Shown here piece after piece: positions 1 through 64,000 of a stretch of DNA of 64,000 nucleotides (its first letter is position 1; every line of letters begins with the position of its first letter). Made by a program: the position numbers and the translations under genes. The stretch covers positions 1-64,000 of the forward strand of contig CANBSP010000004.1 of assembly GCA_947372165.1 (NCBI GenBank), written 5' to 3'. Source of the stretch: Actinomycetota bacterium (GTDB taxonomy: Bacteria > Actinomycetota > Actinomycetes > Nanopelagicales > Nanopelagicaceae). The notes under the pieces were generated by a model. That model was not told where the DNA came from. It was given only the letters and a program-made list of their open reading frames with translations, and did no database searches.

Positions 1-84
1 GACCTGGGGCGGGGCCGGATTTGGCTCCTCCTTGGGTCAGGGGATAGGTTACAGACTCGGTTAGGAGAAGGGAATTTCACCCCT

Positions 85-90
85 TAGACT
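85..90 (+). promoter_or_regulatory. Candidate -10 box for tRNA-Pro
   Basis: TAGACT lies 14 bases before the tRNA 5' end, so transcription would begin a few bases upstream of the mature tRNA. The same hexamer recurs upstream of valS, ndk, rpsB and rpsO in this window, which supports it as a -10 element. No convincing -35 box is visible. The rest of bases 1-104 shows no gene. Confidence 0.4.
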
Positions 91-104
91 CCTCACTTAC
101 GCCA

Positions 105-180
105 CGGGGCGTAGCGTAGTGGCTAGCGCGCCTGCTTTGGGAGCAGGAGACCGGGAGTTCGAATCTCCCCGCCCCGACCA
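105..180 (+). tRNA. tRNA-Pro (anticodon TGG)
   Basis: A complete cloverleaf can be folded by eye. The acceptor stem is CGGGGCG (105-111) with CGCCCCG (170-176), followed by discriminator A and an encoded CCA (178-180). The anticodon stem is CCTGC/GCAGG around the loop TTTGGGA, giving anticodon TGG at 138-140. The T arm is GGGAG/CTCCC around TTCGAAT. It reads CCN proline codons. A tRNA-Pro immediately before tig is a familiar actinobacterial arrangement. Confidence 0.97.
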
Positions 181-243
181 GCAATCCATGACAAGTGATA
201 GATCGAGATCCGGACCGATTGGTCTGATTACCTGAGGAGATAC

Positions 244-1530
244 GTGAAAAGCTCTGTAGCGAAAATCAATGAGACCCGCGTCAAGATTGATATCGAAGTT
301 ACTTTCGAAGAGCTTGCACCACATCTAGCCAGTGCTTACAAAGCAATTGGTGCATCAATCAATATTCCAGGTTTCCGTAAGGGACATGTTCCTAATGCAA
401 TGATTGAAAAGCGCGTTGGTCGCGGAGCGATTCTGGATGAGGCAGTAAATGCCGGACTTCCTTCTTTCTACACAGAGGCTGCAAAAGAGAACAATGTAAA
501 AGTCATTGGCCGCCCAAAGGTTGATATTAAAGAGCTCGTTGATAACGAGAAGCTCGTCTTTGAAGTTGAAGTAGATGTCCGTCCAGAGATCACACTTCCT
601 AATTTCTCTGAGATCACTCTTGAAGTTGAAGATGTTGCTGTTGGCGACACCGAGATTGCAGAACAAGTTGATGCGCTCCGCGCTCGCTTCGGTACTCTCA
701 CAACAATTGAGAAGGCTGCTGAAAAGGGAAGTTTTGTCACAATTGATCTCGTCGCATCGAAAGATGGCGTCGAACTCGATGGTGGCGTCGCAAAAGATAT
801 TTCATACGAAGTCGGTTCAGCATCAATGGTTGATGGACTTGATGAAGCGATCATCGGCTTGAGCGCTGGTGAAGCAAAGCGCTTTAGTTCAACTCTCGTT
901 GGCATGCCTGAAGGTGAGACTGGCGATATCGATGTGACAGTGAAGGCTGTTAAGAATCGCGAACTCCCAGAACTCAATGATGACTTTGCAAAGCTTGCAT
1001 CTGAATTCGATACGCTCGAAGAACTTCGTGCTGATATCGCAAAGCGCCTCGAGCGCGTAAAGACCCTCGAACAAGGATCACATGCACGCGATCTCTTGGT
1101 AGAAAAGCTCTTTGCAGATCTCACAATCCCACTTCCTCAGAACATCATTGATGATGAAGTCAATGATCACCTTGAGAAGGAAGGCCGCCTCGAGGATGCA
1201 GTGCACCGCGCTGAAGTCACCGAGCAGACCATCCAGGCGATCAAGCAAGAGATCCTCTTCGACACGATCGTTGATGCCGAGCAGGTCTCAGTAAACGAGA
1301 ACGAACTCACTGAATATTTGGTCCGCGCTTCACAGCGATACGGGATGACTCCTGATCAATTCATCAAGGAGATCTCAGAAGCTGGTCAGATCAACTCCAT
1401 GGTCTCTGAAGTTGCTCGCGCGAAGGGGCTCGCAGGAGTTCTCGGTCGCGTGAAGGTGAAGACTAAGTCAGGCAAGGTTGTGGATCTCGAGGCGCTGGCT
1501 CCAAAGCAAGCTGCTTCATCCGCTGAGTAA
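244..1530 (+). CDS. tig: Trigger factor, ribosome-associated chaperone
   Basis: Trigger factor docks at the ribosomal exit tunnel and shields nascent chains, with peptidyl-prolyl isomerase activity. The 428-residue length fits the family. The N-terminal ribosome-binding domain carries the docking signature GFRKGHVP at about residues 43-50. An FKBP-like isomerase domain follows at roughly 150-240, then the helical C-terminal chaperone arms. The start is GTG, preceded by a good Shine-Dalgarno GAGGAG. It is followed by clpP1P2-clpX, so folding and proteolysis genes sit together, as in most actinobacteria. The C-terminal tail is short and alanine-rich. Confidence 0.97.
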   Translation: MKSSVAKINETRVKIDIEVTFEELAPHLASAYKAIGASINIPGFRKGHVPNAMIEKRVGRGAILDEAVNAGLPSFYTEAAKENNVKVIGRPKVDIKELVDNEKLVFEVEVDVRPEITLPNFSEITLEVEDVAVGDTEIAEQVDALRARFGTLTTIEKAAEKGSFVTIDLVASKDGVELDGGVAKDISYEVGSASMVDGLDEAIIGLSAGEAKRFSSTLVGMPEGETGDIDVTVKAVKNRELPELNDDFAKLASEFDTLEELRADIAKRLERVKTLEQGSHARDLLVEKLFADLTIPLPQNIIDDEVNDHLEKEGRLEDAVHRAEVTEQTIQAIKQEILFDTIVDAEQVSVNENELTEYLVRASQRYGMTPDQFIKEISEAGQINSMVSEVARAKGLAGVLGRVKVKTKSGKVVDLEALAPKQAASSAE

Positions 1531-1710
1531 TAGTCGACCTATCTCTCCTTCCCTTTACCTTTTGGGACGCTGCCTGCCATCTGGGGCTTCGAGTGGCCCG
1601 GATATCTCTCTAGGCGAACAACCCCACGCCTGATTGGGCCTATTTGCGGAAGCAATTCGGAGAAAAGATTGTTAATGTCGTAACAGAGAAAAGAGAGAGG
1701 TCTACTCGAA
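1531..1710 (+). promoter_or_regulatory. clpP1P2 upstream region with a possible ClgR-like box
   Basis: This 180-base gap holds no ORF of interest. At 1602-1619 there is a sequence resembling the actinobacterial ClgR operator (CGC-N5-GCG core), with an intact right half GGCGAAC and a degraded left half CTC in place of CGC. An inverted repeat AGGCG (1612-1616) and CGCCT (1627-1631), flanked by GGCCC and GGGCC, could form a structured leader. A purine-rich ribosome binding stretch precedes the clpP1 ATG. No clear terminator for tig is visible. Confidence 0.3.
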
Positions 1711-2337
1711 ATGACTTTCAACCCAGCAGAACCATTTAGCGCTCGTGCTGCTTCAGCACTCGGCGGCTACTTGGACGATCAGGTGTATCAGCGCCTCCTT
1801 CGCGAACGCATCATCTTTATGGTTGGCCAGGTCGAGGACAATATGGCGAATGCAATCGCAGCACAGATGCTCTTGCTCGCCGCAGAAGATCCAGTCAAAG
1901 ATATTTATTTGTACATCAACTCACCTGGTGGATCAGTAACTGCCGGTATGGCGATCTATGACACGATGCAATACATCAAGAACGATGTTGCAACCGTTTC
2001 AATGGGCCTCGCTGCATCAATGGGTCAGTTCCTTCTCACCGCAGGTGCTGCTGGAAAGCGTTACGCCCTTCCAAACTCTCGCATCCTGATGCACCAACCA
2101 CTCAGTGGTATCGGTGGCACAGCGACAGAGATCAAGATTCAAGCCGAGCAGACCATGTTCACAAAGCGCCGTATGGCCGAACTCATCGCACATCACTCAG
2201 GCCAAACCTTTGAGCAGATCACGATGGATTCAGATCGTGATCGCTGGTTCACATCGGAAGAGGCCCAGAAGTATGGCCTCGTCGATCACGTCGTATCTTC
2301 GGCATCACAGGTAGCAGGAAGCGGTGGAACAGCATGA
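1711..2337 (+). CDS. clpP1: ATP-dependent Clp protease proteolytic subunit 1
   Basis: Serine peptidase subunit that assembles into ClpP rings and degrades substrates unfolded by ClpX or ClpC. The catalytic triad is visible: Ser103 (in GLAASMG), His128 (in ILMHQP) and Asp177 (in DRDRW). The length of 208 residues is typical. The stop codon overlaps the clpP2 start by 4 bases (ATGA), so the two paralogues are translationally coupled. Actinobacterial ClpP1 and ClpP2 normally form a mixed tetradecamer. The short leading extension before the RIIF strand looks like the usual N-terminal processed region. Confidence 0.97.
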
Positions 2338-2972
2338 ATGATTTCTCAGTAGATCGCGTCCACGAGATCACCTCTCGTTACATTCTCCCAACTATTGAGG
2401 AGAAGACCGCATACGGATACAAGCGTCTTGATCCGTACACCAAGCTCTTCGAAGAGCGCATTATTTTCTTGGGTCAGGGAATCGATGACACCGTTGCAAA
2501 CGATGTCATGGCACAACTGCTGACATTGGAATCAATGGATCCAGATCGCGACATCATGATGTACATCAACTCACCAGGTGGATCTTTCACTGCGTTGACT
2601 GCCATCTATGACACGATGCAATTTGTTCGCCCAGACATCATGACGGTCTGCCTTGGTCAAGCTGCATCAGCAGCTGCGATCTTGCTCGCCGGTGGTGCTC
2701 CAGGAAAGCGCATGGCGCTCGAGCATGCACGCGTCTTAATCCATCAGCCATATTCTGAGGGCGGCGGACAGGCTTCAGATATCGAGATCCAAGCAGCCGA
2801 GATCATGCGCATGCGCGCACTCCTTGAGGTCATGCTTGCAAAGCACACCGGCAAGAGTGTTGAAGAGGTATCGAAAGATATCGAACGCGACAAGATCCTC
2901 ACTGCAGCCGAAGCTGTTGAATACGGAATCATCGATCAGGTACTTGCTTCACGAAAGATTGCGAAGCAGTAA
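2334..2972 (+). CDS. clpP2: ATP-dependent Clp protease proteolytic subunit 2
   Basis: Second ClpP paralogue, 212 residues, with an intact triad: Ser112 (GQAASAA), His137 (LIHQPY) and Asp186 (ERDKIL). It begins inside the clpP1 stop codon, which favours matched synthesis of the two ring types. In characterised actinobacteria the mixed ClpP1P2 complex is the active form and the AAA+ partner docks on one face. A strong intrinsic terminator follows, separating it from clpX, which appears to have its own promoter. Confidence 0.97.
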
Positions 2973-3030
2973 TTCAGGTCTGCTAGATCATCGAGATCAT
3001 CTCGATCGAGAAATTCGCCTATAAGCGAAC

Positions 3031-3060
3031 AAAGGCCTGCCTAAAAAGCGGGCCTTTTTC
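3031..3060 (+). terminator. Intrinsic terminator after clpP2
   Basis: A 10-base-pair stem (3031-3040 with 3048-3057, one G-U pair) encloses a 7-base A-rich loop and runs into a T tract ending at 3059. It lies 58 bases after the clpP2 stop and ends the clpP1P2 transcript. Confidence 0.9.
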
Positions 3061-3095
3061 ATGCGCGCTTTAGCCAAAAGTTTTAGAGTTCTCGT

Positions 3096-4400
3096 ATGAC
3101 AACGCGTATTGGTGAATCAGGAGACCTTCTTAAGTGCTCCTTCTGTGGAAAGACGCAGAAGCAGGTCAAGAAGCTCATCGCTGGTCCCGGCGTATATATC
3201 TGCGATGAATGTATCGATCTCTGTAACGAGATCATCATCGAAGAACTCCAAGAGAATTCAACCCTCGGTCTCACTGAAGTCCCGAAGCCCCAAGAGATCT
3301 ATGAATTCCTCGATCAATATGTTGTCGGTCAAGATCGTGCGAAGAAGTCGCTCTCAGTTGCGGTCTACAACCATTACAAGCGCGTTCAATCAGGTGGCAT
3401 CAAGAAAGATGATGGCGTAGAACTCGCTAAATCTAATATCTTGATCCTTGGACCAACTGGTTGCGGAAAGACTCTCCTTGCTCAGACGCTAGCTCGTATG
3501 CTCAATGTGCCATTTGCCATTGCAGATGCGACCGCACTTACTGAAGCAGGTTATGTCGGCGAAGATGTCGAGAACATTCTTCTCAAGTTACTTCAAGCTG
3601 CTGATTTCGATGTGAAGAAGGCCGAGACCGGCATCATCTATATCGATGAGATCGATAAGGTCGCTCGCAAGGCCGAGAACCCATCCATCACTCGCGATGT
3701 CTCTGGCGAAGGTGTTCAGCAGGCACTCCTCAAGATTCTTGAAGGCACAACCGCATCTGTTCCTCCTCAAGGTGGACGTAAGCATCCGCATCAAGAGTTC
3801 ATTCAGATTGATACAACCAATATCCTCTTTATTGTCGGTGGCGCATTCGCTGGTCTCGATAAGTTGATCGAGGGTCGCAAAGGCAAGGCAGGGGTCGGCT
3901 TCAATGCCACCTTGCAATCTGCGGCAGAGAAAGAGAATAAGGATTACTTCTCAGAAGTAATGCCAGAAGATCTCTTGAAATTCGGCATGATTCCAGAATT
4001 CATCGGCCGTCTTCCGATCTTGACCTCAGTTGAGAACTTGGATCGCCCTGCACTCATTGAAATTTTGACCGAACCAAAGAATGCGCTGATCAAGCAATAT
4101 GAGAAGCTCTTCGATCTCGATGGAATCGAACTTGAGTTCACGCCTGAATCGCTCGAGAAGATTGCCGACCTGGCGATCAAGCGCGGGACTGGTGCCCGTG
4201 GCTTGCGTGCGATCATGGAAGAGACTCTGCTCGCTGTGATGTATGAAGTGCCATCTCGCAAAGATGTCGAACGCGTCGTCGTCACCCCTGAGGCTGTCGC
4301 CAAGGAAGCGGCTCCGACCTACATCCTTCGCGGTGGCGGTCCAAAGCGCGGTAAGGCCGAGAAGGTTGCCGAGAAGCCAACAGAAGAGAAGAGCGCCTAA
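3096..4400 (+). CDS. clpX: ATP-dependent Clp protease ATP-binding subunit ClpX
   Basis: AAA+ unfoldase that recognises tagged proteins and threads them into ClpP. The N-terminal zinc-binding domain has Cys14, Cys17, Cys36 and Cys39. Walker A is GPTGCGKT at 119-126 and Walker B IIYIDEID at 180-187. The pore loop GYVGED is at about 152-157, and the sensor-2 region [11 protein letters not shown] lies near the C terminus. The usual IGF ClpP-docking tripeptide appears as VGF. At 434 residues it is normal in size, with a charged Lys/Glu tail. There is no Shine-Dalgarno; a TAGAGT hexamer ends exactly 6 bases before the ATG, so the message is probably leaderless. Confidence 0.97.
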
Positions 4401-4454
4401 CCCGATCTTTCCCGATCAGGTTGCCTGTGTGAGTGCTCTAGACTTCATTCTCTT

Positions 4455-7043
4455 ATGAGCGAGCGTCCAGAATTAGCAGCTGCCTTTAACCCGGCCGAAC
4501 TTGAAGCCCCGCTCTATCAAAAATGGCTCGATGCCGGTTACTTCACCGCCGACCCAAAGTCCGATAAGCCACCTTTCACGATCGTCATCCCACCACCCAA
4601 TGTGACCGGCGTTCTCCATATCGGCCATGCACTCGATCACACTTTGCAAGATATCTTGATTCGCATGAAGCGGATGAAGGGCTTTGAAGCTCTCTGGCTT
4701 CCGGGCATGGATCACGCGGGCATCGCAACTCAGAATGTGGTTGAGAAGCAATTAGCAGCGCAAGGTTTATCACGACATGATTTAGGACGCGAAGCTTTTG
4801 TAAAGAAGGTCTGGGAGTGGAAGAACGAATCTGGCGGAGCGATCCTCGCCCAGATGAAACGACTTGGTGATTCAGTTGATTGGTCGCGCGAGCGATTCAC
4901 AATGGATGAAGGACTCTCTGAATCTGTTCTGACTATCTTCAAGCGTCTCTACGATGCTGGCTTGATCTTTCGCGCGGAACGAATCATCAACTGGTGCCCA
5001 CGATGCCTTACTGCGCTCTCTGATATTGAAGTCGAACATCAAGATGATGCTGGCGAATTTGTTCAAGTTATATACGGCGAAGGTGATATGCAGATCACTG
5101 TCGCGACAACTCGCCCTGAAACCATGCTTGGTGATGGCGCAGTCGCAGTCCACCCTGATGATGCGCGATACAAGCACATGATCGGCAAAGAGGTCATGCT
5201 TCCGCTCGTTAATCGCATGATTCCGATTATCGCTGACGAACTCGTTGATCCAGAATTTGGAACCGGCGCAGTCAAGGTAACTGCAGCTCATGATCCGAAT
5301 GACTTTGAGATGGGAGTACGTCACAACGTACCTTTCATCATCATCATGGATGAACAAGGCGTAATGCGTGGAACAGGCACAGAGTTTGATGGCATGGATC
5401 GATTTGATGCCCGTGTTGCAGTCGTTGCCAAGCTGAAAGAGATGGGCCGTGTCCCATCCGAGAAGCGCCCTTATATTCACTCGGTCGGACATTGCTCTCG
5501 CTGCGATACCACTGTTGAACCACGCCTCTCCAAGCAGTGGTTCGTCAAAGTAGGGCCACTGGCAAAAGCTGCCGGTGATGCAGTGCGTGATGGCCGCGTA
5601 AAGATTGAACCAGCCGAACTCGAACCGCGTTACTTTGAGTGGGTCGACAATATGCATGACTGGTGTATCTCACGCCAACTATGGTGGGGCCATCGCATTC
5701 CAGTCTTCTACGGGCCAAATGATGAAGTAGTTGTCTGTGGACCAGGGGAGCAACCACCTGCTGGTTACACCCAAGATCCTGATGTGCTGGATACCTGGTT
5801 CTCATCGGCACTTTGGCCATTCTCAACTCTTGGTTGGCCGGCAGATAGCGATGACCTCAAGAAGTTCTATCCAACAAGTGTTCTTGTTACCGGATATGAC
5901 ATTCTCTTCTTCTGGGTTGCGCGCATGATGCTCTTCGGTCTCTTTGCGATGGATGGCGTTCAACCATTCCATACGATCGCCCTTCACGGACTTGTTCGCG
6001 ACCGCTTTGGAAAGAAGATGTCGAAGTCACGTGGCAATACAGTCGATCCGATTGAATTCATGGATAAGTACGGATCAGATGCACTTCGCTTCACTCTGGC
6101 CCGCGGTGCCAATCCCGGAAGTGATCAAGCGCTTGCCGAGGAGTGGATCGCCGGTGCACGTAATTTTGCAACCAAACTTTGGAATGCATCACGTTTTGCC
6201 ATGATGAATGGTGCAACCGTCGAGGGCGATCTCCCAGCCTTTGATTCACTCGATGACATCAACAAGTGGATTCTCGTTCGTTTCAACGAAACCTTGGTGG
6301 AAGCCGATAGCCTTCTTGAGAAGTATGAGTTCTCGAAAGCCATGGAACTTATCTATCACTTTGCTTGGGATGATCTCTGTGATTGGTATCTCGAACTTTC
6401 CAAGGCATCCTTTGCCGCAGGTGGCGATGCCGCTTCGACATCTGCCCGCGTCTTGGGTTATGTCTTAGATAACTTGCTCCGCTTGATGCATCCAGTCATG
6501 CCATTTATCACTGAGGCACTCTGGTGCAATCTCACTGGCCAAGAGTCTTTGGTGGTTGCTACTTGGCCGCAAGCGAATGCTGGCCACTCCAATGACGCTT
6601 CCACTGCGATCATTACTGATATTCAAGAGATCATTACCGAGATCCGTAGATTCCGTAATGACCAAGGAATCAAGGGATCAGCAAAGATCCTTGCTCGATT
6701 CTCAAACCTCGGTCCGTTGGCCCCTTATGAGGCTGCAATTCGCCACATCGTTCGTTGCGATGCCGGCGATGGCACCTTCTCTTCTAAGATCGAAGTTGGA
6801 TCTGTCACTGTTGAGTTCGACTTATCTGGCGCGATTGATATCAAGGCCGAACGTGCTCGCTTGACCAAGGATCTGGCTCAGGCCGAAAAGGATCGTGCAA
6901 CTGCAAAGGTGAAGCTCGATAACGAAGGCTTCATGGCGAAGGCACCACTTGAGGTTGTGACCGAGATTCGCGAACGTTTGGCGCAGACCACTGCTGATAT
7001 CGAACGTATGACTGCCGCCCTAGCCGCACTTCCGGCGCAATAA
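4455..7043 (+). CDS. valS: Valyl-tRNA synthetase
   Basis: Class I aminoacyl-tRNA synthetase that charges tRNA-Val and edits mischarged threonine. The HIGH motif is at residues 55-58 (VLHIGHAL) and the KMSKS loop at about 520-526. The CP1 editing insert lies between them, with the motif TTRPETMLGD. The C-terminal end (roughly 800-862) is the charged coiled-coil arm typical of ValRS. At 862 residues it is a normal bacterial length. folC follows after 3 bases, forming a valS-folC unit as in many bacteria. TAGACT at 4439-4444 may be its -10 box, leaving only a very short leader. Confidence 0.97.
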   Translation: MSERPELAAAFNPAELEAPLYQKWLDAGYFTADPKSDKPPFTIVIPPPNVTGVLHIGHALDHTLQDILIRMKRMKGFEALWLPGMDHAGIATQNVVEKQLAAQGLSRHDLGREAFVKKVWEWKNESGGAILAQMKRLGDSVDWSRERFTMDEGLSESVLTIFKRLYDAGLIFRAERIINWCPRCLTALSDIEVEHQDDAGEFVQVIYGEGDMQITVATTRPETMLGDGAVAVHPDDARYKHMIGKEVMLPLVNRMIPIIADELVDPEFGTGAVKVTAAHDPNDFEMGVRHNVPFIIIMDEQGVMRGTGTEFDGMDRFDARVAVVAKLKEMGRVPSEKRPYIHSVGHCSRCDTTVEPRLSKQWFVKVGPLAKAAGDAVRDGRVKIEPAELEPRYFEWVDNMHDWCISRQLWWGHRIPVFYGPNDEVVVCGPGEQPPAGYTQDPDVLDTWFSSALWPFSTLGWPADSDDLKKFYPTSVLVTGYDILFFWVARMMLFGLFAMDGVQPFHTIALHGLVRDRFGKKMSKSRGNTVDPIEFMDKYGSDALRFTLARGANPGSDQALAEEWIAGARNFATKLWNASRFAMMNGATVEGDLPAFDSLDDINKWILVRFNETLVEADSLLEKYEFSKAMELIYHFAWDDLCDWYLELSKASFAAGGDAASTSARVLGYVLDNLLRLMHPVMPFITEALWCNLTGQESLVVATWPQANAGHSNDASTAIITDIQEIITEIRRFRNDQGIKGSAKILARFSNLGPLAPYEAAIRHIVRCDAGDGTFSSKIEVGSVTVEFDLSGAIDIKAERARLTKDLAQAEKDRATAKVKLDNEGFMAKAPLEVVTEIRERLAQTTADIERMTAALAALPAQ

Positions 7044-7046
7044 GAG

Positions 7047-8393
7047 ATGAGTACACCAGAAGATCTTCAAGCGCTCGATCTGATCGAAGCTGCACTCTTA
7101 AAGCGTTGGCCAGAGACCCGACTCGAACCATCCCTTGATCGCATTGTTGCTCTCACCTTTGTATTGGGTGATCCACAACTTACTTATCCAACAATTCATA
7201 TCGCAGGAACAAATGGCAAGACCACGACATCACGAATGATCGACTCATTGATGTTTGCACTTGGCTATCGCACCGGTCGCTTCACAAGCCCGCACTTAGA
7301 ATCTTTTACCGAACGCATCTCGATTAATGGTGAACCAATCTCACCCGAGGGAATGATCGCTGCCTATAACGACATCGCACTTTACTTAGATCTTGTCGAT
7401 GCAAAACAACCACATCCGATCTCATTCTTTGAGGCGGTCACTGCACTTGCCTTCGTCGCCTTCGCCGAGTTCCCAGTTGATATCGGCATCATCGAAGCAG
7501 GCATGGGCGGGGAGTGGGATGCGACCAATGTGGTGCAGAGCCAAGTCTCAGTTATTACTCCCATCGGCCTAGATCACACCGAATATTTAGGGGAGACGAT
7601 CGAAGAGATCGCCTTAACTAAATCTGGAATTATCAAGCACGAATCTCATGTGGTCTTAGCTGCCCAGCCAGTTGAAGCGGCAACAGTTTTGACGGCGAAG
7701 ATCATTGCCGAGTCGGCGATTCCTCATCGAGAAGGCGTTGAGTTCTCGGTTGCTCGTCGCGACCTAGCTGTAGGCGGACAAGTACTTACTATCAACGGTA
7801 TATATGGTGAATACACCGATATCTTCTTGCCACTTTATGGCGCACATCAAGCAAGTAATGCGGCGGTCGCCCTTGCTGCAGTAGAGGCATTTGCCGGCGT
7901 AAAGCTCGATGAAGATCTCGTACGGCAAGGCTTTGCGACTGTTGAATCACCAGGTCGAATCGAAGTGCTTCACCGCGACCCAACTGTCATCGTTGATGCC
8001 GCCCACAACCCGCATGGTGCAAGCGCCTTAGCAAAGACGCTGCAGACTGAGTTCGATTTTGAATCAATCTTCGGAGTGCTCGCAATCCTGGGCGATAAAG
8101 ATGTCGATGGCGTATTGCAAGAACTCGAACCAGTTATCGATCGATTGATCGTCACACAGAGCACATCGACTCGTGCAATGCCGGTCGAAGTTCTCTTTGA
8201 AAAGGCCGTCAAAGTATTTGGTGCAGAGCGCGTCTTCCAAGAGAACGATCTCCGTTCGGCAATCACGTATGCACTTGAACAATGCACACATGTTAATCAA
8301 GTAAGCGAAGGTGTATCTGCTGTTGTAGTAACTGGATCAGTTGTAACAGCTGGTGAGACGAGATCAATTATGCGAAAGATTAAAGGCGCGTGA
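7047..8393 (+). CDS. folC: Folylpolyglutamate / dihydrofolate synthase
   Basis: Mur-ligase-family enzyme that adds glutamate to folates, and often also makes dihydrofolate from dihydropteroate. The ATP-binding loop GTNGKTTT is at residues 54-61. The central-domain motif GIIEAGMGGEWDATN and the C-terminal ligase motif VDAAHNPHGA are both present. At 448 residues it is typical. It is linked to valS upstream by a 3-base gap and overlaps the next gene by 4 bases (GTGA). Whether it is bifunctional cannot be told from sequence alone. Confidence 0.95.
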   Translation: MSTPEDLQALDLIEAALLKRWPETRLEPSLDRIVALTFVLGDPQLTYPTIHIAGTNGKTTTSRMIDSLMFALGYRTGRFTSPHLESFTERISINGEPISPEGMIAAYNDIALYLDLVDAKQPHPISFFEAVTALAFVAFAEFPVDIGIIEAGMGGEWDATNVVQSQVSVITPIGLDHTEYLGETIEEIALTKSGIIKHESHVVLAAQPVEAATVLTAKIIAESAIPHREGVEFSVARRDLAVGGQVLTINGIYGEYTDIFLPLYGAHQASNAAVALAAVEAFAGVKLDEDLVRQGFATVESPGRIEVLHRDPTVIVDAAHNPHGASALAKTLQTEFDFESIFGVLAILGDKDVDGVLQELEPVIDRLIVTQSTSTRAMPVEVLFEKAVKVFGAERVFQENDLRSAITYALEQCTHVNQVSEGVSAVVVTGSVVTAGETRSIMRKIKGA

Positions 8394-8725
8394 GAGTTTT
8401 AGGATCTGCAGTCATCACGATGGAATTTTTCGTCATGGGATTTGCACTTCTCCTTGCGAAAGATCAGCACAGTGCAACCGCATTGTGGATTGGTGGCGTC
8501 ATCGCCCTCTTCTGTCTTTTGACAGCCGGGATGATGAAGTCGATGCGTGGCTGGTATATCGGGTCAATACTTCAGATCGCACTCATCGCCTATGGCGTGG
8601 TAATCCCACTGATGTACTTCATGGGAGCGCTCTTTGCTGGACTCTGGATCGCCGCCTTCTTGATTGGCCGAAAGGGTGAGGCCATCAGGGCATCTTTGAT
8701 CGCAGCGGCGAACGAAGAAGCCTGA
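8390..8725 (+). CDS. DUF4233 family small membrane protein
   Basis: A 111-residue protein with about three hydrophobic segments (residues 5-22, 30-48 and 56-90) and a short charged C-terminal tail. It belongs to the DUF4233 family, which in actinobacteria is almost always found directly after folC. The GTG start overlaps the folC stop, so the two are translationally coupled. The function is unknown; its fixed location suggests a link to folate metabolism or simply conserved synteny. The initiation residues MRVLGSAVI lead straight into the first membrane segment. Confidence 0.85.
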   Translation: MRVLGSAVITMEFFVMGFALLLAKDQHSATALWIGGVIALFCLLTAGMMKSMRGWYIGSILQIALIAYGVVIPLMYFMGALFAGLWIAAFLIGRKGEAIRASLIAAANEEA

Positions 8726-8771
8726 GAATTCTTGGGGATATCCTCAATTTAAGGCTGAGGCCATTCCAAAG

Positions 8772-8777
8772 TAGACT
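8772..8777 (+). promoter_or_regulatory. -10 box of ndk, leaderless configuration
   Basis: TAGACT is followed by exactly 6 bases and then the ndk GTG, so the predicted transcription start coincides with the start codon. A weak -35 candidate TTAAGG lies 17 bases upstream of the -10 box (8749-8754). No Shine-Dalgarno precedes the gene. Confidence 0.5.
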
Positions 8778-8783
8778 TCGCCG

Positions 8784-9221
8784 GTGACCTTAGAGAGAAC
8801 CCTGATTCTGGTAAAGCCTGATGGCGTCCGTCGTAACCTCATTGGCGAAGTGATTCGTCGTGTCGAGACGAAGGGTTACAACGTCGTTGCGCTCAAGATG
8901 GTGCAAGCAGATCGTTCAATTCTCGCTGCGCATTACGCCGAACATGAAGGCAAGCCGTTCTACGAACCACTTGTTGAATTCATGATGTCAGGTCCGGTCG
9001 TTGCGATCATCGCCGAAGGCAATCGCGTCATCGAAGGATTTAGAAAACTCGCAGGCGTAACTGATCCAACAGTTGCCGAACCAGGAACAATTCGTGGTGA
9101 CCTCGCTCGCGATCAGGGTACAAAAGTTGTCCAGAATATTGTTCACGGATCAGATTCAGCAGAATCTGCCGCACGTGAAATTGGAATTTGGTTTGCTACA
9201 GATGTAAAGGGGCTCGCATGA
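8784..9221 (+). CDS. ndk: Nucleoside diphosphate kinase
   Basis: Transfers the gamma phosphate from ATP to nucleoside diphosphates through a phosphohistidine. The catalytic histidine is His121 in NIVHGSDS, and the nucleotide-binding N terminus [13 protein letters not shown] is intact. At 145 residues it is slightly longer than the minimal family size. The start is GTG, which fits both the family N terminus and the leaderless promoter geometry. Its stop overlaps the mreB start by 4 bases, so Ndk is coupled to the cell-shape operon. Confidence 0.95.
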
Positions 9222-10306
9222 AGAACAATAGAGTAATCACCGAAGAAGACATCATTAAGGATCGCAAGGGTCAGAAGACGAGCCGAATGTCCTTCATCGG
9301 CCGCGATATGGCTGTCGACCTAGGCACAGCGAACACCCTCGTCTATGTCCGCGGACGTGGCATTGTTTTGAACGAGCCATCTGTTGTGGCGATCAACCAA
9401 GATACTGGCGCCATTCTCGCAGTAGGTCTTGAGGCGAAGAACATGATCGGCCGTACGCCAGGAAATATCATCGCTATCCGTCCGCTCAAAGATGGCGTGA
9501 TCGCAGACTTTGATACAACAGAGCGAATGCTCCGTTACTTCATCCAGAAAGTTCACCGTCGTCGTTATTTGGCAAAGCCACGTATCGTCGTCTGCGTACC
9601 ATCAGGTATCACCGGCGTTGAACAGCGTGCGGTAAAGGATGCTGGCTATGCAGCTGGCGCCCGTAAGGTCTACATCATTGAAGAGCCAATGGCTGCTGCA
9701 ATCGGTGCGGGGCTTCCTATCCACGAACCAACTGGCAATATGGTCGTTGATATCGGTGGCGGAACCACAGAAGTCGCTGTGATCTCACTTGGCGGCATTG
9801 TTACAGCGCTCTCTATCCGCGTTGGCGGCGATGAACTCGACCAGGCGATTATCGACTGGGTTAAGCGCGAATACTCATTACTTCTCGGTGAGCGCACCGC
9901 AGAAGAGATCAAGATGGCGATCGGATCTGCATACCGCCTTCCTGGCGAACCAGATGCTGAAATTCGTGGTCGCGATCTTGCAACTGGTCTTCCAAAGACA
10001 ATTCGCGTATCTGCCGAAGATATTCGTAAGGCGCTTGAAGAGCCAGTGAACCAGATCGTTAATGCAGTGAAGAGCACGCTCGACAAGTGCCCACCTGAAT
10101 TAGCATCAGATCTCATGGATCGTGGAATCGTTCTCACCGGTGGCGGAGCATTGCTACGCGGACTCGATGAGCGTCTTCGCCAAGAGACTGGCATGCCAAT
10201 CCATATTTGCGATCGCCCATTGCAGGCCGTTGCCGAAGGTTCTGGCAAGTGCGTTGAAGAGTTTGAGGCCTTGGAGAAGGTCTTGATCTCAGAACCACGC
10301 CGTTAA
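9218..10306 (+). CDS. mreB: Rod shape-determining protein MreB
   Basis: Actin-like ATPase that forms membrane-associated filaments and guides lateral wall synthesis. The phosphate-1 motif is [20 protein letters not shown], phosphate-2 is [13 protein letters not shown], and the adenosine motif is [15 protein letters not shown] chose the ATG overlapping the ndk stop because AAAGGGG sits 6 bases upstream, giving 362 residues. Family members usually begin near [10 protein letters not shown], corresponding to an ATG at 9287, so about 23 charged residues may be a lineage extension or a start error. It heads mreB-mreC-mreD-mrdA-rodA. Confidence 0.95.
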
Positions 10307-10345
10307 TTTCGATTCTTCATCACCAATAAAAAAAAGAGGCGTTCG

Positions 10346-11320
10346 ATGGCACGTGGCGGAGGTAACCGGTCTCGGTTGTTGCTCGTCATTTTGCTGGTCA
10401 CCTCACTCTTTCTCGTCACGCTTGATCTTCGTGGATCCGGCGTAACGAATGGCTCGAGATCTGCGATTCAATCTTTCTTAGCACCAATTCAAAAGGGCGT
10501 CTCTGACTTCTTCGCACCAGTCGGTCGTTTCTTCGGCGATGTGAAGAACTTCCCCAATGTGAAGAATGAGATCGCTGCTCTTCAGAGCGAGAATGCAAAA
10601 CTCAAAAGCCAGGTCCTAGTAAATAAAGATATCCAGGGTCAACTCAAACAACTCAAAGGCGTACTTGATCTTGCCGGTCGTGGTGGTTATCGGACAGTTT
10701 CTGCTCGTGTGATCGGCCATGGATCCGCTGCGACCTTCTCGCAGACGATCACAATCGATGCCGGCACTTCAGATGGAGTGAACGTAGATAAGACCGTTAT
10801 CTCCGAACATGGCTTAGTAGGCGTCGTAAAGAGCGCCGAGGCTCATTCGGCGATCGTCTTATTGATGAGCGACCCAGCCTTCAAGGTCGGTGTTCGCATC
10901 GCCCGCAGTCAAAGTATCGGGGTCTTGAGCGGCACTGGTGGAAATAACTTCACTTTGCAGCTCCTTGATCCAGCTGGAGATATCCAGAAGGGCGATGTGC
11001 TCTTCACCAACGGCAGCGATAACAATCGACCATTCGTTCCTGGTGTTCCAACTGGACAGGTAATCGCAGTTGACCACACCTCAGCTACTCTTACACAAAC
11101 CGCAACAGTGAAGAGTTATAGCGATCTCGGGAACTTAGGTGTCGTCTCAGTCATTATCAGTGCACCAACAACAGCGCCGCACACCATGATCAATCCAACG
11201 CCTCGACCAACTGTCATTATCTATGTCACTCCGACTCCGACACCTTCGGCGACTGGAACTCCATCTCCAACGCCATCTCCCACTGCGTCGCCAACTTCGA
11301 CCAAAAAGGCGAAGAATTGA
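10346..11320 (+). CDS. mreC: Rod shape-determining protein MreC
   Basis: Bitopic membrane protein that links MreB to the periplasmic or exterior wall-synthesis enzymes. A single transmembrane segment spans about residues 10-27 after a basic N terminus. A coiled coil follows at about 75-105 (EIAALQSENAKLKSQV), then the two beta-barrel domains. The last 50 residues are a low-complexity Thr/Pro/Ser tail built on TPTPTPS-like repeats, likely a disordered extracellular linker. It has a good ribosome binding site (AAAAGAGG) and ends overlapping mreD. Confidence 0.93.
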   Translation: MARGGGNRSRLLLVILLVTSLFLVTLDLRGSGVTNGSRSAIQSFLAPIQKGVSDFFAPVGRFFGDVKNFPNVKNEIAALQSENAKLKSQVLVNKDIQGQLKQLKGVLDLAGRGGYRTVSARVIGHGSAATFSQTITIDAGTSDGVNVDKTVISEHGLVGVVKSAEAHSAIVLLMSDPAFKVGVRIARSQSIGVLSGTGGNNFTLQLLDPAGDIQKGDVLFTNGSDNNRPFVPGVPTGQVIAVDHTSATLTQTATVKSYSDLGNLGVVSVIISAPTTAPHTMINPTPRPTVIIYVTPTPTPSATGTPSPTPSPTASPTSTKKAKN

Positions 11321-11838
11321 GTCCCGTTCGAATCGGCTTTAATGCCAGCCTGCTCTTGGTCGTCTTCTTACTTCAAGAGACCTTGATCTCGCGCATGCAC
11401 TTACCGCTTTCTGGTTTCTCTTTTTATCTTGCAGTGCTTCTCCTTATGGTCTTGCTTGAGAATAGAACTGGTGCTGTCATTCTCGGTTTTGTCGGTGGCA
11501 TGATTCTCGATCTCTCACCAGCATCTGAATCACCTTTCGGGCAATGGGCTTTGATCATCACCGCAATCTCTTATCTCATTGCGGTCAATGCTGAAAGTAT
11601 TGATGAGATTGTGGGTCGACCGGTTGGCCTTGGTCTCTTTGTCGCGCTTGGCACCTCACTCTCACTTGTCGCCTATCTCTTGATGAATGGTCTGCTCGGA
11701 CTTGCGACTGGCACAGCAGGACGTGATGCACTTGTCATACTCGGGAACTTCTTCTGGACGATGCTTCTTGCACCATTCTTCATGCCCCTACTCATCGTGA
11801 TTCGTGATGCAACGATCGGTTCGCGCGAGCGGATATGA
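11317..11838 (+). CDS. mreD: Rod shape-determining protein MreD
   Basis: Small integral membrane protein of the elongasome, 173 residues, with about five hydrophobic helices and little else. The assignment rests mostly on its position between mreC and the PBP2 gene, together with the hydropathy pattern. The start is TTG, overlapping the mreC stop (TTGA). It in turn overlaps mrdA by 4 bases (ATGA). Coupled starts suggest fixed stoichiometry of the elongasome parts. Confidence 0.87.
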   Translation: MSPVRIGFNASLLLVVFLLQETLISRMHLPLSGFSFYLAVLLLMVLLENRTGAVILGFVGGMILDLSPASESPFGQWALIITAISYLIAVNAESIDEIVGRPVGLGLFVALGTSLSLVAYLLMNGLLGLATGTAGRDALVILGNFFWTMLLAPFFMPLLIVIRDATIGSRERI

Positions 11839-13934
11839 ATCAACGTTCTCGGCTCAGTCTGATTGTCACCCAGACCCTTGTTCTCTCACTCATGCTCGCA
11901 CTCTTCGGGCGCCTCTTCTTCCTGCAGGTAGCGAGCGGTCTTAAATACCAGAGCGCCGCGCTGAGCATTCAGAGCCGTGACATCGTGAACCCAGCGATTC
12001 GCGGGGCCATCACCGATAGTTCGGGCATACCTCTTGCCATGGATCGACCTGGCATGCAGATTACGGTCAATCGAAGTGCCGTCGATGAATTACCCGATAA
12101 GGGGAGTGCAGTCTTCGCTCAACTTGGAAAACTCCTTGGCATGAGTGCAGCCCAGGTCTTTACTAAGACCAGACTCTGTGGCGAATTAGCAATCGGTCAA
12201 CGCAGCGGATGCTGGAACGGAACTCGCCAACAACCCATTCCGCTGACTAAGTTGGCGACGGAGGCGCAGGCGCTCAAAGTATTAGAGAACCCAACCATCT
12301 TCCCTGGTGTCGATGCGGCGCCGGTTCCGATTCGAAGTTATCCAGCACTTGCCGGCGAAAATGCTGCTCACGTCTTGGGTTACACCGGCGTAGTCACCGA
12401 TGCTGACCTCGCGGACACAACCAAGCATTTCTATCGAAATGAGATTGTTGGAAAGTCCGGACTGGAATATGTCTATGACAACTACTTGCGAGGTACACCT
12501 GGTGTGAAAACTCTGATCGTCGACCGCAAAGAAGCGATTACCTCGGTATCGCAGAATACCTCGCCAACACCTGGCAACAACCTGGTCACTCATCTTGATG
12601 CGAGATTGCAGTCGGCAACTGAGGCGGCACTTGCTTCATCAGTGAAACGATCGCGCTCGTTGGGCTATCACGCAGATTCTGGCGCCGCTGTTGTCATGGA
12701 TGTGAAAAACGGTGCGATTCTTGCGATGGCCTCTTACCCAACATATGACCCCAATATGTGGCAGAAGGGATTGACGACTCAGCAGGCGAAGGATCTCTTT
12801 AGTACGGCAACAGGCGTCCCTGCTCTCTCTCGAGCTATTCAAGGTGAATACGCTCCGGCCTCAACTTTCAAGGCGCTCTCCATCGTTGCGGCATCTTCTG
12901 CAAAGTACAACCTCAATGCCCTGTATGACTGTCCGGCTTCGCTTAAAGTCGGCACACAGCTCTTTAGAAATTTTGAAACCAAATCCCAAGGCCATATCAA
13001 TATGACGGAAGCGATCGCTGTCTCGTGTGACACGATCTGGTACCAAATCGCCTTCGATCAATGGCTTAAAGATGGTGGACTTAGCCCACATCCATCGCTC
13101 AACGATTACTTCTTCAATGCCGCCCGCGGTTTCGGCGTTGGTAAGAAGACGGGCATTGATCTGCCAGGGGAGTTATCTGGACGTCTTCCTGATCGTCAGT
13201 GGAAGCAGGCTTACTACGATGCGAATAAGAACTTCTTCTGTAACTATACAAAGCGCGCTAAGCCATCTGACCTTACGCCGTATCTGATTGCGATCGCACA
13301 CGAGAATTGTCTGGATGGAAATAAGTTACGTGCCGGCGACGCCGTTAACTTTGCGATTGGACAGGGCGATACTCTCGTAACCCCACTTCAGCTCACCGAT
13401 ATTTACGCATCGATTGCAAATGGCGGAACGCTGTGGAAGCCACAAGTGGCGAAGGCGGTCATCACACCGAAGGGTGAAGTCATCAAGACATTCTCACCAG
13501 TCATCAATGGCAAGGCACCTGTGACGAAGTCAGATATCGCCTTTTTACATACCGCCCTGCGAGCTGTTGCTACCCGAGGAACTGCTGCTGGCGTCTTTGC
13601 AAATTACCCTATTGAAGTCGCTGGCAAAACAGGCACAGGCCAAGTACTTGGTCGCAATCCAAATGGTTCGGCCAAAGATGACACATCGTGGTTTGCATCC
13701 TTCGCACCTGCTGCGTCACCTCGATATGCCGTCGTGATGATGGTAAGTCAGGGTGGATTCGGTGCTTCAGTTTCGGCCGTGGGCGTTAAAGATATTTATT
13801 CTGCGCTCTTTGGCGTGGTCGGCAATAAGGTTGACCCCGCGAAGGCGATCTTCCCAAGCAGTGGTCCATCAGCGGCGCTGCCAAAGGTCGATCCTAAATA
13901 TGCCAAATTAGCTGCGGGGACGGTGACTAAATGA
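11835..13934 (+). CDS. mrdA: Penicillin-binding protein 2, elongasome transpeptidase
   Basis: Class B penicillin-binding protein that crosslinks peptidoglycan during elongation. The N-terminal membrane anchor covers about residues 8-32, followed by the dimerisation/pedestal domain. Active-site motifs are SxxK at Ser343-Lys346 (PASTFK), SxD at Ser397-Asp399 (SCDT), and KTG at 598-600 (AGKTGTG). At 699 residues it is normal. It overlaps both mreD and rodA by 4 bases, so the transpeptidase and its glycosyltransferase partner RodA are co-translated. Confidence 0.94.
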   Translation: MNQRSRLSLIVTQTLVLSLMLALFGRLFFLQVASGLKYQSAALSIQSRDIVNPAIRGAITDSSGIPLAMDRPGMQITVNRSAVDELPDKGSAVFAQLGKLLGMSAAQVFTKTRLCGELAIGQRSGCWNGTRQQPIPLTKLATEAQALKVLENPTIFPGVDAAPVPIRSYPALAGENAAHVLGYTGVVTDADLADTTKHFYRNEIVGKSGLEYVYDNYLRGTPGVKTLIVDRKEAITSVSQNTSPTPGNNLVTHLDARLQSATEAALASSVKRSRSLGYHADSGAAVVMDVKNGAILAMASYPTYDPNMWQKGLTTQQAKDLFSTATGVPALSRAIQGEYAPASTFKALSIVAASSAKYNLNALYDCPASLKVGTQLFRNFETKSQGHINMTEAIAVSCDTIWYQIAFDQWLKDGGLSPHPSLNDYFFNAARGFGVGKKTGIDLPGELSGRLPDRQWKQAYYDANKNFFCNYTKRAKPSDLTPYLIAIAHENCLDGNKLRAGDAVNFAIGQGDTLVTPLQLTDIYASIANGGTLWKPQVAKAVITPKGEVIKTFSPVINGKAPVTKSDIAFLHTALRAVATRGTAAGVFANYPIEVAGKTGTGQVLGRNPNGSAKDDTSWFASFAPAASPRYAVVMMVSQGGFGASVSAVGVKDIYSALFGVVGNKVDPAKAIFPSSGPSAALPKVDPKYAKLAAGTVTK

Positions 13935-15085
13935 GCCGGTTATTAGGCGAAGGTCGTCGCGCGCGGTCATTCCGCAACAATATTTCGGGTTATGACAAGC
14001 AACTCAATTTTGCAGTGGGTGCCTTGCTCCTAATCGGAACCCTTCTTGTCTGGGCTGCAACTCGCCAATGGTTTGCTTCGCAAGGTCTGGACCCTCAGTA
14101 CTACGTGAAGCGCCATGTACTTAACATCATCATTGGCCTCTTGCTTGCTTATGGCACAACACTTGTTGATTACCGGCTACTTCGTGCCTACACACCATTT
14201 GTGTGGGGTGCCGGCGTGCTTGGGTTAGTGGCAGTTCTTATTCCTGGAATCGGCAGCACCATTAACGGTGCGAAGGCATGGATCTCATTTCCTGGTGGCT
14301 TCACCCTTCAACCAGCCGAACTTGCAAAGATTGCGGTCATTATCGGAATGGCGATGCTGCTCGCCGAAGCTCGCGATAAAGATTCTGCCCCATCACACAA
14401 AGATGTGATGAAGTCACTTGTCGTCGCACTTGTTCCGATGGCACTCATCATGCTCGAACCAGATCTCGGCGAAGCGTTGATCATCTCTGCGGCCGTTATT
14501 GCAATCATCGGAGTATCAGGCGCCCCAAGTCGATGGGTGATCGGCTTACTTCTTGTTGGTGTACTTACTGGCTTTGTGGCAGTTAAAGCCGGCGTGATTC
14601 ATGAATACCAAGTGAAGCGCTTGCAATCATTTGTGAATCCTTCGGCAGACCCACAGCAGAGTGGATATCAACTACGGCAATCACGCATCACTATTGGTTC
14701 TGGTGGAATTATTGGTCGCGGCCTCTTTAATGGCCCGCAGACAAATGGTCGCTTTGTGCCAGAACAGCAGACTGACTTTATCTTTACGGTAGCTGGTGAA
14801 GAACTCGGCTTCCTTGGTTCGGGATTCATCTTGCTGCTCTTTGGACTCTTCTTTGTTCGAGCCTTTGCGATCGCATCACGGACGACCGATATCTTCGGGC
14901 GACTGGTATGTATTGGCGTGATCGCCTGGTTCGCATTCCAAGCTTTCGAGAATATGGGGATGACGATGGGGCTGATGCCGATGACCGGCGTCCCACTCCC
15001 ATTTATGTCCTATGGTGGGTCGAGTATGTTCGCCAATTTGGTCGGACTTGGCCTGCTCCAGAGCGTGCATTTGAGATCACGCTAA
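13931..15085 (+). CDS. rodA: RodA, SEDS-family peptidoglycan glycosyltransferase
   Basis: Polytopic SEDS protein that polymerises lipid II and partners with PBP2. It has about ten hydrophobic helices in 384 residues. The SEDS signatures are visible, including QPAELAKIA near residue 120, the catalytic-region EPDLGEALI, and the late FMSYGGSSM motif. The arginine-rich cytoplasmic N terminus precedes the first helix. It is the last gene of the mreB operon. A hairpin (TCTGCC/GGCAGA, 15089-15108) lies just after the stop, but without a T tract. Confidence 0.94.
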   Translation: MSRLLGEGRRARSFRNNISGYDKQLNFAVGALLLIGTLLVWAATRQWFASQGLDPQYYVKRHVLNIIIGLLLAYGTTLVDYRLLRAYTPFVWGAGVLGLVAVLIPGIGSTINGAKAWISFPGGFTLQPAELAKIAVIIGMAMLLAEARDKDSAPSHKDVMKSLVVALVPMALIMLEPDLGEALIISAAVIAIIGVSGAPSRWVIGLLLVGVLTGFVAVKAGVIHEYQVKRLQSFVNPSADPQQSGYQLRQSRITIGSGGIIGRGLFNGPQTNGRFVPEQQTDFIFTVAGEELGFLGSGFILLLFGLFFVRAFAIASRTTDIFGRLVCIGVIAWFAFQAFENMGMTMGLMPMTGVPLPFMSYGGSSMFANLVGLGLLQSVHLRSR

Positions 15086-15270
15086 CCATCTGCCATACTT
15101 TCGGCAGAGTAATTGCGCCTCACCCGCCGAATCTGCTGATTCTGGTCAGGGCCGAGAAGTTCGCGAACTCGAAGATTTTATGTAGAACGAACTCACCGTT
15201 GGGTTCAAGGGATCGCTCGAAAGAGTTGAGACCTCGCCAAGATTGATTACAGGATTGAGGATTTACCGTT
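15086..15270 (+). promoter_or_regulatory. rodA-rne gap: hairpin, palindrome and rne leader
   Basis: This 185-base gap has no gene. It contains a hairpin at 15089-15108 just after rodA, and a perfect 12-base palindrome AGTTCGCGAACT at 15158-15169. A further imperfect inverted repeat GAACTC/GGGTTC follows at about 15190-15207. The rne ribosome binding site is GAGGA, about 10 bases before the ATG. The palindrome could be an operator or part of the rne 5' leader. No promoter is clear. Confidence 0.35.
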
Positions 15271-17532
15271 ATGGCTCCTGAGCCAAAAAAGTCGCGTAAG
15301 CGAACCGTAAAAAAGGTCGCTGAAAAGAGTGAGAAGCCAAGTAAGAAGAAGGCTGCCGCTGAAGAGTCCCAGACTGCACCAGCTGTAGCGAGCGAACCTG
15401 CCGCCGAAGCTGCGCCAAAGCGCGTCAAGAAGGCTGCCGCTATTCCAGTGCCGCTCTTCCAAGCAGCTCCTGAGGTTGTCGCCCCTAAGAAGAGTGTTAA
15501 GAAGGTCGCTGCTAAGCCTGAGGCATCAGAAGAATCGTCATCTACCTCTAAAACATCTGCCCCAGCATCGTCTGATGATGGTGCATCCGATAATTCAGAA
15601 CGCCCAAGCCGTAATCGCAATCGCCGTCGTGGTGGCCGCGGTCGCAATGGATCAAATCCAAAGGCTGAAGGCGATCTCGATATTGATGATTCCGATAGCG
15701 ATGATAAAGATCCTGGTCACATCTCGAATGAAGATGAGGGCGAAGAATCTGGATCTCCACATCGCCGTCGTCGCCGTCGCCGCGCACGCGGTGAAGGTGT
15801 CACACCGGGCGAGACTGTCGATGAAGATGGCGTAGTCACTGTTGTTAAGGTTCGCGAACCTCGCAGCGCTGATGATCGTCCGACTCGTACCGATCGCAGC
15901 AGCCGCAATGATCGCAATGATCGAAGCGGACGCAATAACCGTCGGGACCGCAATGACCGCAATGATCGTAATGATCGTGGTGGCCGTGACCGTTATGACC
16001 GCGAACCACGTGAGTTCACTCGCCGTCGCGGAACCATCATTACCGAAGCAGAGTTCCTTGCTCGTCGTGAATCAGTGGATCGCCAGATGTTGGTTCGCCA
16101 GGTTGGTGATCGCACTCAGATCGCTGTTCTTGAAGACAAGATCATGGTCGAGCACTACGTCAATCGAAATTCAAATATTTCCTATGTCGGCAATGTCTAT
16201 CTAGGCCGCGTTCAAAACGTGCTTCCTTCGATGGAAGCTGCCTTCGTCGATATCGGCAAGGGCCGCAACGCAGTGCTTTACGCAGGTGAAGTGAACTGGG
16301 ATGCAGCAGGGCTGAGCGACAGCGCTCCTCGCAAGATCGAGCATGTGCTCAAGACTGGCCAATCTGTCTTAGTACAGGTGACAAAGGATCCAATCGGACA
16401 GAAGGGTGCGCGCCTTACAAGCCAGATCAGCTTGCCAGGTCGTTACCTCGTCTATGTTCCTGGTGGTGGCATGAGCGGTATTAGCCGTCGTCTTCCTGAC
16501 CAAGAGCGTAGCCGTTTGAAATCTATCCTTAAGAATTTGATTCCAGAAGAGGCCGGCGTCATCGTACGTACTGCTTCTGAAGGAGCGAGTGAAGAAGAAC
16601 TCGAACGCGATGTCCTGCGCTTGAAGACGCAATGGGAAGATATTCAAGAGAAGGCTGAAAATCCTTCGACATCTGCGCCATCACTTCTTTACAGCGAACC
16701 TGATCTCACCGTTCGCGTCATCCGCGATATCTTTAATGAAGATTTCCAGAAGTTAGTCGTCCAAGGCGAAGAGGCTTGGGATGACATCAATAATTATCTC
16801 GGCCATATTGCACCAGAACTCACTGCAAAGATCGAAAAGTGGACTGGCTCTCGCGATATGTTCGTCGAACATCGTATTGAAGAGCAGCTGGCTAAAGCAT
16901 TTGATCGAAAGGTCTATCTACCATCCGGTGGATCCCTTGTTATCGATCGCACCGAAGCGATGATCGTGATCGATGTGAACACCGGTAAATTCATCGGTAA
17001 GGGCGGCAATCTTGAAGAGACTGTCACAAAGAACAACCTTGAAGCAGCTGAAGAAATTGCACGCCAACTTCGCTTGCGCGATATGGGCGGAATCATCGTC
17101 ATCGACTTCATCGATATGGCCCTTGAATCCAACCGAGACCACGTTCTACGACGTCTCGTTGAATGTCTTGGTCGCGATCGCACCAAGCATCAGGTTGCCG
17201 AAGTAACATCACTTGGACTTGTTCAGATGACTCGTAAGCGCGTTGGCCAGGGCTTGATTGAAGCCTTCTCAACAACCTGTGAATCATGTGGCGGACGCGG
17301 AATCCACATCCACTCCGAACCAGTAAAGAAGACTGCGCTCGATAAGGATATGGATCAGCGATATGTCCCTCAGAGTTATGACGACGAGGAAGAGGCCCCG
17401 GCAGCAGCCCAGGCCGACGCCCCAGAGTCAGCCCCAGAGTCAGCCCCAGAGCCTGCCCACTCCGAATCAGGCAAGCCACCGGCTCGCCGACGTCGCCGGG
17501 CGGTCAGCACGGGGATCATTACGCCCGAATAA
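15271..17532 (+). CDS. rne: Ribonuclease E/G family endoribonuclease
   Basis: Central enzyme of rRNA maturation and mRNA decay. The long N-terminal extension (about residues 1-250) is low complexity: Lys/Ala-rich, then Arg-rich (RNRRRGGRG), acidic, poly-Arg, then Asp-Arg-Asn repeats. This is typical of actinobacterial RNase E, whose disordered region is N-terminal. The S1 domain begins near residue 290. The catalytic DNase I-like segment contains the paired metal-binding aspartates in VIDVNTG and IDFIDM. The zinc-link motif CESCGGRG lies near residue 670. A short Ala/Pro/Glu repeat and an RRRRR patch end the 753-residue protein. Confidence 0.95.
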   Translation: MAPEPKKSRKRTVKKVAEKSEKPSKKKAAAEESQTAPAVASEPAAEAAPKRVKKAAAIPVPLFQAAPEVVAPKKSVKKVAAKPEASEESSSTSKTSAPASSDDGASDNSERPSRNRNRRRGGRGRNGSNPKAEGDLDIDDSDSDDKDPGHISNEDEGEESGSPHRRRRRRRARGEGVTPGETVDEDGVVTVVKVREPRSADDRPTRTDRSSRNDRNDRSGRNNRRDRNDRNDRNDRGGRDRYDREPREFTRRRGTIITEAEFLARRESVDRQMLVRQVGDRTQIAVLEDKIMVEHYVNRNSNISYVGNVYLGRVQNVLPSMEAAFVDIGKGRNAVLYAGEVNWDAAGLSDSAPRKIEHVLKTGQSVLVQVTKDPIGQKGARLTSQISLPGRYLVYVPGGGMSGISRRLPDQERSRLKSILKNLIPEEAGVIVRTASEGASEEELERDVLRLKTQWEDIQEKAENPSTSAPSLLYSEPDLTVRVIRDIFNEDFQKLVVQGEEAWDDINNYLGHIAPELTAKIEKWTGSRDMFVEHRIEEQLAKAFDRKVYLPSGGSLVIDRTEAMIVIDVNTGKFIGKGGNLEETVTKNNLEAAEEIARQLRLRDMGGIIVIDFIDMALESNRDHVLRRLVECLGRDRTKHQVAEVTSLGLVQMTRKRVGQGLIEAFSTTCESCGGRGIHIHSEPVKKTALDKDMDQRYVPQSYDDEEEAPAAAQADAPESAPESAPEPAHSESGKPPARRRRRAVSTGIITPE
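15895..16010 (+). repeat. In-frame Asp-Arg-Asn codon repeats in rne
   Basis: Degenerate short tandem repeats of the type CGC-AAT-GAT or CGT-AAT-GAC encode a DRND-like tract in the disordered N-terminal arm of RNase E. Such tracts are expected to bind RNA and to vary in copy number between strains. Confidence 0.75.
17419..17454 (+). repeat. Three 12-base tandem repeats near the rne 3' end
   Basis: The unit GCCCCAGAGTCA occurs twice exactly and a third time with two changes at the end, encoding Ala-Pro-Glu-Ser units. It is in frame, so copy number changes would only alter the length of the C-terminal linker. Confidence 0.8.
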
Positions 17533-17558
17533 TCTGAAATTGGTCAGATTTACCCAGT

Positions 17559-17671
17559 TTGACCTCAAGGGTCGCTAATCCGTACCCTTACCCTCTGCCC
17601 GAGTGAAGCTCGGTGCTCGTCAAATAGGCCTCAACTGAGGTCGCTCGAATGAACTGTAGGAAGGTGTCACT
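17559..17671 (+). promoter_or_regulatory. Candidate rplU-rpmA promoter and leader
   Basis: TTGACC (17559-17564), an 18-base spacer and TACCCT (17583-17588) form a reasonable promoter, predicting a start near 17595 and a leader of about 75 bases. The leader holds a perfect 5-base-pair hairpin CCGAG/CTCGG (17599-17613) and an AGGAAGG ribosome binding site before the GTG. The hairpin could be part of an L21 autoregulatory leader, but that is speculative. Confidence 0.45.
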
Positions 17672-17980
17672 GTGTACGCGATTGTTAAAGCAGGCGGCCG
17701 TCAAGAGAAGGTTGCCGTCGGCGACACCATTACTGTCGATCGTATCAATGCAAAGGTAGGCGCATCGGTATCTTTCCCAGCACTTCTTCTCGTTGAAGGC
17801 GCAAATGTCACAACCGATCCAAAGACTCTCGCTGGCGTAAAGGTTGCAGGCGAAATTCTTGAAGAGACCAAGGGTCCAAAGATCGACATTCTTCGTTACA
17901 AGAACAAGACCGGCTATCGCCGTCGTCAAGGTTTCCGTTCCCAGCTTACGCGCGTGAAGATCACCGCGATTAGCAAATAA
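17672..17980 (+). CDS. rplU: 50S ribosomal protein L21
   Basis: Large-subunit protein bound to 23S rRNA. The 102-residue length and the N terminus [14 protein letters not shown] are diagnostic, as is the C-terminal [21 protein letters not shown] rRNA-binding segment. The start is GTG, with AGGAAGG upstream. rpmA follows after about 50 bases, the universal L21-L27 pairing, and the pair is closed by a strong terminator. Confidence 0.97.
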
Positions 17981-18031
17981 TTTTTTAGCCACATAAGAGC
18001 GTTAAGAGAGAGTTAAGGAAGAAGGTGGGAA

Positions 18032-18292
18032 ATGGCAAGTAAAAAGGGAGTCTCCTCCACACGAAATGGTCGCGACTCAAATGCGCAGTACCTCGGAATT
18101 AAGCGTTTTGGTGGTCAGGTTGTAAAGGCCGGCGAGATCCTCGTTCGCCAGCGCGGAACTGTCTTCCACCCAGGTGCACAGGTTGGTATCGGCAAGGATG
18201 ACACCTTGTTCGCACTATCAGCTGGTGTTGTTGAGTTTGGAAAAGCTCGCGGTCGCAAGGTCGTTAACATCGTTCCTGTACCTGTCGCCTAA
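18032..18292 (+). CDS. rpmA: 50S ribosomal protein L27
   Basis: Large-subunit protein whose N-terminal tail reaches the peptidyl transferase centre. The 86 residues include the conserved segment [21 protein letters not shown] and the motif [10 protein letters not shown]. The N terminus MASKKGVSS is the short, unprocessed actinobacterial type, not the Firmicutes form with a cleaved leader. A GAAGGTGGGAA ribosome binding stretch precedes the ATG. Confidence 0.97.
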
Positions 18293-18309
18293 CTAGCGGA
18301 TTATCATTT

Positions 18310-18343
18310 AGCGGGTCCGCGCTCTGCGCGGCCCGCTTTTTTA
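18310..18343 (+). terminator. Intrinsic terminator after rpmA
   Basis: A 12-base-pair GC-rich stem with a single bulged T (18310-18322 with 18326-18337) and a TCT loop leads into six T residues. It separates the rplU-rpmA transcript from obgE. Confidence 0.93.
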
Positions 18344-18417
18344 TTGCAAGAGAAGACTCGGAATAAGTAACTCGCAAGAACGAACTCGCGTTAATAAGTA
18401 GAAGGGAGAGGCAAGAG

Positions 18418-19887
18418 ATGGCTTCATTTGTAGATCGCGTAACGCTCAATGCCTCTGCCGGTAATGGTGGCGATGGTTGCGTTTCGATTCACCGTGAAAA
18501 GTTCGTGCCACTGGGTGGCCCAGATGGTGGAAATGGTGGCCGTGGTGGCGACATTCTGCTCGTTGTCGATACTGATGTCACAACACTCTTAGATTTTCAC
18601 CACTCTCCTCATCGCAAGGCAACGGGTGGTCGCCCAGGTTATGGCGATTACTGCAATGGTGGCCATGGCAATGACATGATCCTTAATGTTCCAAACGGAA
18701 CTGTTGTAAAGGATCTTGCCGGAAATATCCTTGCTGACCTCGTTGGCCAAGGAACTCGCTTCATTGCAGCTCAAGGTGGCAAAGGTGGCCTTGGAAATGC
18801 AGCTCTCTCATCATCAAAGCGCCGCGCACCAGGATTCGCACTTCGCGGAGAACCAGGCGAAGAGCGCACACTCGTCCTTGAATTAAAGTCTGTTGCAGAT
18901 ATTGGATTAATTGGTTTCCCAAGTGCAGGAAAGTCATCGCTGATTGCATCGATCTCAGCAGCTCGTCCAAAGATCGCTGACTATCCATTCACCACACTTG
19001 TCCCGAATCTTGGCGTTGTCCAAGCTGGCGATACTCGGTTCACCGTCGCAGATGTACCTGGCTTGATTCCTGGTGCATCACAAGGAAAGGGCCTTGGCCT
19101 GGAATTCTTGCGCCACGTCGAACGTTGCGAGGCACTTGTTCAAGTCTTGGATTGCGGCACACTCGAAACCGATCGTGATCCCGTGAAGGATTTCGACATC
19201 ATCGAGGCAGAGCTTGCCGAATACGGCAATGGTCTCTCAGAGCGTCCGCGCATCATCGCCCTCAACAAGGTCGATCTGCCAGATGGAAAAGCGATGGCCG
19301 ATATGGTCCAGCCACTCTTTGAAGCACGTGGTTATGAGGTCTTCCAGATCTCAGCCGCAGCTCACATCGGCCTGACCGAGTTTATGTATGGCATGTCTCG
19401 CATCATTCAAGATGCTCGTAAGAATGCGAAGAAGGAAGAGAAGACTCGTATCGTCTTGCGCCCAACCGCGGTAAACGATGCTGGCTTTAAAGTTATTGCA
19501 AATGAAGATGGCTCATTTAGCGTTCATGGTGAGAAGCCACTTCGCTTTGTCCGTCAGACTGATTTCAATAATCCTGAAGCAGTTGGCTACCTTGCCGATC
19601 GCCTTGCAGCACTCGGCGTTGAGAAGGAACTCTTTAAGAAGGGTGCAAAGGCGAAGGATGAAGTCCGCATTGGTTATGGCGATGACGCTGTGATCTTTGA
19701 TTGGGAACCTTCTATCGAAGCCGGCGCCGAACTCTTGGCTGGTGCACGTGGAACTGATCGCCGCTTGGAATCTCCTTGGGCTGGTCGCTACGTTGAAGAT
19801 GCAATTGATCAACTCAACGACGATGAAATCTCTATGCAATGGGAGTACAACGTCGTTAACCCCAAGACCCCGGTGGTCGAGGAGTAA
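18418..19887 (+). CDS. obgE: GTPase Obg
   Basis: Ribosome-associated GTPase involved in 50S assembly and stress or growth control. The glycine-rich Obg fold occupies residues 1-158 (many GGxGG turns). The G domain begins with G1 GFPSAGKS at 166-173, then G3 DVPGL and G4 NKVD. The C-terminal OCT domain (about 345-425) is the actinobacterial and Firmicutes type, followed by an acidic tail. At 489 residues it fits actinobacteria. The start ATG is preceded by GGGAGAGG. proB follows after 2 bases. Confidence 0.96.
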
Positions 19888-19889
19888 GA

Positions 19890-21005
19890 ATGAATCGCAT
19901 CGACGTTCAGAGCGCTTCGCGCATCGTCATTAAGGTCGGTTCATCAACTCTTACTGGGTCAGCTGGTTCGGGGCTTAACTCGGAAGCTGTCGATTCTCTT
20001 GTTGATATCGTCGCCTCACTTCGCGCTGCGGGCAAAGAGGTTGTGCTGGTCTCATCAGGTGCGATCGCTGCTGGACTCTCACCACTCGGACTTACTGCCA
20101 GGCCAAAAGATCTAGCTACCCAACAAGCTGCGGCATCCGTAGGTCAAGGTCGTCTCATCGCAGATTACAACCGCTCTTTCACCCGCCATTCACTTCTCTC
20201 ATCCCAGGTACTCCTGACGATTGACGATGTTGTGCGCCGCTCGCATTATCAGAATGCCCAACGAACACTCCTCAAGTTAATTCAACTCGATGTCACACCA
20301 ATCATTAATGAGAATGATTCAGTCGGAGTTCAAGAGATCCGCTTTGGCGATAACGATCGCCTTGCCGCTCTTGTGGCTCACTTAGTAAGCGCAGATTTGC
20401 TCGTGCTCGTTACCGATATTGATGGCCTCTACGACGCACCTCCTTCGCATGCCAATGCCAAGCGAATCTCTGAAGTTGAAGATGTCAGCGTCATAGGTGA
20501 TATCGAAATCGGGGGAGTTGGATCATCCGGTGTCGGTACTGGTGGGATGGTCACGAAGATCGAGGCAGCTCGTATTGCAACGGGTGCTGGAGTTGCGATG
20601 CTCTTAACAACTCTCGCCGAACTCCCAAGTGCCTTAGCTGGCGAGGATAAAGGAACCATTTTTCATGCGGTGCACGATAAGCGACCATCGCGTTTGCTCT
20701 GGCTCGCTCACGCAGCAACACCACATGGCCGCCTCATCTTGGATCATGGCGCAACAATTGCGATTAAAGAACGTGGCGTCTCATTGCTTCCTGCTGGAGT
20801 CACAGCAGTCGAGGGTGACTTCTTATCAGGGGATACCGTCGAACTTATCTCAGATAAGGGCGTCGTCATCGCTCGCGGTCTCGTCGCCTTTGATGCAACC
20901 GAGATTCCACGGATGCTTGGTCGATCAACGAAAGAACTTGCAGCTGAGTTCGGCCCTGAATATGAGCGCGAACTCGTCCATCGCGACGACCTCGTACTTA
21001 TCTAA
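19890..21005 (+). CDS. proB: Glutamate 5-kinase
   Basis: First enzyme of proline synthesis, phosphorylating glutamate to gamma-glutamyl phosphate. The amino acid kinase domain begins with RIVIKVGSSTLTG and holds VLVSSGAIAAG and NENDSVG. A C-terminal PUA domain occupies about residues 280-360. The 371-residue length matches the two-domain form. It sits immediately after obgE, as in other actinobacteria, but its usual partner proA is displaced by an opposite-strand hydrolase gene. Confidence 0.96.
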   Translation: MNRIDVQSASRIVIKVGSSTLTGSAGSGLNSEAVDSLVDIVASLRAAGKEVVLVSSGAIAAGLSPLGLTARPKDLATQQAAASVGQGRLIADYNRSFTRHSLLSSQVLLTIDDVVRRSHYQNAQRTLLKLIQLDVTPIINENDSVGVQEIRFGDNDRLAALVAHLVSADLLVLVTDIDGLYDAPPSHANAKRISEVEDVSVIGDIEIGGVGSSGVGTGGMVTKIEAARIATGAGVAMLLTTLAELPSALAGEDKGTIFHAVHDKRPSRLLWLAHAATPHGRLILDHGATIAIKERGVSLLPAGVTAVEGDFLSGDTVELISDKGVVIARGLVAFDATEIPRMLGRSTKELAAEFGPEYERELVHRDDLVLI

Positions 21006-21016
21006 GCTACTTCTGC

Positions 21017-22177
21017 TTACTTCTGTGAGAGCTGATAGATCACGCGGGCTTCATCGACTTCTGGATCCTTACCGGTTGGATTGTCACTGAGCTTCACGAT
21101 GACTGTCTTCGTCGCTGGGTTCATAAAGACGAATTGGCCATGTAATCCAAGCATCATGTTAATCCCGGGGTATGGATGCCACATATAAGCGCTGTAACCC
21201 CAACCATGATCGAGTGTGACTACAGGAGTACTGAGCCGCTTGAGCCATTGGCTCGAGACGATATGTGATGAAGCGGTATTTCCATTGTTGAGAAGCATCA
21301 AGCCAACCTTGGCGTAATCGCGGGCGCTGGCGTTAAAGCAACAGAAGGTCTTTTCTATACCTTCCACATGATCAACGTTCCAAGTAGCCGCGGTCGTTGC
21401 ACCAATGGGTTGCCAGATATTCTTGCTGAAGTAATCCGAGATTCGCATCCCGGTGATGCGGTGGATAATCATGCCGAGTAGTTGGGGATCGACGCTTCGA
21501 TAGATAGCTTTGCTATCTGGCGTGAAAGCCATCTTTCGGTTGTGCTTAATAAACCAATTCATATCTGTAGTGGCATACATCTGGGCGATTGCTACACCCC
21601 AACCTTGTGGGCCAGTTGGGTAATCATCTGATACTCCGACACCGCTCTGCATATCAAGAAGTGACTGAACAGTGATCTGATCAAATGTCGTCCCGGTCTT
21701 GTACTCAGGGAAGAAGTCCACGAACTTATCTGACTCCTTCAACTTTCCTTCGGCGATGAGTTGGCCGGCGATGATTGAGGTGAAAGTCTTTGCAACAGAG
21801 TACGAAGGAAGTTGGGTCGTCGACGTGATGTGATTCTTCTTGTCGTAGTACTCGTAGGTGAGCACGCCATTGCGAACCACTAAGAAGGCATTGGTATGGG
21901 AGATATCCAAGAACTCTTGCCACGTGATCGTCTTGCCTTGCCACTCAACAGTCGTTGGCATTGCCTCAGATGAAGTAGGAAGAGCGATGGGCGTAGTGGC
22001 TGGTGCCACCACATGCCATGGAAGAAGTGTTGGAGTCTTAGATGCTGGTGCCAGACCAAGCTTTATCGCCGCAACTGGATTTGGATAGTGGACTACCTTG
22101 AAGAAGCCGGTAAGGGCTACCGCAAAGATCACAAAGCCGATGAGGGTATTTCGCAGGATCTTCCATAAAAGGCGCAT
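21017..22177 (-). CDS. Beta-lactamase-fold serine hydrolase, membrane anchored
   Basis: A 386-residue protein of the class C beta-lactamase / 6-aminohexanoate-dimer hydrolase type. An N-terminal hydrophobic helix (about 10-28) should anchor or export it. The nucleophile motif is SVAK at 127-130. The second motif is Tyr226-Arg-Ser228 in place of the usual YxN, and HGQ near residue 350 replaces the KTG-like motif. It may cleave peptide-like amides or esters; true beta-lactamase activity is unlikely. It is the only complete minus-strand gene in the window and lies convergent to proB and divergent from proA. TACCAT ends 6 bases before its ATG, suggesting a leaderless message. Confidence 0.85.
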   Translation of the reverse strand: MRLLWKILRNTLIGFVIFAVALTGFFKVVHYPNPVAAIKLGLAPASKTPTLLPWHVVAPATTPIALPTSSEAMPTTVEWQGKTITWQEFLDISHTNAFLVVRNGVLTYEYYDKKNHITSTTQLPSYSVAKTFTSIIAGQLIAEGKLKESDKFVDFFPEYKTGTTFDQITVQSLLDMQSGVGVSDDYPTGPQGWGVAIAQMYATTDMNWFIKHNRKMAFTPDSKAIYRSVDPQLLGMIIHRITGMRISDYFSKNIWQPIGATTAATWNVDHVEGIEKTFCCFNASARDYAKVGLMLLNNGNTASSHIVSSQWLKRLSTPVVTLDHGWGYSAYMWHPYPGINMMLGLHGQFVFMNPATKTVIVKLSDNPTGKDPEVDEARVIYQLSQK

Positions 22178-22183
22178 GAGAAG

Positions 22184-22203
22184 ATGGTAATTGCCCGTAG
22201 GCT
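22184..22203. promoter_or_regulatory. Divergent -10 boxes for the hydrolase and proA
   Basis: On the minus strand TACCAT (22184-22189) is followed by 6 bases and the hydrolase ATG. On the plus strand TAGGCT (22198-22203) is followed by 6 bases and a GTG at 22210, one codon inside proA. The two predicted promoters lie so close that their polymerase footprints would overlap. Confidence 0.35.
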
Positions 22204-22206
22204 TAG

Positions 22207-23475
22207 ATGGTGGATGCAGCCCAGATTATTTCCCGCCTCGCAGAGAGCGCACGCTTAGCCAACCGCTCATTGGTGGCTGCTACTGACGCGGCCCGCAGCG
22301 ATCTTCTACGCCAGATCGCGGATGCGCTCATCAACCAATCTGACCGAATCTTGGCAGCAAATGCCGAAGATATGGCTCGCGCCGATGAATCTGGCATGGC
22401 AACATCGATGAAAGATCGCCTTCTCCTTACACGTGAACGCATCGAGGGTATGGCAGATGGCATGCGCCAAGTCGCAGCACTTCCTAATCCACTCGGCCGA
22501 ACCATTAATGCCCGCACTCTGCCGAACGGTCTCGAGCTCACTCAAAAGTCTGTGCCATTTGGAGTAGTAGGAATGGTTTATGAAGCTCGCCCAAATGTCA
22601 CAGTTGATGCTGCGGCAATCTTGCTCAAATCTGGCAATTGCGCCTTGCTTCGCGGATCATCATCTGCTGCGTCAAGCAATGTGGTTCTTGTCGAAGTAAT
22701 GCGTGAGGTACTCGCTCAGAGTTCGATCTCACCTGAAGCGATTCAATACATTCCATCAGATGATCGTTCAACTGTGACTGCACTCCTTCATGCTCGTGGT
22801 GAAGTCGATCTCGTTATCCCACGAGGTAGCGCTTCTCTTATTCGCATGGTCGTTGATGAAGCAACCGTTCCAACGATCGAGACCGGTGCTGGCGTCTGCC
22901 ATGTCTATGTTGATGATGCTGCAGATCTGGATAAAGCTCTGCCGATCCTGATCAATTCAAAGACCCATCGCCCAAGTGTCTGCAATGCCGCCGAGACTTT
23001 GCTTGTCCACGAAGGCGTTGCACAAACCTTCTTGCCCGTTGCACTCAAAGCTTTAATATCAGCAGGAGTCATCATCCACGCGGATGCTGCCACTCAGGCT
23101 ATTGCTGCCACTCATTCTCTTGATGTAATGGTTGCCACTGAAGAGAACTGGTCGACCGAATACAACGCGCTGGAGATGAATGTCGCGGTCGTCAAAGATG
23201 TAATAGCGGCAGCTGACCATATTCAGAAGTACGGCACCAATCACACCGAGGCGATTGTCACTGAGAATGCAGAGCGCGCCGATCAGTTCATCGCGCTCTC
23301 TGATTGCGCCGCCGTCATGGTGAACGCATCGACGAGATTTACAGATGGCGAGCAGATGGGCTTTGGCGCAGAGATCGGCATCTCCAACCAGAAGCTTCAT
23401 GCCCGCGGCCCAATGGGTCTTGAGCAGATGACGACCACCACCTGGATTGTTCGGGGCACTGGCCAGATCAGATAA
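22207..23475 (+). CDS. proA: Gamma-glutamyl phosphate reductase
   Basis: Second step of proline synthesis, an NADPH-dependent reduction to glutamate semialdehyde. It has an aldehyde-dehydrogenase-like fold, and the catalytic cysteine is at about residue 259 in RPSVCNAAETLL. The cofactor region GVVGMVYEARPNVTVDAA is intact. At 422 residues it is typical. The annotated ATG lacks a Shine-Dalgarno; a leaderless start at the GTG one codon later is equally possible. It is followed by gatC, not the nadD-rsfS pair found after proA in larger actinobacteria. Confidence 0.95.
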   Translation: MVDAAQIISRLAESARLANRSLVAATDAARSDLLRQIADALINQSDRILAANAEDMARADESGMATSMKDRLLLTRERIEGMADGMRQVAALPNPLGRTINARTLPNGLELTQKSVPFGVVGMVYEARPNVTVDAAAILLKSGNCALLRGSSSAASSNVVLVEVMREVLAQSSISPEAIQYIPSDDRSTVTALLHARGEVDLVIPRGSASLIRMVVDEATVPTIETGAGVCHVYVDDAADLDKALPILINSKTHRPSVCNAAETLLVHEGVAQTFLPVALKALISAGVIIHADAATQAIAATHSLDVMVATEENWSTEYNALEMNVAVVKDVIAAADHIQKYGTNHTEAIVTENAERADQFIALSDCAAVMVNASTRFTDGEQMGFGAEIGISNQKLHARGPMGLEQMTTTTWIVRGTGQIR

Positions 23476-23478
23476 GAT
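23473..23478 (+). promoter_or_regulatory. -10 box of gatCAB inside the proA stop region
   Basis: TAAGAT begins with the proA stop codon and ends exactly 6 bases before the gatC ATG, with no Shine-Dalgarno. This is the leaderless spacing seen at several other genes here. The -35 region lies inside proA and is not recognisable. Confidence 0.4.
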
Positions 23479-23484
23479 TGCCAA

Positions 23485-23781
23485 ATGGCCGCTATCTCAC
23501 GAGACGAAGTAGCGCATTTAGCGCGACTAGCTCGCATCGAAATGACCGATGCCGAACTAGACCACCTCGCATCTGAAATGGATCTGATCCTTGAATCAGT
23601 CTCCAGAGTTCAGGGCGTTGCTGGAGCAGATATCCCACCGACATCCCATGCGATCGCAATGCAGAATGTGATGCGCCCCGATGTGGTCGTACCGAGTCTC
23701 ACACCAGAAGAGGCGCTCTCTGGCGCTCCGGCTCGTGAAGAAGATCGCTTCAAGGTCCCACAGATTTTAGGTGAAGAGTGA
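23485..23781 (+). CDS. gatC: Asp/Glu-tRNA amidotransferase subunit C
   Basis: Small stabilising subunit that wraps around GatA and GatB. The 98 residues show the family start [21 protein letters not shown] and the C-terminal [15 protein letters not shown] and [14 protein letters not shown]. It overlaps gatA by 4 bases. GatCAB converts Glu-tRNA-Gln to Gln-tRNA-Gln, and often Asp-tRNA-Asn to Asn-tRNA-Asn, in organisms lacking the direct synthetases. Confidence 0.95.
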
Positions 23782-25283
23782 GCACTCCCATTATCCATCA
23801 AACCGCAGCAGAGATGTCTGCTGATCTCGCGAGTGGATCTGTCACCGCAGTTGAATTAGCAAATGCCCATTACGACCGGATCGCCGCCGTCGATGGTGAT
23901 GTCCATGCCTTTCTTCATCTCGATCGCGAAGGTGCACTTGCTCAAGCTGCAAGTGTGGATGCCTCGCGTAAAGCAGGAGAGAAGCTTCATCCACTGGCCG
24001 GTGTGCCACTCGCTCTCAAAGATGTTTTAACTCAGAAGGGCGTCCCAACCACTTGTGGTTCAAAGATGCTCGAAGGTTGGCGTCCACCATACGACTCAAC
24101 CGTCGTCGCAAATCTTAAAAAGGCTGGCGTCGTTATCCTCGGTAAGACCAATATGGATGAGTTCGCAATGGGATCGTCAACGGAGAACTCTGCCTACGGC
24201 CCAACCCATAATCCTTGGGATCTCTCACGTATTCCTGGCGGTTCAGGTGGCGGATCTTCTGCTGCACTCGCTGCCTTCGAAGCACCACTAGCAATCGGAA
24301 CTGATACCGGTGGATCGATCCGCCAACCTGCTGCCGTCACTGGCACAGTCGGAGTGAAGCCGACCTATGGCGCGGTCTCTCGATATGGCCTTGTCGCATT
24401 CTCATCCAGCCTTGATCAGGCCGGTCCTTGTGCTCGCACCGTGCTCGATACCGCAATGCTCCATGAAGTCATTGCTGGCTATGATGCAAAAGATTCCACG
24501 TCAATTAACGCCCCTGTTGGCAAGATGATTGAGGCTGCTAAGAAACTCGATGTTAAGGGCATGAAGATTGGCGTCGTTAAAGAGTTATCTGGCGAGGGTT
24601 ATCAAGCTGGCGTACTTACTCGCTTTAATGAGGCGCTCGACTTGCTCGTCGCCGCAGGCGCCGAGATTGTTGAAGTTTCAACACCGAGCTTTGAATATGC
24701 GCTCGCTGCCTATTACTTAATCGCACCATCAGAGACTTCATCTAACCTCGCGCGCTTTGACTCGATGCGTTATGGCATTCGAATTGGCGATGATGGTTCA
24801 CGAAGTGCCGAAGAGGTCATGAATATGACACGCGAAGTGGGCTTTGGCAAAGAGGTAAAGCGTCGCATCATCCTCGGTACATATGCTCTCTCATCTGGTT
24901 ATTACGATGCTTATTACGGATCAGCGCAGAAGGTGCGCACGTTAATTAAGCGCGACTATGAAGCTGCATTCGCCAAAGTCGATGTCTTGGTTTCACCAAC
25001 CTGTCCGACAACTGCATTCAAAATCGGCGAGAAGAGCGATGATCCACTCGCGATGTATCTCAACGATGTTGCGACCATTCCGGTGAACCTCGCTGGAATC
25101 GGTGGCATGAGCTTGCCATGTGGCTTGGCGCCAGAAGATGGCCTGCCAGTTGGATTCCAGATCATGTCACCAGCTCTCAAAGATGAGTTGATGTATCACG
25201 TCGGCGGAACCTTAGAGGCTGCGCTCCAATCTAAATGGGGCAAGCCGCTCTATGCCTCTGCTCCAGAGTTGGCGGTGAAGTAA
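23778..25283 (+). CDS. gatA: Asp/Glu-tRNA amidotransferase subunit A
   Basis: Amidase subunit that releases ammonia from glutamine. The Ser-cisSer-Lys triad is visible: Lys81 (LALKDVL), Ser156 in the GGSGGGSS signature, and Ser180 ([10 protein letters not shown]). At 501 residues it is typical. The start is a GTG that overlaps the gatC stop by 4 bases. It ends sharing one base with the gatB ATG, so all three subunits are coupled. Confidence 0.97.
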
Positions 25284-26782
25284 TGGCACTTAATTACGAT
25301 CAGGCCCTTGAGATCTACGAGCCAACACTTGGCCTCGAAGTTCACGTGGAGTTAAATACCAACTCAAAGATGTTCTGTGGTTGCGCTACTGAGTTCGGTG
25401 CTTCACCAAATACTCAGACCTGCCCAGTCTGCCTCGGCCTTCCAGGCTCTTTGCCAGTAGTGAATGCGAAGGCGATTGAATCATCGATCCGAATCGGCCT
25501 TGCGCTGAACTGCTCGATCACACCATTTAGCCGCTTTGCACGTAAGAACTACTTCTATCCCGATATGCCAAAGAACTTCCAGACTTCGCAGTATGACGAA
25601 CCAATCTGCGTCAATGGTTATCTTGATGTCACGATCGATACTGATGAAGGCCCAAAGGTCTATCGAGTCGAGATCGAACGCGTCCACATGGAAGAGGACA
25701 CTGGTAAATCTCTGCATGTCGGTGGAGCGACTGGTCGCATCCATGGTGCCGAGCACTCCCTCCTTGATTACAACCGTGCTGGTATCCCATTAGTAGAGAT
25801 CGTTACTCGCATTGTTCCTGGCACCGATAAGTACGCACCAGAAGTGGCGCGCGCTTATGTTGCAGAGCTACGCGACATCCTCCGTTCACTTGGAGTATCC
25901 GATGTGAAGATGGAACAAGGATCTCTTCGTTGCGATGCGAACGTATCGATCGCACCTCGCGGATCTGGGACGCTCGGAACTCGCTCTGAGACGAAGAATG
26001 TGAACTCGCTTCGTTCGGTCGAACGGGCAGTTCGTGGCGAGATTGTTCGCCAAGCGAACCGTCTGCAAGCAGGCGAACGTATTATTCAAGAGACTCGTCA
26101 CTTCCAAGAAGAGTCTGGGGAGACTCGTTCTGGTCGTTCGAAGGAACAGGCCGAGGATTACCGTTACTTCCCAGAGCCAGATCTTCTGCCAATCGTTGCT
26201 GATCCAGCATGGGTTGAAGAGCTAAAAGCTGCACTTCCAGAGAAACCATCTATTCGCCGCAAGAAGTTGCAAGAGGCGTGGGGAGTTCCGGATAAAGAGA
26301 TGGCAGCGATGGTCAATGCCGAACTCTTAGATACTGTGGAAGAGACTGTTGCACTGGGTGCCGAACCAACGAAGGCTCGTAGTTGGTGGCTCGGTGAAGT
26401 ATCACGCTTGGCAAATGAGAAGTCGGTTGAACCAACATCATTGATCAAGCCATCCGAAGTTGCCGAAATCATCACACTTATTGCCGCTGGTGAATTAACT
26501 GACAAGCTTGCGCGCCAAGTAGTCGAAGGCGTCATAAATGGTGAAGGCACACCTCGTTCTGTCATCGAGAAGCGCGGCCTCAAGGTCGTCTCTGATGATT
26601 CAGCTCTTATGGTTGCGATCGAAGCAGCTATTGCAGCAGCACCTGATGTCGCCGACCGAGTTCGTGGCGGAAATATTCCAGCTGCCGGTGCGCTGATCGG
26701 TGCGGTCATGAAGGCCACTGGTGGCCAAGCTGATGCCGCAAAGGTTCGTGAATTACTTCTTAAGCATCTAGGTCAGGGGTAG
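25283..26782 (+). CDS. gatB: Asp/Glu-tRNA amidotransferase subunit B
   Basis: Kinase-like subunit that activates the tRNA-bound acid and receives ammonia from GatA. The N-terminal cradle starts with [14 protein letters not shown], followed by a zinc-site cysteine cluster FCGCATEF...CPVCLGLPG. The helical and YqeY tail domains follow in the last third. I chose the ATG sharing a base with the gatA stop (499 residues); a longer reading frame starting 48 bases earlier would add a non-homologous segment. ilvD follows after 2 bases. Confidence 0.96.
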
Positions 26783-26784
26783 AG

Positions 26785-28488
26785 ATGTCAGAGCCATTAA
26801 ATCCAGAAAATCCAGTAAATCCGATGAAGCCTCGTTCTGGTCTGGTTACTGATGGCCTCGAACGCGCACCTGCTCGCGGAATGCTCCGCGCTGTTGGAAT
26901 GCAAGATGCAGATTTTAAGAAGCCACAGATCGGAATCGCTTCCTCGTGGAATGAAATTACGCCGTGCAATCTCTCACTCGATCGCTTGGCAAAAGCATCT
27001 CGCAAAGGCGTGATTGATGCTGGCGGATTCCCGATGCAGTTCGGAACTATCTCCGTATCTGATGGCATCTCGATGGGCCACGAAGGTATGCACTTCTCAC
27101 TCGTCTCACGTGAAGTTATTGCCGATTCAGTCGAGACAGTGATGCAGGCCGAACGCCTTGACGGCATGGTGACCTTTGCTGGTTGCGATAAATCTCTGCC
27201 CGGCATGATGATGGCTGCAGCTCGTATCGATGTCGCAAGCGTCTTTGTTTACGCAGGCTCTACCCTCGCCGGCCAAGTTGATGGTCGCGATGTCACGATC
27301 ATTGATGCCTTTGAAGCTGTTGGCGCATGTGCACGTGGCCTCATTAGCCAAGAGAAGGTTGATGAGATCGAACGCGCCATCTGCCCAGGTGAAGGCGCTT
27401 GTGGCGGTATGTATACCGCGAACACCATGGCAGCCGTTGGTGAAGCGATTGGTCTCTCTCTTCCAGGATCGGCATCACCCGCCGCAGTAGATCGCCGCCG
27501 TGACGACTATGCCGTGAAATCTGGCGCAGCCGTTGTCGAACTTATTCGCAAAGGAATCACAACTCGGGATATCTTGACTAAGAAAGCCTTTGAAAATGCG
27601 ATCACTGTTGTGATGGCACTTGGTGGTTCGACCAACGCAGTCCTTCATCTTTTGGCGATCGCCAATGAAGCAGAAGTAGATCTCACCCTTGCTGATTTCC
27701 AGCGGATCAGCGAGCGCACACCACTGCTCGGCGATCTCAAGCCATTTGGAAAGTACGTCATGACCGATATCGATCGCGTCGGCGGAATCCCTGTCGTTCT
27801 TCGCGCACTTCTCGATGCTGGCTTCTTACATGGCGATTGCCTTACCGTCACTGGTAAGACCATGGCTGAGAACCTTGCCGACATCACACCACTTGATCCA
27901 GATGGCGATGTCTTGCATGCAATCAAGAGCCCACTCTCTGCTGGCGGCGGCATCACCATTCTTGGTGGATCACTCGCCCCAGAAGGAGCGGTCTGCAAGA
28001 CGGCCGGTGTTGACGTTGATACATTTGAAGGACCAGCTCGCGTCTTCGAACGTGAACAAGCTGCGATGGCGGCACTGGAGAATGGCACGATCCAGGCAGG
28101 TGATGTCATCGTGATCCGTTACGAAGGTCCAAAGGGTGGGCCTGGAATGCGCGAGATGTTGATGATCACTGGCGCCATCAAGGGTGCAGGTCTTGGTAAG
28201 ACCACCTTGCTCTTAACTGATGGTCGTTTCTCAGGTGGATCGACTGGACTCTGCGTTGGCCACGTCGCACCAGAGGCGGTCGATGGGGGACCAATCGCAT
28301 TTGTCGAAGATGGCGATATCGTCCGAATCGATATCTCAGCCCGCACCTTGGATCTCTTGGTGGATGAATCTGTCCTGGCCGAACGTCGCAAGCATTTCTC
28401 ACCGATTCCTCATAAGTACAAGCGGGGCGTATTGGCGAAGTATTCAAAGGTCGTGGGGAGTGCGAGTCAGGGAGCCGTCACTAGTTGA
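26785..28488 (+). CDS. ilvD: Dihydroxy-acid dehydratase
   Basis: Iron-sulfur dehydratase, third step of valine and isoleucine synthesis. The cluster-ligand cysteines are in [18 protein letters not shown] and [14 protein letters not shown]. At 567 residues it belongs to the usual IlvD group. It has a good ribosome binding site overlapping the end of gatB and so may be read through from gatCAB. Its last codons lie in a 17-base sequence that is repeated 34 bases downstream (see repeat). Confidence 0.96.
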
Positions 28489-28520
28489 GGCGACCAAAGT
28501 AGAGGGAGCCGTCACTAGTT
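28470..28520 (+). repeat. 17-base direct repeat spanning the ilvD stop codon
   Basis: GGGAGCCGTCACTAGTT occurs at 28470-28486 (final ilvD codons, followed by TGA) and again at 28504-28520, 34 bases apart. This looks like a recent tandem duplication of a 34-base unit that placed a second copy of the gene end in the intergenic region. Confidence 0.85.
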
Positions 28521-28551
28521 AATCTCACAGGGATAGCACCCGCTCAAATAA

Positions 28552-28567
28552 TGAGATCTGTATCTCA
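28552..28567. promoter_or_regulatory. Palindrome upstream of the ilvB promoter
   Basis: TGAGAT-CTGT-ATCTCA is a perfect 16-base inverted repeat ending 4 bases before the -35 box. That position fits an operator for an activator or repressor of the ilvB operon. It lacks a T tract and so is not a terminator for ilvD. The binding protein is unknown. Confidence 0.45.
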
Positions 28568-28571
28568 GGGG

Positions 28572-28600
28572 TTGACTACCTCTAGCGCGTCAGCGAGAAT
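28572..28600 (+). promoter_or_regulatory. ilvB operon promoter
   Basis: TTGACT (28572-28577), a 17-base spacer and GAGAAT (28595-28600) form the best -35/-10 pair in the window. The predicted start lies 6-7 bases later, at the A of the leader peptide ATG. Confidence 0.7.
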
Positions 28601-28606
28601 TAGCCC

Positions 28607-28645
28607 ATGACATCATCAGTGGTGATTCGAGAGCGCGCGATCTAG
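28607..28645 (+). CDS. ilvB operon leader peptide (attenuator)
   Basis: A 12-residue ORF, MTSSVVIRERAI, with consecutive Val-Val-Ile codons and a final Ile, which are end products of the downstream pathway. It begins at the predicted transcription start with no ribosome binding site. It is followed by a compact hairpin and then a terminator ahead of ilvB. Such leader peptides are known for ilvB in corynebacteria and predicted in other actinobacteria, including leaderless initiation in Corynebacterium glutamicum. Expected role: ribosome stalling at Val/Ile codons when those amino acids are scarce, permitting read-through. Confidence 0.75.
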   Translation: MTSSVVIRERAI

Positions 28646-28654
28646 TCTGACTAG
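28642..28654 (+). promoter_or_regulatory. Pause or competing hairpin in the ilvB leader
   Basis: CTAGT-CTG-ACTAG forms a perfect 5-base-pair hairpin overlapping the leader stop codon. It is flanked by AGCGC (28632-28636) and GCGCT (28660-28664), which can extend the structure up to the base before the terminator. A ribosome on the leader peptide would disrupt it. Confidence 0.55.
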
Positions 28655-28664
28655 AACGTGCGCT

Positions 28665-28697
28665 ACCCCTCAGTGGAAAAACTGAGGGGTTTCTCAT
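28665..28697 (+). terminator. ilvB attenuator terminator
   Basis: A perfect 10-base-pair stem ACCCCTCAGT/ACTGAGGGGT with loop GGAAAA is followed by TTCTCATTT. It lies between the leader peptide and ilvB, so it would cut transcription of the operon when the leader is freely translated. Confidence 0.85.
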
Positions 28698-28760
28698 TTA
28701 CCCAGTGAATTCAGGTAAGCAAGTCATGGAAAGTAACCAGAGCGACGGAAGGAGATGAAT

Positions 28761-30500
28761 ATGAGTGAAGAGATGACAGGGGCACAGTCCCTCGTGAAAT
28801 CTTTGGAGCGCGCAGGCGTTGAAGTCATGTTCGGTATTCCTGGTGGCGCGATCTTGCCTGCTTATGATCCGATCTTTGATTCGAAGATTCGCCATATCCT
28901 CGTACGCCACGAGCAAGGTGCTGGCCATGCTGCTACTGGATATGCCCAGGCAACTGGTCGAGTTGGTGTCTGTATCGCGACATCCGGTCCAGGTGCAACC
29001 AACCTGGTGACTCCACTTGCTGATGCTCAGATGGATTCGGTCCCAGTTGTTGCTATCACTGGTCAAGTCTCATCGGGTGCAATCGGAACTGACGCCTTCC
29101 AAGAAGCTGATATCCGTGGCATCACGATGCCAGTGACCAAGCACAACTTCTTAGTCACCGATCCAAAAGATATTCCGCGCGCGATCGCTGAGGCATTCCA
29201 TATCGCAGAGTCAGGTCGCCCGGGCGCAGTCCTTGTCGATATTGCCAAAGATGCACTGCAGCTCAACACCACCTTTGATTATCCAACAACGATCAACCTC
29301 GCCGGCTATAAGCCAGTGATGCATCCAACCGCTGACGCGGTTCGCGACGCAGCGGCGTTAATCGCGCAATCAACCTCACCAGTCCTTTATGTTGGTGGCG
29401 GCGTCATCAAGTCCAACGCCTATAAAGAGTTGATGGAACTGGCCGAACTTACTGGGGCACCTGTTGTCACCACTCTCATGGCTCTTGGTTCATTCCCAGA
29501 TAGCCATCCACAACATCTTGGTATGCCAGGAATGCACGGAACTGTTGCTGCTGTTACTGCGCTCCAAAAGTCTGATCTGCTCATCACCTTGGGCGCTCGT
29601 TTTGATGATCGCGTCACCGGCAAACTCTCGACCTTTGCGCCCCACGCCAAGATCATCCACGCCGATATCGATCCTGCTGAAATCGGTAAGAATCGCAAGG
29701 TTGATATCGCACTTCTTGGTGACCTTCGAAACAGCATTGCAGCGCTACTTCCAGAGCTGCGGGCAGCCTTCGCTAAGAGCAAGCCTGACCTCACTGGTTG
29801 GTGGAAGACGGTCAATGAGTGGCGCACACAATTCCCACTCGGATTTGATGAGCCAGATGATGGTTCGCTCTCACCTCAATATGTCATTCAACGTCTTGGC
29901 CAGATCGCCGGACCTGATGCGATCTATACCGCTGGTGTGGGCCAACATCAGATGTGGTCATCACAATTTATTAATTACGAGAAGCCTCGCACCTGGTTGA
30001 ACTCTGGCGGTCTCGGAACCATGGGTTATGCAGTTCCTGCTGCGATGGGTGCAAAAGTTGGCGCGCCCGACAAAGTCGTATGGGCGATTGATGGCGATGG
30101 TTGCTTCCAGATGACGAATCAAGAGCTCGTTACCTGTGCTCTGAACAATATTCCGATCAAGGTCGCGATCATCAATAATGAATCTCTTGGCATGGTTCGC
30201 CAATGGCAGACCCTCTTCTATAACCAGAGATACTCAAATACCGAACTTCACTCAAAGCGCATCCCTGACTTTGCAAAGTTAGGTGAAGCGATGGGATGCG
30301 TCGGACTTCGTGCCGAGCGCAAGGAAGATGTCGATCGAGTCATCAATGAAGCGATGGCGATTAATGATCGCCCCGTTGTTATTGACTTCTCGGTTCATCG
30401 TGATGCGATGGTCTGGCCGATGGTCGCTGCAGGTGCATCAAATGATCTGATTACAGTCGCGCGCTCGATGGCGCCGGTCTGGGATTCACAGGAGCTCTAA
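28761..30500 (+). CDS. ilvB: Acetolactate synthase large subunit
   Basis: Thiamine-diphosphate enzyme condensing pyruvate with pyruvate or 2-ketobutyrate, first common step of branched-chain amino acid synthesis. The catalytic glutamate is at about residue 51 (VRHEQGAGH). The ThDP motif runs from GDG near 445 to INN about 28 residues later. I chose the second in-frame ATG because GGAAGGAG ends 6 bases before it; the ATG at 28755 abuts the ribosome binding site. This gives 579 residues. It shares one base with ilvN. Confidence 0.96.
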
Positions 30501-31003
30501 TGTCACAGAAACATACGCTCTCCGTCCTCGTTGAAAATAGCCCTGGCGTTTTGGCTCGTATCGCATCGCTCTTCTCGCGTCGCGGTTACAACATTGATTC
30601 ACTCGCCGTGGGACCAACTGAGAATCCAGATATCTCTCGCATGACGATCGTGATCGAAGTTGAAGGACATGCCCTGGAGCAAGTGATCGCTCAACTCGAT
30701 AAGTTGATCAATGTCATCTCTATTACCCAGCTAGATCCTGTGACCTCAGTCCAGCGCGAGCTCTTGCTCGTCAAGGTAGCAACGACTCCTGAGAACCGCT
30801 CTCAAGTCCTTGAAACCGTTCAATTATTCCGTGCCAAGGTCGTCGACGTCGCGCAAGATGCCGTCACAATCGAGGCAACCGGAAATGCCGAAAAGATCCA
30901 AGCGCTCTTACGAGTTCTTGAGCCGTACGGCATTAAGGAATTAGTCCAGTCGGGGCTTGTCGCAATGGAGCGCGGGCTACGCATTACCGAGAAGTTCAAT
31001 TAA
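30500..31003 (+). CDS. ilvN: Acetolactate synthase small regulatory subunit
   Basis: Regulatory partner of IlvB that confers valine feedback inhibition. The N-terminal ACT domain begins HTLSVLVENSPGVLARIASLF (about 4-75), followed by the ALS small-subunit C-terminal domain ending in ALLRVLEPYGIKELVQSG. At 167 residues it is the standard actinobacterial size. The start overlaps the ilvB stop by one base (TAATG), coupling the two subunits. Confidence 0.96.
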   Translation: MSQKHTLSVLVENSPGVLARIASLFSRRGYNIDSLAVGPTENPDISRMTIVIEVEGHALEQVIAQLDKLINVISITQLDPVTSVQRELLLVKVATTPENRSQVLETVQLFRAKVVDVAQDAVTIEATGNAEKIQALLRVLEPYGIKELVQSGLVAMERGLRITEKFN

Positions 31004-33655
<2,652 letters not shown>

Positions 33656-33656
<1 letters not shown>

Positions 33657-34696
33657 TGGCTTCATATAAATTAGCGGTCATCCCTGGCGATGGCATTGGT
33701 CCAGAAGTAGTCCCCGAAGGGCTCAAAGTATTGGATGTCGTTGCTGCAAAGCATGGCCTCACCTTTGAGAAGACCGAGTATGAACTCGGTGCCAAGTACT
33801 GGCATAAGACAGGGGAGACCCTGCCGGAGTCGGTAATGGCTGACTTGGCTAAGGCCGACGTAATCTTGCTTGGCGCAGTGGGAGATCCAACTGTCCCAAG
33901 TGGCGTTCTCGAGCGGGGCCTCTTGCTCAAGCTTCGCTTCGCCTTCGATCATTACATCAACCTTCGCCCAACCAAGCTCTATCCAGGAGTGGCATCGCCA
34001 CTTCGCGATCCAGGCGAGGTTGATTTCATCGTTGTTCGTGAAGGAACCGAAGGCCCATATATCGGTGCTGGTGGAGTTCTTGCTCTTGGTACTGAGAATG
34101 AGATTGCGACCGAAGAGAGCATTAATACTCGCCGCGGTGCAGAACGGACCATTCGTTATGCCTTTGAGCGTGCGATGGAACGTCCTCGTAAGAAGGTCAC
34201 TCTCGTTCATAAGAACAATGTGCTCACACGCGCAGGAAGTCTCTGGACTCGCGCCTTCAATGATGTGGCGAAAGAGTATCCGTCGATCACCACTGATTAC
34301 ATCCACGTTGATGCAGCAGCAATGTTCTTTGTTACCCAACCTCATCGCTTTGATGTTGTTGTAACAGACAATCTCTTCGGTGACATCATCACCGATATCG
34401 CAGCCGCTATCAGCGGTGGCATCGGTCTTGCAGCATCGGGCAATATCAACCCAACTCGCAAGTTCCCATCAATGTTCGAACCGATCCATGGATCAGCTCC
34501 TGATATTGCTGGCAAGGGTTTGGCAGATCCAACTGCGACAATCTCATCTGTCGCCATGATGCTCGGCCACCTTGGCCATCACGAGGCAGCAGCAGAGATT
34601 GCAGTGGCAGTAACTACCGATCTTGAAAACCGTAATGGCGTAAAGCGCAGTACATCTGAAGTTGGCACTGCAATCGCAGAATCACTGAGGGGCTAG
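33656..34696 (+). CDS. leuB: 3-isopropylmalate dehydrogenase
   Basis: Oxidative decarboxylase of leucine synthesis; the same enzyme family processes 3-methylmalate in the citramalate route to isoleucine. Family motifs include the N-terminal [20 protein letters not shown], and the catalytic-site [17 protein letters not shown]. At 346 residues it matches the actinobacterial group. The start overlaps the serA stop by one base. No leuA, leuC or leuD lies in the window, but cimA is two genes downstream. Confidence 0.95.
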
Positions 34697-34705
34697 TAAG
34701 CAGAA

Positions 34706-35791
34706 ATGAAGATCACTCTCACTCCGAACCAGAATCCCGTCGCTGATGCAGATCGTGCTGCAAAGATTGCCGAAGGTGGATTTGGTAAGTACTACACCGA
34801 CAATATGGTCGTTGCAGAGTGGAGTGAGGCAGCTGGTTGGCAGGATGCAGTGCTGAAGCCTTATGGGCCAATCACGCTAGATCCAGCGACAGCGGTTTTT
34901 CATTATGGCCAAGAGATCTTCGAAGGCATGAAGGCATATACCCAGCCGGATGGTTCGATCAGCCTCTTCCGCCCAGAAGCTAATGCTGCGCGTTTTGCAC
35001 GGTCGGCCGCTCGATTGGCGCTGCCTGAGATGCCCGTGGATTTCTTTGTCGAGACTGTTGAAGCTCTCGTTAAGCAAGATCGCAACTGGGTCCCCACCAA
35101 TGTTGGCGAATCTCTCTATATCCGCCCCTTCATGATCGCGACTGAAGTAGGTCTTGGCGTTCGGCCAAGCAATAAGGCGATGTACTTACTGATCGCAACA
35201 CCTGCCTCTGCTTACTTCAATCCAACAAAGGCGGTTACGGTCTGGATCAGCACCGAATATGTTCGCGCTGCACCTGGCGGAACCGGTGAAGCAAAGTGTG
35301 GCGGCAACTACGCAGCATCACTCGTCGCCCAGAAGCAGGCTGCGACACAAGGGTGTGACCAAGTTGTTTGGCTCGATGCGAATGAGCGCCGTTGGGTAGA
35401 AGAGATGGGCGGCATGAATCTTTACTTTGTAAAGGGAAGTGGCGATAACGCAACCATCGTGACACCAAAACTCACTGGCACTCTTCTTCCAGGAATTACT
35501 CGCGATTCAATTCTTACAGTCGCAGCCGATCTTGGTTACAAAGTCGAAGAGGTAATGCTCTCGATCGATGATTGGCGGGATGGCGTTGCATCTGGTGAGA
35601 TCACGGAAATTTTTGCTTGTGGAACAGCAGCTGTCGTCTCACCAATCGGTGCTGCCAAGAGTGCACATGGCACCTGGATGACCGGTGATGGCAACCCTGG
35701 TCCGATCACGGGCAAGATCCGCCAGACGCTTCTTGGAATTCAACACGGCACGATCGAAGATAAGCACGGCTGGAATAAGCGAGTCTGCTGA
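34706..35791 (+). CDS. ilvE: Branched-chain amino acid aminotransferase
   Basis: PLP enzyme of fold type IV that makes valine, leucine and isoleucine from their keto acids. The cofactor lysine is Lys197 in GTGEAKCGGNYAAS. The YIRPFMIATE and FACGTAAVVSPIG segments are typical. At 361 residues it fits group II BCATs. It follows leuB after 9 bases and shares one base with cimA, so it belongs to the same transcript. Confidence 0.96.
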   Translation: MKITLTPNQNPVADADRAAKIAEGGFGKYYTDNMVVAEWSEAAGWQDAVLKPYGPITLDPATAVFHYGQEIFEGMKAYTQPDGSISLFRPEANAARFARSAARLALPEMPVDFFVETVEALVKQDRNWVPTNVGESLYIRPFMIATEVGLGVRPSNKAMYLLIATPASAYFNPTKAVTVWISTEYVRAAPGGTGEAKCGGNYAASLVAQKQAATQGCDQVVWLDANERRWVEEMGGMNLYFVKGSGDNATIVTPKLTGTLLPGITRDSILTVAADLGYKVEEVMLSIDDWRDGVASGEITEIFACGTAAVVSPIGAAKSAHGTWMTGDGNPGPITGKIRQTLLGIQHGTIEDKHGWNKRVC

Positions 35792-37380
35792 TGCCAGTAT
35801 CCGATAACTTTCATATCTACGACACCACGCTTCGCGATGGTGCTCAGCAAGAGGGACTCAACCTCTCTGTTCATGACAAGATTGCGATTGCAAAACATCT
35901 CGATGACCTGGGTGTTGGATTTATCGAAGGTGGCTGGCCGGGAGCCAATCCCAAAGATACTGAGTTCTTTGCACGAGTAGCCAAAGAGGTGAAGTTTAAG
36001 AATGCGACTTTTGTAGCATTCGGCGCCACTCGCCGCCCTGGTGTGAAAGCGGCAGATGATGTACTCCTGCGAGCGCTCCAAGATTCAGAGGCCCCAGTCG
36101 TAACACTGGTTGCGAAGAGCCACGATCGCCACGTTGATTTAGCGCTCAAGACCAACCTTGATGAGAACCTCGCGATGATTAAGGATTCGATCGAATTCCT
36201 TCGTGCCGGTGGCCAGCGCGTCTTCTTGGATGCCGAACATTTCTTCGATGGCTACAAGTCCAACCAAGCCTATGCACTCGAAGTTATTCGCACTGCAATG
36301 GCAGCAGGTGCTGATGTCGCAGCGCTCTGCGATACCAATGGCGGGATGTTGCCTGATGAGCTCTCGCAGATCGTTCATGATGTCATTGAGGCATCGTCAG
36401 CAAGACTCGGAATCCATTGCCACAATGACACTGGCTGTGCAATTGCCAACTCACTCGCGGCCGTTGATGCTGGCGTCACCCATGTCCAAGGCACACTCAA
36501 TGGTTATGGCGAACGTACTGGAAATGCCGATCTGGTCTCGATCATTGCAAATCTAGAACTCAAGAAGAAGCAGCTTGTGCTTCCACCTGGATCGTTGCGC
36601 GAAGCCTTCCGCATCTCGCATGCCGTGGCTGAAGTTACGAATGTTGCACCATCACCACGTCAGCCATACGTTGGAGTATCAGCATTTGCCCATAAGGCCG
36701 GCCTTCATGCATCTGCAATCAAAGTCGACCCAATGCTTTATCAGCAAGAGAACCCTGAGTCGGTCGGAAACGATATGCGTATGTTGGTCTCAGAGATGGC
36801 TGGTCGCGCATCCATTGAATTGAAATCACTTGAATTGGGCATCGATCTCTCTGAGAATAAAGATGTCGTCACTCGCGTCGTCGAGCGTGTGAAAGAGATG
36901 GAATCTCGCGGATTTACCTTTGAAGCTGCAGATGCCTCATTCGAACTCTTGCTCCGAGAAGAGCTCGATGGCAAGCGCGCAAACTTCTTCACCATTGACG
37001 ATTGGCAGACCACGGTTAATCGGAATGAAGATGACCATGTGAGCTCGCAAGCAACTGTCACCATCACAGCCCGGGGCGAGAAGATTGTGGCAACCGGCTC
37101 TGGAAATGGTCCCGTGAATGCGATCGATACCGCACTTCGCACTGGCCTGGCTAAGTTCTATCCCGAACTCGAAAAGCTCACCCTCACTGATTACAAGGTT
37201 CGTATCCTTGAAGGCCGCCTAGGAACAGGTGCTATTACCCGAGTGCTCGTTGAGACCAGTGATGGCGTGGGCGAGTGGAGCACGATTGGCGTGCACGAGA
37301 ACGTGATCGCAGCATCTGCGATGGCACTTGAAGATGCTGTCACCTTCGGTTTACTACGCCAAGGACGCAAGCCAGAGTAG
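35791..37380 (+). CDS. cimA: (R)-citramalate synthase
   Basis: Condenses pyruvate with acetyl-CoA to citramalate, opening a threonine-independent route to 2-ketobutyrate and isoleucine. The DRE-TIM motif DTTLRDGAQQ lies at residues 11-20, with the metal-binding IHCHNDTG near 208. The segment EGGWPGANPKD separates this group from 2-isopropylmalate synthase. A C-terminal LeuA-type allosteric domain occupies about 400-520. At 529 residues it has the expected length. Its place beside leuB and ilvE supports the isoleucine role. Confidence 0.92.
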   Translation: MPVSDNFHIYDTTLRDGAQQEGLNLSVHDKIAIAKHLDDLGVGFIEGGWPGANPKDTEFFARVAKEVKFKNATFVAFGATRRPGVKAADDVLLRALQDSEAPVVTLVAKSHDRHVDLALKTNLDENLAMIKDSIEFLRAGGQRVFLDAEHFFDGYKSNQAYALEVIRTAMAAGADVAALCDTNGGMLPDELSQIVHDVIEASSARLGIHCHNDTGCAIANSLAAVDAGVTHVQGTLNGYGERTGNADLVSIIANLELKKKQLVLPPGSLREAFRISHAVAEVTNVAPSPRQPYVGVSAFAHKAGLHASAIKVDPMLYQQENPESVGNDMRMLVSEMAGRASIELKSLELGIDLSENKDVVTRVVERVKEMESRGFTFEAADASFELLLREELDGKRANFFTIDDWQTTVNRNEDDHVSSQATVTITARGEKIVATGSGNGPVNAIDTALRTGLAKFYPELEKLTLTDYKVRILEGRLGTGAITRVLVETSDGVGEWSTIGVHENVIAASAMALEDAVTFGLLRQGRKPE

Positions 37381-37383
37381 TCT
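37378..37383 (+). promoter_or_regulatory. -10 box of xerC over the cimA stop
   Basis: TAGTCT begins with the cimA stop codon and ends 7 bases before the xerC ATG, which lacks a Shine-Dalgarno. This is the leaderless layout also seen at clpX, ndk and gatC. Confidence 0.35.
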
Positions 37384-37390
37384 GACTCTC

Positions 37391-38290
37391 ATGTCCGCCG
37401 AGTTAATCGCCTCTTATGAAGAGCATCTCGCACTCGTGCGCAATCTCGCAGATAACTCGATCAAGGGATATGTCAGCGATCTAGAATCTTTCCTGCGCCA
37501 TATCGAGACACTTGGTATTGGTGAGTTCCACGAACTCTCACTCTCACACATCAGATCATGGCTCGCCGATCTCACCGAAAAAGGTGCGGTCAGATCGACC
37601 ATTGCTCGTCGCATTGTCTCGATCCGCGCCTTCACATACTGGGCTGCCAGCCAAGGATGGATCAAGGAAGATATCGGTCAGGCGCTAGCGATTCCGAAAG
37701 CCCATCGCACCTTGCCGGATGTGCTCGATCTTGCTGATACGCAGATCGTTCTCGATTCAATGCAACAACGCGTGGGCGAAGACCCGACTCCGATTAATCT
37801 ACGAGATCTTGCGATGATTGAAGTGCTCTATGCATCTGGTATCCGTGTCTCTGAACTCTGCGGATTAGATGGCACATCGATTGATACCAGCCGCAATACC
37901 TTGCAAGTAATAGGTAAGGGCAATAAAGAGCGGACAGTGCCACTGGGTATCCCAGCAATGGCTGCCCTTCAAAGATACATCTCAGTGGCGAGGCCGCTCC
38001 TTGCAAACGAGAAATCAGGGAGCGCCATCTTCTTGGGATCTCGCGGCAAACGCATCGATCAGCGCAGTGTTCGGGAAGTTGTCTACGGAGCGATGACGGC
38101 AGTGGGTTCAACCATGGGGCCACACGGGCTTCGCCATACCGCCGCTACACATTTACTTGAAGGCGGCGCGGATCTGCGCACCGTGCAGGAGATCTTGGGA
38201 CATTCCTCCCTAGCCACGACCCAGATTTACACCCACGTTTCGCCAGAGCGGCTGCAGAAGGCTTACCAACAGGCCCACCCTCGCGCGTAA
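37391..38290 (+). CDS. xerC: Tyrosine recombinase XerC
   Basis: Chromosome dimer resolution recombinase acting at dif. The catalytic set is complete: Arg152 (SGIRVSEL), Lys176 (GKGNKER), His245 and Arg248 (HGLRH), His271 (LGHSS) and nucleophile Tyr280 (IYTHV). The N-terminal SAM-like DNA-binding domain covers about 1-95. I chose the ATG at the MSAELIASYEEHL start, giving 299 residues, the normal Xer size; a longer frame would run into cimA. Its position ahead of rpsB is standard in actinobacteria, so it is housekeeping and not part of a mobile element. Confidence 0.94.
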   Translation: MSAELIASYEEHLALVRNLADNSIKGYVSDLESFLRHIETLGIGEFHELSLSHIRSWLADLTEKGAVRSTIARRIVSIRAFTYWAASQGWIKEDIGQALAIPKAHRTLPDVLDLADTQIVLDSMQQRVGEDPTPINLRDLAMIEVLYASGIRVSELCGLDGTSIDTSRNTLQVIGKGNKERTVPLGIPAMAALQRYISVARPLLANEKSGSAIFLGSRGKRIDQRSVREVVYGAMTAVGSTMGPHGLRHTAATHLLEGGADLRTVQEILGHSSLATTQIYTHVSPERLQKAYQQAHPRA

Positions 38291-38390
38291 CTCCAGGCAG
38301 GGCGAGGGCAAAGAGGGCGAAGATCAGCAAGAGTCCAACTCCTGCGCTCGCTAGCTCTATGCGATTGATCTGATTTTTAGGCTCATTCAT
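38145..38390 (-). CDS. Hypothetical small membrane protein, probable gene remnant
   Basis: An 81-residue ORF whose first 35 residues (MNEPKNQINRIELASAG then a leucine-rich helix) look like a real signal anchor, with AAGG 8 bases before the ATG. The rest runs antisense into the last 146 bases of xerC and reads as noise. In other actinobacteria an M23 peptidase gene commonly lies between xerC and rpsB, so this may be the surviving start of such a gene after deletion. It could instead be a true short single-pass protein. No conserved domain is visible. Confidence 0.35.
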   Translation of the reverse strand: MNEPKNQINRIELASAGVGLLLIFALFALALPGVTREGGPVGKPSAAALAKRGCKSGSWLGRNVPRSPARCADPRRLQVNV

Positions 38391-38442
38391 GGCGCAACCT
38401 TCGCCCACCTCATGTCGGCCGGCCGCCTCGGGCCTCGATGGT

Positions 38443-38455
38443 GTGGAAATTCCAC
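38443..38455. promoter_or_regulatory. Palindrome GTGGAAATTCCAC upstream of rpsB
   Basis: A perfect 13-base palindrome overlaps the expected -35 region for the TAGACT -10 candidate at 38470-38475. It may be an operator for the rpsB-tsf promoter. It is a single copy in this window as far as I could see. Confidence 0.35.
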
Positions 38456-38469
38456 GGTTGTGGGTCAGT

Positions 38470-38656
38470 TAGACTTTGACCAGCAGATCAGCCCTTGTGG
38501 CGGTTCTGACTTCACGCATCTGACTCACGCGAGTGAGTAACCAGTTCGGTCGTATCGGATTCGATACGTCGGTATTCGGATGCTAGGGAACTAGCAAATT
38601 GTTAGTTCGACAACCGAGTGCATGCGCTACTGCATGCAATAAAGGAGTATGCCGTC
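38470..38656 (+). promoter_or_regulatory. rpsB promoter and structured 5' leader
   Basis: TAGACT at 38470-38475 is a candidate -10 box, placing the start near 38482. The leader then holds four perfect hairpins in order: ACTCAC/GTGAGT with a GCGA loop (38523-38538), CGTATCG/CGATACG (38551-38568), TGCTAG/CTAGCA with a GGAA loop (38581-38596), and TGCATGC/GCATGCA (38619-38638). The last ends only a few bases before the AAAGGAG ribosome binding site. The arrangement resembles an autoregulatory ribosomal-protein leader; no family could be assigned. Confidence 0.55.
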
Positions 38657-39469
38657 ATGGCAGTTGTAACAATGCGAGAACTCCTCGACAGCGGAGTCCA
38701 TTTCGGACACCAAACTCGTCGATGGAATCCAAAGATGAAGCGTTTTATTTTTGCAGAACGCAATGGCATCTACATCATCGATATCCAGCAGTCACTCGCG
38801 CTCATTGATAGCGCTTATGACTTCATCAAAGATACTGTTGCAAAGGGTGGACATATCCTCTTTGTCGGTACCAAGAAGCAGGCACATCAGCCAATCATCG
38901 AACAAGCAGCTCGCGTAGGCATGCCTTACGTTACAGAGCGCTGGCTCGGTGGAATGCTCACAAACTTCCCAACTGTCTACAAGCGTATTCAGCGCTTGAA
39001 GGAGCTCGAGCAGCTTGAGACTAAGAACGATCTCGTTCTTACCAAGAAGGAACTCCTTGTCCTTCGTCGCGAGCGCGAGAAGCTCACCAAGAACCTCGAA
39101 GGTATCCGTAACATGACCAAGTTGCCTTCAGCAATCTGGGTAGTCGATACCAAGAAGGAGCACCTCGCTGTTCAAGAGGCTCACAAGCTCGGTATCCCAG
39201 TTGTCGCTATCTTGGATACAAACTGCGATCCAGATGAAGTTGATTACAAGATTCCAGGTAACGATGATGCAATCCGTTCAATCGGCTTGCTCACACGCGT
39301 TATCGCTGATGCTGCAGTCGCAGGCCTTGCTGCTCGTTCAGCAGCCGGCGCAGCTGTAGCCGACAAGGTTCCTGCTGCTGATGCAGCAATCGCCGAAGTT
39401 GAGACAGCAATGATCGAAGCAGCCGCTCCAGTAGAGGCAGCTCCAACAACTGAGACCGCGGGAGAATAA
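38657..39469 (+). CDS. rpsB: 30S ribosomal protein S2
   Basis: Small-subunit protein, 270 residues, starting with the family segment [23 protein letters not shown]. The KRF and GGMLTNFPT signatures are present. The last 50 residues are an Ala/Glu-rich acidic extension usual in actinobacteria. The ATG follows AAAGGAG with 10 bases spacing; a longer frame from 38618 is discarded because it would include the ribosome binding site and hairpin. tsf follows after 4 bases. Confidence 0.97.
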
Positions 39470-39473
39470 TCAA

Positions 39474-40301
39474 TTGGCTTACACAGCAGAAGATGTAAAG
39501 AAGCTTCGCGAAGCAACTGCAGCAGGCATGCTTGACTGCAAGAAGGCGCTCGATGAAGCAAATGGCGATTACGACAAGGCCGTTGAAATTATTCGCGTTA
39601 AGGGCCTCAAGGGCGTCACAAAGCGTGAAGGACGCACGACCTCAAATGGTCTTGTTGTCGCACGTGCATCTAGCAACCTCGGCGTTATGCTCGAACTCAA
39701 CTGCGAAACAGATTTCGTAGCAAAGGGCGAGCGTTTCCAAGAGCTTGCTGATGAACTCATTGCTCACCTCGAAACTTCGAAGTCAGCAGATGTCGCAGCA
39801 TTCCTCGCATCAACACTTCCAACAGGTAAGACTGTTCAGGAGCGCGTCGATGAAGGTAATGCAACCTTGGGCGAGAAGATTGAGATCCGTCGAGTCGTCG
39901 TACTCGAAGGTTCACCAGTCGCGCTCTACCTTCACCGCACTAGCCCGGACCTTCCACCACAACTTGGTGTCTTGGTTCAGCTCGCGACAGACGCACTTGA
40001 AGCAGGCAAGGATGTTGCTCAGCACATCGCAGCCTTCGCTCCACAGTATGTCCGCCGCGAAGATATCCCAGCAGAGGCGATCGAATCAGAGCGCCGCATC
40101 GCTGAGGAGACTGCCCGTGCTGAAGGAAAGCCAGAAGCATCACTTTCTAAGATTGTTGAAGGTCGCGTGACCGGATTCGTCAAGGAAGTATCGCTTCTCG
40201 AGCAATCTTTCGCGAAGGATGCAAAGAAGACTGTCCAGCAGATCCTCGATGAGGCAAAGACCGCCGTGTCGAACTTCCATCGTTTCAAGGTTGGACAGTA
40301 A
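39474..40301 (+). CDS. tsf: Elongation factor Ts
   Basis: Guanine-nucleotide exchange factor for EF-Tu. The N-terminal UBA-like domain starts YTAEDVKKLREATAAGMLDCKKAL. The core holds the TDFVA motif (ELNCETDFVAKGERF). At 275 residues it is normal. The start is TTG, supported by homology and by GGGAGAA upstream. A small hairpin CCCATA/TATGGG (40305-40319) follows the stop but has no T tract, so transcription probably continues toward pyrH. Confidence 0.97.
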   Translation: MAYTAEDVKKLREATAAGMLDCKKALDEANGDYDKAVEIIRVKGLKGVTKREGRTTSNGLVVARASSNLGVMLELNCETDFVAKGERFQELADELIAHLETSKSADVAAFLASTLPTGKTVQERVDEGNATLGEKIEIRRVVVLEGSPVALYLHRTSPDLPPQLGVLVQLATDALEAGKDVAQHIAAFAPQYVRREDIPAEAIESERRIAEETARAEGKPEASLSKIVEGRVTGFVKEVSLLEQSFAKDAKKTVQQILDEAKTAVSNFHRFKVGQ

Positions 40302-40359
40302 TACCCCATAAACTATGGGAAGCAGTTTCAGTAATTCATGAGTGAAAGGAGCACCCTCG

Positions 40360-41091
40360 ATGGCCCGCAGTGGTTATAAGAGAGTGCTCCTTAAACTTTC
40401 TGGTGAGGTATTTGGCGGCGAGAAAGGTATCGGCGTCGACCCAGTAGTTGTTGCAGATATTGCACGTCAGATCGCCGATGTTGTTCGCGGCGGAACCCAG
40501 ATTGCGATCGTTGTCGGTGGCGGTAATTACTTCCGTGGCGCCGAACTCCAACAATTAGGTATGGACCGCGCTCGCGCGGACTACATGGGCATGCTTGGCA
40601 CAGTGATGAACTGCCTCGCCCTCCAAGACTTTCTTGAAAAAGCTGGAATCCAAACTCGCGTGCAGACCGCCATCACCATGGGCCAGGTCGCCGAACCTTA
40701 TATTCCACTTCGTGCCATCCGACATCTTGATAAGAATCGCGTCGTGATCTTTGGCGCTGGCGCAGGAATGCCATTCTTCACAACCGATACTGTCGCAGCC
40801 CAGCGTGCGCTCGAAATTCATGCCGATGCGCTCTTGCTTGCTAAGAGTGGCGTTGATGGCGTTTACACCGCAGATCCCAAGAAGGATCCCACTGCGACAA
40901 AGTATGACTCGATCAGCTTTGATGAAGTCCTTGCAAAGTCACTAGCCGTGGCAGATGCAGCGGCCTTCAGTATCTGCCGTGAAAATAATCTTCCAATCAT
41001 CGTCTTCGATCTTAAAAACGACGGGAATATCGGTCGCGCCGTCCGTGGCGAAGCGATCGGCACACTCGTCGCAGCCCCTGTCAAGATTTAA
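40360..41091 (+). CDS. pyrH: Uridylate kinase
   Basis: Hexameric bacterial UMP kinase of the amino acid kinase fold, making UDP. Motifs are KLSGEVFGG near the N terminus, [10 protein letters not shown], and the C-terminal [13 protein letters not shown] chose the ATG giving [16 protein letters not shown] (243 residues), preceded by AAAGGAG; a frame starting at 40342 would translate its own ribosome binding site. It sits in the usual rpsB-tsf-pyrH-frr order. Confidence 0.96.
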
Positions 41092-41131
41092 AAAGAATTA
41101 AAAGTTCTACTCGTACTAGTGAGGAAATCCA

Positions 41132-41695
41132 ATGCCTGATCTCAATGAAATTCTCGTAGATGCTTCCGCCAAGATGGCGAAGGCGATCGAGGTTGCGAAG
41201 GAAGACTTCGGTGCCATCCGAACCGGTCGTGCACATCCAGGTATGTTCTCTAAGATCATGGTTGATTACTACGGCACTCTCACACCCCTTGCTCAACTCG
41301 CCTCTTTCCAAGTCCCAGAAGCTCGAATGGCACTTGTCTCTCCCTACGATAAGAGCGCCATGGGCTTGATCGAGCGCGCAATTCGCGAATCAGATCTCGG
41401 AGTAAATCCAGCGACCGATGGCGCCGTCATCCGTGTGAACTTTCCACAATTAACGGAAGAGCGTCGTAAGGATTACATCAAGGTTGCTCGTGGCAAGGCC
41501 GAAGATTCTAAAATCTCGATCCGCAATATCCGTCGATCAGCCATGGATACGATGGCAAAGATGGAGAAAGATGGCGATGTTGGCAAAGATGATATTGCCC
41601 GCTCGGAGAAGGATTTAGAGAAGATCACCACAGAACATGTGAATGAGATCGATAAGTTGCTCAAGCATAAAGAGACCGAGTTGCTCGAAGTCTAA
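41132..41695 (+). CDS. frr: Ribosome recycling factor
   Basis: Releases post-termination ribosomes together with EF-G. At 187 residues it shows the family core EDFGAIRTGRAHPGMFSKIMVDYYGTLTP (three-helix bundle with a beta domain) and the C-terminal EKDLEKITTEHVNEIDKLLKHKE helix. GAGGAAA precedes the ATG. cdsA begins 1 base after its stop codon. Confidence 0.97.
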   Translation: MPDLNEILVDASAKMAKAIEVAKEDFGAIRTGRAHPGMFSKIMVDYYGTLTPLAQLASFQVPEARMALVSPYDKSAMGLIERAIRESDLGVNPATDGAVIRVNFPQLTEERRKDYIKVARGKAEDSKISIRNIRRSAMDTMAKMEKDGDVGKDDIARSEKDLEKITTEHVNEIDKLLKHKETELLEV

Positions 41696-41696
41696 A

Positions 41697-42545
41697 ATGG
41701 AAGATATTCACTCGATCAACGATGCGATCAATAAGAAGGCTGGGCGAAATCTCGGCTCTTCCATTCTGGTCTCGGCGGCAATTATCGGGTTGGTCTTTGG
41801 TTCATTAGCGCTCCACCCACTTCTCTTTGCTGGACTTGTCACTATCGCTCTGATGATCGCAATCCGCGAACTCAATCATGCTTATCGAGTCGGGGGAGTA
41901 GATCTACCTGATTGGCTCTTAGTATCCACGGTGCCCATCACGATCGGCGCGGCATATTTTGGCAAGATCTCACTTCTTGCAGTTGCCATGGCCTTTGTGA
42001 CAACAAATGTCATGGTCGCATTGATGTTCATAAATCCCAAAGATTTCGTTAAGCGATCAACCGCTGCAGTCTTTGCAATCTTCTATATTCCCTTTCTTGG
42101 TGGCTTTCTCGTCTTGCTCTCTCACCACGACGATTCATTGGCCCGAATCTTGACCTTGGTCGTTCTCACTAGCTGTAATGACACCTTTGCCTATATCTCT
42201 GGCGTGCTCTTTGGTCGTCACCATTTAGCGCCGCACATTAGTCCGAAGAAGACATGGGAAGGCTTGATCGGTTCGGTCGTAGCCACCACTGTCGGTGCTT
42301 CGCTCGTCTTCCATTACTCACTCCACCGCCATTGGTGGCTCGGTGCAATTCTTGGCCTCATGGCAGTAGCAACTGCGACCTGCGGCGATCTGATCGAATC
42401 CGCGATGAAGCGCGATCTTCATATTAAAGATATGAGTAATTTCTTACCGGGCCATGGCGGTATCTTGGACCGGTTGGACTCCATCCTCTTCACTGCACCA
42501 ACAGTGTGGGCCGTGCTCGAACTCGTGAATCGATACAAGATATGA
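41697..42545 (+). CDS. cdsA: Phosphatidate cytidylyltransferase
   Basis: Membrane enzyme making CDP-diacylglycerol for phospholipid synthesis. It has about eight hydrophobic helices and the CdsA signature running from SPKKTWEG through [16 protein letters not shown] to [14 protein letters not shown] chose the ATG just after the frr stop (282 residues); the longer frame is antisense-like noise within frr. It overlaps rlmN by 4 bases (ATGA). Confidence 0.94.
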
Positions 42546-43666
42546 GTGATCTTCCCGAAATCAAACTCGTCTTTGATGAGCCAAAACAGCGCGTAAAGCC
42601 ACCGGCTCACTTCGCCGATCTAGATCCTGCAGCCCGTAAAGCCCTCGCCGTCGAACTCGGTATCCCGGGATTTCGCGCTAACCAGGCGGCGGTTCACTTC
42701 TTCACCCACTTCAATGACGATCCACAGTCATGGAGTGATATTCCCAAGGATCTGCGCGATCTGATGGCAGAGAAGTTCACGCCGAAGATGATCACACTTG
42801 TTCGTTCGGTCTCTGCTGATGGTGGTCGAACTCGTAAGGATTTGTGGAAGTTACACGATGGCGTTCTTGTTGAATCAGTGCTGATGCGTTACACCGATCG
42901 CACCACGGTCTGTATCTCATCACAAGCCGGATGTGGCATGAACTGCCCATTCTGTGCGACCGGACAAGGTGGACTTACACGTAACCTCACAGCTGGTGAG
43001 ATCACAGCTCAAGTAGTCGCAGCCGCCCGCGCCTGCGAACTCGGTGAGATGCCGGGTGGACCAACCAGACTCTCCAACGTTGTCTTTATGGGTATGGGCG
43101 AACCAATGGCGAACTACAACGCCGTGATGCGATCGATTCGTAACATCACTACAGCTCAACCAGATGGTCTTGGTATTGGCGCACGTTCTGTCACACTCTC
43201 AACCGTCGGACTCGTCAACGGTATCGAGAAGTTGATCGATGAAGATATTCCAGTCACTCTCGCTATCTCACTTCACACACCTGATGATGAACTGCGCGAC
43301 ACATTGGTGCCGATCAACTCTCGCTGGAAGGTTCGCGAAGTCTTGGAGGCTGCTGATAAGTATGCCGATAAGACTGGCCGGCGCTACTCGATCGAATATG
43401 CGATGATTAAAGATATTAATGATCAGGCCTGGCGTTCTGATCTCCTTGGTCGGTTACTTCGCAATCGCAATGCGCATGTGAATTTGATACCGCTCAATCC
43501 AACCCCTGGATCAAAGTGGACCGCCTCGCGTCCTGAGGATGAGGCTGAGTTCGTCCGTATCCTTGAGACCTATGGCGTGCCGGTCACGGTTCGCGATACT
43601 CGCGGCCGCGATATTGATGGCGCCTGTGGTCAATTGGCCGCCGCCGAAGTAACCTCTGAGGCATGA
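42542..43666 (+). CDS. rlmN: Dual-specificity 23S rRNA / tRNA adenine-C2 methyltransferase
   Basis: Radical SAM enzyme methylating A2503 of 23S rRNA and A37 of some tRNAs. The cluster motif is Cys131-x3-Cys135-x2-Cys138 (CGMNCPFC). The methyl-carrying cysteine near the C terminus lies in [10 protein letters not shown]. The GMGEP motif is present ([13 protein letters not shown]). At 374 residues it is typical. The start overlaps the cdsA stop, and the end overlaps the aldehyde dehydrogenase start by 4 bases. Confidence 0.95.
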
Positions 43667-45090
43667 AATCTCTCTCTAACTTCATTAACGGCAAGGCCAC
43701 CCCAGCTCTCTCAGGTGCTACATCTGAAGTGATCAATCCTTCAACTGGGCAGGCATATGCAACGGCTCCAGTATCCGGCAGCGCAGATGTTGATAGCGCA
43801 ATGAAAGCAGCATCGGATGCCTTTGTTGATTGGCGAGATTCCACACCATCAGAGCGCCAACGCGCACTTCTGAAAATCGCTGATGCCTTCGAATCACGCG
43901 CCGATGAATTGATTGCAATCGAATCAGAAAATTGCGGTAAGCCGCTCTCACTTACTGCGACTGAAGAACTCCCACCCATGGTCGATCAGATTCGATTCTT
44001 CGCAGGAGCAGCAAGAAACCTTGAAGGTCGATCTGCTGGTGAATACATGAAGGGAATGACCTCATTTATTCGCCGCGAACCCATTGGCGTCTGCGCCCAA
44101 GTAACACCGTGGAACTATCCGATGTTGATGGCGGTCTGGAAGTGGGCTCCGGCGATTGCAGCGGGCAACACAGTTGTTCTTAAGCCAAGTGATACAACTC
44201 CTGCTTCAACAACGTGGATGGCAGAAGTAATGTCGGAATTCTTACCTGCAGGAGTCTTCAACGTGATCTGCGGAGATCGAGATACTGGGCGCGCACTGGT
44301 TGATCATCCAACACCTCAAATGGTCTCAATCACTGGCTCGGTTCGTGCCGGCATGGAAGTTGCGACTAATGCTGCAAAGGATTTAAAGAAGGTTCATCTA
44401 GAACTTGGTGGCAAGGCACCCGTTGTCGTCTTCGCTGATGCTGATCTTGCTGCTGCCGCCGAAGCAATCGCGATCGCTGGCTTCTTTAACGCTGGCCAGG
44501 ATTGCACTGCTGCAACTCGCGTCATGGTTGAAGCATCTGCCTATGATGATTTTGTCGTACTTCTAGGCCAACAAGCTCGCGAGAACATCACTACTGGTGG
44601 ACCGACTGAAGATGTGCTCTATGGCCCGGTAAATAGCGCCAACCAACTTGCTCGCGTCGCAGGCTTTGTTGAGCGAACACCTTCGCACGCCACCATAGTT
44701 GCCGGCGGGACCCAAGTTGATCGTCCTGGTTATTTCTGGAATCCCACTGTTATTGCTGGCCTGCATCAAGATGATGAGATGATCCAGAACGAGATCTTTG
44801 GTCCAGTGATCACCATTCAGAAGTTTGTCGATGAGAAGGAAGCGGTTCGCTTCGCAAATGGCGTTGCCTACGGCCTGGCATCATCTGTCTGGACGAGCAA
44901 CCACTCGCGCGCAATGCGGATGGCGAAGGCCTTTGACTTTGGTTGTGTCTGGATCAATACCCATATTCCACTTGTTGCTGAGATGCCACATGGTGGCTTT
45001 AAGCACTCTGGCTATGGCAAGGATCTCGGCAGCTATGGCTTCGAGGATTACACCCGAATCAAGCATGTGATGACCAACCTCAACGCCTAA
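43663..45090 (+). CDS. Aldehyde dehydrogenase, probable gamma-aminobutyraldehyde type
   Basis: NAD(P)-dependent aldehyde dehydrogenase, 475 residues. The general base is Glu247 (LELGGK) and the nucleophile Cys281 (GQDCTAATR). The C-terminal segment [21 protein letters not shown] resembles gamma-aminobutyraldehyde dehydrogenases of putrescine breakdown; betaine aldehyde dehydrogenase is the main alternative. It begins within the rlmN stop codon (ATGA), an odd partner for a catabolic enzyme. No polyamine aminotransferase or transporter lies nearby, so the substrate is uncertain. Confidence 0.85.
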
Positions 45091-45120
45091 TCTGGCGATC
45101 CATCTAGATTTCTAGGCAGG

Positions 45121-45126
45121 TACTCT
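45121..45126 (+). promoter_or_regulatory. -10 box of dxr, leaderless configuration
   Basis: TACTCT ends exactly 6 bases before the dxr GTG, and there is no Shine-Dalgarno. The predicted transcript starts at the start codon and would run through rseP. Confidence 0.45.
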
Positions 45127-45132
45127 TAGCAC

Positions 45133-46275
45133 GTGAGAGAGATCGTTATCCTTGGATCCACAGGTTCTATTGGCGTCCAAGCGCTCGAACTCGTCGATGC
45201 CAATCCTGATCTATTCCGCGTTGTTGGACTGAGCGCTGGCTCCCAGAATCTTCCATTGCTCTTTGAGCAAGTCCGTAAATATCGCGTACCTATAGTTGGG
45301 ACGACTGCTAGTCGTGATGCGTGGGCGCCTCTTGCTGGCGAGGTAGCCGTCATCGATGGCCCTTCTGCCTCAACTGAGATCGCTGCGATCAGTTGTGACA
45401 TTGTTCTTAATGCAATCACTGGATCGATCGGACTTGGACCGACCCTTGCGGCCCTTGGCGCTGGTAACAAGGTAGCCCTTGCTAATAAGGAGTCGCTCGT
45501 TGCAGGTGGGCCGCTGGTCATGGCCTATGGAGCCGATCGAATTATTCCCGTTGATTCCGAACACTCGGCGCTCTTCCAAGCACTGCTCGCTGGCAAACGC
45601 GATGATGTTAAAAAACTTATTCTTACTGCAAGTGGTGGCGCATTCCGCGATCGCCAAGATCTGAGCAACGTCACCTTAGATGAAGCCCTTGCTCATCCAA
45701 CATGGTCGATGGGGCCGATGGTCACGATCAACTCAGCTACCTTGATGAACAAAGGACTTGAAATAATCGAAGCTCACTATCTCTTCGATATTCCATACTC
45801 AAAGATCGAAGCAGTAATCCATCCGCAATCCATCATTCATTCAATGGTGGAATATATCGACGGTTCAACATTGGCCCAGATGAGCCCACCTAATATGAAG
45901 GGGCCAATCGGTTATGCCCTTGGCTATCCCGATCGAGTAAAGGGCGCTACTTCTCCGATGAATTGGGCCCAGAAGCAGACCCTAGATTTTGCACCAATTG
46001 ATATGACTCGATTTGAGGCGGTCTCTCTTGCTCAAAGTGCGGGGGAGTTGGGATCAATCGCAACTGCGACACTCAATGCCGCTAATGAGGTTGCGGTCGC
46101 AGCCTTTATCAAAGGTCACCTGCCATTTTCAGGAATTGTTGAGATTAGTAAGCGAGTATTGGCTGATGTGGATAAGAGTTCACGTGGTGAGGTTCGAGAT
46201 ATCGCTGATGTCAGTGCTGTTGAAGAGAATGCTCGCATGATGGCAGATCGATATATAAAGGAGCTCTCACACTAA
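45133..46275 (+). CDS. dxr: 1-deoxy-D-xylulose 5-phosphate reductoisomerase
   Basis: Second step of the MEP isoprenoid pathway. The NADPH-binding motif GSTGSIG is at about residues 8-14. The catalytic segment VDSEHSALFQ, the flexible-loop region TLDEALAHPTWSMG, and the metal-binding site NKGLEIIEAHYLF are intact. At 380 residues it is typical. The start is GTG. It shares one base with the next gene and lies near ispG, another MEP gene. Confidence 0.96.
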   Translation: MREIVILGSTGSIGVQALELVDANPDLFRVVGLSAGSQNLPLLFEQVRKYRVPIVGTTASRDAWAPLAGEVAVIDGPSASTEIAAISCDIVLNAITGSIGLGPTLAALGAGNKVALANKESLVAGGPLVMAYGADRIIPVDSEHSALFQALLAGKRDDVKKLILTASGGAFRDRQDLSNVTLDEALAHPTWSMGPMVTINSATLMNKGLEIIEAHYLFDIPYSKIEAVIHPQSIIHSMVEYIDGSTLAQMSPPNMKGPIGYALGYPDRVKGATSPMNWAQKQTLDFAPIDMTRFEAVSLAQSAGELGSIATATLNAANEVAVAAFIKGHLPFSGIVEISKRVLADVDKSSRGEVRDIADVSAVEENARMMADRYIKELSH

Positions 46276-47465
46276 TGTTGGCGATCATCGGCGTATTGGC
46301 ATTTGTTGTCGCACTTCTACTCTCTGTGATGCTTCACGAATTGGGTCACTTCCTCTTTGCCAAGCACTACGGCATGAAGGTGACTGAGTTCTTCCTCGGA
46401 TTCGGCAAGCGCATCTGGTCCTTTACACGAGGCGAGACTGAATTTGGCGTGAAGGCGATTCCCGCGGGTGGATATTGTCGGATCGTCGGAATGTCCTCGC
46501 GCGAAGAGCTCACCATCGAGGATTCAGATCGCGCCTTCTATAAGGCATCTGTCGGCAAGCGACTTGTTGTACTCGGAGCAGGATCTGCTCTCCACTTCGT
46601 TCTCGCCTTCGTTCTCCTCTTTACTCTCTTCTCTGCTGTCGGGACAGCAGCACTCACCACTACCGTTGATCAAGTCGCTGCTTGCTACACCACCGTCAAT
46701 GGTGAGTGTCCAGCAAGTGAGGCGCTCTTACCAGCAAAGGTAGCCGGAATTCTTCCGGGGGATCGATTCACGGCGATCAATGGCAAGGAGATTACAAACT
46801 GGGCGAAAGATGTAAAGGTCTTACGCACCAGTCCAGGAGTTCCTGTTGATCTCACCTTGATTCGCGATGGCAAGACGATGGTCATCACCCTTACTCCGAC
46901 TCCAGAAGTTGTGAACGGTAAGACGATCGGCATCATTGGCGTTATCAATCAGCTCGGAATGCTGCGGCAGAACCCAGTTGATTCCGTAGTGCATTCCTGG
47001 CAGTTAGGACGAGATCTCTTCACGAGCTCGATCTCTTCCTTAATCTCTCTGCCCAGCAAGATCCCTGCTCTCGTCAGTGAGACCTTTGGTGGAAAGAAGC
47101 GTGACCCACAAGGCCTCGTTGGCGTTGTCGGTGTAGCTCAGGCTTCGGCTCAGACTGTCGGAGATAATAAGTTGGCTTGGAATGAGCGGATCGCTCAATT
47201 CATCATGATTATCGCCAGCCTCAATATCTTCGTAGGTATCTTCAATCTTCTCCCGCTCCTGCCACTTGATGGCGGTCACATGGCGATCGCAATCGTCGAT
47301 GGGATCCGTAATACCTGGGCCCGCCTACGTCGCCGTCAGAGCCCTCGCCCGATAGATGTGGAGGCGCTCACACCCATCACAATCGTGGTCTTCCTCTTCC
47401 TCGCAGCGCTCTCGATCCTGCTTCTCGCCGCTGATATTTTCAATCCTGTGCATTTTAATCTCTAA
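46275..47465 (+). CDS. rseP: Site-2 protease, M50 family (RseP/Rip1-like)
   Basis: Intramembrane zinc metalloprotease that cleaves membrane-bound regulators such as anti-sigma factors. The HExxH motif is at residues 21-25 (HELGH) in the first helix. A PDZ domain occupies about 125-215, and the third zinc ligand region is NLLPLLPLDGGH. At 396 residues it matches actinobacterial Rip1. It sits between dxr and ispG, the universal actinobacterial context. Its target anti-sigma factor is not in this window. Confidence 0.93.
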   Translation: MLAIIGVLAFVVALLLSVMLHELGHFLFAKHYGMKVTEFFLGFGKRIWSFTRGETEFGVKAIPAGGYCRIVGMSSREELTIEDSDRAFYKASVGKRLVVLGAGSALHFVLAFVLLFTLFSAVGTAALTTTVDQVAACYTTVNGECPASEALLPAKVAGILPGDRFTAINGKEITNWAKDVKVLRTSPGVPVDLTLIRDGKTMVITLTPTPEVVNGKTIGIIGVINQLGMLRQNPVDSVVHSWQLGRDLFTSSISSLISLPSKIPALVSETFGGKKRDPQGLVGVVGVAQASAQTVGDNKLAWNERIAQFIMIIASLNIFVGIFNLLPLLPLDGGHMAIAIVDGIRNTWARLRRRQSPRPIDVEALTPITIVVFLFLAALSILLLAADIFNPVHFNL

Positions 47466-47483
47466 TACGGCAGAATAACGATC

Positions 47484-48635
47484 ATGGTTGATCTTGGAAT
47501 TCCATCAGCACCACTTCCTACTCTTGCGCCACGTCGTAAGAGCAAGCAGCTCAAGGTCGGCAGTGTTCTTGTCGGCGGAGATGCTCCGGTTAGCGTGCAA
47601 TCGATGTGCACCACACTTACCTCTGATGTGAATGCGACCCTTCAACAGATCGCCGAACTCACCGCCTCTGGTTGCCAGATCGTTCGCGTCGCAGTCCCTT
47701 CACAAGATGATGCTGATGCCCTCGCTCAGATTGCGAAGAAATCTCAGATCCCCGTGATCGCAGATATTCACTTCCAGCCAAAATATATCTTCGCCGCGAT
47801 CGATGCCGGGTGCGCTGCAGTTCGCGTCAATCCAGGCAATATCAAACAATTCGATGACAAGGTCAAAGAAGTTGCCAAGGCAGCAGGTGATGCCGGAATT
47901 CCTATCCGTATCGGCGTCAATGCTGGTTCACTCGATCCACGACTTCTCGCTAAATATGGCAAAGCAACACCAGAAGCGCTCGCTGAATCTGCACTCTGGG
48001 AGGCCTCGCTCTTTGAAGAGCATGGCTTCAGTGATATCAAGATCTCTGTGAAGCATCACGATCCCGTCACTATGGTGAAGGCTTATCGTCTACTTGCTGC
48101 GCAATGTGATTACCCACTCCACCTCGGCGTCACTGAAGCTGGCCCAATCTTCCAAGGCACGATCAAATCAGCAACTGCCTTCGGAATTCTCTTGGCTGAA
48201 GGAATTGGCGACACCATTCGAGTATCCCTCTCTGCGCCACCCGTTGAAGAGGTGAAGGTCGGTATCTCGATCCTTGAATCTCTCAATCTTCGTCAACGCA
48301 AACTCGAGATCGTCTCCTGCCCATCATGTGGTCGTGCTCAGGTCGATGTCTATACGCTCGCTGAGAAGGTCCAAGCTGGACTTCAAGGGATGACAGTCCC
48401 ATTACGCGTCGCTGTTATGGGATGCGTTGTGAATGGACCTGGTGAAGCACGTGAAGCAGATCTTGGTGTCGCATCTGGAAATGGCAAGGGCCAGATCTTT
48501 GTCAAGGGAGAAGTCATCAAGACTGTTCCGGAAGCAATGATCGTTGAGACCTTAATTGAAGAGGCGATGCGCTTAGCCGATGAGATGGAAGCTGCCGGAG
48601 TCGCATCTGGCGCACCTGAAGTCTCCGTTAAGTAA
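47484..48635 (+). CDS. ispG: 4-hydroxy-3-methylbut-2-enyl diphosphate synthase
   Basis: Iron-sulfur enzyme of the penultimate MEP step. The N-terminal TIM barrel starts near [15 protein letters not shown], and the C-terminal cluster-binding domain holds [10 protein letters not shown] and [11 protein letters not shown]. At 383 residues it is the short bacterial form. No Shine-Dalgarno is evident; CAGAAT ends 7 bases before the ATG, so it may be leaderless. Confidence 0.96.
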
Positions 48636-48669
48636 GCCTGTACTCACTCATCTTCCTGTCTTGATTCGG

Positions 48670-48675
48670 TAAGGT
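48670..48675 (+). promoter_or_regulatory. -10 box of proS, leaderless configuration
   Basis: TAAGGT is separated by exactly 6 bases from the proS ATG, and no ribosome binding site is present. The -35 region is not recognisable. Confidence 0.45.
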
Positions 48676-48681
48676 TGCGCC

Positions 48682-50409
48682 ATGCTTCGTATGTCGACCT
48701 TACTTCTGCGCACTCTTCGTGATGATCCATCGGATGCTGAGGTTGCAAGCCATAGGCTCCTTGTACGCGCCGGGTATGTCCGACGAATCTCTGCCGGTAT
48801 CTACTCATGGTTGCCACTGGGCTACATCACCTTCCGCAATATCGAACGGGTTGTCCGAGAAGAGATGGATGCTGCTGGCTTCCAGGAAGTTCACTTCCCA
48901 TCCATGTTGCCAAAAGAACCTTACGAGCAGACCAACCGTTGGGAAGAGTATGGACCTGATCTCTTCCGCCTCAAAGATCGCAAGGGAAATGATTACCTCT
49001 TAGGGCCAACCCACGAAGAGATGTTCACCTTGATGGTGAAGGGTGAGTACTCCTCGTATAAAGATCTACCACTTTCGATCTATCAAATTCAGACAAAGTT
49101 CCGTGATGAACCACGCCCTCGCTCAGGAATTATTCGCGGCCGCGAATTCGTCATGAAGGACTCTTACTCCTTTGATACCGATGATGCCGGACTCGAGCTC
49201 TCTTACCAAAAGCATCGCGATGCCTATATCAAGACCTTTACTCGCCTCGGTCTTAACTTCAATATCGTTGCGGCGATGGCTGGCGCAATGGGTGGTTCTA
49301 AATCTGAAGAGTTCTTGGCGCCATGTCCAACCGGTGAAGATACCTACGTACTCTGCGAGAAGTGCGGATACGCTGCAAATGTTGAAGCGATGGTCACAAA
49401 GGTTGCACCTTTTGCGGGTAGCGCACCTGCTGCCATGGAGATCTTTGATTCTCCAAATACCCCAACTATTGATTCACTAGTCGACCTTCTCAATGAGAAG
49501 TTCGGTGGGGGATATAGCGCCGACCAAACGTTGAAGAATGTCATGGTGATGGCCGACGATAAGGCGATCTCGGTACTTGTCCCAGGCGATCGAGAAGTGG
49601 ATCTCAAGCGACTTGGTGCAAACCTCTCGGGCATCTCTGATCTTCGCCTCTTCGAGGATGCTGACTTTGTGAAGTTCCCTGGACTTGTTAAAGGCTATAT
49701 CGGACCACAAGATGCTAAGAAGTTTGGCATCACGATCTACGCCGATCCACGAATCGTGGTTGGATCGCATTGGGTGACGGGTGCAAACCAGAAGGATAAG
49801 CACATCCGCTATGTCACGAATGGTCGCGACTTTGAGGTCGATGCTTATATTGAAGCCGCAGAGATTCGCGCAGGTGATCTCTGTCCATCATGCAATGAGC
49901 CCGTCATCATTGATCGCGCCATTGAGATTGGCCATATCTTCCAACTTGGCCGCAAATATGCCGAGGCACTTGACCTCACTGTTCTTGATCAGAATGGTAA
50001 ATCTCAGGTTGTCACCATGGGCTCTTACGGAATTGGCGTTTCACGTGCAGTAGCTGCAATCGCCGAACAGACCCATGATGAGATCGGACTTAATTGGCCA
50101 CGTGAGATTGCACCTGCCGATGTGCATATTGTCGCAACCGGAAAAGATGAGTCGATCTTTGCAACAGGAGAGAAGATTGCGCTTGATTTAGAGGCCAAGG
50201 GCCTTCGTGTTATGTTTGATGATCGCAAGGATCCAAGCGCCGGCGTGAAGTTCAAAGATGCCGAATTGATTGGAATTCCATTTATTGTGATTGTCGGTAA
50301 GGCGCTCGCTGAAGGCAAGATTGAACTTCGAGTCCGCAAGAGCGGAGAGAAGAGCGAGATCGACGCAGCTACGGCTAGCGATACGATCTACAAGACTGTT
50401 ACCGCCTAA
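48682..50409 (+). CDS. proS: Prolyl-tRNA synthetase
   Basis: Class II synthetase charging tRNA-Pro; the cognate tRNA lies at the left end of the window. Motif 1 is near FRNIERVVREEMDAAG, motif 2 includes FRDEPRPRSGIIRGREFVMKDSYSF, and motif 3 GSYGIGVSR. An editing INS domain lies between motifs 2 and 3, so it is the bacterial type. At 575 residues it is normal. The N terminus MLRMSTLLLRTLRDDP matches the family start. The permease gene shares one base with its stop. Confidence 0.96.
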   Translation: MLRMSTLLLRTLRDDPSDAEVASHRLLVRAGYVRRISAGIYSWLPLGYITFRNIERVVREEMDAAGFQEVHFPSMLPKEPYEQTNRWEEYGPDLFRLKDRKGNDYLLGPTHEEMFTLMVKGEYSSYKDLPLSIYQIQTKFRDEPRPRSGIIRGREFVMKDSYSFDTDDAGLELSYQKHRDAYIKTFTRLGLNFNIVAAMAGAMGGSKSEEFLAPCPTGEDTYVLCEKCGYAANVEAMVTKVAPFAGSAPAAMEIFDSPNTPTIDSLVDLLNEKFGGGYSADQTLKNVMVMADDKAISVLVPGDREVDLKRLGANLSGISDLRLFEDADFVKFPGLVKGYIGPQDAKKFGITIYADPRIVVGSHWVTGANQKDKHIRYVTNGRDFEVDAYIEAAEIRAGDLCPSCNEPVIIDRAIEIGHIFQLGRKYAEALDLTVLDQNGKSQVVTMGSYGIGVSRAVAAIAEQTHDEIGLNWPREIAPADVHIVATGKDESIFATGEKIALDLEAKGLRVMFDDRKDPSAGVKFKDAELIGIPFIVIVGKALAEGKIELRVRKSGEKSEIDAATASDTIYKTVTA

Positions 50410-51185
50410 TGACCTTATCGATAGGCCACTGGATCTTTCTGGCAATTGCTGCCGGAATGGCTGGCTTCATCGATGCTATTGCAGGTGGCGGTGGCCTGAT
50501 TCAACTTCCCGCTCTTCTCATTGGGATATCCGATAAACCGATTCCAATGATCTTAGGTACCAATAAGGTGCCATCGATCTTCGGAACATCCTTTTCGGCA
50601 GCGGCATATTTTCGTCGGATTAAGCCTGATCTCCCTCTCACAGCATCAATGGCAATCCCAGCCTTTATTGGATCTGTCGCTGGTGCACGGCTTGCTGCTG
50701 AATTTCCTAAAGCGGTCTTTCGACCATTCATCGTGATCTTGTTGTTGCTCGTTGCGATCTATACCTGGAAGCGACCGCACCTTGGGATGGAAGAGAACCT
50801 CAAATTCACAGCCCCTATTCGCAGAGTTCTCGTCGCAGCCTTTGGTCTTGTGATCGGTTTCTACGATGGCATCTTTGGACCAGGCACCGGCTCCTTCCTC
50901 CTCTTTATTTTGGTCGGTCTCATTGGCTATGCATTTCTCAAAGCATCGGCAACGGCGAAGCTCGTCAATATCTCTACTAACTTTGCAGCCATCCTTACTT
51001 TCTCGGTCACGGGCCATATCTGGTGGCGAGTGGGACTTATTTTGGCGATCGCCAACGTCTCGGGTTCAATCCTTGGGTCGCGCTTGGCGATTCGTGGTGG
51101 CTCGCCCCTGGTTCGTAAAGTCTTCCTGGTTATGACATTTCTGTTGATCGCGAAAGTCGGTTATGATTGGTACAGCACCAGATAG
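50409..51185 (+). CDS. Sulfite exporter TauE/SafE family permease
   Basis: A 258-residue polytopic membrane protein with about seven or eight helices. The family repeats GFIDAIAGGGGLIQLPAL near the N terminus and GFYDGIFGPGTGSFLLF in the second half are clear. Members move small organic or sulfur anions, but the substrate cannot be told here. It is coupled to proS by a one-base overlap (TAATG), an unusual position between proS and the rimP-nusA operon. Confidence 0.88.
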   Translation: MTLSIGHWIFLAIAAGMAGFIDAIAGGGGLIQLPALLIGISDKPIPMILGTNKVPSIFGTSFSAAAYFRRIKPDLPLTASMAIPAFIGSVAGARLAAEFPKAVFRPFIVILLLLVAIYTWKRPHLGMEENLKFTAPIRRVLVAAFGLVIGFYDGIFGPGTGSFLLFILVGLIGYAFLKASATAKLVNISTNFAAILTFSVTGHIWWRVGLILAIANVSGSILGSRLAIRGGSPLVRKVFLVMTFLLIAKVGYDWYSTR

Positions 51186-51219
51186 ACCAGTTTGATACAA
51201 CTACATAGAAGGAAGTCCC

Positions 51220-51687
51220 ATGACGCTACTTGAAGAGATCGCAGTAGCGATCACCCCTGCCATTGAAGCTGCAGGATGTTATCTTGAGGAAGTTACCCTC
51301 ACCCCAGCCGGTAAGCGCAAAATCATGACAGTTATTGTCGATGGCGATACCAATCTCTCACTTGATCAAGTTACAGCCGTCTCTAAGGATGTCTCTGCGA
51401 TCGTTGAACTCCTGCCAGCACTTGGCGACACACCTTTCACTCTTGAAGTCACTTCACCGGGCGTTGACCGCCCACTCACCAGGCCACGCCATTGGCGCAA
51501 GAATCATGGCCGCCTCATCAATGTAACGCTCACCGATGATAAGAGCGTAAAGGGCCGCATCGGCGATGCAACCGAGATCGATGTGGAAATTGATTCGATC
51601 AAGATCGCCTTTGCTGCAATTAAAAAAGCCTTGATTGAAATTGAATTTAAATCGCTCAAAGGTACCGAGAGCGAGGGTGACGAATAA
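51220..51687 (+). CDS. rimP: Ribosome maturation factor RimP
   Basis: Assists 30S assembly. The 155 residues show the N-terminal alpha/beta domain with LEEVTLTPAGKRKIMTVIVD and the core motif LEVTSPGVDRPLTRPRHWRKN, followed by the SH3-like C-terminal domain. GAAGGAAG lies ahead of the ATG. It shares one base with nusA, the near-universal rimP-nusA arrangement. Confidence 0.96.
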   Translation: MTLLEEIAVAITPAIEAAGCYLEEVTLTPAGKRKIMTVIVDGDTNLSLDQVTAVSKDVSAIVELLPALGDTPFTLEVTSPGVDRPLTRPRHWRKNHGRLINVTLTDDKSVKGRIGDATEIDVEIDSIKIAFAAIKKALIEIEFKSLKGTESEGDE

Positions 51688-52784
51688 TGCCAGTGGAGAT
51701 GTCGGCACTGACAGCGATTATCGCTGAGAAGAAGATGCCCCTTGAGAAGCTCATTAGCCAGATTGAAAATGCTGTTGCAGCGGTCTACGCCGAACAACCC
51801 GAGGCTAAGCCCGGTGGGCGTGCAGTCTTAAACCGTCAGACCGGCGATATTGTCATTTGGACATCCGTCTTTGATGAAGAGGGCATCTTTGTGGAGAGCG
51901 TGATCCACGAGATCGATGGCTTTGAACAGATGGCCGATAAAGAGGCGCGCAAGACGATCAAGCAAGCAATGCGCGATGCAAATGATGCGACCATCGTGGG
52001 CGAGTTCTCGGCGAACATGGGTGATGTCATCTCTGGCATCGTGCAACAAGGTCGCGATCGGGACGTCATCTATGTGGATCTCGGAAAGATTGAAGGCAAG
52101 ATTCCACCGAATGAACAAGTGCCGACCGAATCCTTTAAGCACGGCGATCGCATTAAAGCATTCGTTGTGAATGTCACCCAAGGCGAGAAGGGTCCAGAGA
52201 TCACACTCTCTCGAACTCACCCAGCGCTCGTGAAAGCGCTCTTCGCACTAGAAGTCCCAGAAGTGAAAGATCGCACCGTTGAAATCGTCGGCATCTCTCG
52301 TGAACCTGGCGCACGCACCAAGATCTCAGTCCGCACACATCGTGCCGGTGTAAGTCCAAAGGGCGCACTGATCGGTCCAAGCGGAGTTCGTTCGCGCGCC
52401 GTGATTGATGAGCTGCAAGGGGAGAAGATCGATATCGTCGATTACTCCGACGATCCTGCCGCCTATGTTGCTGCAGCGTTAGCGCCAGCGAAGGTAAGTA
52501 GCGTTGAAATCGTTGACCTTGAAACGAAGTCAGCGAAGGTGATCGTTCCTGATTATCAACTCTCACTAGCTATCGGTGCCAACGGGCAGAATGCACGACT
52601 TGCTGCACGCCTGACTGGCTGGCGAATTGATATCCACCCAGATAACCCCATCGCTCGCATCGAGAAGCCAAAGCCGATCGTCGAAACGGCGGGCCCATTA
52701 GATCTGGAGGCAGATCTGGAGGCAGATCCAGAGGCTGGCGATCAGGCTGGCTCACGCGAGGAATTACCGTCTATCGATCAGTAA
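51687..52784 (+). CDS. nusA: Transcription elongation/termination factor NusA
   Basis: RNA polymerase-associated factor controlling pausing, termination and antitermination. The N-terminal polymerase-binding domain (1-125) is followed by an S1 domain (about 130-200, MGDVISGIVQQGRDRDVIYVDLG) and two KH domains (SPKGALIGPSGVRSRAVIDEL and SLAIGANGQNARLAARL). The tail is acidic, with a short repeat of LEADLEAD. At 365 residues it is the actinobacterial length, without the extra C-terminal repeats of enterobacteria. Confidence 0.96.
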   Translation: MPVEMSALTAIIAEKKMPLEKLISQIENAVAAVYAEQPEAKPGGRAVLNRQTGDIVIWTSVFDEEGIFVESVIHEIDGFEQMADKEARKTIKQAMRDANDATIVGEFSANMGDVISGIVQQGRDRDVIYVDLGKIEGKIPPNEQVPTESFKHGDRIKAFVVNVTQGEKGPEITLSRTHPALVKALFALEVPEVKDRTVEIVGISREPGARTKISVRTHRAGVSPKGALIGPSGVRSRAVIDELQGEKIDIVDYSDDPAAYVAAALAPAKVSSVEIVDLETKSAKVIVPDYQLSLAIGANGQNARLAARLTGWRIDIHPDNPIARIEKPKPIVETAGPLDLEADLEADPEAGDQAGSREELPSIDQ

Positions 52785-52833
52785 CAGGTAAGGTTGGCCT
52801 ACCAGTTCCTGTGTGAACCGTCTGGAGAGTTAA

Positions 52834-53091
52834 TTGCCTACCCGCAGTTGCATCGCCTGTCGCTCGCGCGAGTCCTGGGAAGAGCTACTCCATCTTGTTG
52901 TGATTGATGGTCAGGTAATCCCTGATCCCGACCACAAACTTCCTGGACGCGGTGCTTGGTTACATCCCAGATGTTTTGAGATGGCCAGAACCCGCAGAGC
53001 ATTTGTTCGTGCCTTTCCGGCGGCGAGCAGAGCGCTTACCAATCAGGAATTAGGACTCGATGTTTTAGCGAGTTATGTACTCAACTCTTAA
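52834..53091 (+). CDS. ylxR: YlxR/DUF448 RNA-binding family protein
   Basis: Small nucleoid- or RNA-associated protein conserved between nusA and infB. The 85 residues have the family signature PTRSCIACRSRE near the start and GRGAWLHPRCFE in the middle (usually GRGAY). The start is TTG with GGAGAG 7 bases upstream. The biochemical role is not settled in the family; some members affect transcription or RNase P. Confidence 0.9.
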   Translation: MPTRSCIACRSRESWEELLHLVVIDGQVIPDPDHKLPGRGAWLHPRCFEMARTRRAFVRAFPAASRALTNQELGLDVLASYVLNS

Positions 53092-53101
53092 GGAGACCAG
53101 A

Positions 53102-53122
53102 ATGGCAAGCACACAAGCATGA
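53102..53122 (+). CDS. Minicistron 1 of the infB leader
   Basis: Six codons, MASTQA, preceded by an excellent Shine-Dalgarno (AAGGAG, 6-7 bases upstream). That site has no other gene to serve, since infB starts 113 bases downstream with its own site. Its stop overlaps the start of minicistron 2 (ATGA). Confidence 0.45.
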   Translation: MASTQA

Positions 53123-53139
53123 GCACCGCGCGCTCATGA
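53119..53139 (+). CDS. Minicistron 2 of the infB leader
   Basis: Six codons, MSTARS, overlapping minicistrons 1 and 3 by 4 bases each. It has no Shine-Dalgarno of its own, so it would be read by termination-reinitiation. I recall MST-type minicistrons upstream of infB in streptomycetes, but could not check this. Confidence 0.4.
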   Translation: MSTARS

Positions 53140-53156
53140 GTAAGGCAATCATTTAG
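53136..53156 (+). CDS. Minicistron 3 of the infB leader
   Basis: Six codons, MSKAII, starting within the stop of minicistron 2. All three minicistrons have identical length (21 bases including stop) and step by 17 bases through the reading frames. It ends about 15 bases before the hairpin that covers the infB ribosome binding site. Confidence 0.4.
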   Translation: MSKAII

Positions 53157-53170
53157 GCTCCTGTTTGAAC

Positions 53171-53209
53171 CCCAGGGCCTATGAATAATCTAGGTTCATA
53201 CTGGGAAGG
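53171..53209 (+). promoter_or_regulatory. Hairpin masking the infB ribosome binding site
   Basis: An inner stem TATGAA/TTCATA (53180-53185 with 53195-53200) is stacked on an outer stem CCCAG/CTGGG (53171-53175 with 53201-53205), with a GGCC bulge on one side. The outer arm includes the first Gs of the infB Shine-Dalgarno GGGAAGG (53203-53209). Folding should lower infB initiation unless opened. Confidence 0.55.
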
Positions 53210-53214
53210 CAACT

Positions 53215-55932
53215 GTGGCAAAGGTCCGCGTTTACGAATTAGCAAAAGAGCTCGGTTTAGAGAGCAAGGATTTACTCGCAAAGTTCCAAGAGGTTGGCGA
53301 GTTCGTCCGTTCGGCATCATCAACTGTTGAAGCACCTGCTGTGCGAAAGCTCATGGAGAAGTTCCCGGATATGAAGCCGGTCGAAGCTGCTCCAGAGAAG
53401 CCAAAGGCTGCCAAGAAGGCTCCCGCCAAGAAGGCTGCCGCTGGACCATCACAAGAAGAGATCGATGCTGCAATCGCGCAACTCGATGAGACCACTCGAA
53501 ACCAACTCGGTATTCAAGCCGGACAATCTTCGCCAAATTCTTCAAATCCATCCGCACCGGCTGCACCGGCTGCACCGGCTTTCACAGCACCATCTGCACC
53601 GCTGCCATCCGCACCAGCAGCACCTGCAGCACCGGCCGCTGATGGCACAACAAATCTTCCGCGCCCACCACGTGCCGGAAATAATCCATTCTCAACTGGC
53701 GCAGTTCCGCGCCCACCAATGCCACGACCACCAGCACAACGACCATTGCGTCCAGGCGAACGTCCACCAGCAGGAGCACCACGTCCTGGCATGGCAGGTT
53801 CGCGTCCAGGTTCAGTTCGTCCAGGTTTTGCAGCACGTCCATCAACACCAGGTGCTCGTCCAGCCGGCGGTCCCGGTGGTGCTGCACGTCCAGGAGGATC
53901 GCCATATCGTCCAGGCGGTGCACCAGCTGCAGGCGGAACAGGCGCCGGAACACCTCCATCATTATTTGGAAATAAGGGCGGCGGCGGTCGCCATCAACGC
54001 GGCGGAACTGCTGGCGCATTCGGAAAGAATGGCGGCAAGGGTAAGAGCGCGCGTAAATCAAAGAAGGCTTTGCGTGAAGAGTTCGACAATATGGCGGCAC
54101 CTTCACTAGGTGGAGCTGTTCTTCCACGTGGTGATGGCAAGACCACAATCCGCCTACGTCGCGGATCATCGCTCATGGACTTTGCAGAGAAGATCAATGC
54201 AGATCCAGCAGCACTGGTTTCAGCGCTCTTCCATCTCGGCGAGATGGTAACCGCTACACAATCTGTCGATGAAGATACCTTCACGATTCTTGGCAATGAA
54301 CTTGGATTCCAGATTCAGGTCGTTAGCCCAGAAGATGAAGATCGCGAACTTCTTGAAGAGTTCGATATCAACCTCGAGCAAGAGCTCGAAGATATCGATG
54401 ATGCAGATCTCGTTGTGCGCTCGCCAATCGTCACTGTCATGGGTCACGTTGATCACGGTAAGACTCGCTTGCTCGATGCGATCCGTTCAACAGAAGTCAT
54501 CAAGACTGAAGCCGGCGGAATCACTCAGCACATCGGTGCTTACCAGATCCACCATGTCCACGATGGCGTTGAACGCGCAATCACCTTTATCGATACACCA
54601 GGTCACGAAGCATTCACCGCAATGCGTGCTCGTGGTGCAAAGGTCACCGATATCGCAATCTTGGTAGTTGCTGCAGATGATGGTGTTATGCCTCAGACCA
54701 TCGAAGCACTTAACCACGCACAAGCTGCTGATGTACCGATTGTTGTTGCAGTGAACAAGATCGATAAGGAAGGCGCGAACCCAGATAAGGTCCGCCAACA
54801 ACTTACCGAATACAACTTGGTCGCAGAGGAGTACGGCGGCGAGACTATCTTCGTCAACGTCTCAGCGAAATCAGGGGATGGCATCTCCGAACTTATTGAC
54901 TCAGTCTTGCTCACAGCAGATGCAGCACTCGATCTTCGCGCCGTTGCAGATGATGTCGCTCGCGGTGTCGCCATTGAAGCCAATCTCGATAAGGGTCGTG
55001 GCCCAGTCGCTACCGTCCTCGTTCAGCGTGGAACTCTCCGCGTAGGCGATGCCATCGTGGCAGGTGGCTCATATGGCCGCGTGCGTGCGATGCTCGATGA
55101 GAATGGCGAGAACGTTCTTGAAGCTGGTCCATCCCGTCCAGTCCAGGTACTCGGGTTCACATCCGTACCGGGCGCTGGCGATACCTTCATCGTCGCAGAA
55201 GATGACCGTACGGCACGCCAGATCGCTGAGAAGCGTCAGCTTGCAACACGTAACGCACTCCTTGCGAAGACTCGTAAGAAGGTCTCACTTGAAGACTTCA
55301 TGGAGCAATCCAAGGTCAGCACGCTCAACCTCATCATCAAGGGTGACGTATCTGGTTCGGTCGAAGCTCTCGAAGATGCACTTCTATTACTCGATGTTGG
55401 AGCCGAAGTTGATCTTCGCGTTATCCACCGTGGCGTAGGTGCGATCACGAAGAACGACGTCACACTCGCTTCTGCATCCACTGCAGTCATCATTGGCTTC
55501 AATGTGAAGCCAGAACCTCAGACTGCGCTCTTCGCTGATGCTGAAGGCGTTGAAGTGAAGTTCTACACCGTCATCTACCAGGCGATCGAAGAGATCGAAG
55601 CAGCCCTTAAGGGTCTGCTCAAGCCTGAGTACGAAGAGGTCATCACAGGTAATGCTGAAGTTCGAGATATCTTCAAATCTTCCAAGGTTGGAAATATTGC
55701 AGGTTCGGTGGTCCTCGATGGCACGATCAAGCGCAATGCAAAGGCACGAACTTTGCGAGGCGGAGTCGTCCACACCGAGAACCTCGTTATCGATTCGCTT
55801 CGTCGCTTCAAGGATGATGCCAACGAAGTTCGTGAAGGCTTCGAGTGCGGTATCGGACTCGGTTCATTCAAGGAGCTTGAAGTTGGCGATGTAATCCAGA
55901 CCTTCGAGATTCGTGAGAAGAAGCGCGCATAA
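53215..55932 (+). CDS. infB: Translation initiation factor IF-2
   Basis: GTPase that delivers initiator tRNA and joins ribosomal subunits. The first IF2_N segment ([20 protein letters not shown]) leads into a long Pro/Ala/Arg/Gly-rich disordered linker (about 60-270), then a second IF2_N domain. The G domain has G1 GHVDHGKT (about 410), G3 DTPGHE and G4 NKID, followed by domains II-IV. At 905 residues it is the long actinobacterial form. The start is GTG with GGGAAGG upstream, within a possible hairpin. It is followed by rbfA after 2 bases. Confidence 0.97.
53554..53580 (+). repeat. 9-base tandem repeats in the infB linker
   Basis: GCACCGGCT is repeated three times in tandem, encoding Ala-Pro-Ala units in the disordered IF-2 linker, and degenerate copies continue downstream. 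These are coding low-complexity repeats, in frame. Confidence 0.85.
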
Positions 55933-55934
55933 CG

Positions 55935-56351
55935 ATGGCATCTAATCGCGCATTAAAGGTAGCCGATCGCATTAAAGAGGTGATCGCACAGGCCCTCGAG
56001 ACTCGGGTGAAAGACCCGCGTCTTGGTTTTGTGACGATCACCGATGTGCGTGTAACTGGCGATCTTCAGCAGGCATCTATCTTCTATACCGTCTTCGGTG
56101 ATGAGGATGCCCAGGCTGGAACTGCTGCGGCACTTGCTTCATCAAAGGGTTTACTTCGTGGTGAAGTTGGCAAGGCGCTCGGCCTTCGCATTGTTCCGAC
56201 GATTGAATTCTTCGCCGATGGTCTGCAAGAGCAGGCGTCGGCAATGAACGATCTCATGAGCGCAGTTCGCGCCGCTGATGCCGAACTCGCAAAGTTACGT
56301 GAAAATGCAAAGCCGATTGGCGATGCGAACCCATACAAGACTCACGAATAA
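55935..56351 (+). CDS. rbfA: Ribosome-binding factor A
   Basis: Small KH-like factor needed for late 30S maturation and 16S 5'-end processing. The 138 residues start with the family pattern RALKVADRIKEVIAQALETRVKDPRLGFVTITDV and contain the strand segment ASIFYTVFGDE. Its order after infB and before truB is standard. Confidence 0.95.
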   Translation: MASNRALKVADRIKEVIAQALETRVKDPRLGFVTITDVRVTGDLQQASIFYTVFGDEDAQAGTAAALASSKGLLRGEVGKALGLRIVPTIEFFADGLQEQASAMNDLMSAVRAADAELAKLRENAKPIGDANPYKTHE

Positions 56352-56370
56352 CTAACGGCCGATCGAGCTC

Positions 56371-57225
56371 ATGAACGGTTTCCTCCTCGTTGATAAGCCA
56401 TCGGGAATGACCTCGCATGATGTGGTGGCCAAGACCCGTAAGAAGTTTGGCACAAAGCGCGTTGGTCACGCCGGCACCCTCGATCCGATGGCTACTGGCG
56501 TTCTTGTCTTAGGTGTTGGTAACGCCACAAAACTTTTGCAGTATGTCGTCGATGGCAAGAAGTCCTATGAGGCGACTATCAAACTCGGCATCGCCACTCA
56601 CACCGATGATCGCGAAGGCGAAGTCGTCTCTACGGCTGATACCTCAGCGATTACTGAAGAAGAGATTCGAACTGGCCTTGGAAAATTTGTCGGCACCATT
56701 ATGCAACGTCCAAGTTCGGTCTCGGCGATTAAGATCGATGGCAAGCGTGCCCACCAACGAGTTCGTGATGGCGAAGATGTAGTAATTCCAGAACGTGAAG
56801 TCACCATTTCATCGATCGATATCCAATCGATTCGCGCAAGCGAGATCGATATCGTGGTCACCTGTTCGGCTGGTACATATATTCGTTCAATCGCTCGCGA
56901 TCTCGGTGATGCTTTACATGTAGGCGGCCACCTCACTAGATTGCGCCGAACCCTCGTCTCGCCATTTTCTATTGATGAGTGCACCGATCTCGAATCAGGC
57001 GTACTGCTGGATACTGCCGCAGGAGTTAGGCGCATGATGCCAACGCGGACTCTCACCTACGAAGAACTCATTGAGATTGGCTTCGGGCGGACGATCCCGG
57101 CAAATTCAGTATCCGGAATAGTGGCAGCGCTCACGATCGACGGCACTTTTGCAGCGCTTCTTGAGAACCGTGACTATGCCGGTAAAGAGCTGGCTGCGCC
57201 GACGCTCGTTGCCGTGAAAGAATGA
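56371..57225 (+). CDS. truB: tRNA pseudouridine-55 synthase
   Basis: Makes pseudouridine 55 in the T loop of nearly all tRNAs. The catalytic aspartate is Asp38 in GHAGTLDPMATGVLVLGVG. The KxSGMTSHDVV segment and the RPSSVSAIKIDGKRAHQRVRDGE segment are intact. The C-terminal part (about 235-284) is the TruB-specific PUA-like domain. At 284 residues it is typical of actinobacteria. ribF follows after 4 bases. Confidence 0.96.
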   Translation: MNGFLLVDKPSGMTSHDVVAKTRKKFGTKRVGHAGTLDPMATGVLVLGVGNATKLLQYVVDGKKSYEATIKLGIATHTDDREGEVVSTADTSAITEEEIRTGLGKFVGTIMQRPSSVSAIKIDGKRAHQRVRDGEDVVIPEREVTISSIDIQSIRASEIDIVVTCSAGTYIRSIARDLGDALHVGGHLTRLRRTLVSPFSIDECTDLESGVLLDTAAGVRRMMPTRTLTYEELIEIGFGRTIPANSVSGIVAALTIDGTFAALLENRDYAGKELAAPTLVAVKE

Positions 57226-57229
57226 CCAG

Positions 57230-58099
57230 ATGAAATCAGTTGCAATTGGAATCTTCGATGGCGTGCATGCCGGCCATCAAGAGATCATTGCCGCTGCCGC
57301 CAAGCATGGCCCGGTGACAGTACTTACCTTTGATCCGCATCCGACCTCTGTCTTTGCGCCAGAGCGAACCCCTTCAATGCTCTTACCGCTTGCCGATCGC
57401 ATCGCACTCTTAAAGGCCCATGGCGCCGCCGAAGTTGTCGTTCTCGAATTCACTCGCGATTTCGCAGGTAAGAGTCCAGACCAATTTATCGAAGAGATCC
57501 TTGTGGATCAGCTTCACGCATCTCATGTGACAGTGGGGAAGAACTTCACCTTCGGTCATAAAGCAGCAGGCAATGTGGAATATCTTCAGAATTGCGGAAA
57601 GAGTTTTGGCGTCACCGCCGTCGACCTTGAAGAGAATCGCGGTTCACCGATCTCCTCATCGCGCATCCGTGCGCTGATCAAAGATGGCGATATCGAACGA
57701 GCAAATGAATTGTTGACCAGACGTTTCTATCTTCGCGGGCCAGTCGTGCATGGTGAGAAGCGCGGTCGCACAATTGGTTACCCAACCGCAAATATCGGCT
57801 TGGTCGATGGCGCTACTATTCCGGCAGATGGTGTTTACGCCGGTTGGCTAGAAGTTGCAGGAGTTCGTTGGCCAGCTGCAATTTCAATCGGTACTAATCC
57901 AACTTTTCCTGGGGTGCGTGGTCGCCAAGTTGAGGCTTATGCTCTCGACCAGACTGATCTGGATTTATATGATCAAGAAGCAAAGTTAGAGTTTGGTTGG
58001 CGATTGCGCGACACCCTTAAATTCGATGGGTTGGATCCATTGCTGGTTCAGATGAAAGAAGATTGTAAAAAGGCTCGCGAACTTACTCAAGACATCTAA
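57230..58099 (+). CDS. ribF: Bifunctional riboflavin kinase / FAD synthetase
   Basis: Converts riboflavin to FMN and then FAD. The N-terminal adenylyltransferase domain has GIFDGVHAGHQEI and the later ISSSRIRALI motif. The C-terminal flavokinase domain has GRTIGYPTANI and the GVYAG segment. At 289 residues it is slightly short of the usual 310 because the N terminus begins nearly at the nucleotide-binding motif, without the usual leading strand. The context with truB and rpsO is standard. Confidence 0.94.
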   Translation: MKSVAIGIFDGVHAGHQEIIAAAAKHGPVTVLTFDPHPTSVFAPERTPSMLLPLADRIALLKAHGAAEVVVLEFTRDFAGKSPDQFIEEILVDQLHASHVTVGKNFTFGHKAAGNVEYLQNCGKSFGVTAVDLEENRGSPISSSRIRALIKDGDIERANELLTRRFYLRGPVVHGEKRGRTIGYPTANIGLVDGATIPADGVYAGWLEVAGVRWPAAISIGTNPTFPGVRGRQVEAYALDQTDLDLYDQEAKLEFGWRLRDTLKFDGLDPLLVQMKEDCKKARELTQDI

Positions 58100-58109
58100 G
58101 GAGAGAAAA

Positions 58110-58715
58110 ATGGCTACTCAAAAAGTTGATATGTGGTTTGACCCAATTTGCCCATTCGCTTGGATCACTTCACGGTGGTTATTAGAGGCATCAGCTGTTC
58201 GCGATCTTGAGGTTACCTGGAACATCATGAGCTTGGCTCAACTCAACAAAGATCGCGAGATGGATGATGCTCACAAGGCAGCCTTTGAACGTTCGTGGAA
58301 CGCAGTTCGACTCGTCGCGGCAGTGAAAGAGAAACATGGCAATGATGCAGTCATCGCTCTCTATACAGCTCTCGGAAATCGCATCCACCTCAAGAAAGAG
58401 AAGGTGAGCGATGAACTATTAGCGCAGGCGATCGCTGAAGCCGGACTTCCAGCCGAACTTCTCGCCGAGGCGAGCCAAGAGGTGTGGAATGCACCCATGA
58501 TTGCAAGCCATGACCGCGCTATCTCCCTTGTCGGAAATGATGTCGGCACACCCGTAGTTGCCATTGGCGAAGCGGCCTTCTTTGGCCCAGTTATCTCACC
58601 AGCTCCGAAGGGGGAGCAGGCAGGCCGGCTTTGGGATGGATTGGCGCTCTGCCTGGAGGTACCAGGCTTCTATGAACTCAAGCGTGCGCGTAAAGGTGGC
58701 CCCGATTTCGCCTGA
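58110..58715 (+). CDS. DsbA-fold oxidoreductase, Rv2466c-like (mycothiol-linked)
   Basis: A 201-residue thioredoxin/DsbA-fold protein of the actinobacterial nitroreductase/disulfide group. The active-site segment is DPICPFAWITSRW with Cys14. The second cysteine of the CPxC pair is replaced by Ala17, making it a monothiol version. The C-terminal half shows the segment VGTPVVAIGEAAFFGPVISP typical of the family. In mycobacteria such proteins use mycothiol. A strong ribosome binding site (AAGGAGAG) precedes the ATG. It is an accessory gene between ribF and rpsO. Confidence 0.8.
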   Translation: MATQKVDMWFDPICPFAWITSRWLLEASAVRDLEVTWNIMSLAQLNKDREMDDAHKAAFERSWNAVRLVAAVKEKHGNDAVIALYTALGNRIHLKKEKVSDELLAQAIAEAGLPAELLAEASQEVWNAPMIASHDRAISLVGNDVGTPVVAIGEAAFFGPVISPAPKGEQAGRLWDGLALCLEVPGFYELKRARKGGPDFA

Positions 58716-58729
58716 TCAGAGCCCTTGGG

Positions 58730-58811
58730 TAGACTCTGACCTACATCAAAGCGAGTAATTGTGCCTTCGTGAATCACACCGAGGCCCTCGTGACAGTACA
58801 AGGAGTGCCCC
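58730..58811 (+). promoter_or_regulatory. Candidate rpsO promoter and leader
   Basis: TAGACT at 58730-58735 matches the recurring -10 hexamer and predicts a start near 58742 and a leader of about 70 bases, ending with AAGGAG before the rpsO ATG. A weak TTCGCC lies at -35. The GTGAATCAC...CTCGTGAC stretch may fold, but I could not define a stable hairpin. Confidence 0.4.
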
Positions 58812-59081
58812 ATGGCTCTACAGCCAGCAGAGAAAAAAGAGATCATCGCAAAATATGGCGCTTCTGCCACTGACACAGGAAGCCCAGAGACTCAGATCGC
58901 ATTGCTTTCAAAGCGAATTGAAGAAGTTACAGAACACCTCAAGACCAACAAGAACGACCACCACAATCGTCGTGGCCTCTTGCTCATGGTCGGTAAGCGT
59001 CGCCGTATCTTGCAGTATCTCGCAAAGACTGATGTAACACGCTACAGAGCGATTATCGAAAAGCTCGGTATTCGCCGCTAA
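58812..59081 (+). CDS. rpsO: 30S ribosomal protein S15
   Basis: Binds the central domain of 16S rRNA early in assembly. The 89 residues contain the family core [49 protein letters not shown]. pnp lies 139 bases downstream, the conserved rpsO-pnp pair. No terminator is obvious between them, so read-through is likely. Confidence 0.97.
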
Positions 59082-59220
59082 TTTAGTAAATACCTTCCTC
59101 ACATCAGTTAATCGGTCCTCGGTAGTGGCTTTCGCACACTCGAATAAGTTCAGGTGCGGCGCGAGCTTCGATCGAAGATCCATTACTGATGCGTGTGAAC
59201 GGTAAGAAATGGAGCGACCC

Positions 59221-61437
59221 ATGGAGGGTCAAGATGTGAAGTTCGCCGTTGCAAAGATTGATAACGGTAAGTTTGGTAAGCGCGAGATCCGATTTGAAAC
59301 CGGCCGCCTCGCAAAGCAAGCAGCTGGAACAGCTGTCGTATATCTCGATGACGAGACTATGTTGCTCTCAGCAACAACTGCGTCAAAGAATCCCAAGGAT
59401 CAATTCGACTTCTTCCCACTTACAGTGGATGTTGAAGAGCGTATGTATGCAGCAGGAAAGATCCCAGGATCATTCTTCCGCCGCGAAGGTCGCCCTTCAG
59501 AAGATGCAATCCTTACCTGTCGTTTAATCGACCGTCCATTGCGCCCATCATTCGTCAAGGGTCTTCGCAATGAAGTTCAGATTGTTGTCACAGTGATGGC
59601 ACTGCACCCAGATCACATGTACGACGTACTTGCGATCAACGCAGCATCAATGTCGACTCAGCTCGCTGGTCTGCCATTCTCAGGTCCAATCGGTGGAGTG
59701 CGCGTTGCTCTTATCGAAGGCCAATGGGTTGCATTCCCTAACCACTCAGACCTCGAGAAGGCTACCTTCGACATGGTCGTTGCTGGACGCATCTCTGATG
59801 GTGACGTTGCAATCATGATGGTTGAAGCAGAAGCTACTTCTGAGACCATCAACCTCATCAAGAGTGGCGCAGGCGCACCAACTGAAGAGATTGTTGGACA
59901 AGGACTTGATGCCGCAAAGCCATTTATCCGTATTCTCTGTGAAGCACAGTCAGAACTCGCAAAGGTAGCTGCAAAGCCAACTGGCGAATTCCCTGTCTTC
60001 CTTGATTACCAGGATGATGTCTACAAGGTTGTTGAAGCAGCTGGCAAGGATTCGATCGCTAAGGCGCTCACCATCGCTGGCAAGCAAGAGCGCGAACTCG
60101 CACTCGATGCTGCTAACGAAGCAATCAAAGAGTCAGTAAACCCACAGTTCGAAGGTCGCGAGAAAGAAGTTTCTGCAGCGATTCGTTCAGTGACCAAGAA
60201 GGTTGTCCGTCAGCGCGTTCTTCGTGAGAAGATCCGTATCGATGGCCGTGGCTTGCGCGATATCCGTGCAATCACCGCAGAGGTTGAAGTTATTCCTCGC
60301 GTACACGGTTCAGCAATCTTCGAGCGCGGCGAGACTCAGATTCTCGGCGTCACAACTCTTAATATGCTGAAGATGGAACAGATGCTCGACACATTGAGCC
60401 CTGAGACAAATAAGCGTTACATGCACAACTACAACTTCCCGCCATACTCAGTAGGCGAGACCGGTCGTGTTGGATCACCTAAGCGTCGCGAAATCGGCCA
60501 TGGTGCTCTTGCAGAGCGTGCCCTTGTTCCAGTTCTTCCAACTCGCGAAGAGTTCCCTTATGCAATTCGTCAGGTCTCTGAAGCTCTTGGTTCAAATGGA
60601 TCAACCTCTATGGGTTCTGTCTGTGCATCAACCATGTCTCTTCTCAATGCAGGTGTGCCTCTTAAGGCCGCTGTCGCAGGTATCGCAATGGGCCTCATCT
60701 CAGATGATGTCGATGGCAAGACCGAGTACGTGGCTTTGACAGATATTCTCGGTGCAGAAGATGCATTCGGAGATATGGACTTCAAGGTTGCCGGAACTAA
60801 GGACTTTGTTACAGCACTCCAGCTCGATACTAAGCTTGATGGAATTCCTGCATCAGTTCTTGCTGCAGCGCTTCTCCAGGCGAAGGAAGCCCGTCTTTCA
60901 ATTCTCGACATCATGCTCTCAGCAATCGATGTTCCAGATGAGATGAGCCTCTTGGCTCCACGTATCATCTCGATCAAGGTCCCGGTTGACCTTATCGGTG
61001 CGATCATCGGACCTAAGGGCAAGATGATCAACCAGATCCAAGGCGATACAGGTGCTGATATCACTATCGAAGATGATGGAACGATCTACATCGGTGCACT
61101 CGAAGGCTCACAGGCCGAGGCTGCAAAGGCAATGATCGAAGCTATCGCAAACCCTGTAGTTCCAAAGGTTGGCGAGCGCTTCAACGGTTCTGTTGTGAAG
61201 CTTGCAACCTTCGGTGCCTTTATCTCACTCGTTCCTGGTAAAGATGGCTTGCTCCACATCTCGCAGATCCGCAAGATGCATGGTGGAAAGCGCATTGAGA
61301 ACCTCGAAGAGGTCATGAAGGTCGGCGAGAAGATTGAAGTTGAAATCGCAGAGATCGATCCAAAGGGTAAGTTCTCTTTGGTCGCGGTCATGCCTGATGG
61401 AACACTTTCATCTGCAGCTTCAGAAAAATCTGAATAA
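59221..61437 (+). CDS. pnp: Polyribonucleotide nucleotidyltransferase
   Basis: Phosphorolytic 3'-to-5' exoribonuclease and degradosome partner of RNase E. Two RNase PH domains (about 10-140 and 320-540) flank an all-helical domain, and KH ([15 protein letters not shown]) and S1 ([31 protein letters not shown]) domains end the protein. I chose the ATG beginning MEGQDVKF, with GGAG 6 bases upstream and a similar start in related actinobacteria (738 residues). An ATG at 59209 and a GTG at 59236 (with GGAGGG upstream) are alternatives. Confidence 0.96.
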
Positions 61438-61450
61438 CTGATCTGTATTA

Positions 61451-63468
<2,018 letters not shown>

Positions 63469-63499
63469 TATTTCACACGATCAAACAAAGGAGTAAAAA

Positions 63500-63751
63500 A
63501 TGGCTGCAGTAACTATGTATGGTGCTGATTGGTGCGGAGATTGCCGTCGCAGCAAGCGCTTCATGGAAGAGAACAATGTCGCCTTCAATTACATCGATGT
63601 TGAGGTCGATCTCTCAGCTGCAGATAAGGTTGTTGAGATCAACGGTGGCGCAAAGTCGATTCCCGTTATTGTCTTTGAAGATGGAACCCATCTCACCGAG
63701 CCTTCAGATAATGATCTCAAAGCAAAGCTTGAGGCGCTCTCAATACTCTAA
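63500..63751 (+). CDS. Mycoredoxin-like glutaredoxin
   Basis: An 83-residue thioredoxin-fold protein with the active site Cys12-Gly-Asp-Cys15 (WCGDCRRSK). The INGGAKSIPVIVFEDGTHLTEPS segment matches actinobacterial mycoredoxins, which reduce mixed disulfides with mycothiol, better than classical glutaredoxins. An AAAGGAG ribosome binding site precedes the ATG. It sits downstream of dapB with its own short leader and is convergent with the azlD-like gene. Confidence 0.85.
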   Translation: MAAVTMYGADWCGDCRRSKRFMEENNVAFNYIDVEVDLSAADKVVEINGGAKSIPVIVFEDGTHLTEPSDNDLKAKLEALSIL

Positions 63752-63763
63752 CTGCTTGAGATC

Positions 63764-63796
63764 TTCTAGATTTTCTAGATTTTCTAGATTTTCTAG
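63764..63796. repeat. 9-base tandem repeat TCTAGATTT between convergent genes
   Basis: About 3.7 copies of TCTAGATTT, each carrying the palindrome TCTAGA, fill the gap between the mycoredoxin gene and the azlD-like gene and overlap the stop codon of the latter. Pairing between units could form hairpins with T-rich runs on both strands, so a weak bidirectional terminator is possible. Confidence 0.8.
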
Positions 63797-64000
63797 TGTC
63801 CAAAATGATAGGCGATTGCTGATCCAACAGCGGCGCCAAGAACGATCACCGGGAATGGCAATTTAAAGTAGAGCGCGGTTATCGCAACTGCTAATCCAGC
63901 CATTCGATGGTCGATCACGATTTTTGTCTTTACTGTCACGGAATTAATTGCAACGAGTGCGGTCAGCAAGACGATTGGAATCAGAGCATTAATCCGCGTG
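63793..64000 (-). CDS. AzlD-like branched-chain amino acid transport protein (3' part)
   Basis: The last 68 codons of a gene entering from beyond the window. The translation is hydrophobic with two or three membrane segments. It shows the family-like pattern VKTKIVIDHRMAGLAVAITAL then PFPVIVLGAAVGSAIAY, resembling the C terminus of AzlD, the small partner of the AzlC exporter. The assignment rests on this pattern and needs the rest of the gene; an azlC gene would be expected upstream. Confidence 0.6.
   Translation of the reverse strand, partial: TRINALIPIVLLTALVAINSVTVKTKIVIDHRMAGLAVAITALYFKLPFPVIVLGAAVGSAIAYHFGH

Follow-up and report, generated by a model that had tools for sequence, protein, structure and literature searches.

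Candidate leaders and terminators located before ilvB were noted in three genera in 2005 (PMC1262725). In Corynebacterium glutamicum transcription begins one nucleotide away from the start codon of the leader, and the model proposed for this leader places hairpin H2 adjacent to the terminator, with a GCC trinucleotide in common between the two (PMC11857589). Valine-dependent read-through that needs translation of the leader has been reported for C. glutamicum (PMC11857589) and for Mycobacterium tuberculosis (PMC13236596). In the ilvB1NC leader of M. tuberculosis the exchange of LVVI for AAAA abolished induction, and a ribosome that has reached the stop codon keeps the antiterminator from forming (PMC13236596). 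The Streptomyces IlvL peptide MRTRILVLGKRVG, encoded before ilvBHC, has been reported to be leaderless (PMC8079986).

The locus described here lies in the window, i.e. the whole stretch of 64,000 nucleotides analysed in this work, which comes from a genome of 1.36 Mb in 21 contigs. Its nearest named relatives, judged by IlvB, are uncultured freshwater actinobacteria, including records of 'Candidatus Nanopelagicaceae'. The gene order is gatA-gatB-ilvD-leader-ilvB-ilvN-ilvC-serA-leuB-ilvE-cimA. The first two genes are what we take to be gatA and gatB from a reading of their open reading frames, and NCBIfam confirmed ilvD together with the identities from ilvB to cimA given in the first-pass annotation. 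The features of the region are as follows.

28552..28567, no strand assigned: operator-like inverted repeat TGAGATCTGTATCTCA, 4 nt upstream of the -35 box of the ilvB leader (family conservation)
28572..28577, + strand: -35 box TTGACT (sequence, promoter search)
28595..28600, + strand: -10 box GAGAAT, separated from the -35 box by a 17-nt spacer (sequence, promoter search)
28607..28645, + strand: leader peptide ORF MTSSVVIRERAI with its stop codon, predicted to be leaderless, with +1 at or beside the A of ATG (sequence)
28619..28627, + strand: regulatory codons GTG GTG ATT (Val5 Val6 Ile7), conserved in the family with synonymous changes of the Val codons
28632..28664, + strand: hairpin hp1, 33 nt, with zero gap to the terminator, predicted to require a ribosome no further along than the Val codons (folding, covariation, gap control)
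28665..28690, + strand: intrinsic terminator stem-loop of 10 perfect base pairs, ACCCCTCAGT / ACTGAGGGGT, with the 6-nt loop GGAAAA
28691..28700, + strand: U-rich tail TTTCTCATTT, including the last U of the stem
28755..30500, + strand: ilvB, acetolactate synthase large subunit (NF005860, 1076.8 bits)
30500..37380, + strand: ilvN, ilvC, serA, leuB, ilvE and cimA, tightly spaced (NCBIfam matches above cut-off)

The start codon of ilvB is probably the ATG at 28761 rather than that at 28755, with AGGAG located 6 nt upstream. The intergenic stretches from ilvN to cimA demonstrated no excess of promoters or terminators, and the tight spacing of the genes suggests that ilvB to cimA are co-transcribed. 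At the 3' end of ilvD (window positions 28468-28521) the short sequence AGGGAGCCGTCACTAGTT is directly duplicated, with a stop codon after each copy; L013 and L015 show comparable duplications.

In the 401 bases at the leader two promoter-like sites were found against 0.3 expected, and one terminator-like site against 0.2 expected. The promoter, the 12-residue ORF at 28607 and the perfect 10-bp terminator listed in the first-pass annotation are all present on direct reading. The 'small hairpin' of that annotation is also present, but it is in fact a structure of 33 nt and approximately -20 kcal/mol, half of which lies inside the leader ORF and provides the 5' arm. The 94-nt leader folds with -45.3 kcal/mol in comparison to -23.5 kcal/mol for shuffled sequences (z = -6.06; none of 200 shuffles was equally stable). 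The U-tract TTTCTCATTT of the terminator is weak. Rfam covariance models run on the leader gave two chance matches far below their gathering scores, and no match to a T-box or ppGpp riboswitch.

The anatomy of the leader, its conservation and covariation, the codon selection, the tuning of hp1 to ribosome position and a codon swap at cimA were computed in this work. The ilvB upstream regions of the window, of 20 further genomes of its genus and of 80 genomes of the Nanopelagicaceae-type family (101 in total) were used. The genomes are mostly metagenome-assembled. The family sequences are related, so the counts given below are not independent events. The whole module (promoter, leader ORF, hp1 and terminator) was detected by an automatic search in 96 of the 101 regions, the window included. 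In three regions missed by the search (L072, L074 and L093) the module was seen by eye, and in L053 it is interrupted by the contig end. The remaining region, L067 of genome G077, lacks the promoter, the leader ORF and the 5' half of hp1, so that ilvD runs directly into the 3' arm of hp1; this is a deletion or a misassembly. A covariance model of the leader gave one convincing match in the genome of the window. In one family genome it also gave two additional weak matches lying close together (G048:C9:59111-59174 and 60807-60906).

TTGA[CT] with a spacer of 17 or 18 nt is present in all 96 detected relatives, the TTGA[CT] motif being demanded by the search itself. In the window six bases, TAGCCC, separate the -10 box from the ATG of the leader. 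Across the family the automatic search found the start codon, counted as the first one whose ORF contains two or more branched-chain codons in succession, 6 nt after the -10 box in 81 of the 96 and 7 nt after it in eight more (89/96). Such spacing is expected if transcription begins at the start codon, and it supports the leaderless start claimed in the first-pass annotation. From this conserved promoter geometry the leader start codon is predicted to lie at or next to +1; with +1 at the ATG, a Shine-Dalgarno sequence would be impossible for the leader ORF. The parallel drawn earlier with Corynebacterium is apt in view of the position of the transcription start there.

The family leader peptides range from nine residues (MSTTFVVVI) to 30 (MRNALTARSISRRISGVVVVISVVIAGRAI), and Val, Ile and Leu together make up 43 % of the residues in the 56 distinct peptides. 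Loss of the Val/Ile codons with retention of the hairpin, named in advance as speaking against attenuation, is not the pattern seen, and the attenuation reading survives: 95 of the 96 detected relatives retain two or more branched-chain codons in a row next to hp1, with Val codons changing synonymously. The sole exception, MLSRISVRLERAS, contains branched-chain codons singly. The motif RERAI was considered as a conserved stalling peptide and ruled out, as it is missing in genera whose stop codon precedes hp1.

The position of hp1 is fixed on both sides. The last branched-chain codon lies 2-5 nt (about 4) before hp1 in 80 of 95 family members, whatever the peptide length. On the other side, with the terminator taken to include an outer A-U or G-U pair, the distance from hp1 to the terminator is 0 nt in 45 members, with an overlap of 1-3 nt in 41 and a gap of 1-3 nt in 9. 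A stable abutting hairpin was observed in 89.5 % of the family sequences and in 11.5 % when the sequence between the codons and the terminator was shuffled. In an alignment of 36 sequences, eight pairs of hp1 and the terminator were changed on both sides, in comparison to 3.5 in shuffles (0/500), and six of the eight belong to hp1. In the same alignment 91 % of the cells pair, versus 24-48 % in slid controls, and the CCC/GGG core of the terminator is invariant. The leaders of one genus group (MSTTFVVVI) reach their stop codon upstream of hp1, which argues that hp1 is conserved as RNA in its own right and the codons as codons.

The choice of Val codons points in the same direction as their conservation. 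GTG and GTA account for 159 of the 198 Val codons in the family leaders versus 280 of 928 in the family ilvB genes, and in high-GC Actinomycetes (named loci L243-L301) GTA accounts for 47 of 73 leader Val codons versus 27 of 1878 in ilvB. The choice of Val codons is thus under selection, which may favour codons read by minor tRNA-Val species.

Two covariance-model matches in one family of the class sample (f14) precede cimA rather than ilvB, and a second copy of the attenuator is present upstream of cimA in that family (L159, L161, L322-L328, L332 and L333). CimA feeds the isoleucine branch. The cimA leaders from nine genomes, exemplified by MTHFATIICERVG, MSTITIICERVG and MTIHRIIIARRVG, each followed by a stop codon, carry Ile runs (II or III) in place of the ILVV or ILVLV that this family has before ilvB; two of the nine start codons were assigned by eye and four leaders gave no automatic -35 call. 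The branched-chain runs comprise 12 Val/Leu and 3 Ile codons before ilvB and 1 Val/Leu and 21 Ile codons before cimA (Fisher p = 3e-6, only indicative since few, related sequences, three of ilvB and nine of cimA, were compared). No description of a cimA leader with such a swap was found in the literature searched. The Val/Leu-to-Ile swap and the preference for rare codons provide strong genome-based evidence that the codons act as the sensor.

The comparison was extended to 60 ilvB upstream regions from other families of Actinomycetes, scanned for a leaderless ORF with branched-chain codons. The scan tolerated imperfect terminator stems, was controlled with shuffled and reverse-complement sequences, and used a selection score in which folding energy was counted and abutment was not. 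The score exceeded the 98th percentile of shuffled sequence in 57 of 60 regions and in 10 of 60 of their reverse complements. The highest score of any control, shuffled or reverse-complement, was 16.0, below the 10th percentile of the real regions (17.6). A stable hairpin within 1 nt of the terminator was present in 50 of the 55 class leaders analysed, from 30 families, versus 22 % of shuffles. The Streptomyces IlvL was recovered in family f17 and in named Streptomyces loci, and the leaders of family f4 contain LLVVI. As judged from these genome sequences, the attenuator type is conserved across the class Actinomycetes.

The leader was modelled with a ribosome footprint of 26 nt, as used for M. 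tuberculosis (PMC13236596), and half-footprints of 12-13 nt. A ribosome on Val5 leaves hp1 with -15 to -20 kcal/mol; this shrinks to -8 to -10 kcal/mol for Val6 and to about -4.6 kcal/mol for Ile7, and nothing is left (0) when the ribosome is at the stop codon. Thus hp1 is nearly intact, half gone and nearly gone over codons 5-7, at which the first-pass annotation had proposed to place the ribosome, and it is absent in the window from Arg8/Glu9 to the stop codon. The family medians follow the same series, and a footprint half-width of 15 moves it by one codon. The fall in stability across Val5-Ile7 means that, over precisely the regulatory codons, hp1 registers where the ribosome stands.

No convincing antiterminator had been found in the first-pass annotation, and folding with ribosome footprints and forced extension of hp1 leads to the same result. 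Folding of the nascent transcript with and without a ribosome identified no structure other than hp1 that switches with ribosome position, and with the ribosome on Val no upstream segment pairs with the 5' arm of the terminator. Therefore hp1 should be the antiterminator element, like H2 of the C. glutamicum model. Two further features were considered and dropped: a pairing between the GUG GUG codons and the hp1 3' arm (GUGGUG/CGCUAC), which leaves the terminator untouched, and a UCAGU repeat common to the leader and the terminator, which is missing in other genera.

Taken together, the element is very likely a ribosome-mediated transcription attenuator of the ilvB operon that responds to charged branched-chain tRNAs, with a leaderless start and with read-through through abutment of hp1 forming part of this reading. 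The leader probably senses a shortage of valine and isoleucine by ribosome stalling on the 12-residue peptide. RNA polymerase would start at the ATG, and a ribosome would load on the bare 5' AUG and translate the 12 codons. With charged Val- and Ile-tRNA plentiful, the ribosome would reach UAG and cover the 5' side of hp1, leaving the terminator to fold freely and transcription to stop at about position 28695. With charged Val- and Ile-tRNA scarce, the ribosome would stall on Val5 or Val6, the downstream edge of its footprint would fall at the base of hp1, and hp1 would form. Lying against the base of the terminator in the exit channel, hp1 would hinder full closure beside the short U-tract, and RNA polymerase would continue into ilvB past the incompletely closed terminator. 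The leaderless start and the translation of the leader are presumed, as is read-through driven by hp1 through abutment instead of strand overlap.

The inverted repeat upstream of the -35 box bears on a different level of control. Of the 12 positions of TGAGATN4ATCTCA, 10 or more match in 83 of the 96 family members and in only 4 of 2020 shuffles, and the distance of the repeat to the -35 box is 4 nt in 69 of 96. Within the genome of the window the ilvB copy is the only intact one located between genes. The presence of such an operator-like repeat points to possible regulation of initiation as well. NdgR/LtbR was ruled out as the owner of the repeat because TGAGATN4ATCTCA does not fit the published 15-bp consensus [GT]T[CT]CAC...GGAC (PMC4340878, PMC8222616). 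In most of the genus (L302-L318) a TGAGATACTTA-like element, equal to half of the ilvB repeat, lies approximately 80-120 nt 5' of the homoserine dehydrogenase gene; a second operator site at this gene was ruled out, as relatives keep one half only.

How hp1 could act on the terminator admits more than one explanation. In the model proposed for C. glutamicum ilvBNC, H2 and the terminator (H3), corresponding to hp1 and the terminator here, compete for the boundary nucleotides by branch migration, and the shared GCC has mutational support there (PMC11857589). Transfer of this model to the family is possible but doubtful: hp1 taking 1-3 nt of the terminator G-C core is favoured by at least 1 kcal/mol in 30 of 96 members, whereas forcing hp1 into the core is unfavourable or impossible in 63 members, the window and its genus among them, and the best hp1 in the window stops at the base adjoining the terminator. 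The absence of a favourable overlap in these 63 makes abutment, or contact, the conserved feature. The stalled ribosome might itself block terminator folding, with hp1 acting as a spacer that reels in the RNA between the ribosome and the polymerase. With approximately 4 nt between the codons and hp1 and no gap between hp1 and the terminator, the edge of the ribosome would indeed come to lie at the terminator base only if hp1 forms; however, in the window the stop codon would place a ribosome about 7-9 nt from that base, where it should interfere too, and this explanation is unlikely. Contact of hp1 blocking complete closure of the terminator is preferred, with the stalled ribosome as its chief competitor. 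For the ilvB attenuators of Actinomycetes, and in one family those of cimA, we suggest tentatively that the mode of action may be steric abutment at the exit channel of RNA polymerase, with no shared base pairs and no classical antiterminator, and with a chance somewhat short of even that this is correct. How antitermination works here, where abutment is conserved and overlap is not, is a sharp question that can be tested.

Explanations that dispense with the ribosome fare worse. It is hardly credible that the hairpins serve to bind a ligand or a protein, as in a ppGpp riboswitch or a LEU-type element, and that the short ORF is incidental. The hp1 nucleotides are strongly conserved, and other ilvB leaders carry ppGpp riboswitches according to work cited in PMC10272879; against this stand the lack of an Rfam match, the conservation at the level of codons, the biased choice of Val codons and the change to Ile at cimA. 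The related ilvB-II RNA of Corynebacterium gave no structural response to ppGpp (PMC10272879). A constitutive partial terminator combined with regulation of initiation through the repeat at 28552-28567 is very improbable: it would account for the conservation and the fixed distance of the repeat, but leaves the conserved codons, the tuning of hp1 and the class-wide attenuator unexplained. The attenuation reading that we prefer has points against it as well. At equilibrium hp1 and the terminator coexist, the 5' arm of the terminator is not sequestered, and hp1 of the window is barred from the core; the U-tract is weak and an operator-like repeat lies upstream. Furthermore, codon mutations in a candidate ilvB leader of S. 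coelicolor were without regulatory effect, according to work cited in PMC1262725.

In its position before ilvB, its Val/Ile/Leu run and its hairpin followed by an intrinsic terminator, the locus belongs with the leaderless actinobacterial ilvB attenuators. It falls outside the classical trp-type definition, since no antiterminator that pairs with the terminator 5' arm and is mutually exclusive with the terminator was found. With the enterobacterial trp, his and ilv attenuators it shares regulatory codons, a leader ORF, an intrinsic terminator and the use of ribosome position as the sensor, and it differs from them in the absence of a 2:3 antiterminator pairing to the terminator 5' arm and in its predicted leaderless initiation. 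The M. tuberculosis ilvB1NC leader is similar in having an upstream ORF with branched-chain codons and a terminator before ilvB, but has been described with a mutually exclusive antiterminator; the LLVVI of family f4 resembles its LVVI as published. Streptomyces IlvL is leaderless, as the window leader is predicted to be, and has its branched-chain run directly 5' of a terminator-abutting hairpin, with a longer hp1 than the window. The closest parallel in detail is C. glutamicum ilvBNC (IlvL MTIIRLVVVTARRLP; three-hairpin model, PMC11857589; ilvB-II motif, PMC10272879), which also has branched-chain codons and an antiterminator hairpin beside the terminator before ilvB; its start codon about 1 nt after +1 and its lack of a ribosome binding site agree with what is predicted for the window. 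In the window the leader is far shorter, with ilvB approximately 150 nt after +1 versus 292 nt, and it has neither an anti-antiterminator nor a shared boundary trinucleotide. The evidence requires no new kind of system; what is new is the geometry fixed throughout the class, the bias in codon choice, the swap found at cimA and the lack of overlap. For very abundant, hard-to-culture freshwater bacteria this gives a complete and compact picture of amino-acid control, and the pieces described separately in Corynebacterium, Mycobacterium and Streptomyces come together as one conserved device with a fixed geometry.
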